A stretch of DNA of 38,092 bases, from NCBI GenBank assembly GCA_902796575.1, contig CADBPS010000052.1, positions 1 through 38,092 on the forward strand. Direction: 5' to 3'. Of the stretch, positions 1 to 38,092 are shown one piece after another. The notes beneath the pieces were generated by a model that searched no databases, had not been told where the DNA came from, and worked only from the letters and a program-made list of their open reading frames with translations. A program made the translations under genes and the position numbers. Numbering within the stretch: the stretch's first letter is position 1; every line of letters begins with the position of its first letter. Source of the DNA: an uncultured Methanobrevibacter sp. (GTDB lineage: Archaea > Methanobacteriota > Methanobacteria > Methanobacteriales > Methanobacteriaceae).

Positions 1-179
1 GCACATCTCAGGATACACAGGAAGCATTCGCAGCAACAAAAGAATATTTCATAAACAGCCTGCAATGGACCAAAGAAGATTTAGAAACAGCAAATGAAAA
101 AATAAGAAAACAAGAAAAAGAAAAGGAAGAACTGAAAAAAGAAATTGATAGGTTAAAAGATAAATTAAATGGAAAATAG
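1..179 (+). CDS. C-terminal end of a coiled-coil protein (partial)
   Basis: An open frame enters from the left edge (codons in phase with base 3) and ends at TAG 177-179, giving the last 58 or so residues of a protein. The visible part is highly charged and rich in Glu and Lys, with heptad-like leucine and isoleucine spacing (KEDLETANEKI, then EELKKEIDRLKDKL), so it should form a coiled coil. No catalytic part is visible. Neighbouring glycan enzymes in this window also carry coiled-coil extensions, so this may be the tail of another glycosyltransferase or methyltransferase. That assignment is inference only. Confidence 0.6.
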   Translation, partial: TSQDTQEAFAATKEYFINSLQWTKEDLETANEKIRKQEKEKEELKKEIDRLKDKLNGK

Positions 180-192
180 AATACTATTTTCC
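171..192 (+). terminator. Hairpin overlapping the stop codon
   Basis: A perfect 9-bp inverted repeat (GGAAAATAG, loop AATA, CTATTTTCC) starts inside the last codons of the preceding gene and covers its stop. A T-rich stretch follows. Its position suggests transcript end formation or protection of the 3' end, but archaeal termination depends mainly on oligo-T, so the role is tentative. Confidence 0.4.
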
Positions 193-945
193 ATACACCA
201 TTTTATTTAAAATTTACATCCAAACAGTAAAGTTAAAAAATAACTCAAATAAAACCAAATTATCAAAAATCCATTAAAAAATGATTATAACAACACCCTA
301 TCAGCAAATCCACTTAATAATAATTATCATCTAAAAAATCGATACCATTAGAAGTAAGCAAAAATTTTAATCGACACCACAAAAAATATGATTTGAGATT
401 AAATTAATGAAAGATTTTCCAAAAAAGAAAACAATTTTATCAGTAAATCTCCCCAATAAGCAAAATGCATATATATGAATAATATAAATTTATATGAATT
501 TCATGATATGATTAATTAAAATAAACATGATAACTATTATTATAATATAAATAAGAAGTATATTAAGTTTAATAATACGTAAATGCAAAATCCTAATATG
601 TTAATTGTGCACCAAAAATCAAATATTTTAGTAAAATTACAACACAAAAAACAAAATAAAGAGGGTATAAAACATCCCCCGATTTTTATATGCAACTTTA
701 TTTGCTAAACAAATCTTTGGCTAAAACAAACACATTATGAACTGCAATACAAACAATACAGATGACAGATTACACAGATGAGTTAATATCAACTAGACCA
801 TACTGTTGCTGTGATGATGAGAAAAAAGAATTAATATTCTCATAAAAACCGCATTAATCAATCAGTTATCATACAATATCCCCAATATTAAACAATGATA
901 TCTGATATTATGCAGTAATATGATTAATATACATTATCAGTAAAA
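193..945. other. Long AT-rich intergenic region without a recognisable gene
   Basis: About 750 bases with no convincing open frame. It contains many stop codons in all frames, several TATA-like stretches (for example around 470-495 and 535-560), and a 7-bp inverted repeat ATGAGAA/TTCTCAT at 817-843. A short GAGGG/CCCCC pair lies near 661-680. The left gene reads right and the exporter reads left, so this is a convergent spacer. It could be the remains of a lost gene. I see nothing coding in it. Confidence 0.5.
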
Positions 946-2757
946 CTAGATTTCTAGATTTTCAAGCTGTTCTTCTGAAGCTTTTTTAGCAGCTTCAACA
1001 TAGGCATCACAAACATCCCTAGTTAGACCATCCATTACTATTTTTCCATGATCCAACCAAATCACACGATTACACATTGAACGTATGGTACCTACAGAAT
1101 GAGAAACCAATAGAACTGTTGTTCCAGTGTTCATCATTGATTTCAATTTATCTCCACTCTTTTTCTGGAATCTTACATCACCAACAGAAAGGATTTCATC
1201 TAAAATCAGTATTTCAGGTTCAACTAGAGTAGCTACAGCAAAACCTAATTTGGCAATCATACCTGAAGAATAATTTTTGATTGGAAGTTCCATAAATTCA
1301 TCCAGTTCAGAAAATTCAACGATTTCATCATATTTGCTTTCAAGGAATTCTTTTGAGTAGCCTAAAATAGCTCCATTTAAGAACACATTTTCTCTTCCAC
1401 TATAATTGTGATCAAAACCGGCACCCAATTCCAGCAATGGTGCTACTTTACCGTTAATATGGATTGATCCGGTATTAGGCCTTAAAACACCAGATAAAAT
1501 TTTTAAAAGAGTACTTTTTCCGGCACCGTTAAAACCAATGATTCCAACACGTTCACCTTTATTTACTGTAAATGACACATTACTTAAAGCTTGGAACTTA
1601 GTTTTAGGTTTTAATTCACGTTTAAGCCATTTAATAACATATTCTTTTAGATTATCGACTTTTTCCTGTGCTTTGTTAAATTCACGACTGACATTGCTGA
1701 CTTCAATTACAACTTCTTTATTTAAAGTCTGATAATCCTTATCTTTATCAAGTTGACTTTTCCATTTTAAAAGGGATTCCTCATAGATATTAGGTTTATG
1801 TTCATATCCTTCAGGATGGACATTTACATAAAAATGAGCTCCAGGTCCTGAAAATTTATTGTAAGCGGATAGTTCCTTTAAACCTTCACCCGTACATTTT
1901 AATTCCAGCCTTAAACGGCTCATTCCTCTACCTTTAACACCAGTATGCCATGTAAGCGTATCCAAATCAAGAATATCTTCATCATATATAATTTCACGGT
2001 CTTCAACCATTTTGTCAAAATCGAATCTATCCTCTTCATAATCAATATCGGTAACATCAATTTTTCCTTTTTTATCGGATGCAAAGAAATGATTAACAAC
2101 TTCCAAGCCTTCGGGGATATTTATTATAACATCCTGTTTTTCCTTGTTAATACCATTAAAATTGTTGAAAAGAATTGTATATATGAAAGTTTCTCCGACA
2201 CTTTTTTGTAACGGTTTTTTCTTAACCGGAAATCCTTCACCATTAAGACTTCCAATAACGAATCTTTGTTCCTCATAATTGATTGATAATCTGATAAAAT
2301 CGAAGAATAATTCACCTGAAAACTCACTTTGATTTTTATCAAAAATAACTTCAACACCAAAATCCGGATTATTAATTTCATCAGGAGAAATTCTGCTCCC
2401 ATCGAATAGAACTGACCTTTCAATAGGTGAAATAGATGGGGAGTAAAGAGGCTTAGACTCACAATCCTTTCTGATATTAACTAACCTGACTTTAGGAGGA
2501 TTTAATTCTATAGTATTTTGAAAAGAATCTTTATGATAATCTAATCTAACATCAATTGCATGGATTTTACAGTCCCCCGGGATATTGAAATCAAAGTCAC
2601 TTACAACGAAAGAATTAGGCTTTTGACCAGAAGATAATTGGCAAACAGCAAGAGATTCCCAATTATCAATTATAACATTATCTAAATCTTTCCATTCTCC
2701 GGAATCTTTTGAAGAAACCTGATTAGTTACCTTTGGGTATCTCGTTTGTGTCGACAT
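946..2757 (-). CDS. Polysaccharide ABC exporter ATPase (Wzt/TagH type) with N-terminal beta-rich extension
   Basis: ATP-binding subunit of an ABC-2 exporter that would move a surface polysaccharide or lipid-linked glycan across the membrane. The ABC domain occupies about residues 345-585: Walker A GFNGAGKST near 408, signature YSSGM near 494, Walker B ILILDE near 513, and switch His in LLVSHS near 549. The pre-Walker segment with the NVSREF start and a lysine-rich insertion is typical of Wzt/TagH proteins. Unusually, about 340 residues precede the ABC domain. Residues 30-165 look like a jelly-roll sheet domain and about 185-320 like a DUF11/CARDB-type beta sandwich. Bacterial Wzt proteins place their glycan-binding domain at the C terminus, so here the order is reversed. 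The ribosome site AGGTGA overlaps the stop codon of the permease gene just upstream, so translation is probably coupled. Confidence 0.9.
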   Translation of the reverse strand: MSTQTRYPKVTNQVSSKDSGEWKDLDNVIIDNWESLAVCQLSSGQKPNSFVVSDFDFNIPGDCKIHAIDVRLDYHKDSFQNTIELNPPKVRLVNIRKDCESKPLYSPSISPIERSVLFDGSRISPDEINNPDFGVEVIFDKNQSEFSGELFFDFIRLSINYEEQRFVIGSLNGEGFPVKKKPLQKSVGETFIYTILFNNFNGINKEKQDVIINIPEGLEVVNHFFASDKKGKIDVTDIDYEEDRFDFDKMVEDREIIYDEDILDLDTLTWHTGVKGRGMSRLRLELKCTGEGLKELSAYNKFSGPGAHFYVNVHPEGYEHKPNIYEESLLKWKSQLDKDKDYQTLNKEVVIEVSNVSREFNKAQEKVDNLKEYVIKWLKRELKPKTKFQALSNVSFTVNKGERVGIIGFNGAGKSTLLKILSGVLRPNTGSIHINGKVAPLLELGAGFDHNYSGRENVFLNGAILGYSKEFLESKYDEIVEFSELDEFMELPIKNYSSGMIAKLGFAVATLVEPEILILDEILSVGDVRFQKKSGDKLKSMMNTGTTVLLVSHSVGTIRSMCNRVIWLDHGKIVMDGLTRDVCDAYVEAAKKASEEQLENLEI

Positions 2758-2767
2758 TTAATTTCAC

Positions 2768-3553
2768 CTAGATATTAATTACAAATTCGTCCTGATATTT
2801 GTAGAATAAAAATATTCCAATTATAAGGGCAACAATTGATGATATTATTAAAAATATTAAGAATTTAGTTTGAGGAAATGATCCGTATAGAACAATATCC
2901 CTAAAGCATGAAACAGCAGAATATAGAGGATTTATTTTAAATAAAAATAGAAATTCCTCAGGAATGATTTCTATAGGATAAAACAAAGGAGTCATAAATG
3001 AAAGTAACATTATCAATACTCCGTAAAGATATTTGATATCCGTGAAGAAAGTAGTGGCTGTTGCAAGAATTAAACCTACACCCATCGTTAATATGAGCAG
3101 GAAAAATAATGGAATTGGCGAATATATCAAAGAAGGGAAAAACGGAGCTCCCGTGGCCAACATCACAGCAACCAATACGACCAGAGAAATCAAAAAGTTA
3201 ATAAATTCAGAACATACAATACCTACTGCAAACATATATTTCGGGACGTAAATCTTTTTAATGATTTCTGAATTCCCCTTAATCGAATCCATAGCACCGA
3301 GAGTAGCATTTGCAAATAAATCAAAAACCAATTTACCGCTTAACAGATAAACTGGAAAATTTTCAATAGTTCGACCAAAAAATGTAGAAAACACAATTGT
3401 CAATACAATCATAGATAATAGGGGATTTAAAAAACTCCAAAACAAACCTAAAGTTGAGTCCTTATACTTCCCACTAATGTCTCTCTTGATAAGTTCAGTT
3501 AATAAAAAACTGTAATTTCTAAAAGTACTAAAATGCGTATTAAAATCAAACAT
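2768..3553 (-). CDS. ABC-2 type polysaccharide export permease (Wzm/TagG type)
   Basis: Membrane subunit of the exporter, partner of the ATPase encoded 10 bases downstream. At 261 residues it matches the usual Wzm/TagG length. It has about six hydrophobic segments, starting near residue 40 after an N-terminal cytoplasmic stretch with LIKRDISGKYKDSTLGLFWSF, the conserved coupling-helix region of the ABC-2 family. The start ATG lacks a strong ribosome site (GGTTGAT lies close upstream). A TATA box lies about 70 bases before the start, with a 7-bp dyad between them. The substrate cannot be read from the protein. The neighbouring glycosyltransferases and pyruvyl transferase suggest a surface glycan. 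Confidence 0.92.
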   Translation of the reverse strand: MFDFNTHFSTFRNYSFLLTELIKRDISGKYKDSTLGLFWSFLNPLLSMIVLTIVFSTFFGRTIENFPVYLLSGKLVFDLFANATLGAMDSIKGNSEIIKKIYVPKYMFAVGIVCSEFINFLISLVVLVAVMLATGAPFFPSLIYSPIPLFFLLILTMGVGLILATATTFFTDIKYLYGVLIMLLSFMTPLFYPIEIIPEEFLFLFKINPLYSAVSCFRDIVLYGSFPQTKFLIFLIISSIVALIIGIFLFYKYQDEFVINI

Positions 3554-3558
3554 AATTA

Positions 3559-3573
3559 AATCAACCGTTGATT
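3559..3573. promoter_or_regulatory. Dyad in the leader of the exporter operon
   Basis: AATCAAC and GTTGATT are perfect 7-base inverted copies around one central base, placed 6-20 bases before the permease start codon. The probable TATA box for this operon is at 3621-3628, read leftward, so transcription should begin near 3598 and the dyad would lie in the transcribed leader. It could be an operator or could mask the ribosome site GGTTGAT, which is part of the right arm. The function is inference. Confidence 0.35.
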
Positions 3574-3620
3574 AATAACTACTAAATTAATAAAACCTAC
3601 ATATAATATTTCAAAAGAAT

Positions 3621-3628
3621 TATATAAA
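3621..3628 (-). promoter_or_regulatory. TATA box for the Wzm/Wzt operon
   Basis: On the minus strand the sequence reads TTTTTATATA, a close match to the archaeal TATA box. Transcription would start about 25 bases on, near 3598, giving a leader of about 45 bases. The rest of the 3554-3862 spacer shows no gene. Confidence 0.45.
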
Positions 3629-3855
3629 AATGTTACCTTTTAATGAGCTAGTTCAAAAGTATTGTTCGAATTTAAAATATCAAAATCAAAAGCCCAAAAG
3701 TAATACTTTTAACCTTATTTCATTATTTAGCAGATTTACATTAAATTTTTGATAATTCTTTAGCGAATACCAGATTATTAATTGGAACGCAAGAAAACAT
3801 CAAATGTAAAACATGGAAAACAATGAAAATTTAAACAGAAAAATGAATATTTAAC

Positions 3856-3862
3856 AAAAAAA
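3856..3862 (-). terminator. Oligo-T terminator after the pyruvyl transferase
   Basis: Seven consecutive T on the minus strand begin directly after the TGA stop of the upstream gene, followed by more T-rich sequence. Oligo-T of this kind is the normal transcription stop signal in archaea. Confidence 0.5.
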
Positions 3863-4984
3863 TCAACGATTTTTAAGGTTTCTTAAAGGCTTAGTCAGTT
3901 TCCAGCTGTTGGAATTTTCCATCTGACTAATCAATTTGTTTTGAGCCTCAATATGCTTTTCAAGTTCATTAATTTTGTCCTCCAGGCTGAAAACATATTT
4001 ATTTGTATTGTTCAGATAATTGTTCAATTTTGATAAAAACAGTGTAGAAAATTTATTGTAGTCAAATGTATTGAAAACAGGACTTTCATGACCGGTAAAA
4101 TCTTTAACCTTAGATATTAGATTTTTTCTATATTTTACATAATCCTTTCTGTTTTCAGGAGGATTATTAACATCAAATACATTATAGTTGGATTTGTACT
4201 CCTCCAATGTTAAAAAATCAAACCAATTGTTAAAGCCTGAAAATCTAATTCCACCATTGATAATATCATCAGTAATGACTAGAACTGGAGTTTCAAGTGC
4301 CAAACAGGGCAGAGCAACATGGAGCCTTTTAGTAATAACACAACTTGCCCTTTGATATAAATTCAACAAGCATTCACCATAAAAAAATTTCTCGGAGCTC
4401 GTATAAATTCTGTCTTCGAGGAAATGATACTTTTTAGTTAACTTTCTTTTATTTAAATCAGTGGGGAGAGTTTGTGAAACAACATAAATCTTTTTATCAG
4501 TTTTACTTTTCACATAGGAAACAACATCATCTGAAACATCGACCAATACAATATAATCTTCTTTTTGTACATTTTCATCCCCTTTCAGAGTTAATGTCAA
4601 ACATCCCGAAAAGTAAGAGTCAATATCATTTGACTGTAAAAATTCCTGTGTTAAAGGATCTCTTGCACCTACAGGACCATATTTTAATAAAAATTCCCTG
4701 CTTTCATCAGATAAAAATGCTTCGGCTGTTTTCGGATTATTTGTGTTTAAATGCATTGCAATTAATAGTGGATTAATATTCTCATCTCGAGGAGGCCATG
4801 ACTTTTTATCATGAAGATACCATGCATTCATTACCAGTTTAAATTCCTCTTCACCCTGAAATGATGATAGATTATTAAAATCAACATAATAATCAACTTT
4901 AGGCAGGAATCTGCGAGTCGCTATACTTTGAATTTCATTACCAACATTTTCTAAATAATTATAACATATTAATCCGTATTTCAC
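3863..4984 (-). CDS. Polysaccharide pyruvyl transferase family protein
   Basis: Member of the CsaB/WcaK-type pyruvyl transferase family, which adds a ketal-linked pyruvate to surface sugars. Family marks are the GT-B-like layout, the segment KYGPVGARDPLTQEFL in the first half, and the C-terminal KRLHVALPCLALETPVLVI motif with its conserved Arg-His. The last 45 residues form a coiled coil ending in NSNSWKLTKPLRNLKNR. I place the start at GTG 4984 (MKYGLICYNY), because AGGTG lies four bases before it. The GTG at 4993 would also be in frame but has no good ribosome site. The gene abuts the methyltransferase upstream (TAG at 4994), third in a GT4, methyltransferase, pyruvyl transferase operon. 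Confidence 0.82.
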   Translation of the reverse strand: MKYGLICYNYLENVGNEIQSIATRRFLPKVDYYVDFNNLSSFQGEEEFKLVMNAWYLHDKKSWPPRDENINPLLIAMHLNTNNPKTAEAFLSDESREFLLKYGPVGARDPLTQEFLQSNDIDSYFSGCLTLTLKGDENVQKEDYIVLVDVSDDVVSYVKSKTDKKIYVVSQTLPTDLNKRKLTKKYHFLEDRIYTSSEKFFYGECLLNLYQRASCVITKRLHVALPCLALETPVLVITDDIINGGIRFSGFNNWFDFLTLEEYKSNYNVFDVNNPPENRKDYVKYRKNLISKVKDFTGHESPVFNTFDYNKFSTLFLSKLNNYLNNTNKYVFSLEDKINELEKHIEAQNKLISQMENSNSWKLTKPLRNLKNR

Positions 4985-4993
4985 ACAAAACAC

Positions 4994-5713
4994 CTACTCT
5001 TTAAACCATACATAAGTAGCACAATGGGTGTCTTCCCCTGTTTTTCTTCCAAGATAGGTCATATGGGCTGGGACTGTATCAATCTGAAGTAATTCTAAAA
5101 AAGGAAATTCTCTTTGCATATATTCTTCATTAATTTCATCCTGAATATGCACTTCATACGGATTTCCCTGCCATTCATTATGATTCTCATACATATAAGG
5201 AACCTGAATAAATAATTTCGACGCCTTACCATTAATAAACCTGTTCAAAAGAGTTTTACTGTCTTTTAATGACATATGTTCCAGAACATCACCCATAATA
5301 ATTAAATCATAATGTTCAAATTCAAAATCTATTACATTTTCAATGAAAATATTATCATAAATAAAATTCAAACCCATCTCTTCGATGTTTTCACCCCAAA
5401 CATCAACACCGTCAATGTGTTCATAGTAAAAAGCTTTCAGTATTTTTCCATACACTCCGCCGCCAAATCCGACATCAAGTATTTTCTCATCACGTGCGAC
5501 ATTATTCAAAACCCAGTCAAGAAATATTGTTTTTCCAACATCACCAGAAGATCCTCTGATTTTATGTTTGAACATGTTTTTATCAGCCTGATGCTTTCTT
5601 AAAAAATCATTTTCTTCTTTTAGACTGTCATTTTCCTTAACAAGTAGTTCATAATTTTTTTTATAAAAATTAAACTGATTGCTTTGAGATAATAATTTAT
5701 TTTTAAAACCCAT
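4994..5713 (-). CDS. Class I SAM-dependent methyltransferase with N-terminal coiled coil
   Basis: Residues 75-200 hold a Rossmann methyltransferase domain: motif I as EKILDVGFGGGVYG, motif II around HIDGVDVWGENI, and the post-motif DLIIMGDVLEHM, which resembles small-molecule or sugar methyltransferases. Residues 10-45 are a charged coiled coil (NYELLVKENDSLKEENDFL). The ribosome site GTGAT sits six bases before ATG and overlaps the TAG of the GT4 gene, so translation is coupled. Its place between a glycosyltransferase and a pyruvyl transferase suggests it methylates a glycan or glycan precursor. The substrate is not shown by the sequence. Confidence 0.85.
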   Translation of the reverse strand: MGFKNKLLSQSNQFNFYKKNYELLVKENDSLKEENDFLRKHQADKNMFKHKIRGSSGDVGKTIFLDWVLNNVARDEKILDVGFGGGVYGKILKAFYYEHIDGVDVWGENIEEMGLNFIYDNIFIENVIDFEFEHYDLIIMGDVLEHMSLKDSKTLLNRFINGKASKLFIQVPYMYENHNEWQGNPYEVHIQDEINEEYMQREFPFLELLQIDTVPAHMTYLGRKTGEDTHCATYVWFKE

Positions 5714-5720
5714 AAAATCA

Positions 5721-6869
5721 CTATTTAATATTTTTCCAAGTATTAGTCACAGTATTCATTGTTTTATCAACACTGGACATTTCCTGAACATCCTTTTGAG
5801 CTTTTTGTCTGATTTTTAACAAATCTTCAGGAGGTAAAGACATTATTTCATTAATTTTGTCTTTAAAAACTTCTTTATTATTAGCTTCAACTATGAAGCC
5901 GTTAACACCATCATCAATAATTTCTGGAATAGATGAAACATTAGTCGTCAAAACAGGAGTTCCATAAGCCATTGATTCAAAAATTATTGTTGGAATACCG
6001 TCCATGTCCCCGTCGCTGGCTCTTTTACATGGTGAAACCAGCAAATCGGCTTCTCTTAAAACTTTCTTAACTTCGCCGGCACCTTTCAGCTCATCATTTA
6101 CAGAAATATTCGACAAATTCAATTCATTAATCCTGTTTCTTAACTCTTCTTTCAGCTCGCCAAAACCATATAATGCGAATATATAATTTTCATCCTCAAG
6201 CAATTTGGCAACATCAATCAAATCATCCAATCCCTTTTTTTCAGTGTAACGTGAAATGGAAACGATTTTTTTAGGATTATTATTGTTTATTAAAATATCT
6301 TCAATATCATAATTGCTGGCCTGTTTGGTGATTATAATTTTGTCTTCGCTAACACCTCGTTCAATCAAATAATTTTTATGAAAATTTCCCAGTGTGAAAA
6401 TCCCTTTACACATTTCAGAACTTGAAACTTCACCTACCCTATTCATCTCATCAATATTATATCTGAATATATCCGCAGCATGTGCAAAGATAGTATATGG
6501 AATATTCAGCTTCCCGCATATGGGATAATCAAACAGGGTACCAACGGGAAAAACAAAGTGAGTATGAACCAGCTGAATATCATTTTCAATTAAAATTCTT
6601 TCTAAATTATTCACCAAATCTTCATGACATGATGAACCTTCGTCAAAACGAATATTTTCAACTTCAAAATCCAAAATAGCTGGAACATCAGGAGTTGAAA
6701 AAGAAATGACTTTTATATTATAACCATGCTCCACTAACCATTTGATTTCATTAATAACAAAAGTTTGAGAAAGAGATGGGAAGTTAGCTAAAACATAAGC
6801 AATATTAATATTTTTTAAATCATTGTAGTTCGTGGATTTTTTAAATAAATTTTTGACAAATTCAAACAT
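5721..6869 (-). CDS. GT4-family glycosyltransferase
   Basis: Retaining glycosyltransferase of GT-B fold. The N-terminal half has INIAYVLANFPSLSQTFVINEI, typical of the WcaL/colanic-type GT4 group, and the HTHFVFPVG acceptor loop. The C-terminal half has SRYTEKKGLDDLI near residue 205 and the donor-binding stretch DGIPTIIFESMAYGTPVL near residue 290, with the E-x7-E pattern altered only slightly. It is the first gene of a leftward operon that continues into the methyltransferase and pyruvyl transferase with 7 bases and no intervening base respectively. The sugar and linkage cannot be inferred. Confidence 0.9.
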   Translation of the reverse strand: MFEFVKNLFKKSTNYNDLKNINIAYVLANFPSLSQTFVINEIKWLVEHGYNIKVISFSTPDVPAILDFEVENIRFDEGSSCHEDLVNNLERILIENDIQLVHTHFVFPVGTLFDYPICGKLNIPYTIFAHAADIFRYNIDEMNRVGEVSSSEMCKGIFTLGNFHKNYLIERGVSEDKIIITKQASNYDIEDILINNNNPKKIVSISRYTEKKGLDDLIDVAKLLEDENYIFALYGFGELKEELRNRINELNLSNISVNDELKGAGEVKKVLREADLLVSPCKRASDGDMDGIPTIIFESMAYGTPVLTTNVSSIPEIIDDGVNGFIVEANNKEVFKDKINEIMSLPPEDLLKIRQKAQKDVQEMSSVDKTMNTVTNTWKNIK

Positions 6870-7328
6870 AATATCCCATCGGCTAAAAAATCAATAATCA
6901 TCATCAGGATTAAGCTGATTAGTATTTTTACTGAAAAACATAAATGTAAAATTAAGATTCAAAAAATATCTTTTGCTGAAGATTATATGACAAATCCAAG
7001 CAGTTATAAAGTTTTATCATTTGAATCTTTCAAATAACACATTCCTATGAAGTACTATATTAAGCATAATATATAAATGGTATTATTTTACCTAAATCAT
7101 CGAATTCATTCAAAAAATGATAAAAAATCGCCAACACCAGATAATAAATATTTTAACAATAATAGCTGGAAAAATACATTTTTAAACTATGGGATAATAG
7201 TGCAGTAAGCAAATAGCTGATTTTCAAAATTTAAATAGAATGTTGAATAAATAGATATAGTAAAACGGACTTGTGTTCCAAAAATAGATTAACAGATAAA
7301 TTAGCTGAGAAAAGTTAGAAATGATAAA
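6870..7328. promoter_or_regulatory. Divergent promoter region between two glycosyltransferase genes
   Basis: This 459-base spacer separates genes reading outward. For the rightward gene, TATA-like elements are visible at 7069-7077 (AATATATAAAT) and 7230-7237 (TTTAAATA). The second would give a leader of about 65 bases. For the leftward operon, AT-rich TATA-like sequence lies near 6960-6975. No open frame, tRNA or clear repeat was seen. Confidence 0.4.
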
Positions 7329-8930
7329 ATGGACTCCAATTATAGAAATGAATGCTTATTGAGAAAATATGAATCATATGAACTGGAAGATAAGATAGAA
7401 TCTTTAAAGAGTAAAAATGAAGTTTTAAAATCTGAGAATCTGAAAATGAAAAAGACTTTAAAACATTTTAAATCAAGCAAAGCATTTAAGATTTGGAACA
7501 GATACAGTAAGGTTTCAAAAGATTGTGATAATACTGACGACATCAAATATATTGATGAGATTAAAGTTGCATTAATATCTGATCAGTTCACCCATGATTC
7601 ATTTAAATATGAATTTGAAATTGTCGAGATAAGTCCCGATAACTGGTTAAGTCAGTTTGAAAATAATGAACCTGATTTGTTTTTCTGCGAATCAACATGG
7701 CACGGATACTGTAATGGAGAAAATGGTGTCTGGTCAGGTAAAATCCAAAGAATAGCTGGTGAAGAGGAAAACAGACAAATTTTATTTGAGATTTTAGATT
7801 ACTGCAGAGCAAATAATATTCCAACGATATTCTGGAATAAAGAAGATCCGGTTTACTACAGTTCTGATGGTGAATTTTTCACAGATACTGCAAGCAGATT
7901 TGATTATTTATTCACATCTGCTGAAGAAGTTGTTGATAATTATAAAAAGGAATATAATCACAAAAATGTCCATACATTAATGTTTGCAGGTCAGCCTAAG
8001 TTGTTTAATCCCATGAACATATCTGATGATGAAATTTCAGAGGTTGTTTTTGCAGGTTCCTACTATAAACATCATGAGGAACGTGTTAAAAATATGGATT
8101 TGATTTTTGACAAGGTTCTCATGCAGGATGCTGGTCTTAAAATTTATGACAGAACTTATTATGACAATATTCCACATATAGGATATCCCGAAAAATATAA
8201 AAAGTATACAGTGCCCCCTATTGATTACAAGGACACATCCAATATTTATAAACGTTTGAAATGGGCTATAAATATTAATACAATTACCGAATCTGAGACT
8301 ATGTTTGCAAGAAGAGTTTTTGAGCTTGCCCTTTCCAATACAAATATTATCAGCAACTATTCGAAAGGCATGAAAAATATTTTTAAAGATGGTGTGTTCA
8401 TTTTGGAGGAAGATAATTTCCCAACATTAAATGAAGATTACGAAGATAAACGATTGAACAATTTATATACTGTTTTAGAAAATCACACTTACTATGAACG
8501 CTGGAAATATATTTTAGACACTATTGATTTCCCCTATAAGGAAAAAAGAAAGGATGTTAGCGTTATCTTTGAAGCAGATAAGGAAGACCTTGGAAAAATC
8601 AAAGCTAAATTTGATAAACTTGAATATAACGATAAAAAATTGGTATTGATTTCAAACAGCAAATTAAATGAGGATATTGAAATTTATCAGAATATAAATG
8701 AAGCCGTTGATAACTTAAAAAGTAAATATTACATTGTTGCAGACACTGCACTTGATGATGACTTTATTAAAAATGCAATTCTGCATTACAAATATCTGAA
8801 TAAAAATTACGGCATTAAAAAAGGTAAAAATAAGTTCAGACTGGACATAACAAATGATAATCTTAATGTCTTATTCAACAGGAAAATGAATAACGCGAAC
8901 AATTCCTGCTTTGATATTTATATTATTTAA
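7329..8930 (+). CDS. CgeB-like glycosyltransferase with N-terminal coiled coil
   Basis: The central part resembles the CgeB/DUF3880 glycosyltransferase group: IPTIFWNKEDPVYY near residue 170, then SRFDYLFTSAEEVVDNY, a PKLFNPM segment, VVFAGSYYKHH near 240, and a C-terminal Rossmann half with ESETMFARRVFELALSNTNII, matching the donor-site region of glycosyl transferases group 1. Residues 15-50 form a coiled coil followed by FKSSKAFKIWNRYSKV, which recalls the SNSWKLTKPLR tail of the nearby pyruvyl transferase. The last 140 residues are not recognised. The gene ends next to the convergent ketopantoate reductase gene with no spacer. It probably builds the same surface glycan as its neighbours. 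Confidence 0.75.
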   Translation: MDSNYRNECLLRKYESYELEDKIESLKSKNEVLKSENLKMKKTLKHFKSSKAFKIWNRYSKVSKDCDNTDDIKYIDEIKVALISDQFTHDSFKYEFEIVEISPDNWLSQFENNEPDLFFCESTWHGYCNGENGVWSGKIQRIAGEEENRQILFEILDYCRANNIPTIFWNKEDPVYYSSDGEFFTDTASRFDYLFTSAEEVVDNYKKEYNHKNVHTLMFAGQPKLFNPMNISDDEISEVVFAGSYYKHHEERVKNMDLIFDKVLMQDAGLKIYDRTYYDNIPHIGYPEKYKKYTVPPIDYKDTSNIYKRLKWAININTITESETMFARRVFELALSNTNIISNYSKGMKNIFKDGVFILEEDNFPTLNEDYEDKRLNNLYTVLENHTYYERWKYILDTIDFPYKEKRKDVSVIFEADKEDLGKIKAKFDKLEYNDKKLVLISNSKLNEDIEIYQNINEAVDNLKSKYYIVADTALDDDFIKNAILHYKYLNKNYGIKKGKNKFRLDITNDNLNVLFNRKMNNANNSCFDIYII

Positions 8931-9881
8931 TTAAAAATTGTTTTCAATAGCTTTAATTAAATTGTAGATTGTTTTATTGGTACTTACATCAACACCATAT
9001 TTATCTGCCAGTTCTATGACTTTGCCGTTTAACGTATCAATTTCCGTTCTGATTTTTCTTTTAATGTCCTGATGGGTTGAGGAATAATGATTATATGTAT
9101 CCATTACCAGTTTTGAATAAAAAATTTCTTTATAGTCATCACTGTTATTCCAGAATGTGGAATATGGAGAAGCATCTATTACATCAAAGATTTCTTCTAT
9201 CAGTTTATCCATAATATTTTTGGAATATGGATTGTCCTTTAATTCACCATATGTAACATCAAGAATAGCTCCTAACGGATTTAATGTGCAGTTATAAAGC
9301 ATTTTAGCCCATAAATATTTATCCAATTCATCTGTTAATTCACATTTAATACCTGATTTTGTTATTGCATCAGCTATTGGAATTAGGCAATTCGGATTTT
9401 CGTTTTGAAGTGATCCAAGCATAATAGGCTCTGTGTAAACTGTGACTTCACTGATATTTCTTTGAGGGCGTGTAAATCCGGTAATTACTCTTGCACAGAA
9501 TACTTCATTTTTATCAAAAAATTTCAGGTAAAACTCATCATTTCCAAATCCGTTCTGACAAATCAGAATCTTAAAATCATTTTTTAGAATTCTTTTGTTT
9601 TCAGACAGCTCTTTACTGACCGTTTTATTAACAACCGTTTTGGTACAGATTAAAACAAAATCAACCGAATCATCAGGAATCTGTGAGTATTGTGCATATA
9701 CCTCAAATTCATTGCAGTCGAATGAATAATTTTCAAACAAACCTGTTCTTTTAATACCTTCCTGTTTCATTTTATTTGCGGTTTCACAGCTTGCAAGAAA
9801 GGAAACATTAATATTTTGGGATAGAAGTGATGTTCCCAATCCAATTCCAACAGAACCGGAACCTATTATTAAGACATTCAT
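8931..9881 (-). CDS. panE: 2-dehydropantoate 2-reductase (ketopantoate reductase)
   Basis: NADPH-dependent enzyme reducing 2-dehydropantoate to pantoate on the coenzyme A route. The N terminus is the Rossmann nucleotide loop MNVLIIGSGSVGIG. ILICQNGFGN and CARVITGFTRP match the family's mid region. The catalytic lysine is in DKYLWAKMLYNCTLNPLGAI, and the substrate-binding glutamate in IRTEIDTLNGKVIELADKYG. I chose ATG 9881 over the in-frame ATG at 9899. The Rossmann strand then begins at residue 2 as in the family, and a TATA box at 9907-9913 lies 25-30 bases upstream, which would make the mRNA nearly leaderless. The family also contains related short-chain 2-oxoacid reductases, so the exact substrate is likely but not certain. 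Confidence 0.82.
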   Translation of the reverse strand: MNVLIIGSGSVGIGLGTSLLSQNINVSFLASCETANKMKQEGIKRTGLFENYSFDCNEFEVYAQYSQIPDDSVDFVLICTKTVVNKTVSKELSENKRILKNDFKILICQNGFGNDEFYLKFFDKNEVFCARVITGFTRPQRNISEVTVYTEPIMLGSLQNENPNCLIPIADAITKSGIKCELTDELDKYLWAKMLYNCTLNPLGAILDVTYGELKDNPYSKNIMDKLIEEIFDVIDASPYSTFWNNSDDYKEIFYSKLVMDTYNHYSSTHQDIKRKIRTEIDTLNGKVIELADKYGVDVSTNKTIYNLIKAIENNF

Positions 9882-9922
9882 ACAGTTAATTATGTTCATA
9901 TCACAATATATATGTACTTAAA

Positions 9923-10639
9923 CTAGAACCTCACCTCAACTTTATCAATATTAACATCATTGGATACGGGGTATTCATGATATGTGGATGAATCTTCACC
10001 GTCATCCCATTCACTCCATTTCCATTGTCCATCCATATAGAAATGTCCTCTTGAAGAGTAAGAACTCTTGTCAACAAGCTGGCCGTTTTTATAAACCCAA
10101 ACTCCAAGTCCTCCAACTGTTGCACCTTTCCATGTCATAGCTTCAACTTTGTACTCACCGACAGTTTTGCTGACACGGACATTATCCTTAGGTTCTAACG
10201 TTACTGTTCGCTTGGATGACTGTGTTTGCAAAGTATTGGACGAGAGGGATTCGACAGTTGTTTCCTTAAATTCTATATTTTGAGAATTTGTACTTTCTTC
10301 ATAACTCGCATTGCCCGAGTAATGAGCGATTATATTGTATTTTCCATACGCCAGTTCATCCATTCCTAAAAATCCTTCCCCTTTTTCGTTAGTTGTTACT
10401 GTTTCTTGTTTTTCACCTTTTGCATCCTTAATAGTAATATCGATTTTTTGATTTGACAATGGAGTGTTGTTAGCATCTGTTAATGAAATTGAAAGGGAAT
10501 CTCCCTGATATAAAACATTGCTGGACATTGTTATTTTCGTATCTGTTTTGGCAGTGAATGGATTAAATAACACGATTCAGGTTACCAAAAGTATTATGAT
10601 TACCGAAAGCAGTATTATAATTATTTTGTTGTTATCCAT
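9923..10639 (-). pseudogene. Ig-like surface protein gene with an in-frame TGA in its membrane anchor
   Basis: Reading from ATG 10639 the frame codes MDNNKIIIILLSVIIILLVT, a typical signal anchor, then meets TGA at 10577-10579. The same frame continues without further stops for 216 codons from GTG 10573 to the end. The continuing part begins IVLFNPFTAK and holds an Ig-like/Big-type beta domain (ITMSSNVLYQGDSLSI to YGKYNIIAHYSGNASY) and a C-terminal Trp-rich domain with WKWSEWDDGEDSS. GGTGAT precedes ATG 10639 and overlaps the stop of the peptidase gene, which argues that 10639 is the original start. GTG 10573 has no good ribosome site. One base change (TGG to TGA) would explain it. It may be a recent nonsense mutation, a sequencing error, or a gene now made without its anchor. 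Confidence 0.75.
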
Positions 10640-10644
10640 GCTCA

Positions 10645-11649
10645 TCACCACAAGGCCAGATTGCCGATAACCTTTCCTTTATTTTCAATAGCTACTGTAT
10701 CTTCGAGGCGGACTCCAAACTCATTTTCAATGTATATTCCAGGTTCCACTGTTATAACCATTCCCTTTTCGATAATAGTATCATCCCTATATGAAAATCC
10801 AGGAGTTTCATGAATATCCAACCCAAGACTATGTCCCGTTGAGTGAATGAAATTATCTCCATAACCATATTCTGCTATAATATCTCTTGCTGTTTTATCA
10901 ATCTGTGAACATTGAATTCCGGGTTTGATTTTTTCAATAGCTTTATCATGAGCTTGTTTAACAATATCCAATATTTCATGTTCTTTTTCTGTGTAAACGA
11001 TTGTTCTTGTGTTGTCTGAACAGTATCCATTATATACACATCCCCAGTCTATCAGTATTGGCGTTTCCAAAGGTTTTGGCTGGGGTGTTGCATGAGGCAG
11101 TGATGTATTGGAGCCGCTTACAAGTATTGTGTCAAAGGATTCTTTTGATGCCCCATTTTCAATCATTAATTTAACCAGTTCAAAAGCCAGTATATTTTCA
11201 TTTTCACTGCGATTTGTTATATCCAATTGTTTAAAGGATTTTTGTGCTATGTTTGTTGCTTTTGTAATGTTTTTAATCTCATCTGAGGTTTTTATCATTC
11301 TCTGCTTGTTAATGTATGTTTTTGATTCAATTTCAAAATCATTTTTAAGTTTTTCATATGTAGCATAAGTCAGAGATGGCTCTATAGTCAGATTTTTAAT
11401 ATTTTCATTTTTCAAATCATTAATAATCGTTTTAAAATCTTCATATTCTCTGACAGTTATCCGAGAATTATTTTTTGCAATTTCCATGTCCATTTTTGAT
11501 GCATATACTATTGGATTTTCTTTGATTATGCAAAATGCAAAACTGGTTGGCCTGTAAGATGAAATATATTCAATATTACTAAAATCAGTTAGTAAATATC
11601 CCTGACAATCGTCCTTTTCCATTTCCTTTAAAATATTTTCAATTTGCAT
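10645..11649 (-). CDS. pepQ: M24-family Xaa-Pro dipeptidase/aminopeptidase
   Basis: Metallopeptidase with creatinase-like fold that removes residues next to proline. The N-terminal domain (1-120) is the typical creatinase lid. The catalytic domain shows all five expected metal ligands: D201 in LIDWG, D212 in SDNTRT, H273 in HSTGHSLGLDIHE, E302 in VEPGIYI and E316 in RLEDT. At 334 residues it is the usual size of archaeal forms. The start ATG lies about 28 bases from a TATA element shared with the divergent M50 gene. The Ig-like gene follows directly, its probable ATG being eight bases from this stop codon. The symbol is by similarity. Distinguishing dipeptidase from aminopeptidase is not possible here. 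Confidence 0.88.
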   Translation of the reverse strand: MQIENILKEMEKDDCQGYLLTDFSNIEYISSYRPTSFAFCIIKENPIVYASKMDMEIAKNNSRITVREYEDFKTIINDLKNENIKNLTIEPSLTYATYEKLKNDFEIESKTYINKQRMIKTSDEIKNITKATNIAQKSFKQLDITNRSENENILAFELVKLMIENGASKESFDTILVSGSNTSLPHATPQPKPLETPILIDWGCVYNGYCSDNTRTIVYTEKEHEILDIVKQAHDKAIEKIKPGIQCSQIDKTARDIIAEYGYGDNFIHSTGHSLGLDIHETPGFSYRDDTIIEKGMVITVEPGIYIENEFGVRLEDTVAIENKGKVIGNLALW

Positions 11650-11670
11650 ATATTATTTCTATGAAAAAAC

Positions 11671-11682
11671 TTTTATATATAG
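11671..11682. promoter_or_regulatory. Shared bidirectional TATA element
   Basis: The self-complementary core TATATATA (11674-11681) lies midway between the ATG at 11649 (leftward) and the ATG at 11703 (rightward), about 28 and 25 bases from each. Since archaeal transcription starts about 25-27 bases from the TATA centre, both messages should begin at or next to their start codons. No ribosome site is visible before ATG 11703. Confidence 0.55.
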
Positions 11683-11702
11683 AATTACATATTATTTAAA
11701 TT

Positions 11703-12338
11703 ATGTTTAAGGTTACTGCTAGTGAAATAAGAGATTTAATTATTGCATTTATTTTCATTTCTCTAAGTTTTGCAATTTTATATTCTGGTCGTGACACTTC
11801 CAGATTATTGTCCATACTTCCAATTGTGATGGTTGGATTAGGGTTAGGATTCGTTTTACATGAACTTGGACATAAATTCGCTTCAATGCATTTTGGTTAT
11901 TGGGCGGAGTTTAAATTATGGCCCACAGGTCTGATTTTTGCATTGGTTTCATCATTTTTCGGTTTTGTATTTGCAGCCCCAGGTGCCGTGTATACCTATG
12001 CTGATTATGGGCTTGATGACAGGACTAATGGAATTATTTCCATTGCAGGGCCTGTTGTCAATATTATTCTGGCACTTATATTTTTAATAATCGGCCGTTC
12101 AGTTTACATGGATATGATGGTTAATCCATTTCTGCAGCTTGTGTTTGTAATATGTTCGTTAGGATTTTCGACCAACAGCTATCTGGCTGTTTTCAACATG
12201 ATACCTGTATGGAATTTAGACGGATCCAAAGTGCTTAGATGGAATATTGGTATCTGGATTATTACAATTGCAATTGCCGGAATTATGACTTACTGTTCTA
12301 TGACTATGGGCTTTGAAAATATTGTACTAAGATTATAA
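11703..12338 (+). CDS. M50-family site-2 type membrane metalloprotease
   Basis: Integral membrane zinc protease. HELGHKFASMHFG near residue 55 is the HExxH zinc motif inside a membrane segment, and FNMIPVWNLDGSKVL near residue 170 supplies the third zinc ligand (the N-x-x-P-x-x-x-L-D-G motif). At least five hydrophobic segments are visible. At 211 residues with no PDZ or CBS domain it is the minimal archaeal form. The ycaO gene begins one base after its stop codon, so it is probably co-transcribed with ycaO and tfuA. Its substrate is unknown. A link to methyl-coenzyme M reductase maturation is only suggested by position. Confidence 0.88.
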   Translation: MFKVTASEIRDLIIAFIFISLSFAILYSGRDTSRLLSILPIVMVGLGLGFVLHELGHKFASMHFGYWAEFKLWPTGLIFALVSSFFGFVFAAPGAVYTYADYGLDDRTNGIISIAGPVVNIILALIFLIIGRSVYMDMMVNPFLQLVFVICSLGFSTNSYLAVFNMIPVWNLDGSKVLRWNIGIWIITIAIAGIMTYCSMTMGFENIVLRL

Positions 12339-12339
12339 A

Positions 12340-13554
<1,215 letters not shown>

Positions 13555-13558
13555 TTAA

Positions 13559-14209
13559 ATGGTTAAGATTATTATATATGCTGGCTTGTCCATTTCCTTT
13601 GATGAAGCAAGAGAAATTCTGGATTCTACTGAAGACATTGAAGTTATTTATAAAAGACCTATTAAAAGAGGAGATTTGTCACAGGCTTTAAAGGAAAAAC
13701 CCGATATCATAGGCATTGTTGATGGTGTTTTCCATCAGAATTCTTCTGTCGGCCACAAGGAAATATTAGAGGTTATTAATAATGGAATCACAGTTGTTGG
13801 ATCATCAAGTATGGGTGCTTTAAGGGCCTGCGAGCTTGACACTCTAGGGATGATTGGTATTGGTTATGTTTACAAGCAGTATTCAACAGGCCAAATCATT
13901 TCTGATGATGATGTGGCAGTAATGTTGGATAAGGACACTTTAGAAGCATTGTCCGAACCTCTGGTTAATATGGATTACGTTTTCACAAATGCAGTGAATG
14001 AAAATATTATAAATAATGAAGAAAAAGACGAACTTATTAGAATAACAAAATCAACTTATTATCCTAAAAGAAGCTATTCAAAAACATTGAATGAATCCGA
14101 TTTAGATGAAGAAACCAAAGATAAACTTATAAATTTTATCCGAACATCACCAGATATTAAAAAAGAAGATGCGAAAGAATTAATCAGATTTATAAAAAAA
14201 TCTGTTTAA
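13559..14209 (+). CDS. tfuA: TfuA protein, partner of YcaO in McrA thioamidation
   Basis: TfuA-domain protein proposed to deliver sulfur to the YcaO-activated peptide bond of McrA. The TfuA core occupies about residues 40-150: DIIGIVDGVFHQNSSVGHKEILE, then GITVVGSSSMGALRACELD and GMIGIGYVYKQYSTG, which are the family's conserved stretches. Lysine-rich helices finish the protein. It starts 4 bases after the ycaO stop and is the last gene of the rightward unit. Thioglycine formation by ycaO-tfuA has been shown genetically in a methanogen; assignment here is by motif and pairing. Confidence 0.9.
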   Translation: MVKIIIYAGLSISFDEAREILDSTEDIEVIYKRPIKRGDLSQALKEKPDIIGIVDGVFHQNSSVGHKEILEVINNGITVVGSSSMGALRACELDTLGMIGIGYVYKQYSTGQIISDDDVAVMLDKDTLEALSEPLVNMDYVFTNAVNENIINNEEKDELIRITKSTYYPKRSYSKTLNESDLDEETKDKLINFIRTSPDIKKEDAKELIRFIKKSV

Positions 14210-14350
14210 TTTTGAATATATTTTAACTCAGAGTATAGTTAATTCACTAGATTTTAATTATCATGTCCATAGACCGGAATTCATCGAAGTTCATGAAAAT
14301 AAAATATTACCAACTAGCATAGTAGAATCAAAGATGATATAGCAATTAAA

Positions 14351-14358
14351 ATATTTAT
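14351..14358 (+). promoter_or_regulatory. TATA box with no coding gene downstream
   Basis: ATATTTATATGG is a strong match to the archaeal TATA box and points rightward. Start of transcription would fall near 14378-14384, but there is no rightward gene after it; the next gene reads left. It therefore probably drives the RNA candidate that follows. Confidence 0.4.
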
Positions 14359-14379
14359 ATGGATTAACCCACCTAAATG

Positions 14380-14456
14380 GTAATTGAAGATTGGGAGGTA
14401 AAAACCAGTATTGGTTCAGCCCATATGTCCTCGTCACCACAGGTGGCGACATTCAT
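14380..14456 (+). ncRNA. Candidate structured small RNA
   Basis: Between tfuA and the leftward gene at 14474 lies a stretch much richer in G and C than the surrounding spacer. It contains a 5-bp hairpin AACCA-GTAT-TGGTT (14403-14416), enclosed by TGGG (14392-14395) and CCCA (14420-14423), and a second hairpin GTCACCAC/GTGGCGAC (14433-14450, one mismatch). A TATA box lies about 25 bases before its presumed start. In AT-rich archaea, local GC-rich islands with stems often mark non-coding RNAs. It does not fit tRNA, SRP RNA, RNase P RNA or any riboswitch I recognise. A short open frame also crosses it but overlaps the neighbouring gene antisense. Confidence 0.35.
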
Positions 14457-14465
14457 AAAAAAAAA
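14457..14465 (-). terminator. Oligo-T terminator for the leftward unit
   Basis: Nine consecutive T on the minus strand follow the stop codon of the 14474-14935 gene by eight bases. This is a strong archaeal termination signal and marks the end of the long leftward run from 17951. Confidence 0.55.
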
Positions 14466-14473
14466 TACACAGC

Positions 14474-14935
14474 TTATTTCTGCATCTCCATATATTTTTT
14501 CAAAACAATATCTGGAGTTTCAATAACCCTATCATAAGTTGTATGGAATGGTGTTTTGCTTTCCAAATCCGCATTTGAATTTCTAAATCCTTTTAAAGAT
14601 AGTTTTCTACCATCAATTCTGAATCCAACACCATCAGCTTCAACTTCAATAAGGTTAATTTCAAACTCAGATGCATTATCCAAAACACTATCTGCAGTAA
14701 CTTCATATTTTAATTTTAAAGTTTTATGTGGCGTTAATTCATTGATAGTTCTTTTAATAACTGATTCAAAAAGATCTAAAAACTTGACTACTGGAGGTAA
14801 TTCATTAGCCCACCAGTATGCCAGAACAGAGTTCAATACAATTTCATGTTCCCTGTAATCATCTTTCAATCTGGCTCTAACACCAACAGAACTTTCATCA
14901 ATTATTTTAATAACTAAAACTGGACTAACAGCCAT
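14474..14935 (-). CDS. Conserved-looking hypothetical protein
   Basis: I do not recognise this 153-residue protein. It has no membrane segment or signal peptide and looks like a soluble alpha/beta protein: strands at residues 5-20 (VLVIKIIDE), a helix around EIVLNSVLAYWWANELPPVVKF, a strand TLKLKYEV and a basic stretch GFRIDGRKLSLKGFR. The ribosome site GTGAT precedes ATG 14935. It follows the four-CBS gene by 11 bases and is the last gene of the run before a strong terminator, so it may act with the CBS and universal stress proteins. The function is unknown. Confidence 0.7.
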   Translation of the reverse strand: MAVSPVLVIKIIDESSVGVRARLKDDYREHEIVLNSVLAYWWANELPPVVKFLDLFESVIKRTINELTPHKTLKLKYEVTADSVLDNASEFEINLIEVEADGVGFRIDGRKLSLKGFRNSNADLESKTPFHTTYDRVIETPDIVLKKYMEMQK

Positions 14936-14946
14936 TATATCACAAT

Positions 14947-15786
14947 TTAATCTATTAAAGCTCTGATTAAGTCACTGGCTCTTACAAGACCAACAAGATC
15001 TCCTTCAATACCAATGACAGGAATCTGTTCAATATGCAATGTTTTCATTTTTTTAGCACAGTCAGAAACTTTTGTTTTTGAATTTGCAACTTCAACATTA
15101 CCTACTGCAACGTCACCAACAACTTTATCTGTGAATTTTAAATGATTTTTCTCAATGTATAATACGGAAGTACTGTCCCATGACCATTTATCTCCTTCAG
15201 TACCTACTGTGGAACTGTGTTCACTTCTCTCAGAAATAATTTCACTTTCAGCAATGAAATCGGTTTCAGTTAAAATACCGCTTAATTGAGCGTTATCGTC
15301 AATAGCTAAAATTGACTTGAGACCAAACTGTTTCATTGATTCAAAAGCAACATTAAGAGGAGATTTATCCCATGTAGTAGGAACTGTAGTTATCATATAC
15401 TCTTCTACAGGGTCATTAACTTCAATTTTGGTTAAGGCCTGAGATACCAAATCAAATGATGTGATAATACCTACCAATTCACCATTTTTATTAACAACAG
15501 GAACTCTCCTAACATTATGTTCAATCATTCTGGCTGCTACATCCTTAACATCCTCATCAGGACTTGCAGTAACTATGTTTCTACTCATCAACATTGCCAG
15601 TTGTTCTTCATCAGGATTGTTAATTAAATCAGAACGGGTGATGATACCAACCAATATTTTAGTATCATCCTTGACGACTGGAAGAACAGCTTTACTTTCT
15701 TTTCTCATTAAATCTAAAACTTTTTCCCTGCTTCCAGGAACGGAAACACTAACAACATTTTTAGACATTACTCTTTTCACTAACAT
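14947..15786 (-). CDS. Protein with four CBS domains
   Basis: Two Bateman pairs fill the whole protein. CBS1 begins VKRVMSKNVVSV, CBS2 LAMLMSRNIVTASPDEDV, CBS3 VEEYMITTVPTTWDKSPL, CBS4 VVGDVAVGNVEVANSKTKV, each followed by the LVGIIT-type ending (VGIITRSDLI, VGIITSFDLV, SGILTETDFI, VGLVRASDLI). CBS pairs bind adenine nucleotides or S-adenosyl compounds and act as energy sensors. There is no catalytic or DNA-binding domain. The start is ATG 15786, since AAGGTG lies seven bases before it; an upstream in-frame extension to 15813 lacks a ribosome site. It lies 27 bases after the universal stress gene. The ligand and partner are unknown. Confidence 0.88.
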   Translation of the reverse strand: MLVKRVMSKNVVSVSVPGSREKVLDLMRKESKAVLPVVKDDTKILVGIITRSDLINNPDEEQLAMLMSRNIVTASPDEDVKDVAARMIEHNVRRVPVVNKNGELVGIITSFDLVSQALTKIEVNDPVEEYMITTVPTTWDKSPLNVAFESMKQFGLKSILAIDDNAQLSGILTETDFIAESEIISERSEHSSTVGTEGDKWSWDSTSVLYIEKNHLKFTDKVVGDVAVGNVEVANSKTKVSDCAKKMKTLHIEQIPVIGIEGDLVGLVRASDLIRALID

Positions 15787-15813
15787 GAAAACACCTTGTA
15801 AGCTTAATAACAA

Positions 15814-16236
15814 TTAATGTACAACTAAAACAGGGCACTTGGCAGAATTAACCACCTTGTCACTGACACTACCCAATATAAATTTGTCAAAACCAGATTT
15901 GCCGGAACTTCCAATTACAATTAAATCCACATCTTCTTCTAATGCAACATCAAGGATTGCTCTTGCAGGTGATCCTTCTTTAATAATAGAAGTTATTTTT
16001 ACATCCTCATTATTTAAATCCTCAAAAGTTTTAAGATCATTCTCACAACGTTCATTTAACAAATGATTTAACTGTTCCATCTCATCATTTAAAGAAATCC
16101 CATTTATAAAATGATTTTCAGATACACTTAATGCAATAATTTCGGCCCCACATACTTTAGCTAAAAAAATAGCATGTTTTCCAGCATTATTTGCAAATTC
16201 AGACCCATCAGTAGGGACTAATATCTTATTGTACAT
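15814..16236 (-). CDS. Universal stress protein (UspA family)
   Basis: A single Usp domain of 140 residues. It starts [20 protein letters not shown] and ends with the ATP-binding motif [21 protein letters not shown] followed by CPVLVV. The G-2x-G-9x-G-S pattern is intact, which places it in the ATP-binding subgroup. The ribosome site GGAGATGG precedes the ATG by about five bases. The next gene downstream codes for four CBS domains. A Usp protein next to a CBS protein fits an energy or stress sensing unit, though no target is visible. Confidence 0.92.
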
Positions 16237-16269
16237 ATTTCCATCTCCAATAATATTTAACTCTATGTA

Positions 16270-17421
16270 TTAAAAAATATCATTATTATAATCTCTATTA
16301 ATTGTATATAATATATTTTTTGTTTCACAACGATTAATTATACTTAAATAAGGATTCTTGGAAAAATTATTTAAAACAATAAACTGGGCCGGTTGTGATA
16401 TGTCAATAAAACTTTTGGAAAAATTAAAATAACATGGATTAACGGTTGCCATTTTCAAAACATCACATGGATTTAAATAGCTGCCGTGAACCAGTGACAT
16501 AATTTTAAGAGTAAATTCAAGCTCTCTAAACATGTTTGGAGAATTAATCATGACATTATCCGTTCCCAACAGTGGTCTGATACCTAAATCCACCATTTCA
16601 TTCAGTTTGACAACACCCGAATTTAAAGTGGCATTGGATCTGGGACAAACAACAACATTAACATTGGATTTAGCTAATGAATATAAATCATCCCCCATAG
16701 AATTAGTACAGTGAACCAGCTGATTAAAATTAGAATCAACACCCCGCCGAATTTCACTTTTGGAAAACCGTTCTAAAGAATCAAATTGATTTGACCTGCT
16801 CTCACCAACATGAATCGAAGAAATCTTACCCTTACGCATGCACTCGCAGGTTATTATGTCAGCAACATCATCCCCAATCTCACCAAAACCGCTGGGCGCA
16901 ATGCCGTCTGCAACTTTTAAAAGTTTCCTAATAGCTGTTTTAACCTTGGATAAATCAGGGTCATCACCATAAAATGAATCATCACGACCAAGAATGACAG
17001 GAGAAATAGGAATATCCTTGGAAGCTTTTTTTAATAATTTAACACCTTTAAGACCTCCCTCCCTGTAATCTACAAAATGAGAAATTCCATTGTTAACCAT
17101 GTCCCACATTGTGTCTTTCATAGCATCAACGATTACATCATCATCAACATTACTCAAAGCCTTATGTTTAACTCCATTGGGAGGTTTAACCAAATCCGAT
17201 AAAGACAAGGAGTATCCTTCATCCTTGATGAAAGAATCCCCAATATGAGTATGTCCATTGAAAAATGAAGGGCAAACAATCGAATTATTAACATCTATGA
17301 TTTTGCCTTCACAGGCATCGGGAGACATATCTATAATGCGGCCATCGTCAACAACAATGTTTGATTTAACGGGAGCCAAATCCAAACCCTTTAAAACAAT
17401 TCCATTAGCTATAGTATACAT
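16270..17421 (-). CDS. Amidohydrolase-superfamily deaminase-like enzyme
   Basis: Metal-dependent hydrolase of the TRZ/ATZ or S-adenosylhomocysteine deaminase-like group. Residues 45-60 have the metal-binding [11 protein letters not shown]. Further ligands are SIHVGES near residue 205, LVHCTNS near 235 and [15 protein letters not shown] near 290. The N-terminal 45 residues are the small beta-sandwich typical of the superfamily. Length (383 residues) is normal. I place the start at ATG 17421 ([10 protein letters not shown]); AGGT lies nine bases before it. It follows the DUF1802 gene by 17 bases. The substrate cannot be fixed from sequence: purine-derived deamination or another cyclic amide hydrolysis are both possible. 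Confidence 0.8.
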
Positions 17422-17438
17422 TAAAAACAAACCTATAC

Positions 17439-17951
17439 TTAATGAGTACTTAGTATTTCATCCTTTAATTTATCAAACTCATCATCAGATATAACAGGCT
17501 TACCTTCGAGTTTAACTGGCCTGTTAACATTGGCATATCTCATTCCCATATTTCTCTTTAGCATTTGAGGTTCATCAAGTTCATAAACCCTTAAAATCCA
17601 TATTTTTGCATTGTTTCTTCCAAGATAACCTTTAACATGATTGCGTGTCCAAATATGAAACTTATTAAAAGCACCTATTCTTCCCGAAGACTTGTCAATA
17701 ACTTTTTCGACAGTTGCATAATATTTCACTTTATAATTTCCGCTCTCACCTTCAGGCAAAAGATTATTTTTAACAAACTCCTTATCCTGAAATGAATCTA
17801 AAACATCATCCTTGTTTGCGTAACTAACAGTCGGGTAGAGTAAAAACTCATTTAAAGTAGTACCATATTTTCTTATTAAAATTGTTTGTTTTCCCTGACC
17901 TAATGCTTCAAGAGTTGCATTCCACTCATTTAAACATTTTGTAATTTCCAC
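17439..17951 (-). CDS. DUF1802 family protein
   Basis: A soluble 170-residue protein whose N terminus (KCLNEWNATLEALGQGKQTI, then LIRKYGTTLNEFLLYPT) matches my memory of the DUF1802 family. Near the middle, IWTRNHVKGYLG and the strand IWILRVYELDEP are also characteristic. The function of the family is not known. The start is GTG 17951, with GGAG about ten bases upstream. It is the first gene of the leftward run that continues into the amidohydrolase. Confidence 0.75.
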   Translation of the reverse strand: MEITKCLNEWNATLEALGQGKQTILIRKYGTTLNEFLLYPTVSYANKDDVLDSFQDKEFVKNNLLPEGESGNYKVKYYATVEKVIDKSSGRIGAFNKFHIWTRNHVKGYLGRNNAKIWILRVYELDEPQMLKRNMGMRYANVNRPVKLEGKPVISDDEFDKLKDEILSTH

Positions 17952-18469
17952 ATCAACATCTCCATTAAACTACGATTTTCTTTGAAAAATTCATGTAAAT
18001 TTAATTATATTTCAATGATTTTACAGTCAAATTAACCATCATTCAAAGTATTATTGACTCATTACTATGTATATTGTAAAAAACAATATAAATTTTTATG
18101 TAAAATGACCTCAGCAAAAAAATTAAGTAAAAATTAATTATTTAAATAGTATTGCCGGCATCATGATTTGAAAAAAAATATTTTAATGAATAAATCATTT
18201 GATTGCAAACATGAAATACCTTGCGTAATTTTCAATTACTGCCTTTTCAAGCATACAATAGATGATTCCCGACGAAAAACATATTATAAGTCAACTGGAT
18301 TCAAACGACAGGCATTCATCGACTATTACTAATTAAATGTATAAACAACAAATATTGTTCAGGTGAAAATGCAACAATAATTGTATAAATGGAAAAAATC
18401 ATAGATATAACTGCTAACGGCAAACTGATGTTACTTTTTTTGATGAAAAAACAATCAATTTAAAAAGAG
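17952..18469. other. Divergent spacer with three ACAA/TTGT dyads
   Basis: About 500 bases between the leftward DUF1802 gene and the rightward zinc-ribbon gene. It holds an 8-bp inverted repeat TATATTGT/ACAATATA with five A between (18070-18090), AACAA-ATA-TTGTT (18347-18359) and ACAAT-A-ATTGT (18374-18384). The last two are centred 26 bases apart. The shared ACAA/TTGT arms suggest a repeated operator, but AT-rich DNA gives such dyads by chance. On the minus strand near 18200-18255 a short frame (EKAVIENYARYFMFAIK) looks protein-like and may be a gene remnant. Confidence 0.35.
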
Positions 18470-18483
18470 ATGATTCATATTAA
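18389..18483 (+). pseudogene. Frameshifted mini-gene (possible remnant)
   Basis: From ATG 18389 the frame reads MEKIIDITANGKLMLLF. At the run of seven T (18435-18441) the other frame continues as FDEKTINLKRDDSY to a TAA at 18481-18483. The two parts read as one plausible 30-residue peptide if one or two bases are gained or lost in the T run. It overlaps the start of the next gene by 14 bases. It could be a decayed leader gene or chance. Evidence is weak. Confidence 0.25.
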
Positions 18484-19063
18484 CTCACAGGAAATAAGAT
18501 ATTTTTACCGAAATATTGTCAAAAGTGGTAATGTATATCGTATTAAATATAATAATAAGGACTATGGTGAGTTTAAAAAGTTATCTGATGCATTATATGA
18601 AAGAGATGCATTGTTCTATTGTAATTTTGATTATGATTTGCTTGTAGAATGCGATTTGGAAAACAAATATGAAGGAATCGTACTTCCCCCATTTCCAAAA
18701 AAACGATCAAAAGGCAGAATCAAAGGCGTTAAAATAAATAAAAAAGAAAGGGAAGGGGAAATTCTTTTTAATCATAAAAAAAAGAGATTTTATATTCAAA
18801 AAGGGGAAAAAATTTTCGGGTATTATCAGTCAATGACTGAAGCATTTTACTACAAGAAACTGCTGATGGCAAATGACTGGGATGAAAATGCCCTTAAGAA
18901 TAAAATAAGCTTAAGAATTGACATTAATAAAAAATTAGACTTAACTAAAGAATACGAAGTAAAACTAAATTACTGTCCAAAATGTAAAAGCAAATTAAAA
19001 ATAGACGAAGAAGAATGCCCTTCATGCGGAATTAATATTAAAGAATACTTATATTCCAATTAA
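18470..19063 (+). CDS. Protein with two AP2-like modules and a C-terminal zinc ribbon
   Basis: A 197-residue basic protein. Residues 15-60 (NVYRIKYNNKDYGEFKKLSD, then ALYERDALFYCNFDYDLL) and 100-145 (KRFYIQKGEKIFGYYQSM, then TEAFYYKKLLMANDWDENAL) look like two copies of one module: three short strands with a central Y/F-G-x-[FY], then a helix and a Trp/Phe-Asp. This resembles the AP2-like DNA-binding fold found in integrases. A lysine-rich linker (PPFPKKRSKGRIKG) joins them. The end is a zinc ribbon CPKCKSKLKIDEEECPSCG. Nucleic-acid binding is therefore likely but not shown. The start ATG has no clear ribosome site. Confidence 0.65.
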   Translation: MIHINSQEIRYFYRNIVKSGNVYRIKYNNKDYGEFKKLSDALYERDALFYCNFDYDLLVECDLENKYEGIVLPPFPKKRSKGRIKGVKINKKEREGEILFNHKKKRFYIQKGEKIFGYYQSMTEAFYYKKLLMANDWDENALKNKISLRIDINKKLDLTKEYEVKLNYCPKCKSKLKIDEEECPSCGINIKEYLYSN

Positions 19064-19078
19064 AAAGAAAAGATTAAT

Positions 19079-19098
19079 GAAGAGACTGATTACTCTTC
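19079..19098 (-). terminator. Hairpin and T-rich tail after carB
   Basis: GAAGAG and CTCTTC are inverted copies around eight bases and cover the end of carB. Reading leftward, T-rich sequence (ATCTTTTCTTTTTAATT) follows directly. This is a plausible stop for the carAB transcript. Confidence 0.45.
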
Positions 19099-22000
19099 AC
19101 CAACATATTCATTTAATGATTTAACTTCAATTTTATTATTCTGAACTGCTTCTATTGCATTTAAAGCTGCTCTTGCACCGGCCAATGTAGTAACATAAGG
19201 AATACCCAATTCAATAGCTAATCTTCTGATAATATAACCGTCCAACGCAGACTGTTTACCTTCGGAAGTGTTGATAATAAGATCTATTTCCTTATTCAAT
19301 ATGGAGTCACGGATGTTTGGTGATCCTTGAGAAACTTTTTTGACCTTTTGAACTGTATCCAAACCTGTAGAATCAGCAGTACCTGGTGTTGCTACCAGTT
19401 CAAATCCTAAATTAGCTGCTTTTTCAGCTATTGGCCTTATTTTTTTCTTGTCATCTTCTTTGACACTAATGAAAATTTTTCCTTTTTTCGGCAAGTCCAT
19501 ACCTGCTGAAAGCTGTGATTTATAAAATGCCATACCGAAATTTTCAGCTATTCCTATACTTTCACCGGTAGATTTCATTTCAGGACCTAAAACAGTGTCA
19601 GATTCTGTTAATTTCAGGAATGGGAATACTGATTCTTTAACTGCAACATGTTCAATTTTAATTTCTTTTGTTAAGCCAAAGTCTTTTAATTTGGCACCGT
19701 TCATTATCCATGTAGCAACTTTAGCTAGGGGAACTCCAATGGCTTTACTTACAAATGGAACAGTTCTACTTGCACGTGGATTTGCTTCTATGATGTAAAC
19801 CATTTCTTCATCAAGTTTAACTGCATACTGAATATTCATTAATCCTTTAACATCCAATTCCAATGCCAATTTTGTGGAGTTTTCGCGGATAGTATCTAAA
19901 ATATGTTCAGGAATAGTCTGTGGAGGTATTACACAGGCAGAGTCTCCTGAATGAACACCAGCTTCCTCAATATGCTCCATAATTCCTGCAATGAACACTG
20001 TTTCACCATCACATAGAATGTCAACATCCAGTTCAATTGCATCTTCAAGGAATTTATCGACGAGAATTGGGTGTTCAGGTGAAACCTTAACTGCTTCTTT
20101 CATATATTCCTCAAGTTCATTGTTGTCATAGACAATTTCCATTGCTCTTCCACCAATTACGTATGAAGGACGTACAAGAACAGGGAATGTAATTTTTTCT
20201 GCTATTTCACGTGCCTCATCAAATGAATTGGCAGTACCGTATGGAGCCTGATGAATATGAAGTTTTTCAAGAAGTTCTGCAAACAATTCTCTGTCTTCAA
20301 CGCGGTCAATACTTTCATAAGGCGTTCCTAATATTTTAACGCCTGCATTAGCTAGAGGAACTGCAAGATTAATTGATGTCTGACCACCGAACTGTACGAT
20401 AACACCATCAGGTTTTTCCTGGTTAATAACACCCATTACATCTTCAAATGTGATTGGTTCAAAGAATAATTTATCTGAAATGTCATAATCAGTACTTACG
20501 GTTTCAGGGTTGTTGTTAATCAGAATTGTTTCTATTCCATCGTCCTTTAATGCAAGTGATGAGTGAACACAACAGTAGTCAAATTCAATACCCTGACCTA
20601 TTCTAATCGGACCTGCACCTAGAATAACAACTTTTTTCCTTGTGGTTGATGTTAATTCATTACCGATATCATAGCTGCTGTAGTAGTAAGGAGTTTTAGC
20701 TTCAAATTCAGCAGCACATGTATCAACCATTTTATATGACTGATTTATATTGTATCTTGAAAGCAGGTTTCTGATATATTCTTCAGTCTGCCCGGACAAT
20801 CTGGCCAGTCTTTTATTGGAACATCCAATCTGTTTGGCCTTCCTTAAATAATACTCATCATTCAGTTTTTCTGCAGTAACATCATTTTCAAAGTCAATTA
20901 TATTCTTGATTTTGTAAAGGAAGAATTTATCAATATTAGTTAATTTTTGAATCTTATCCAGGTCCATTCCATCTTTAATAGCTGAATAAATCTGGAAATA
21001 AATAATATCTGTTGGATTTGCCAGATCTTCTTCAGTATATTCAACATATTCAAATCCGTCAAAGCCCATATCGAGTGATCTGAGTGCTTTTTGAAATGCT
21101 TCTTCAAAAGTTCTTCCGATTGCCATTACTTCACCAGTTGCTTTCATCTGAACTCCGACTTCACGGCTGATTCCTTTGAATTTGTCAAATGGCCATCTCG
21201 GAATCTTAACAACTACATAGTCAATAGCAGGTTCAAATGATGCAGGTGTTTCCTTGGTAATGTCATTTTTAATTTCATCCAAAGTCATTCCTAAAGCTAT
21301 TTTAGATGATATTTTTGCAATAGGATAACCTGTTGCTTTTGATGCTAATGCACTGCTTCTGGATACACGAGGATTTACTTCAATAACTTTGTACTCATCA
21401 GTTTCCGGATTAAGTGCAAATTGAATATTACATCCTCCCCGGATACCTAATGCTCTGATGATTTTGATTGATGCATCCCTCATGGCCTGAATTGTCTCAT
21501 CACAGAGGTTCTGGATTGGTGCTACAACAACACTGTCTCCCGTATGGATTCCCATAGGGTCGACATTTTCCATTGTACACACAATAATACATGTGTCTTC
21601 CTTATCACGCATAACTTCAAATTCTATTTCTTTCCATCCTAAAACAGACTCATCGATAAGAACCTGATTAATAAAACTCATATCCAGTCCGTGATTTGCA
21701 ATTTCTATTAATTCTTCTTTATTGTGTGCTACTCCACCACCAGTTCCACCTAATGTGAATGCCGGTCTTACAATAACCGGATAGCCAATATCTTCTACAG
21801 CTTCAAGTGCTTCTTCAACACTTTCAACTGCCTGACATTTTGGAATTTCCTCATTAATTTCTTCCATTAAATTAGCAAATAAGTCTCTGTCTTCAACATC
21901 TTTAATCGTTTGAACATCAGAACCTAAAACTTTAATTTCATCCAATAATCCTAAATCTCCAAGACCTGTTGCTATATTCAATCCGGTTTGTCCTCCCATA

Positions 22001-22266
22001 GTTGGTAAAATAGCGTCAATTTCCTCTTCTTTAATAATTTTAGCAACAATTTCCGGAGTTAATGGTTCTGTATAAACAGTATCTGCCATGTCAATGTCTG
22101 TTTGAATTGTAGCAGGATTACTATTAACCAATACTGTTTCAATACCTTCCTCTCTTAATGATTTACATGCTTGTGATCCAGAATAATCAAATTCTGCTGC
22201 TTGTCCAATTTGAATAGGACCAGAACCAATAATTAAAACTTTTTTAATATCTTTATCAACTGGCAT
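19090..22266 (-). CDS. carB: Carbamoyl-phosphate synthase large subunit
   Basis: Synthesises carbamoyl phosphate from bicarbonate, ammonia delivered by CarA, and two ATP, feeding arginine and pyrimidine synthesis. The protein is a full-length single chain of 1058 residues. It has two ATP-grasp halves, each opening with a matching preATP-grasp motif: KKVLIIGSGPIQIGQAAEFD at the start and KKVVILGAGPIRIGQGIEFD near residue 550. Conserved NPRVSRSSALASKATGYP and NPRASRTVPFVSKAIGVP lie in the two halves. The last 130 residues are the MGS-like allosteric domain. I place the start at ATG 22266, because GGGGAG lies seven bases before it; the in-frame ATG at 22281 sits before that site. carA ends 24 bases upstream. 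Confidence 0.97.
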   Translation of the reverse strand: MPVDKDIKKVLIIGSGPIQIGQAAEFDYSGSQACKSLREEGIETVLVNSNPATIQTDIDMADTVYTEPLTPEIVAKIIKEEEIDAILPTMGGQTGLNIATGLGDLGLLDEIKVLGSDVQTIKDVEDRDLFANLMEEINEEIPKCQAVESVEEALEAVEDIGYPVIVRPAFTLGGTGGGVAHNKEELIEIANHGLDMSFINQVLIDESVLGWKEIEFEVMRDKEDTCIIVCTMENVDPMGIHTGDSVVVAPIQNLCDETIQAMRDASIKIIRALGIRGGCNIQFALNPETDEYKVIEVNPRVSRSSALASKATGYPIAKISSKIALGMTLDEIKNDITKETPASFEPAIDYVVVKIPRWPFDKFKGISREVGVQMKATGEVMAIGRTFEEAFQKALRSLDMGFDGFEYVEYTEEDLANPTDIIYFQIYSAIKDGMDLDKIQKLTNIDKFFLYKIKNIIDFENDVTAEKLNDEYYLRKAKQIGCSNKRLARLSGQTEEYIRNLLSRYNINQSYKMVDTCAAEFEAKTPYYYSSYDIGNELTSTTRKKVVILGAGPIRIGQGIEFDYCCVHSSLALKDDGIETILINNNPETVSTDYDISDKLFFEPITFEDVMGVINQEKPDGVIVQFGGQTSINLAVPLANAGVKILGTPYESIDRVEDRELFAELLEKLHIHQAPYGTANSFDEAREIAEKITFPVLVRPSYVIGGRAMEIVYDNNELEEYMKEAVKVSPEHPILVDKFLEDAIELDVDILCDGETVFIAGIMEHIEEAGVHSGDSACVIPPQTIPEHILDTIRENSTKLALELDVKGLMNIQYAVKLDEEMVYIIEANPRASRTVPFVSKAIGVPLAKVATWIMNGAKLKDFGLTKEIKIEHVAVKESVFPFLKLTESDTVLGPEMKSTGESIGIAENFGMAFYKSQLSAGMDLPKKGKIFISVKEDDKKKIRPIAEKAANLGFELVATPGTADSTGLDTVQKVKKVSQGSPNIRDSILNKEIDLIINTSEGKQSALDGYIIRRLAIELGIPYVTTLAGARAALNAIEAVQNNKIEVKSLNEYVGEE

Positions 22267-22290
22267 AACAAAACTCCCCATTTAATCTTT

Positions 22291-23373
22291 TTAATAATCA
22301 TCCATCATTTGACTAAATTCATCAAAAATACTTCTCGTATCATTTGGACCAGGCCCTGCTTCAGGATGGTATTGTATACATTTAAGAGATAATTCTTTAT
22401 GAGAAATACCTTCAGGAGTGCCGTCATTTAAGTTAACTTGAGTTAAAAGCAAATCCGTTTCTTTTAATGATTCCTTATCAATAGTGAAACCATGATTTTG
22501 AGAAGTGATAAACACTTTACCTGTGTTTAAGTCTTTAACCGGCTGATTTTCACCACGGTGCCCGAATTTCATTTTATAAGATTTAGCCCCGAAGGATTTG
22601 GCAATCAGCTGCTGACCCATACAAATTCCAAAAATAGGCAATCTGTTGGAAAGTATTTTCATTGTTTCAATGGTTTCAAAAACTCTATCAGGATTTCCGG
22701 GACCTGAAGTAATCATCAAACCGTTTGGAGAATAATCCAGAATGGTTTTATAGTTGGTGTCATATGGGAACAAAACAACACCAATTCCCCTTTCCAAAAA
22801 TGAATTAATAATATTTCTTTTAACACCACAGTCAATTAAAGCAACCTTCTTGTCGGCATCTTCATTAAAAACTTTTATTTCTTTTGTTGAAACTTTAGGA
22901 ACTACATCTATGTCTTCAATACTTGGTTGTGACCTAGCCATTTCTATTAATTCGTCATCACCAATATCTTGTGTTGTAATAGCTGCTTTTAGGGAACCTC
23001 TCTCACGAATTTTTAAGGTTAAATCACGAGTATCAACACCACTAAGTCCAGGAGTCTTAAATTCCTTTAAAAATTCATCCAAAGTCTTTTGAGGTCCAAA
23101 ATTAGATAAATTACGGCAGACCTCACGACAGACAAAACCTTCAACCTGAATTTTATCAGATTGATACCATTTTTCACTTACTCCATGATTACCTTCCAAT
23201 GGGTAAGTGGACATTAATATTTCACCTTTAAAAGAAGGATCAGTTAAGGATTCAGTATAACCACCCATACCTGTTGAAAAAACAAGTTCTCCTAATTTAG
23301 TGGTTTCATAACCAAATCCCTCACCTTTTATAACAGTACCATCTTCTAAAGCTAATTTAGCTATTTTTACCAT
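22291..23373 (-). CDS. carA: Carbamoyl-phosphate synthase small subunit
   Basis: Glutamine amidotransferase subunit that hydrolyses glutamine and passes ammonia to CarB. Residues 1-135 are the CarA N-terminal domain ([29 protein letters not shown]). Residues 170-355 are the class I amidotransferase domain, with [11 protein letters not shown], catalytic Cys in [20 protein letters not shown], and the His/Glu pair in [12 protein letters not shown]. The length (360) is normal. The ribosome site GGTGAT lies three bases before ATG 23373, and TATA-like AT-rich sequence is found about 25-50 bases upstream. It is first in the carA-carB operon. Confidence 0.97.
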
Positions 23374-23447
23374 TAAATCACCATATTAAAAAAAATATAC
23401 TTATCTTTAATATATATCTTTTCCAATATTATTAAAACTTTGTTTTC

Positions 23448-23454
23448 AAAAAAA
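23448..23454 (-). terminator. Oligo-T after the winged-helix gene
   Basis: Seven T on the minus strand begin four bases after the stop of the small regulator gene, a likely terminator that separates it from carA. Confidence 0.4.
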
Positions 23455-23457
23455 GCA

Positions 23458-23730
23458 CTACTCATCATCTAAATGTTCAGTGATTTTATAGCCTACATCG
23501 GTGAGTTTATACAATCTTCCTTTATGAACATTTGGTGTGGCACAAAATACTAGACCTTTCTTTCTCAAGTCAGCCAATAGATTAGAGGTATGATTTGTTC
23601 GAATGTTCAATTCAACACCAATTTCTTTAGGTGTCTTCAAGCCATAATCTAAAAATTTAATGATATTAGTCCTATGTTCAGATGCCTTGACATATGCTAA
23701 CAATTCCAAAAATTCTTCCCCATCATTCAT
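23458..23730 (-). CDS. Small winged-helix transcription regulator
   Basis: A 90-residue protein made almost wholly of one winged helix-turn-helix. Helix 1 is EHRTNIIKFLDYG, then TPKEIGVELNIRTNHTSNLLADLRKKGLV forms the helix-turn-helix and recognition helix, and the wing is FCATPNVHKGRLYKLTDVG. There is no ligand-binding domain and no cysteine pair as in metal sensors, so it would act as a dimer on DNA with an unknown signal. It lies upstream of carA in the same direction but is separated by an oligo-T and its own spacer. Regulation of carAB by it is possible, not shown. Confidence 0.85.
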   Translation of the reverse strand: MNDGEEFLELLAYVKASEHRTNIIKFLDYGLKTPKEIGVELNIRTNHTSNLLADLRKKGLVFCATPNVHKGRLYKLTDVGYKITEHLDDE

Positions 23731-23846
23731 ATGATATAAATTTTGTTATAAGTTAATGGTATGAATATATATGATATTCCACACAAATTACAAATTATTA
23801 GCAAACAGATAACACACATTAATCTATTTCGTCAAAGAGGGAAACA

Positions 23847-24230
23847 ATGAATCAGGACATGAAAAATGTATTGGATGACTTTAGGAAAATGAAAATAATG
23901 TACGATATTGAACGATATACATTAATATCAATTAAATTAAATCATCTTATAAAAAATTATGAAAATTTAATTAAACAAAGAGAAGAAATTCAAAGAGACT
24001 ACTTTGACATAATGAATGATATGGAAAATAATGACATTGAAATGAAAATAGATTACGAAAGGTGGAATAGAATAAGGTCAAATGAAAAAGATGAATGGAA
24101 TTTTGAATTAAATGAAATTACAAGTTTTAAATATGATATTGATGAAGCATTAAAACTTTTAAAAAACGGAGAAATTGAAAAAATATTGATTGAAGAAGAG
24201 GAAAGATTAACGGGAGATAAACTAAGTTAA
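23847..24230 (+). CDS. Hypothetical coiled-coil protein
   Basis: I do not recognise this 127-residue protein. It is highly charged and almost entirely helical, with long coiled-coil segments (IKLNHLIKNYENLIKQREEI, then IDEALKLLKNGEIEKILIEE). It has no signal peptide, membrane segment or cysteine motif. AGAGGGAAACA precedes the ATG and supplies a ribosome site. Its stop codon overlaps that of the convergent nadC gene by three bases. A structural or adaptor role is the most that can be suggested. Confidence 0.65.
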   Translation: MNQDMKNVLDDFRKMKIMYDIERYTLISIKLNHLIKNYENLIKQREEIQRDYFDIMNDMENNDIEMKIDYERWNRIRSNEKDEWNFELNEITSFKYDIDEALKLLKNGEIEKILIEEEERLTGDKLS

Positions 24231-25051
24231 CCCATTATTCTTAAACTGAAATCCAGACTTCTGGAAGAATGGGTTAATGCGCCGATTGAAATAATATCAA
24301 CACCCAAATCAACATAATCCCCAATATTATCTTCATTGATGCCGCCGGACACTTCAATTAATGAATTTTCCCTGATTTTCTCATCGGCCAGCTTATCTAA
24401 AACACTGCTAACCTGCGACGGATCCATATTGTCCAGCATTACAATATCAGCACCATTCCTGACACAGTCAACAGCATCATTTAATGATTCAACCTCAATT
24501 TCGATTTTTTTGGAGAAACTGGCATTTTTCTTAGCTTTTATAAGAGCGTCCAATGGAGTTCCAACAACTGCAATATGATTATCCTTAATTAAAAGCATGT
24601 CATCTAGGCAAAATCTGTGAGTATCTGCCCCGCCAATTTCTAAAGCCATTTTATCAAATTTACCAATAGCAGGCTGTGTTTTACGTGTTCCTGCAATTAT
24701 TACTTTACCTTCAACCAGATTCACATAATGATTGGCTGCACTGGCAACACCACTCATACGCATTAATATGTTCAAAGCTGAGCGTTCAATCAATAGAATA
24801 TCACGGGCATTGCCCCGAAGTGACATCAATACATCTCCTTTTTTGACTCTGGAAGCATCTTCCATATTCTTTAAAACTTCAACTCCACGGGATTCAAACA
24901 ACTCTTTAGAAATATTAATACCTGCTAAAATACCCTCATCCTTGGAAACAATCTCTGCATTAACTACTTTATCTGCATCGATTACGCTGTTAGATGTAAC
25001 ATCTCCAAAACCTTCATCCTCTTCTATTATATACTCAAGTATCCTCTTCAT
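24227..25051 (-). CDS. nadC: Nicotinate-nucleotide pyrophosphorylase (quinolinate phosphoribosyltransferase)
   Basis: Converts quinolinate and PRPP to nicotinate mononucleotide, the entry to NAD. Family marks are EDEGFGDVTSNSV at the N terminus, ERSALNILMRMSGVAS near residue 90, the PRPP/quinolinate-binding GTRKTQPAIGKFDKMALEIGG with ADTHRF near 130, IKDNHI, IEVESL, VMLDNM and VSGGINEDNI, ending with ISIGALTHS. All catalytic stretches are present. The start is ATG 25051, with GGGTGAT three bases before it; an earlier in-frame TTG at 25063 includes that site and is unlikely. It diverges from rnz. nadA lies about 1.7 kb away and makes its substrate. Confidence 0.96.
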   Translation of the reverse strand: MKRILEYIIEEDEGFGDVTSNSVIDADKVVNAEIVSKDEGILAGINISKELFESRGVEVLKNMEDASRVKKGDVLMSLRGNARDILLIERSALNILMRMSGVASAANHYVNLVEGKVIIAGTRKTQPAIGKFDKMALEIGGADTHRFCLDDMLLIKDNHIAVVGTPLDALIKAKKNASFSKKIEIEVESLNDAVDCVRNGADIVMLDNMDPSQVSSVLDKLADEKIRENSLIEVSGGINEDNIGDYVDLGVDIISIGALTHSSRSLDFSLRIMG

Positions 25052-25132
25052 CGAATCACCCAAAATAATATTTAATAACTGATAATAATCAAATATATAT
25101 TGTGTAATGTGATATAAAATAAGTGATTGAAT

Positions 25133-26041
25133 ATGGAAATTACATTTTTAGGAACCTCATCTGCAGTTCACTCTGCAACAAGAAGTCATCCTGCTATTAT
25201 AATGCAGGCTTTTGGAGAAACTATGTTGTTTGACTGTGGTGAAGGAACACAAAGACAACTGATTTATGCTAAAATAAGCCCAATGAAAATATCCAAGATT
25301 TTCATCAGTCACTACCATGGAGATCATATCCTGGGAATTCCCGGACTACTTCAGTCCATGAACTTCAGAGGACGGGAAAAAAAATTAACCGTATACGGGC
25401 CAAGAGGATTGGATGAATTAAAAAATGCAGTTTACAGCCTAAGCTTTCCGAATCTGGGTTTTCCTAATTTCAAATTCCCAATAGACTGGATTGAAATTGA
25501 AACAGGAACAGTTATCGAAGATAAAGATTACATTATTAAATCCCAAAAAGTTGATCATAACACAATATCTCTTGCCTATTCAATTGAAGAGATAAAAAAA
25601 CCAAGGTTTTTACGCCAAAATGCAATTGAATTAGGTGTTCCGGTAGGTCCGAAATTCGGAAAACTCCATAACGGAGAAGAAGTCGAAGTGGATGGCAGAA
25701 TAATTAAACCTGAACAGGTACTTGGACCTCCAAGAAAAGGACATAAAATAACCTATTCCGGAGACACAAGACGATGTGAGGAAATGATTCAATTTGCAAG
25801 GGATTCAACCGTACTAATCCATGAATCAACCTATGTAAAGGAAGATTATGATAAGGCAGATGAATATGCTCACTCAACATCCACAGATGCAGCAGAAATT
25901 GCTCTTCAGTCAAACTCCAAACAATTAATTTTAACACACTTCAGCACAAGATACACAGAATTTGAAGAATTGCTGGATGATGCGAAAAAAATTTTTAAAA
26001 ATACCATATTAGCAGAGGATTTAATGAAAGTGGAGTTATAA
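25133..26041 (+). CDS. rnz: Ribonuclease Z (tRNA 3' endonuclease)
   Basis: Zinc-dependent endonuclease that trims the 3' end of precursor tRNA. It begins MEITFLGTSSAVHSATRSH, with the catalytic metal motif FISHYHGDHILGIPG near residue 60. KFGKLHNGEEV is the family's flexible-arm region, and TYSGDTR, LIHESTY and LTHFSTRY give the remaining ligands. At 302 residues it is the short single-domain form normal in archaea. The start is ATG 25133, with GTGAT five bases before it. It is the first gene of rnz-mscS-nadA. Confidence 0.96.
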   Translation: MEITFLGTSSAVHSATRSHPAIIMQAFGETMLFDCGEGTQRQLIYAKISPMKISKIFISHYHGDHILGIPGLLQSMNFRGREKKLTVYGPRGLDELKNAVYSLSFPNLGFPNFKFPIDWIEIETGTVIEDKDYIIKSQKVDHNTISLAYSIEEIKKPRFLRQNAIELGVPVGPKFGKLHNGEEVEVDGRIIKPEQVLGPPRKGHKITYSGDTRRCEEMIQFARDSTVLIHESTYVKEDYDKADEYAHSTSTDAAEIALQSNSKQLILTHFSTRYTEFEELLDDAKKIFKNTILAEDLMKVEL

Positions 26042-26042
26042 T

Positions 26043-26774
26043 ATGTATCTGCCCCAAAATATGTTTGAAACATTCATCATAATACTGGTTGTAATTCTTT
26101 TAGCATCAGTAATTGTGCGAATAATAGCAGGTGCCCTAAATAAATTCGAACGATTTAAAGAAGATATGACCATTATTTATTTAATAAGAGATGTTGTCAG
26201 CTATGTAATCTATTTTATTTCCCTGATGATTATCCTTCAGCTATTCGGTATTAATCTCTACGGTACGCTGCTCAGTTTAGGTATTGTAGGTATTGCAGTG
26301 AGTCTTGCAGCGAAAGATTTAATATCAAATTTTCTGTCAGGAATACTGTTAATAATAAGTAAAAGCATCAAAGTCGGAGACACAATAGAAATAAATAAGA
26401 TAAAAGGAACTATAGAGGTCATACAACTTAGGACAACAACGATTAAAGATGATAATGGTGTAAGAATTACAGTACCAAATTCAACACTAACAAATAATCC
26501 CTTCAAATTGTATAAACCTCCTGAAAAATACCGGATTGATATAAATGCAGGCCTACCATTAAATATTGATTTGAATGATTTTAATAGTTATATTATTGAA
26601 AAAATAAATGAATTGGACGGGGTATTAACAGAACCTGAACCTAAAATTTTTGCACGAGAAATTACATTCGAGCAAACAAAAATAAAAATTTCCTTTTGGA
26701 TAAAAGAATTTAATAGTAAAGATGATTATAAATCAATAATTACTAACGAAATAAGATACTATATATGCCGGTGA
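26043..26774 (+). CDS. mscS: MscS-family mechanosensitive ion channel
   Basis: Small-conductance mechanosensitive channel that releases solutes on hypo-osmotic shock. Three hydrophobic segments cover residues 8-30, 48-70 and 73-108. The last is the pore helix GTLLSLGIVGIAVSLAAKDL with Gly/Ala packing, followed by FLSGILLIISKSIKVGDTIEI, the start of the beta domain, and VPNSTLTNNP. It ends near the usual short length at 243 residues. GGAG lies about ten bases before ATG. Its stop codon lies within the ribosome site of nadA, so the two genes are probably translationally coupled, though no functional link to NAD synthesis is known. Confidence 0.92.
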   Translation: MYLPQNMFETFIIILVVILLASVIVRIIAGALNKFERFKEDMTIIYLIRDVVSYVIYFISLMIILQLFGINLYGTLLSLGIVGIAVSLAAKDLISNFLSGILLIISKSIKVGDTIEINKIKGTIEVIQLRTTTIKDDNGVRITVPNSTLTNNPFKLYKPPEKYRIDINAGLPLNIDLNDFNSYIIEKINELDGVLTEPEPKIFAREITFEQTKIKISFWIKEFNSKDDYKSIITNEIRYYICR

Positions 26775-26779
26775 ATATT

Positions 26780-27697
26780 ATGAACAATTCCATTATAGAT
26801 GAAATAAAAAAGTTAAAAGAAGAAAAAAATGCAATCATATTGGCACATAATTATCAGCCAAAAGAAATTCAGGACATCGCTGATTTCTTAGGAGACTCAT
26901 TAGAGTTATGTATAAAAGCATCCGAAATTGAAGATAAAGATTTGGTGGTATTTTGCGGTGTTGATTTTATGGCGGAAACCGCACATATACTGAACCCTGA
27001 CAAAAAAATACTCATACCTGATATCGAAGCAGAATGTCCGATGGCACATATGCTGCCTGAAGAAGAATTATTGAAAGCTAAAGAAGAACATCCTGATGCA
27101 GGTGTAATTTTATATGTCAACAGTATTGCCGAAGCAAAACAGCACGCAGATACATTATGCACATCCGCTAATGCAGTGAAAATAGCTGAAAGTTTAAATC
27201 AAGACAAAATATTATTCGGACCGGATAACAATTTAGGAGCTCATGTACAGGAAAAAACAGATAAGGAAATTATTCCAGTGCCAAAAGGAGGACACTGTTA
27301 CGTTCATAAATTATTCCATGTTGAAGATGTTGAACTTAAACGGGAACAACATCCTAATGCAATCGTAATCTGCCATCCGGAATGTAATATGGATGTTCAG
27401 GAAGCATGTGATGAGGTTCTATCAACTGGAGGAATGTTAAAATTCATTGAAGAAAGTGAAAATGAAGAATTTGTAATAGGTACTGAAATCGATATGATTA
27501 CAAGAATAAATTCGGAAATTCCTGGAAAAAAACTATATCCTATGCTTGAAGGAGCAATATGTGAAACAATGAAACTTCATACCTTGGAAAAAGTAAGAGA
27601 TGCACTTAAAAATGAAGCTCCCGAAATTAAACTTCCAAGTGATATAGCCAGTAAATCATTGAAAGCAGTTCAGCATATGCTTGATGCATCAAATTAA
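26780..27697 (+). CDS. nadA: Quinolinate synthase
   Basis: Iron-sulfur enzyme that condenses iminoaspartate with dihydroxyacetone phosphate to quinolinate. The three cluster cysteines expected from the Thermotoga enzyme are visible: C86 in EAECPMAHML, C202 in CHPECN and C261 in EGAICETMK. Other family stretches are LAHNYQPKEIQDIADFLGDS, YVNS, TSANAV, FGPDNNLG and FVIGTEIDMI. I place the start at ATG 26780, since CGGTGA lies five bases before it; an upstream in-frame ATG at 26765 lies inside mscS and has no ribosome site. No nadB is seen, as expected in methanogens, where aspartate dehydrogenase can supply iminoaspartate. Confidence 0.96.
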   Translation: MNNSIIDEIKKLKEEKNAIILAHNYQPKEIQDIADFLGDSLELCIKASEIEDKDLVVFCGVDFMAETAHILNPDKKILIPDIEAECPMAHMLPEEELLKAKEEHPDAGVILYVNSIAEAKQHADTLCTSANAVKIAESLNQDKILFGPDNNLGAHVQEKTDKEIIPVPKGGHCYVHKLFHVEDVELKREQHPNAIVICHPECNMDVQEACDEVLSTGGMLKFIEESENEEFVIGTEIDMITRINSEIPGKKLYPMLEGAICETMKLHTLEKVRDALKNEAPEIKLPSDIASKSLKAVQHMLDASN

Positions 27698-27706
27698 TTA
27701 TTTCAA

Positions 27707-27756
27707 TTGAAGGTCCATTATATTGAGCACGGAACCTTCAAACATAACACCTTTTT
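27707..27756 (+). terminator. Hairpin and T tract after nadA
   Basis: TTGAAGGT (27707-27714) and ACCTTCAA (27734-27741) form a perfect 8-bp stem, extended by CC/GG around a one-base bulge. Six T follow at 27752-27757. It lies between nadA and the convergent zinc-ribbon gene. Confidence 0.5.
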
Positions 27757-27778
27757 TAATCATATTTTAAAAAGAGGA

Positions 27779-28042
27779 TTACTCCATCCATCTTTTTAGT
27801 TTTGGAAAAACTTCCTCAGACATCTTTCTTGCTTCTTCTTCACTCATACCTGTTGCCTGTGCAGTTTTAGGAACGCAAAAGTCAATCATTTCTTCCATAT
27901 TGACATCACTTGTAAATTCACCATTCTGATAGCAGTATTTACAGTAATCTTCACATTTAGATCCATCCTTTTCGGTTCCGTGGTCTTCATCATTCATCGG
28001 CATTGCACATGATTGGCAGAAATTCATATTTTCAAAATTCAT
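27779..28042 (-). CDS. Small putative zinc-ribbon protein
   Basis: An 87-residue protein matching the putative zinc-ribbon family in which the pattern is FCQSCAMPM, then CEDYCKYCYQNGEF, giving paired cysteines for one or two metal sites. A helical tail follows (MEEMIDFCVPKTAQATGMSE), ending KLKRWME. Family members often sit near, or are fused to, metabolic or regulatory proteins; the function is unknown. AGAGGTG before ATG 28042 overlaps the stop codon of the MetX-like gene, so the two are probably translated together. Confidence 0.8.
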   Translation of the reverse strand: MNFENMNFCQSCAMPMNDEDHGTEKDGSKCEDYCKYCYQNGEFTSDVNMEEMIDFCVPKTAQATGMSEEEARKMSEEVFPKLKRWME

Positions 28043-28052
28043 TTTGACACCT

Positions 28053-29066
28053 CTAAGGATTATTTATCTGGAATTGATTCATAAATTTTTCTAAATCAGG
28101 TGAAATGACCTCCAGCTCATTGAAACATAAATGACCCAAATCTGAATCCATAATGATAATATCTGAATTTTTAATCATTTTAGACATTGGAATACCGTCT
28201 AATTCCGGTGGAAAATGAGGGTCCTGTTTGCATGAGATAATAAGAACATTTGCAGTTATTTTATCTAGTGATTCTTCAATATTGTAATTCATACAGGACT
28301 GATTGCAGTATTTTAAATCATAGATATCCATTTCCAAACATTCCTCTCCAAAAGCTTCAAATTCCTGAGACAATTCTTCTATAGGCATTTGTCTTAATGC
28401 TTCTTTTGAAAGGCCGAAGTTAAATTCAGCTAATGAAGCTAATTTTAATGTTCTTTTTAGTGAATCGTTATCAACACCTTTTTTATAGTTTTCATCAGAA
28501 GTTATTATTTCATCAACAAATTTTGACAGTATATAATCATGACCTGCCACTTTATAACTGCTGACACCAGGCATTATGAAATCTGCAAAATCAGGATACA
28601 TTACCGCTGATGTTAATGCAACAAATCCCCCCATTGAATTACCTATAATACCCAGAACATGTTTGATGTTGAATTTCTCTAATAAAAATTGTTTCTGGAA
28701 ATTAACAACATCTTCAATTGAATATTGTGGAAAATCAAATTTCAAACCTGTTGATGAGGGCGAACAAGACCCCGGAGATCCTAGGGCTGAAATTGAAATG
28801 AAAAAATATTTATTTTCATCAAAAGGACCATTTTCATAAGATAATGGAAATATTTTCTTGATGCCCGTATAATTACCTAAAGAGCCGTGACAGTAAATAA
28901 TTGCATTAACAATCTCATCATTCTCATATATTGGAGTTCCAAAAGTCATATACTCAACATTAACATTGCTGATAGTTTTTCCATTTAAAAAGCTAAATGA
29001 ATCCATCACATAACATTCTCGTTTATCAATAAAAAACTCATCTTCGCAAATAAAAATCCCTCCCAA
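28053..29066 (-). CDS. MetX-like alpha/beta hydrolase
   Basis: Alpha/beta hydrolase fold of the homoserine O-acetyltransferase (MetX)-like group. NVEYMTFGTP and IIYCHGSLGN open the fold, the nucleophile elbow is GIIGNSMGGFVALT, the acid is in ISCKQDPHFPPE and the base in DSDLGHLCF. True MetX proteins need several further residues for homoserine, and I cannot confirm these, so it may be an esterase or acyltransferase with another substrate. The start is uncertain. The only upstream standard in-frame codon is TTG 29066, but the strong ribosome site GGGAGGG lies after it and points to ATT 29051. The next ATG is at the MDSF residue, 20 codons on. Confidence 0.75.
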   Translation of the reverse strand: MGGIFICEDEFFIDKRECYVMDSFSFLNGKTISNVNVEYMTFGTPIYENDEIVNAIIYCHGSLGNYTGIKKIFPLSYENGPFDENKYFFISISALGSPGSCSPSSTGLKFDFPQYSIEDVVNFQKQFLLEKFNIKHVLGIIGNSMGGFVALTSAVMYPDFADFIMPGVSSYKVAGHDYILSKFVDEIITSDENYKKGVDNDSLKRTLKLASLAEFNFGLSKEALRQMPIEELSQEFEAFGEECLEMDIYDLKYCNQSCMNYNIEESLDKITANVLIISCKQDPHFPPELDGIPMSKMIKNSDIIIMDSDLGHLCFNELEVISPDLEKFMNQFQINNP

Positions 29067-29100
29067 GATTACTTTTACTGAACTTAACTTTCAAAAACAA

Positions 29101-29112
29101 AATATTTAAATT
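29101..29112. promoter_or_regulatory. Shared TATA element between the MetX-like gene and nucS
   Basis: AATATTTAAATT is near-symmetrical and reads as a TATA box on both strands. Rightward, transcription would begin near 29132, just before ATG 29135 of nucS. Leftward it would begin near 29080, about 20 bases before the GGGAGGG ribosome site of the MetX-like gene. Confidence 0.45.
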
Positions 29113-29134
29113 AAACTCAACAATGTTAAAAGTA

Positions 29135-29917
29135 ATGAAATACGAAATTCTTGAAAATCCAAAAAGTAATGAAGCAAATGATTTAGTAAAAGAAGCATTG
29201 CGTAAAAAAGCCACAATCACACTGTATGCATGTTGTAAAGTTGAGTATGAAGGAAGAGCATTGAGCCAATTAGATTGGGGAGAACGTATAATTTTAATTA
29301 AGCCCGACGGTTCATTTTTAGTACATCAGGAAAAAAAGGTGGAACCTGTCAACTGGCAGCCTCCAAAATCAAAAACAAAAAGTTATGTAAAAGAAAATAT
29401 GCTAATCCTTGAAAGCCACAGGAGAACACCACAGGAGCTGCTGTATGTTAAAGTTAAAAAGATTCATTTTATCACTTATGCAAACATTGAAGACTTTGAA
29501 GAATTGGAACAGGCAGGATATGAAAAAGACATGAGCGATATGATTATGAAAAAACCTCACCTTATCGAACAGGGATTTACTCCAAAAACAAGAGAATATG
29601 CGGTTGAACATGGTTATATTGATATCATAGGTAAAGATGCCGATGGAAATCTCATGATTTTAGAACTTAAAGCACGAAAGGCAGGTGTCAGTGCAGTAAA
29701 ACAATTAAGAAGGTATGTTGAAGATATTAAAAATACTGATAATGATTATCTGAAAGATTTTAGTGTAGAAAAAAAGAAGATACGGGGACTGCTTGTTGCA
29801 CCGTCAATTATGAATGATGCTGTTGAATTAATTGAAGAGGAAGGAATTGAATTTGTTTCAGTTGAACCTCCTCGTGAGCTGAAAAGAAATAAAAAAGTAA
29901 CATTGGATTTCTTTTAA
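29135..29917 (+). CDS. nucS: Endonuclease NucS (EndoMS)
   Basis: Archaeal endonuclease acting on mismatched or branched DNA. The N-terminal beta domain covers about residues 1-115. The C-terminal RecB-like nuclease has EHGYIDIIGKDADGNLMILELKARKAG, carrying the catalytic Asp and the E-x-K, followed by QLRRYVED. The protein ends KKVTLDFF, a plausible PCNA-binding tail (x-x-x-L-x-x-F-F shape), as reported for archaeal NucS. I prefer ATG 29135, because the TATA centre at 29106 predicts transcription from about 29132, after the alternative ATG 29123. The stop codon overlaps the end of the convergent gene by four bases. Confidence 0.93.
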   Translation: MKYEILENPKSNEANDLVKEALRKKATITLYACCKVEYEGRALSQLDWGERIILIKPDGSFLVHQEKKVEPVNWQPPKSKTKSYVKENMLILESHRRTPQELLYVKVKKIHFITYANIEDFEELEQAGYEKDMSDMIMKKPHLIEQGFTPKTREYAVEHGYIDIIGKDADGNLMILELKARKAGVSAVKQLRRYVEDIKNTDNDYLKDFSVEKKKIRGLLVAPSIMNDAVELIEEEGIEFVSVEPPRELKRNKKVTLDFF

Positions 29918-30396
29918 TTCATAACTGCATCATCAATTCTTTTCATCTCTTTTTCATAATATTTCTTTGTATGTTCATTGGCAGGAATGGAATTGGTAAC
30001 ATGACATTCCTTGATTAGATGATATATTAAATAGTTTTCATCATTCAAATCAATTTCACAGTCATCATCCATTAATTCTAAATCATCCAACTCTGAAAGT
30101 ATATTCTCATACTCCAGTTTTTCCAACTCAACAACATCATCCAGATCCATTTCCTGAATTTTAGGACTTATCTGATAAGCTATTGCAACAAAACCATTGA
30201 CTGTTTTTTTAGAAATATCAAACTCAGATTTTCTAATTTCATTCATGGATAATTTAATATGATTAACAGTTGGTTTGGTTACAGGAATTTCACGTGACAA
30301 TCCTATTTGATTGATTTCATATTTGTTTTTCCAGTTTCCAATTTTATAAATCGCATAATTTATATCATTAACACTGATTTTTTTATCATCGACCAT
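29914..30396 (-). CDS. Hypothetical protein
   Basis: I do not recognise this protein of about 160 residues. It is soluble and mostly helical. ISVNDINYAIYKIGNWKNKY and then LSREIPVTKPTVNHIKLSMNEI suggest a small DNA- or RNA-binding first half. A very acidic middle follows (EMDLDDVVELEKLEYENILS, then ELDDLELMDDDCEIDLNDEN). The start is probably ATG 30396, with GTGGT five bases before it; GTG 30405 is also in frame. Its end overlaps nucS on the other strand. No function is proposed. Confidence 0.65.
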   Translation of the reverse strand: MVDDKKISVNDINYAIYKIGNWKNKYEINQIGLSREIPVTKPTVNHIKLSMNEIRKSEFDISKKTVNGFVAIAYQISPKIQEMDLDDVVELEKLEYENILSELDDLELMDDDCEIDLNDENYLIYHLIKECHVTNSIPANEHTKKYYEKEMKRIDDAVMN

Positions 30397-30477
30397 ATAT
30401 ACCACATCATTAAGTTTATTATAACAATCATTTAAATATTATAATTAATATATCTAAAAGTTAATGGAGGTTAGTTT

Positions 30478-31170
30478 GTGAAGAAATGTCCTGAATGTGG
30501 AAATCCTAGTTATGATGGTGCTCCAGTTTGTGGGAATTGTGGATATAAGTTTCCAAAACCTAAAGCTATGATTCAAAAAGAGGAAAATATCTTCAAAGAA
30601 TCCCCAAAACAGGTTAAGAAAGGAAATGAACCTTCCACTACAGATATTCTTAAAGAGAATAAACTGGCAATTGGAGCAATATTTATTATAACTTTAATTG
30701 TGATTGGTATAATTATTGCAACTGGACCTTCGGGTGATAATGTTACAACTCAAATCGATGGGGCAAATAAGTATTCCGATGCAGGAATCTCATTTACATA
30801 TCCATCAACGTGGAGTGAAACAAGTGGATACGATGAATCACACGAAGGAGCTGTTTATTTCAATGCTAGTGATGCAGCCGTTGAATATTATAATGTCACA
30901 AGTGATATTTCATCAATATATGAGTTGAATAATCAGAGAATTAGTTATGCGCTAGAAAGTGGGTTTAATATAGACACTGTCCAAACATTAGACTCAAATG
31001 GAACATACACTTCTGATATAATTTTAGAAGACGGTAATAGTGGTTTTACAAGATATGTAACAATATTATCCGGTGATAAGCTCTATGTATTTAAAATAGA
31101 TGCAAATTCATTGAATAATGTTAAATCATCTGAAATCGAATCAGTATTACAGTCAGTACATATTGAATAG
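30478..31170 (+). CDS. Zinc-ribbon, single-membrane-span protein with PsbP-like outer domain
   Basis: The N-terminal zinc ribbon is KKCPECGNPSYDGAPVCGNCGYKFP (four Cys; written in parts: CPECG then CGNCG). A basic linker leads to one membrane helix at about residues 63-83 (LAIGAIFIITLIVIGIIIA). The rest (100-230) would lie outside: YSDAGISFTYPSTWSE is the usual opening of PsbP-like domains, followed by several strands. The start is GTG 30478, with a full GGAGGT eight bases before it. This layout is common in Methanobrevibacter, but its role is unknown. It stands alone, followed by a strong hairpin terminator. Confidence 0.75.
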   Translation: MKKCPECGNPSYDGAPVCGNCGYKFPKPKAMIQKEENIFKESPKQVKKGNEPSTTDILKENKLAIGAIFIITLIVIGIIIATGPSGDNVTTQIDGANKYSDAGISFTYPSTWSETSGYDESHEGAVYFNASDAAVEYYNVTSDISSIYELNNQRISYALESGFNIDTVQTLDSNGTYTSDIILEDGNSGFTRYVTILSGDKLYVFKIDANSLNNVKSSEIESVLQSVHIE

Positions 31171-31200
31171 TATGATTTAATCATACTTTTCTATTTAATT
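31169..31200 (+). terminator. Hairpin plus T tract
   Basis: AGTATGAT, loop TTA, ATCATACT is a perfect 8-bp stem (31169-31187) overlapping the stop codon of the preceding gene. It is followed by TTTTCTATTTAATTTTTT. It is the clearest terminator-like structure in the window. Confidence 0.6.
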
Positions 31201-31216
31201 TTTTAAAGCAAGGAAA

Positions 31217-32044
31217 ATGAATCCTATGAAAATAGCATTATGTCAAATGAATGTTGTTGACAATAAGCAAAAAAATCTTTTAAAAGCTGCTTCAATGATA
31301 GAGAAAGCTGTTCAAAAAGATTCTGATTTTATAGTTCTTCCGGAGATGTTCAATTGTCCCTACGATAATGATAAATTTATTGAATATGCCGAAGAAGAAA
31401 AAAACAGCCTAACATTAAGCAAAATATCCTCGTTAGCCAGGGATAATAACACCTACATTTTAGCCGGATCAATTCCGGAATTAAGTGAATCCAAAATTTA
31501 TAATACCAGCTATTTATTTGATGAAAATGGTAAAATAATTGCAAAACATCGAAAGGTACATCTGTTCGACATTGATGTTAAGGATAAAATATATTTTAAA
31601 GAATCAGATACACTGACACCAGGAAATAAATTCACCGTTGCAGATACAAAATTTGGAAAAGTAGGCATTGGAATATGCTACGATGTGAGATTTCCTCAAT
31701 TAGCTCAAATTAATGTATCAAAAGGAGCGAATATCTTATTTTACCCAGGTGCTTTTAATATGACAACCGGACCTGCTCACTGGGAATTATTATTCAGATC
31801 CCGAGCTCTGGACAATCAGGTTTTTTGCATTGGTGTTGCACCTGCACTGAATAGGGATTCAAATTATCACAGTTACGGACACTCAATAGCCGTTAATCCA
31901 TGGGGCAAAGTAATTTGTCAGTTGGATGAAAAAGAAGAGTTAAAAATCATAAATATTAAATTGGATGAAATTAAAAAAGTTAGAGAAGAAATCCCTGTTT
32001 TAAAAAATAGAAGAAATGATTTATATGAATTAATAGAAAAATAA
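31217..32044 (+). CDS. Carbon-nitrogen hydrolase (nitrilase superfamily, Nit2/omega-amidase-like)
   Basis: Thiol amidohydrolase. The catalytic triad is visible: Glu in FIVLPEMFNCPY (near residue 43), Lys in HRKVHLFDID (near 114) and Cys in VGIGICYDVRFPQLA (near 154). The pattern ICYDxRFPxL and the length of 275 are those of Nit2/omega-amidases and related acid amidases, which hydrolyse alpha-ketoglutaramate or similar small amides. The exact substrate is not fixed. AAGGA lies shortly before ATG 31217; ATG 31226 (MKIALCQMN) is an alternative that fits the family start. It abuts the convergent HEAT-repeat gene with no spacer. Confidence 0.88.
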   Translation: MNPMKIALCQMNVVDNKQKNLLKAASMIEKAVQKDSDFIVLPEMFNCPYDNDKFIEYAEEEKNSLTLSKISSLARDNNTYILAGSIPELSESKIYNTSYLFDENGKIIAKHRKVHLFDIDVKDKIYFKESDTLTPGNKFTVADTKFGKVGIGICYDVRFPQLAQINVSKGANILFYPGAFNMTTGPAHWELLFRSRALDNQVFCIGVAPALNRDSNYHSYGHSIAVNPWGKVICQLDEKEELKIINIKLDEIKKVREEIPVLKNRRNDLYELIEK

Positions 32045-32896
32045 TTATTTCATTTTTTCCAGTCTGTTTATAAACCATTTTGCCTTTGCAGGTTTTTCAT
32101 CACCAAAAACTTCAATAGCACATTCAATTACCCTTGTTTCATTATCCTCCTGACGCAGTTTTCTGTATATAATAGCCAGTCTTTTATATGGAGCATCCTT
32201 ATCCGATTTTTCAGATACATATTTTTCATATTCTTTAATGGCTTTTTGAGGATTGGTTTTTTCCATTTCTTTGATTGTGCTTAGAGGAATTGTTTTGGAT
32301 ATGCTTTTACCTTCAGATTTTGCTTTCTGATTTTTCTGGGCTTTCTTGATTGCCTTATTACAGGATTTCTTAAATTCCTTTTCTGACTCATTACGTCGAG
32401 CCTTTTTAATTAAATCTATTGATTCATCAGATGCCAAATCAGCACAGGCATGAATAGCTGCCAAACGTACACCCCAATCTTCATCATCCAAACCTTTAGC
32501 AATTACATCTAACTGATCATGTGCCTGAAATTCACCTAATGCTCGAATAGATATTTTTCTGACTCCAAAATCATCATCTGAAACTGCATCAACGAATAAT
32601 GGAATTGCATTATCATTATTTGTTTCCTTTAGTGCGAATGCTAAAAATCTTTTATCTTTACCTGATGCAGAAGTGAATTTTGTGGATAATCTATCAAATG
32701 CTACATTTCCCATGTTACCTAATATTTCAGCAGCCTTGAAACGAATTTGAGAAGATTCATCAGTGGTAGCTTCAATCAATGGATCAATAGCTATTTCATC
32801 AGTAACACCCACTAATGATTCAATAGCTTCTTTTCTAATATTTTCATCTTCATTTTGAAGGTTTTCAATAGCTTGATTAACAGTTAAATTAGACAT
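32045..32896 (-). CDS. HEAT-repeat protein with C-terminal TPR-like region
   Basis: A 283-residue helical solenoid. From residue 5 to about 190 there are five or six PBS-lyase-type HEAT repeats, shown by recurring stretches such as DENIRKEAIESLVGV, SSQIRFKAAEILGNMG, DFGVRKISIRALGEF and DWGVRLAAIHACADL. After a lysine-rich linker, residues 215-283 look like a TPR pair (NPQKAIKEYEKYVSE, APYKRLAIIYRKL). Such proteins bind other proteins; no enzyme motif is present. GAGGTAAT precedes ATG 32896. It shares a TATA element with the divergent helicase gene. Confidence 0.85.
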   Translation of the reverse strand: MSNLTVNQAIENLQNEDENIRKEAIESLVGVTDEIAIDPLIEATTDESSQIRFKAAEILGNMGNVAFDRLSTKFTSASGKDKRFLAFALKETNNDNAIPLFVDAVSDDDFGVRKISIRALGEFQAHDQLDVIAKGLDDEDWGVRLAAIHACADLASDESIDLIKKARRNESEKEFKKSCNKAIKKAQKNQKAKSEGKSISKTIPLSTIKEMEKTNPQKAIKEYEKYVSEKSDKDAPYKRLAIIYRKLRQEDNETRVIECAIEVFGDEKPAKAKWFINRLEKMK

Positions 32897-32932
32897 TTTT
32901 ATTACCTCAAATAATTAAATATTAGATTTGGC

Positions 32933-32943
32933 ATAATATATAA
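32933..32943. promoter_or_regulatory. Shared TATA element between HEAT-repeat and helicase genes
   Basis: ATAATATATAA is TATA-like on both strands. Rightward it predicts a start near 32965, matching ATG 32964 (leaderless). Leftward it predicts a start near 32914, leaving a short leader with the GAGGTAAT ribosome site. Confidence 0.45.
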
Positions 32944-32963
32944 CTTTAATACAAATGATTGAA

Positions 32964-35561
32964 ATGATACGTGAGCAGACAAAAACATATTCTAAAAAAA
33001 CTATTTATAAAACACTGCACCCATGGGTTAGACAATGGTTTGACAACAATTTTGATGATTTTACTCCTGCTCAGAAAAAAGCAATCGTAGAAATTCATAA
33101 AAATAAGAACATTCTGGTCTCATCACCTACCGGATCCGGAAAAACTTTAACTTCATTTTTATCCATTATCAGTGAGCTGACAAATTTATCCGAAAAGGGC
33201 ATGCTTGAAGATAAAGTATACTGCATTTATATTTCACCGTTAAAGGCTCTGGACAATGATATTGAAAAAAATCTGGAAAAACCATTATCTGAAATTGAAA
33301 AAATTGCAGGTAAAAAGCTGGGAATCAGAAAGGCTGTCAGGACAGGCGATACAAGCCAGTATCAAAGGCAGAAAATGCTTAAGCTGCCACCGCATATTCT
33401 GATTACAACACCTGAGACGCTGTCCATTCTTCTGGTTGCCCCAAAATTCCGGGAGAAGTTAAGCCATGTCAAGTACGTTATTATTGATGAAATTCATTCC
33501 CTTGCAGAAAATAAACGGGGTGTTCATTTAAGTTTATCCCTCGAACGGTTACAGCATCTGATTGGTAATTTTACAAGAATAGGTCTTTCAGCTACTGTCA
33601 GTCCTCTTGATGAAATTGCCCGATTTTTAGTAGGATATGAATATGGAGTCGAAAGAGAGTGTGAAATTGTTAACATCGATTATTTGAAAAAAATAGATAT
33701 GGAAGTAATGTGTCCTGTCAGTGATATTACTATTGCTGATGAAGAAGATACCCGTTTGGGAATGTATAATCTCCTTGATGATTTAATACAGGAAAATAAA
33801 ACAACCCTTATTTTTACCAATACTAGAAGCGGAACAGAAAGATTCGTCTACAATCTCAAGAAGATGTTTCCAATGAATTATAATAATCATAACATTATGG
33901 CCCATCATTCCTCACTTTCAAAGGAAATAAGACTGGAAACTGAGAATAATCTGAAGGAAGGAAAATTAAAGGCAGTAGTTTCCTCAACTTCACTGGAACT
34001 TGGAATTGATATTGGTTATATTGATCTGGTCGTTTTGATTAACTCACCAAAATCTGTTTCAAGAGCTCTGCAAAGGATTGGAAGAAGCGGACATAAGCTG
34101 CATGAAAAATCCAAAGGAAAAATAATTGTAACTGACCGGGATGACCTTGTTGAGTGTTCTGTACTTTTGAAAAATGCAAAGGAAGGAAAAATCGACAATA
34201 TCCAAATTCCAACAAATTGTCTGGATGTTTTAGCACAGCATATTTACGGTATGAGCATTGAAAATCCATGGGATATTGATTATGCATTTGATGTTATTAG
34301 AAAAAGCTATTGCTATAAAGACTTAAGCAGGGACGATTATGAAGATGTTTTAAGTTATATGGGCGGTGAATATGTTGAACTTGAAGACAGATATGTTTAT
34401 GCAAAAATATGGATTAATTATGATGAAAATACTTTCGGCAAAAGGGGTAAGTTAGCAAGAATGCTTTATTCAACAAATATTGGTACAATACCAGACAGTT
34501 CAGGCGTTTTAGTTAAATGTGACGGGGAAGTTGTAGGCAGGGTTGAAGCGGAATTCATGGAAAGATTAAAAAAAGGAGATACTTTTGTTTTAGGAGGAGA
34601 CACTTATCGGTTTAACTACGGCAAGGGAATGACAATAAATGTCAGTCCATCGAGCGGTCCCCCAACGATTCCTTCATGGTTTTCACAGCAATTACCATTA
34701 TCTTTTGATTTAGCTATGGATATTCAAAGATTTAGAGCACATATGGATTCAAAATTTCAATATCGCAGACCAAAAGAGGAAATAATGGATTTTATTCATG
34801 ATTATCTTTATGTTGATGATTTTGCTGCGAATTCTATCTATGAATATTTCGTTGAACAGTTTAAATTCGCTCAAATTCCAAGCAACAGAAAACTATTGGT
34901 CGAATATTACCGTGGTTTTGGTGACAGACGCTTTGTAATATTCCATAGTTTGTTTGGAAGAAAAGTAAATGATGCGCTCTCAAGAGCAGTAGCTTATTTG
35001 GTTGCAAGAAGATACAATATAAATGTTACTATATCAATATCCGACAATGGTTTTTACTTAAGTTCAGATAGTAAAATTGGTGCTCTTGAATCATTCAAGG
35101 AATTGACAAGTGAAAACTTTCGTCCGATATTAACCCAATCACTTGATAAAACAGAAACCCTGGCCAGCAGATTCAGACATTGTGCAGGCAGATCTTTAAT
35201 GACACTGAGGAATTATAAAGGCGAATCCAAGTCTGTTGGACGTCAGCAGGTAAGGGGAAAAATACTGCTTAAATTTGTACAGGAAATGGATGAAAATTTT
35301 TCAATTTTAAAGGAAGCAAAACGGGAATCTCTGGAAGACTATATGGATATTAAAAATGCATTGAAAGTTATCGAATGGGTTGAAAATGAAGAAATGGAAA
35401 TAAAAATGATTAATACAGTAATTCCAACCCCATTTGCATTTAATTTAGTTTCACAAGGTTATCTTGATGTATTAAATCAAAATGATAGAGGAGAATTTAC
35501 AAAAAGAATGCATAAAGCAGTTCTCGACCAGATTAAAGATAAGCTATCAGAACTATATTAG
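32964..35561 (+). CDS. Lhr-type superfamily 2 DNA helicase
   Basis: ATP-dependent 3'-5' helicase of the Lhr (large helicase-related) core family, thought to act in replication-coupled repair. Motifs in order: FTPAQKKAI (Q motif), Walker [14 protein letters not shown] near residue 50, [10 protein letters not shown] (Ia), [10 protein letters not shown] (Ib), DEIH (II), LSATVSP (III), [14 protein letters not shown] (IV), [14 protein letters not shown] (V) and [18 protein letters not shown] (VI). Winged-helix and Lhr-core domains follow to residue 865, with [20 protein letters not shown]. The length matches archaeal Lhr core proteins. ATG 32964 is preferred, because the TATA box is too close to ATG 32955 for the latter to be transcribed. 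Confidence 0.92.
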
Positions 35562-35571
35562 ATGATACACT

Positions 35572-35914
35572 ATGAGGATTTTAATTGCACACCGCCCAAG
35601 AACAGAATTGACACACAATCTTGCATTAAAGAGTTAGCTATGATATAGAACGGATAACATATGATGGAAAATCAGACCATATGAAAAGTGGTTTTAATGC
35701 AATCACTGAACGTGTAGATAAAGTTAAAGTTACAAAAACCCTGAAAATTACTATTCAATAATATAGAAACTCAATTCAGGGCATCAACAATGCTGCCCCA
35801 ATTTACAGTTATTTAACAAGTTACATTGATAAAATTAAGAGCATAACTAGTTTCTGTACAGGTATTAAAGAGACTATGAAGAAAGATTGGCTGATAGATG
35901 AAGTATCAAAATAA
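35572..35914 (+). pseudogene. Decayed gene of unknown type
   Basis: An ATG at 35572 opens a frame MRILIAHRPRTELTHNLALK that stops after 22 codons. A shift of one frame near 35632 restores a long protein-like reading (SYDIERITYDGKSDHMKSGF, continuing to KVTKTLKITIQ). This meets an in-frame TAA at 35759-35761 and then continues in the same frame as YRNSIQGINNAAPIYSYLTS to a final TAA at 35912. With one frameshift and one stop it reads as a pseudogene of about 115 codons. The family is not recognised. Confidence 0.45.
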
Positions 35915-36007
35915 AGTCAAAATCCCAAATATATTTAACATCAAAAGAAATAAATAATTCTGATGAAAAGACAAGTGAGTTCATTAGCAATTTGAAGAGG
36001 TGATTGG

Positions 36008-36376
36008 ATGGCAAAATGGGGTGCTGTATTTATTGGTTTTATACTTGCAATGACTGTTAAGATATTCTTTTCCCAATATGAATTTGCAGGATTGTTAATT
36101 GTAGGATTTATTGTAGGATTTATTGCCCACAGCGGAATATTTGGTGGAATGTGGAATGCTGCGCTTGCAGGTGCACTTGGAACAATAATAGCCGCAATAA
36201 TTTTCATCATTATGGTAACATTTGGTGGAAGTTTTACCGGACTGTTCGGAGGCCTTACCGGATTTACGGTATCTGGTGTTTCAAGCTTATTTGTAGTCAT
36301 CGGAGATTTAGTTTATTATGGAATAATTATGGGAATTACGGGAGCGATAGGAGGATTAATATCTTCAAAAAGGTAA
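36008..36376 (+). CDS. DUF5518-type small membrane protein
   Basis: A 122-residue protein with four hydrophobic segments rich in glycine (IGFILAMTVKIFF, LLIVGFIVGFIAHSGIFGG, AALAGALGTIIAAIIFIIMV, YYGIIMGITGAIGGLISS). Gly/Ala-rich helices and the GMWNAALAGALG stretch fit the DUF5518 family, common in methanogens and of unknown function. GAGGTGATTGG precedes the ATG. A second small membrane gene follows after ten bases, so they form a pair. Confidence 0.75.
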   Translation: MAKWGAVFIGFILAMTVKIFFSQYEFAGLLIVGFIVGFIAHSGIFGGMWNAALAGALGTIIAAIIFIIMVTFGGSFTGLFGGLTGFTVSGVSSLFVVIGDLVYYGIIMGITGAIGGLISSKR

Positions 36377-36386
36377 GGCGATTATT

Positions 36387-36782
36387 ATGAATTTAAATGA
36401 TATTGACTGGAAATCTTTGATTTTTGGTGCTTTACTGTCAGCACTAGTTGTTGTATTAGCATCAAACACATATGATTGGATATTTGTTTTTGCATCTGTA
36501 GGACTGTTTTATGTAGGATATAAATCAAAAAACACCATACAGGGTTGTATCCTTGGAGCTGTTGCTGCAATACCCCTTATAGGCCTTACATTTAACGGAA
36601 CCCTAGGAACATTGACGGGATTTTTTGCAACAGAACTGGGAAAAATCACTTCAATTATAATCATTCTTTTAATTGGAGGGTTAATAGGTTTCATTGGTGC
36701 ATTAACAAAAAAAGACCGTGAAAAAGCAAAATTAAACTATAAACAAAAGGCAGGTAAGCCTAAAAATAAAAAGAAAAAATAA
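36387..36782 (+). CDS. Small membrane protein, paired with the preceding gene
   Basis: A 131-residue protein with four predicted membrane segments (SLIFGALLSALVVVLA, WIFVFASVGLFYVGY, IQGCILGAVAAIPLIGL, SIIIILLIGGLIGFIGAL) and a strongly basic tail of 25 residues ending PKNKKKK. The tail should lie in the cytoplasm. The overall shape resembles the DUF5518 gene before it, so the two may be diverged copies or a heteromeric pair. The function is unknown. It ends two bases before the convergent purP. Confidence 0.75.
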   Translation: MNLNDIDWKSLIFGALLSALVVVLASNTYDWIFVFASVGLFYVGYKSKNTIQGCILGAVAAIPLIGLTFNGTLGTLTGFFATELGKITSIIIILLIGGLIGFIGALTKKDREKAKLNYKQKAGKPKNKKKK

Positions 36783-36784
36783 TT

Positions 36785-37876
36785 TTATGTTATTATTTTT
36801 TCTAACTCATCTTTTTCTATTCCGTTTTTAATTTCAAGTGCAATTCTTCTGCCCATACTCATCGGTTTTCCGTAAGTCAGATAGGAATAAGGGGAACCGT
36901 CCATAAATGTATTTGTTCCACCATCAGTTCTTGCACTGATTTCAAAACAAATTACTTCCAAATTATCATTTACCAATGTTTGCATACAGAATGGACCATT
37001 TAATCCAGGTTCAACTAATTTTTTAGCACTTTCAACCAGTTTATCTGCTATATCAAAAACCTGTGGAAGTAATGATTCACGTATAACTGCAGGGTGATTA
37101 CCAGTTACAACATATGATGGGCTTAAATCAATATCCAACTGATCTTTAGCAGGCATTCTTACAAAACCATCAATACTGGATTCATATCTTGTATCCATAC
37201 CCATTAGTTCAACTTTATCTTCCAGTGCAGAATAGAAATAATGAATACAATAATTACATCCTGAAACATATTCTTCAATGTGAGCTGCTTCAACATCAGA
37301 ATCTTCCAACCATCCACGAGCTTTCATTGCTTCAATTTTAGAATCAAATTCTTCCGGAGATGAAGCTACAAAGTAACCTCTTCCACCACGTGCACCAGGG
37401 AATTTAACCATTACTGGCCTGTCTATTTGGGAAGGGTCATCATATTTATATGGAATACGAACATCACCTTCAACAAGAAGCATTCTTTCTTTGTCTCTTT
37501 CAGCTTCCCATCTTAAAACATCTCTGTTACCAAACATCGGAACATTAAACTTATCTTCAACATTATCCAAACCGGCATATGCAACAAATGATCCGTGAGG
37601 TATTACAATAGCATTCATGTCTCTTAATTTTTGCTGAACATCCTCATTTACAATATCCTTAAATTCATCAACAATGATATACTCATCAGCTACATCAAAA
37701 CGTTGATATGGAACTTCCCTTCCTTTTTCACAGACGATTGCAGTTCTGAATCCCTCTTCTCTAGCCCCTTGTAAAATATGCAAGGAAGTGTGGCTTCCAA
37801 GAGTAGCCAGGGTTATTTCATCTTTATCATATTTACTTAAAATATCAAGAATATCTTCTTTTTTTACTTCTCCCAT
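36785..37876 (-). CDS. purP: Formate-dependent FAICAR synthetase (5-formaminoimidazole-4-carboxamide ribotide synthetase)
   Basis: ATP-grasp enzyme of archaeal purine synthesis: makes FAICAR from AICAR, formate and ATP without folate. The N-terminal part has LATLGSHTSLHILQGAREEG, IVCEKGREVPYQRF and IPHGSFVAY; the ATP-grasp core has RPVMVKFPGARGGRGYFVA, EEYVSGCNYCIHYFYS and EISARTDGGTNTFMDGSPYS, all typical of PurP. At 363 residues it is the normal length. The start is ATG 37876 or 37882; GGATGATT lies directly before the first. The TATA box at 37907-37922 gives a very short leader. The left end of an insertion sequence lies about 70 bases upstream of the start. Confidence 0.95.
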   Translation of the reverse strand: MGEVKKEDILDILSKYDKDEITLATLGSHTSLHILQGAREEGFRTAIVCEKGREVPYQRFDVADEYIIVDEFKDIVNEDVQQKLRDMNAIVIPHGSFVAYAGLDNVEDKFNVPMFGNRDVLRWEAERDKERMLLVEGDVRIPYKYDDPSQIDRPVMVKFPGARGGRGYFVASSPEEFDSKIEAMKARGWLEDSDVEAAHIEEYVSGCNYCIHYFYSALEDKVELMGMDTRYESSIDGFVRMPAKDQLDIDLSPSYVVTGNHPAVIRESLLPQVFDIADKLVESAKKLVEPGLNGPFCMQTLVNDNLEVICFEISARTDGGTNTFMDGSPYSYLTYGKPMSMGRRIALEIKNGIEKDELEKIIT

Positions 37877-37906
37877 AATCATCCATCCTTAATGTGATAC
37901 TAATTA

Positions 37907-37922
37907 TTTATATATTTATAAA
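37907..37922 (-). promoter_or_regulatory. TATA region of purP
   Basis: The minus strand reads TTTATAAATATATAAA, a strong archaeal TATA sequence ending about 30 bases before the purP start codon. Confidence 0.5.
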
Positions 37923-37946
37923 CTAATAACTTTTTTTATCTTATGA

Positions 37947-37993
37947 TGCAAAAGAATACTACCACTTCTCTGAAGTGGTAGATGAATTTTGCA
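37947..37993. repeat. Two-part hairpin, probable insertion-sequence left-end structure
   Basis: An inner perfect 10-bp stem (CTACCACTTC, loop TCT, GAAGTGGTAG; 37959-37981) is enclosed by a symmetric five-by-five internal loop (GAATA and ATGAA) and an outer perfect 7-bp stem (TGCAAAA 37947-37953, TTTTGCA 37987-37993). It lies upstream of the purP TATA box and upstream of the partial transposase. Confidence 0.6.
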
Positions 37994-38054
37994 AAAATGG
38001 GTGAGCTATTTTAAATCAAATGTTTTAAATAGTTTAATTGCCATATAAATTATT

Positions 38055-38092
38055 ATGGTTTCAAATTTTGACAAGACTAACCATTCAGTATA
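38055..38092 (+). CDS. tnpA: Start of IS200/IS605 TnpA-like transposase (partial)
   Basis: The frame MVSNFDKTNHSV, followed by TA (a Tyr codon if C or T comes next), runs off the right edge. IS200-family TnpA proteins begin with a short tail and then a K-T-x-H-S-V-Y-x-L-x-Y-H pattern, so the visible twelve residues fit. TTTTAAATAG at 38022-38031 is TATA-like, about 25 bases upstream, and would make the message leaderless. Twelve residues are too few for certainty; the hairpin upstream is independent support. Confidence 0.5.
   Translation, partial: MVSNFDKTNHSV

Follow-up and report, generated by a model that had tools for sequence, protein, structure and literature searches.

Does the 216-codon open reading frame between positions 10573 and 9923 encode a small soluble protein in its own right, or is it what remains of a surface protein whose membrane anchor has been cut by a stop codon? 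The frame lies on the minus strand of contig C52 in the draft genome of an uncultured Methanobrevibacter sp.; we refer to the whole 38,092-nucleotide stretch analyzed here as the window. In this strand, ATG at 10639–10637 opens a run of 20 codons (MDNNKIIIILLSVIIILLVT) that ends in TGA at 10579–10577, followed by a single ATC codon and then GTG at 10573. After the TGA, the same frame reads IVLFNPFTAKTDTKITM and continues, with zero further stops or frameshifts, to a TAG ending at 9923. A rereading of the sequence reproduced the coordinates given in a preliminary description of the locus, along with its 216 uninterrupted codons from the GTG to the TAG. The ORF list enters this gene as running from GTG 10573 to 9923 (216 aa), the start that gene callers had been expected to choose. 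Another ATG in this frame, at 10645, shares bases with the stop codon of the gene upstream; we preferred ATG 10639 because most relatives start with MEN or MDN. The features of the locus are:

10645 to 11649, minus strand: upstream M24 metallopeptidase gene, Xaa-Pro dipeptidase-like, intact, ending in TGA
10644 to 10649, minus strand: Shine–Dalgarno-like GGTGAT at the end of the M24 peptidase gene (sequence and duplex energy)
10637 to 10639, minus strand: ATG start of the ancestral frame (sequence; agrees with the MEN/MDN starts of relatives)
10580 to 10639, minus strand: N-terminal membrane anchor, the 20 codons 5' of the stop (anchor HMM, 42 bits)
10577 to 10579, minus strand: in-frame TGA, codon 21, within the anchor (sequence; one TGA inside the profile match)
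9923 to 10573, minus strand: 216-codon frame that stays open 3' of the stop, from GTG to TAG, the gene-caller frame (ORF list)
10280 to 10525, minus strand: Ig-like domain, Big_3_5-like, a predicted beta sandwich (below the Pfam cut-off; structure model)
9926 to 10216, minus strand: C-terminal beta module with no Pfam match (conserved Trp/Gly/Tyr pattern intact)
8931 to 9899, minus strand: downstream ketopantoate reductase-like gene (ApbA/PanE), intact (ORF list and homology)

The two candidate starts differ in their ribosome sites. GGTGAT at 10649–10644 lies 4 bases 5' of ATG 10639 and gives a duplex energy of -8.4 kcal/mol against what we take to be the anti-Shine–Dalgarno sequence, versus -2.9 kcal/mol for GTG 10573. 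For 23 other starts in the window the values ranged from -8.3 to +3.2 kcal/mol, making ATG 10639 the most favorable of those compared and bearing out the good ribosome site ascribed to it earlier.

We then asked what the 20 codons encode. An anchor-only HMM was built from 13 relatives, with the window excluded, and searched against the six read-through frames of the window. It matched the window frame over 32 of 32 positions across the TGA (42.2 bits, i-E 5.8e-13); the next-best match over all six frames scored below 5 bits. A profile of anchor plus Ig-like part likewise matched the window copy (G000:C52:10238-10639) with an E of 9.1e-44 and one TGA inside the match. Because the anchor profile matches across the TGA, homology indicates a genuine anchor–Ig-like protein interrupted by a single stop and not a chance frame, which supports the preliminary description of an Ig-like surface protein cut in its N-terminal anchor. 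The extent of that anchor needs revision. Residues 6–20 have a mean hydropathy of 3.57, and there are indeed 20 codons 5' of the TGA, but in the alignment the hydrophobic stretch of the relatives extends to about residue 26, so that the stop sits inside the anchor and does not follow a complete 20-residue segment.

Relatives of the downstream protein were present in all 67 genomes of the genus searched. Among 29 homologues, the anchor (M[ED]N..III.LL....) is shared by 26, in which it lies in frame and directly 5' of the Ig-like or C-terminal part; the other three (L026, L027 and L029) have different N-termini and were for that reason excluded from the anchor alignment. None of the 29 starts at the downstream GTG. 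Orthologues that naturally begin there had been named as the observation that would overturn a cut anchor, and a natural start at GTG 10573 is ruled out on this count. At codon 21, the 13 Ig-bearing relatives have Gly (6), Ala (4), Ile (2) or Phe (1), the Gly codons being GGA (3), GGC (2) and GGT (1); GGA, a single substitution from TGA, thus occurs in 3 of the 13. Trp, suggested earlier as a possible residue at this codon, stands there in none of them and is not supported. The same column in a wider alignment of 26 rows contains G 10, A 4, I 4, V 3, M 2, F 1 and two gaps, the gaps being L010 and L018, whose anchors were trimmed; L010 was included by hand in the count of 13 and the L018 anchor was seen in a separate readout of its locus. 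Judging from these alignments, the stop most often takes the position of a small amino acid within the membrane segment.

What kind of protein has been interrupted? Residues 17–98 of the 216 resemble Big_3_5 and other Ig-like families just under the Pfam cut-offs (Big_3_5: E 2.4e-7, 31.7 bits versus a cut-off of 35.5), and 10 of 26 alignment members, the window copy included, match Big_3_5. A structure model of the 216 residues has a mean pLDDT of 89 and two beta domains. The first, a predicted beta sandwich, aligns with a macroglobulin domain of complement C5 (Z 11.2, rmsd 2.3, 93 residues aligned), and the top rows of the fold search were Ig-like domains, those of macroglobulin type among them (Z about 11, rmsd 2.3–2.5, 91–94 aligned). 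The predicted Ig-like fold is a common arrangement and says nothing of function. The C-terminal module comprises 97 residues (pLDDT 95); a Pfam search of these residues matched no model, and Foldseek returned nothing with E < 0.001. Its best fold match, a DUF4426 protein (Z 6.7, rmsd 3.4, 80 aligned), was found among common beta sandwiches, and given such weak matches we assigned the module to no fold family. A PDB sequence search gave no match. The module occurs in 33 of 149 genomes sampled across the order, in 4 of 19 genera, and often on a short anchor without an Ig domain. Across L011–L023 and the window (9926–10216), its roughly 97 residues include invariant Gly, Tyr, Trp and His positions. 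Separately, clusters of anchor-plus-Ig genes at G035:C46, G038:C37 and G004:C1 1381488-1431063 share a common N-terminal part and have very different C-terminal tails, a pattern resembling tail exchange.

Adhesin-like proteins of Methanobrevibacter and Methanosphaera are described, in the part of the source drawn on here, as combining archaeal Big domains with an N-terminal domain for membrane anchoring (PMC11532034). By analogy, the architecture of the window protein fits such proteins. The anchor HMM match identifies a single N-terminal transmembrane segment, interrupted as now encoded; an Ig/Big-like domain of extracellular type follows, on the predicted fold and short of the Pfam cut-off, and there are many copies per genome. 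Unlike the adhesin-like proteins portrayed in that part of the source, the window protein is short, at about 237 residues, contains a single Ig-like domain and lacks a right-handed beta-helix; it also has an additional C-terminal module outside Pfam and an anchor interrupted by a stop.

The gene is flanked by the M24 peptidase and ketopantoate reductase genes, both intact. M24 matches occurred in 65 genomes, from which we examined 30 loci, that of the window among them; most flanks reached 1.5 kb past the M24 gene and some were shorter. At none of the 29 other loci did the Ig-like gene follow the M24 gene, so we treat the relatives as family members, not as proven orthologues. As far as sampled, the position of the gene is particular to the window lineage. 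Elsewhere in the window, a YcaO gene is directly followed by a TfuA gene (12340–14209), and an M50-peptidase-like membrane protein (11703–12338) adjoins this pair.

A frame open on both sides of a TGA could also reflect recoding, with the TGA read as selenocysteine, as Trp or by a suppressor tRNA. However, TGA is the stop of 4 of the 32 main ORFs in the window, including that of the gene directly upstream. No SepSecS was found in the source genome (one genome, 86% complete), in a search that did detect the M. jannaschii positive control. No tRNA-Sec exceeded the cut-off, and the places scoring below it also score as ordinary tRNAs. None of 28 tRNA matches, one of them an intron-bearing tRNA-Met, has a UCA anticodon, in a set that is incomplete and in which no Trp tRNA was seen. 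A selenoprotein or recoded gene calls for a Sec synthesis enzyme together with tRNA-Sec, and this 86%-complete genome yielded no such enzyme and no tRNA-Sec above the cut-off. Given the ordinary use of TGA, the lack of SepSecS and of an above-threshold tRNA-Sec, and the Gly, Ala and other residues at codon 21 of relatives, where neither Cys nor Trp is found, recoding or readthrough is scarcely credible; selenocysteine and a suppressor tRNA are rejected as far as an incomplete genome allows.

Translation might instead restart at GTG 10573, only one codon past the TGA, and yield a functional, anchorless protein, in which case the stop would be tolerated. The intact and conserved downstream frame is what such re-initiation would leave. 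The weak ribosome site of this GTG argues otherwise, as do the absence of GTG starts among the homologues and the extracellular type of the domains, which would be made in a product with no export signal. We consider re-initiation improbable. The preliminary description had left two fates for the anchorless part, remaining inside the cell or not being made; the weak site makes the second likelier.

How old could the break be? Of 41 strongly conserved residues the window copy retains 34, and of the 33 that fall in the C-terminal part it retains 29; this is within the range of other members and indicates that the copy is not long dead. Together with the lack of a second stop or frameshift, this means that the break is recent, is tolerated or is not real; the lack of a second lesion in the frame agrees with the recent change proposed earlier. 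The last of these options is the main rival explanation, a consensus or assembly error, under which the organism would have a sense codon and make an intact anchored protein. One wrong base would suffice, the source genome is a draft of 161 contigs at 86% completeness in which the gene is single-copy at the DNA level, and an otherwise intact gene is how a consensus error would look. The TGA is known from this one draft assembly, the one genome of its species in the set compared. The nearest relative has a best identity of 51%; a search of genome contigs for a close strain returned two loci only (46% and 42% identity), and a search among viral contigs found no match. Against an error, the site is well inside the 38 kb contig and away from its edges, no other broken gene was noticed in the subset of window proteins scanned, and a relative with a single-contig genome (G004) also has a stop in such a gene. 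We judge an error unlikely and infer that the stop is present in the organism itself.

Other broken members of the family put the lesion in context. Stops were present in 4 of the 150 anchor-plus-Ig profile matches listed from a larger total: the window copy (TGA), G035 (TAA at residue 42), G004 (TAA immediately 5' of the anchor) and G051 (TAA at residue 121). In G053 and G060 the anchor is in a different frame from the Ig part, G060 having a frameshift plus stops. In G053 (L166, G053:C76:1700-2700), 32 bases are exactly duplicated in tandem where the anchor meets the Ig domain, which shifts the anchor out of frame with that domain; this duplication might reflect slippage or a switch, or be an artefact of assembly. 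In another genus of the taxonomic family, G110 has a heavily decayed copy and G133 an intact relative. The window lesion is shared by none of the other broken members. For comparison, stops occurred in 0 of 65 matches to the M24 neighbor and in 4 of 38 to the ApbA neighbor (G010, G027, G058 and G065), the latter possibly terminal stops or broken genes, so the break rate of the anchor-plus-Ig family (4 of 150 listed) is not clearly raised.

Several of these lesions arose independently at or near the anchor (G000, G004, G053 and G060), which could suggest that the stop marks one of the states in a mixed or reversible population, as a means of turning surface proteins off. The window lesion is a point stop, though, a reading of the flanking sequence showed no repeat tract, and the lesions vary in place and kind. 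As anchor breaks were examined because they were broken, we claim no hot spot. Population switching at this locus therefore seems most improbable. Very doubtful as well is the broader idea of a switch, reversible or acting at the population level, by which gut methanogens repeatedly uncouple anchor from exposed part (through point stops, frameshifts and short duplications) to shut off surface display, with the window as one off state. The literature on pseudogenes, phase variation and frameshifts in adhesin-like proteins offered general context only.

The finding that best accounts for the locus is a disrupted frame with intact relatives, and we think it probable that this is a young nonsense allele, a null allele or pseudogene of an adhesin-like protein with one stop in its anchor. 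The gene would belong to a Methanobrevibacter family of short Ig-like surface proteins that are anchored at the N-terminus and occur in multiple copies. In this copy, a single substitution would have turned codon 21, midway through the membrane-spanning segment, into a stop. Translation from ATG 10639 would then end after a hydrophobic peptide of 20 residues. The portion meant for export would not be made, or would be made only at a low level from GTG 10573, with its poor ribosome site, and remain cytosolic without a targeting signal; absence of the protein product is thus what we would expect. The rest of the frame would be intact because the change was recent.

Such a break is most likely an ordinary finding, one that sets this copy apart from the intact copies of a large family. 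Published work describes pseudogenes and adhesin-like proteins as more numerous in intestinal Methanobacteriota than elsewhere in the phylum (PMC13135261); in Methanobrevibacter sp. AbM4, 14 of 1,730 genes are annotated as pseudogenes (PMC3746419). The window gene resembles the intestinal pseudogenes of the former source in being an inactivated gene of a gut lineage rich in both; it differs in that its frame is undamaged apart from one lesion, and it would be younger than copies in advanced decay, as in G110. Automatic annotation from GTG 10573 would list a short soluble protein and hide a cut, once-anchored surface protein, and the locus merits an annotation flag. A modest wider point is that such breaks are better counted by profile than by open frame. 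For gut methanogens, the locus would contribute a single, well-defined young break to the account of how adhesin-like genes are gained and lost.
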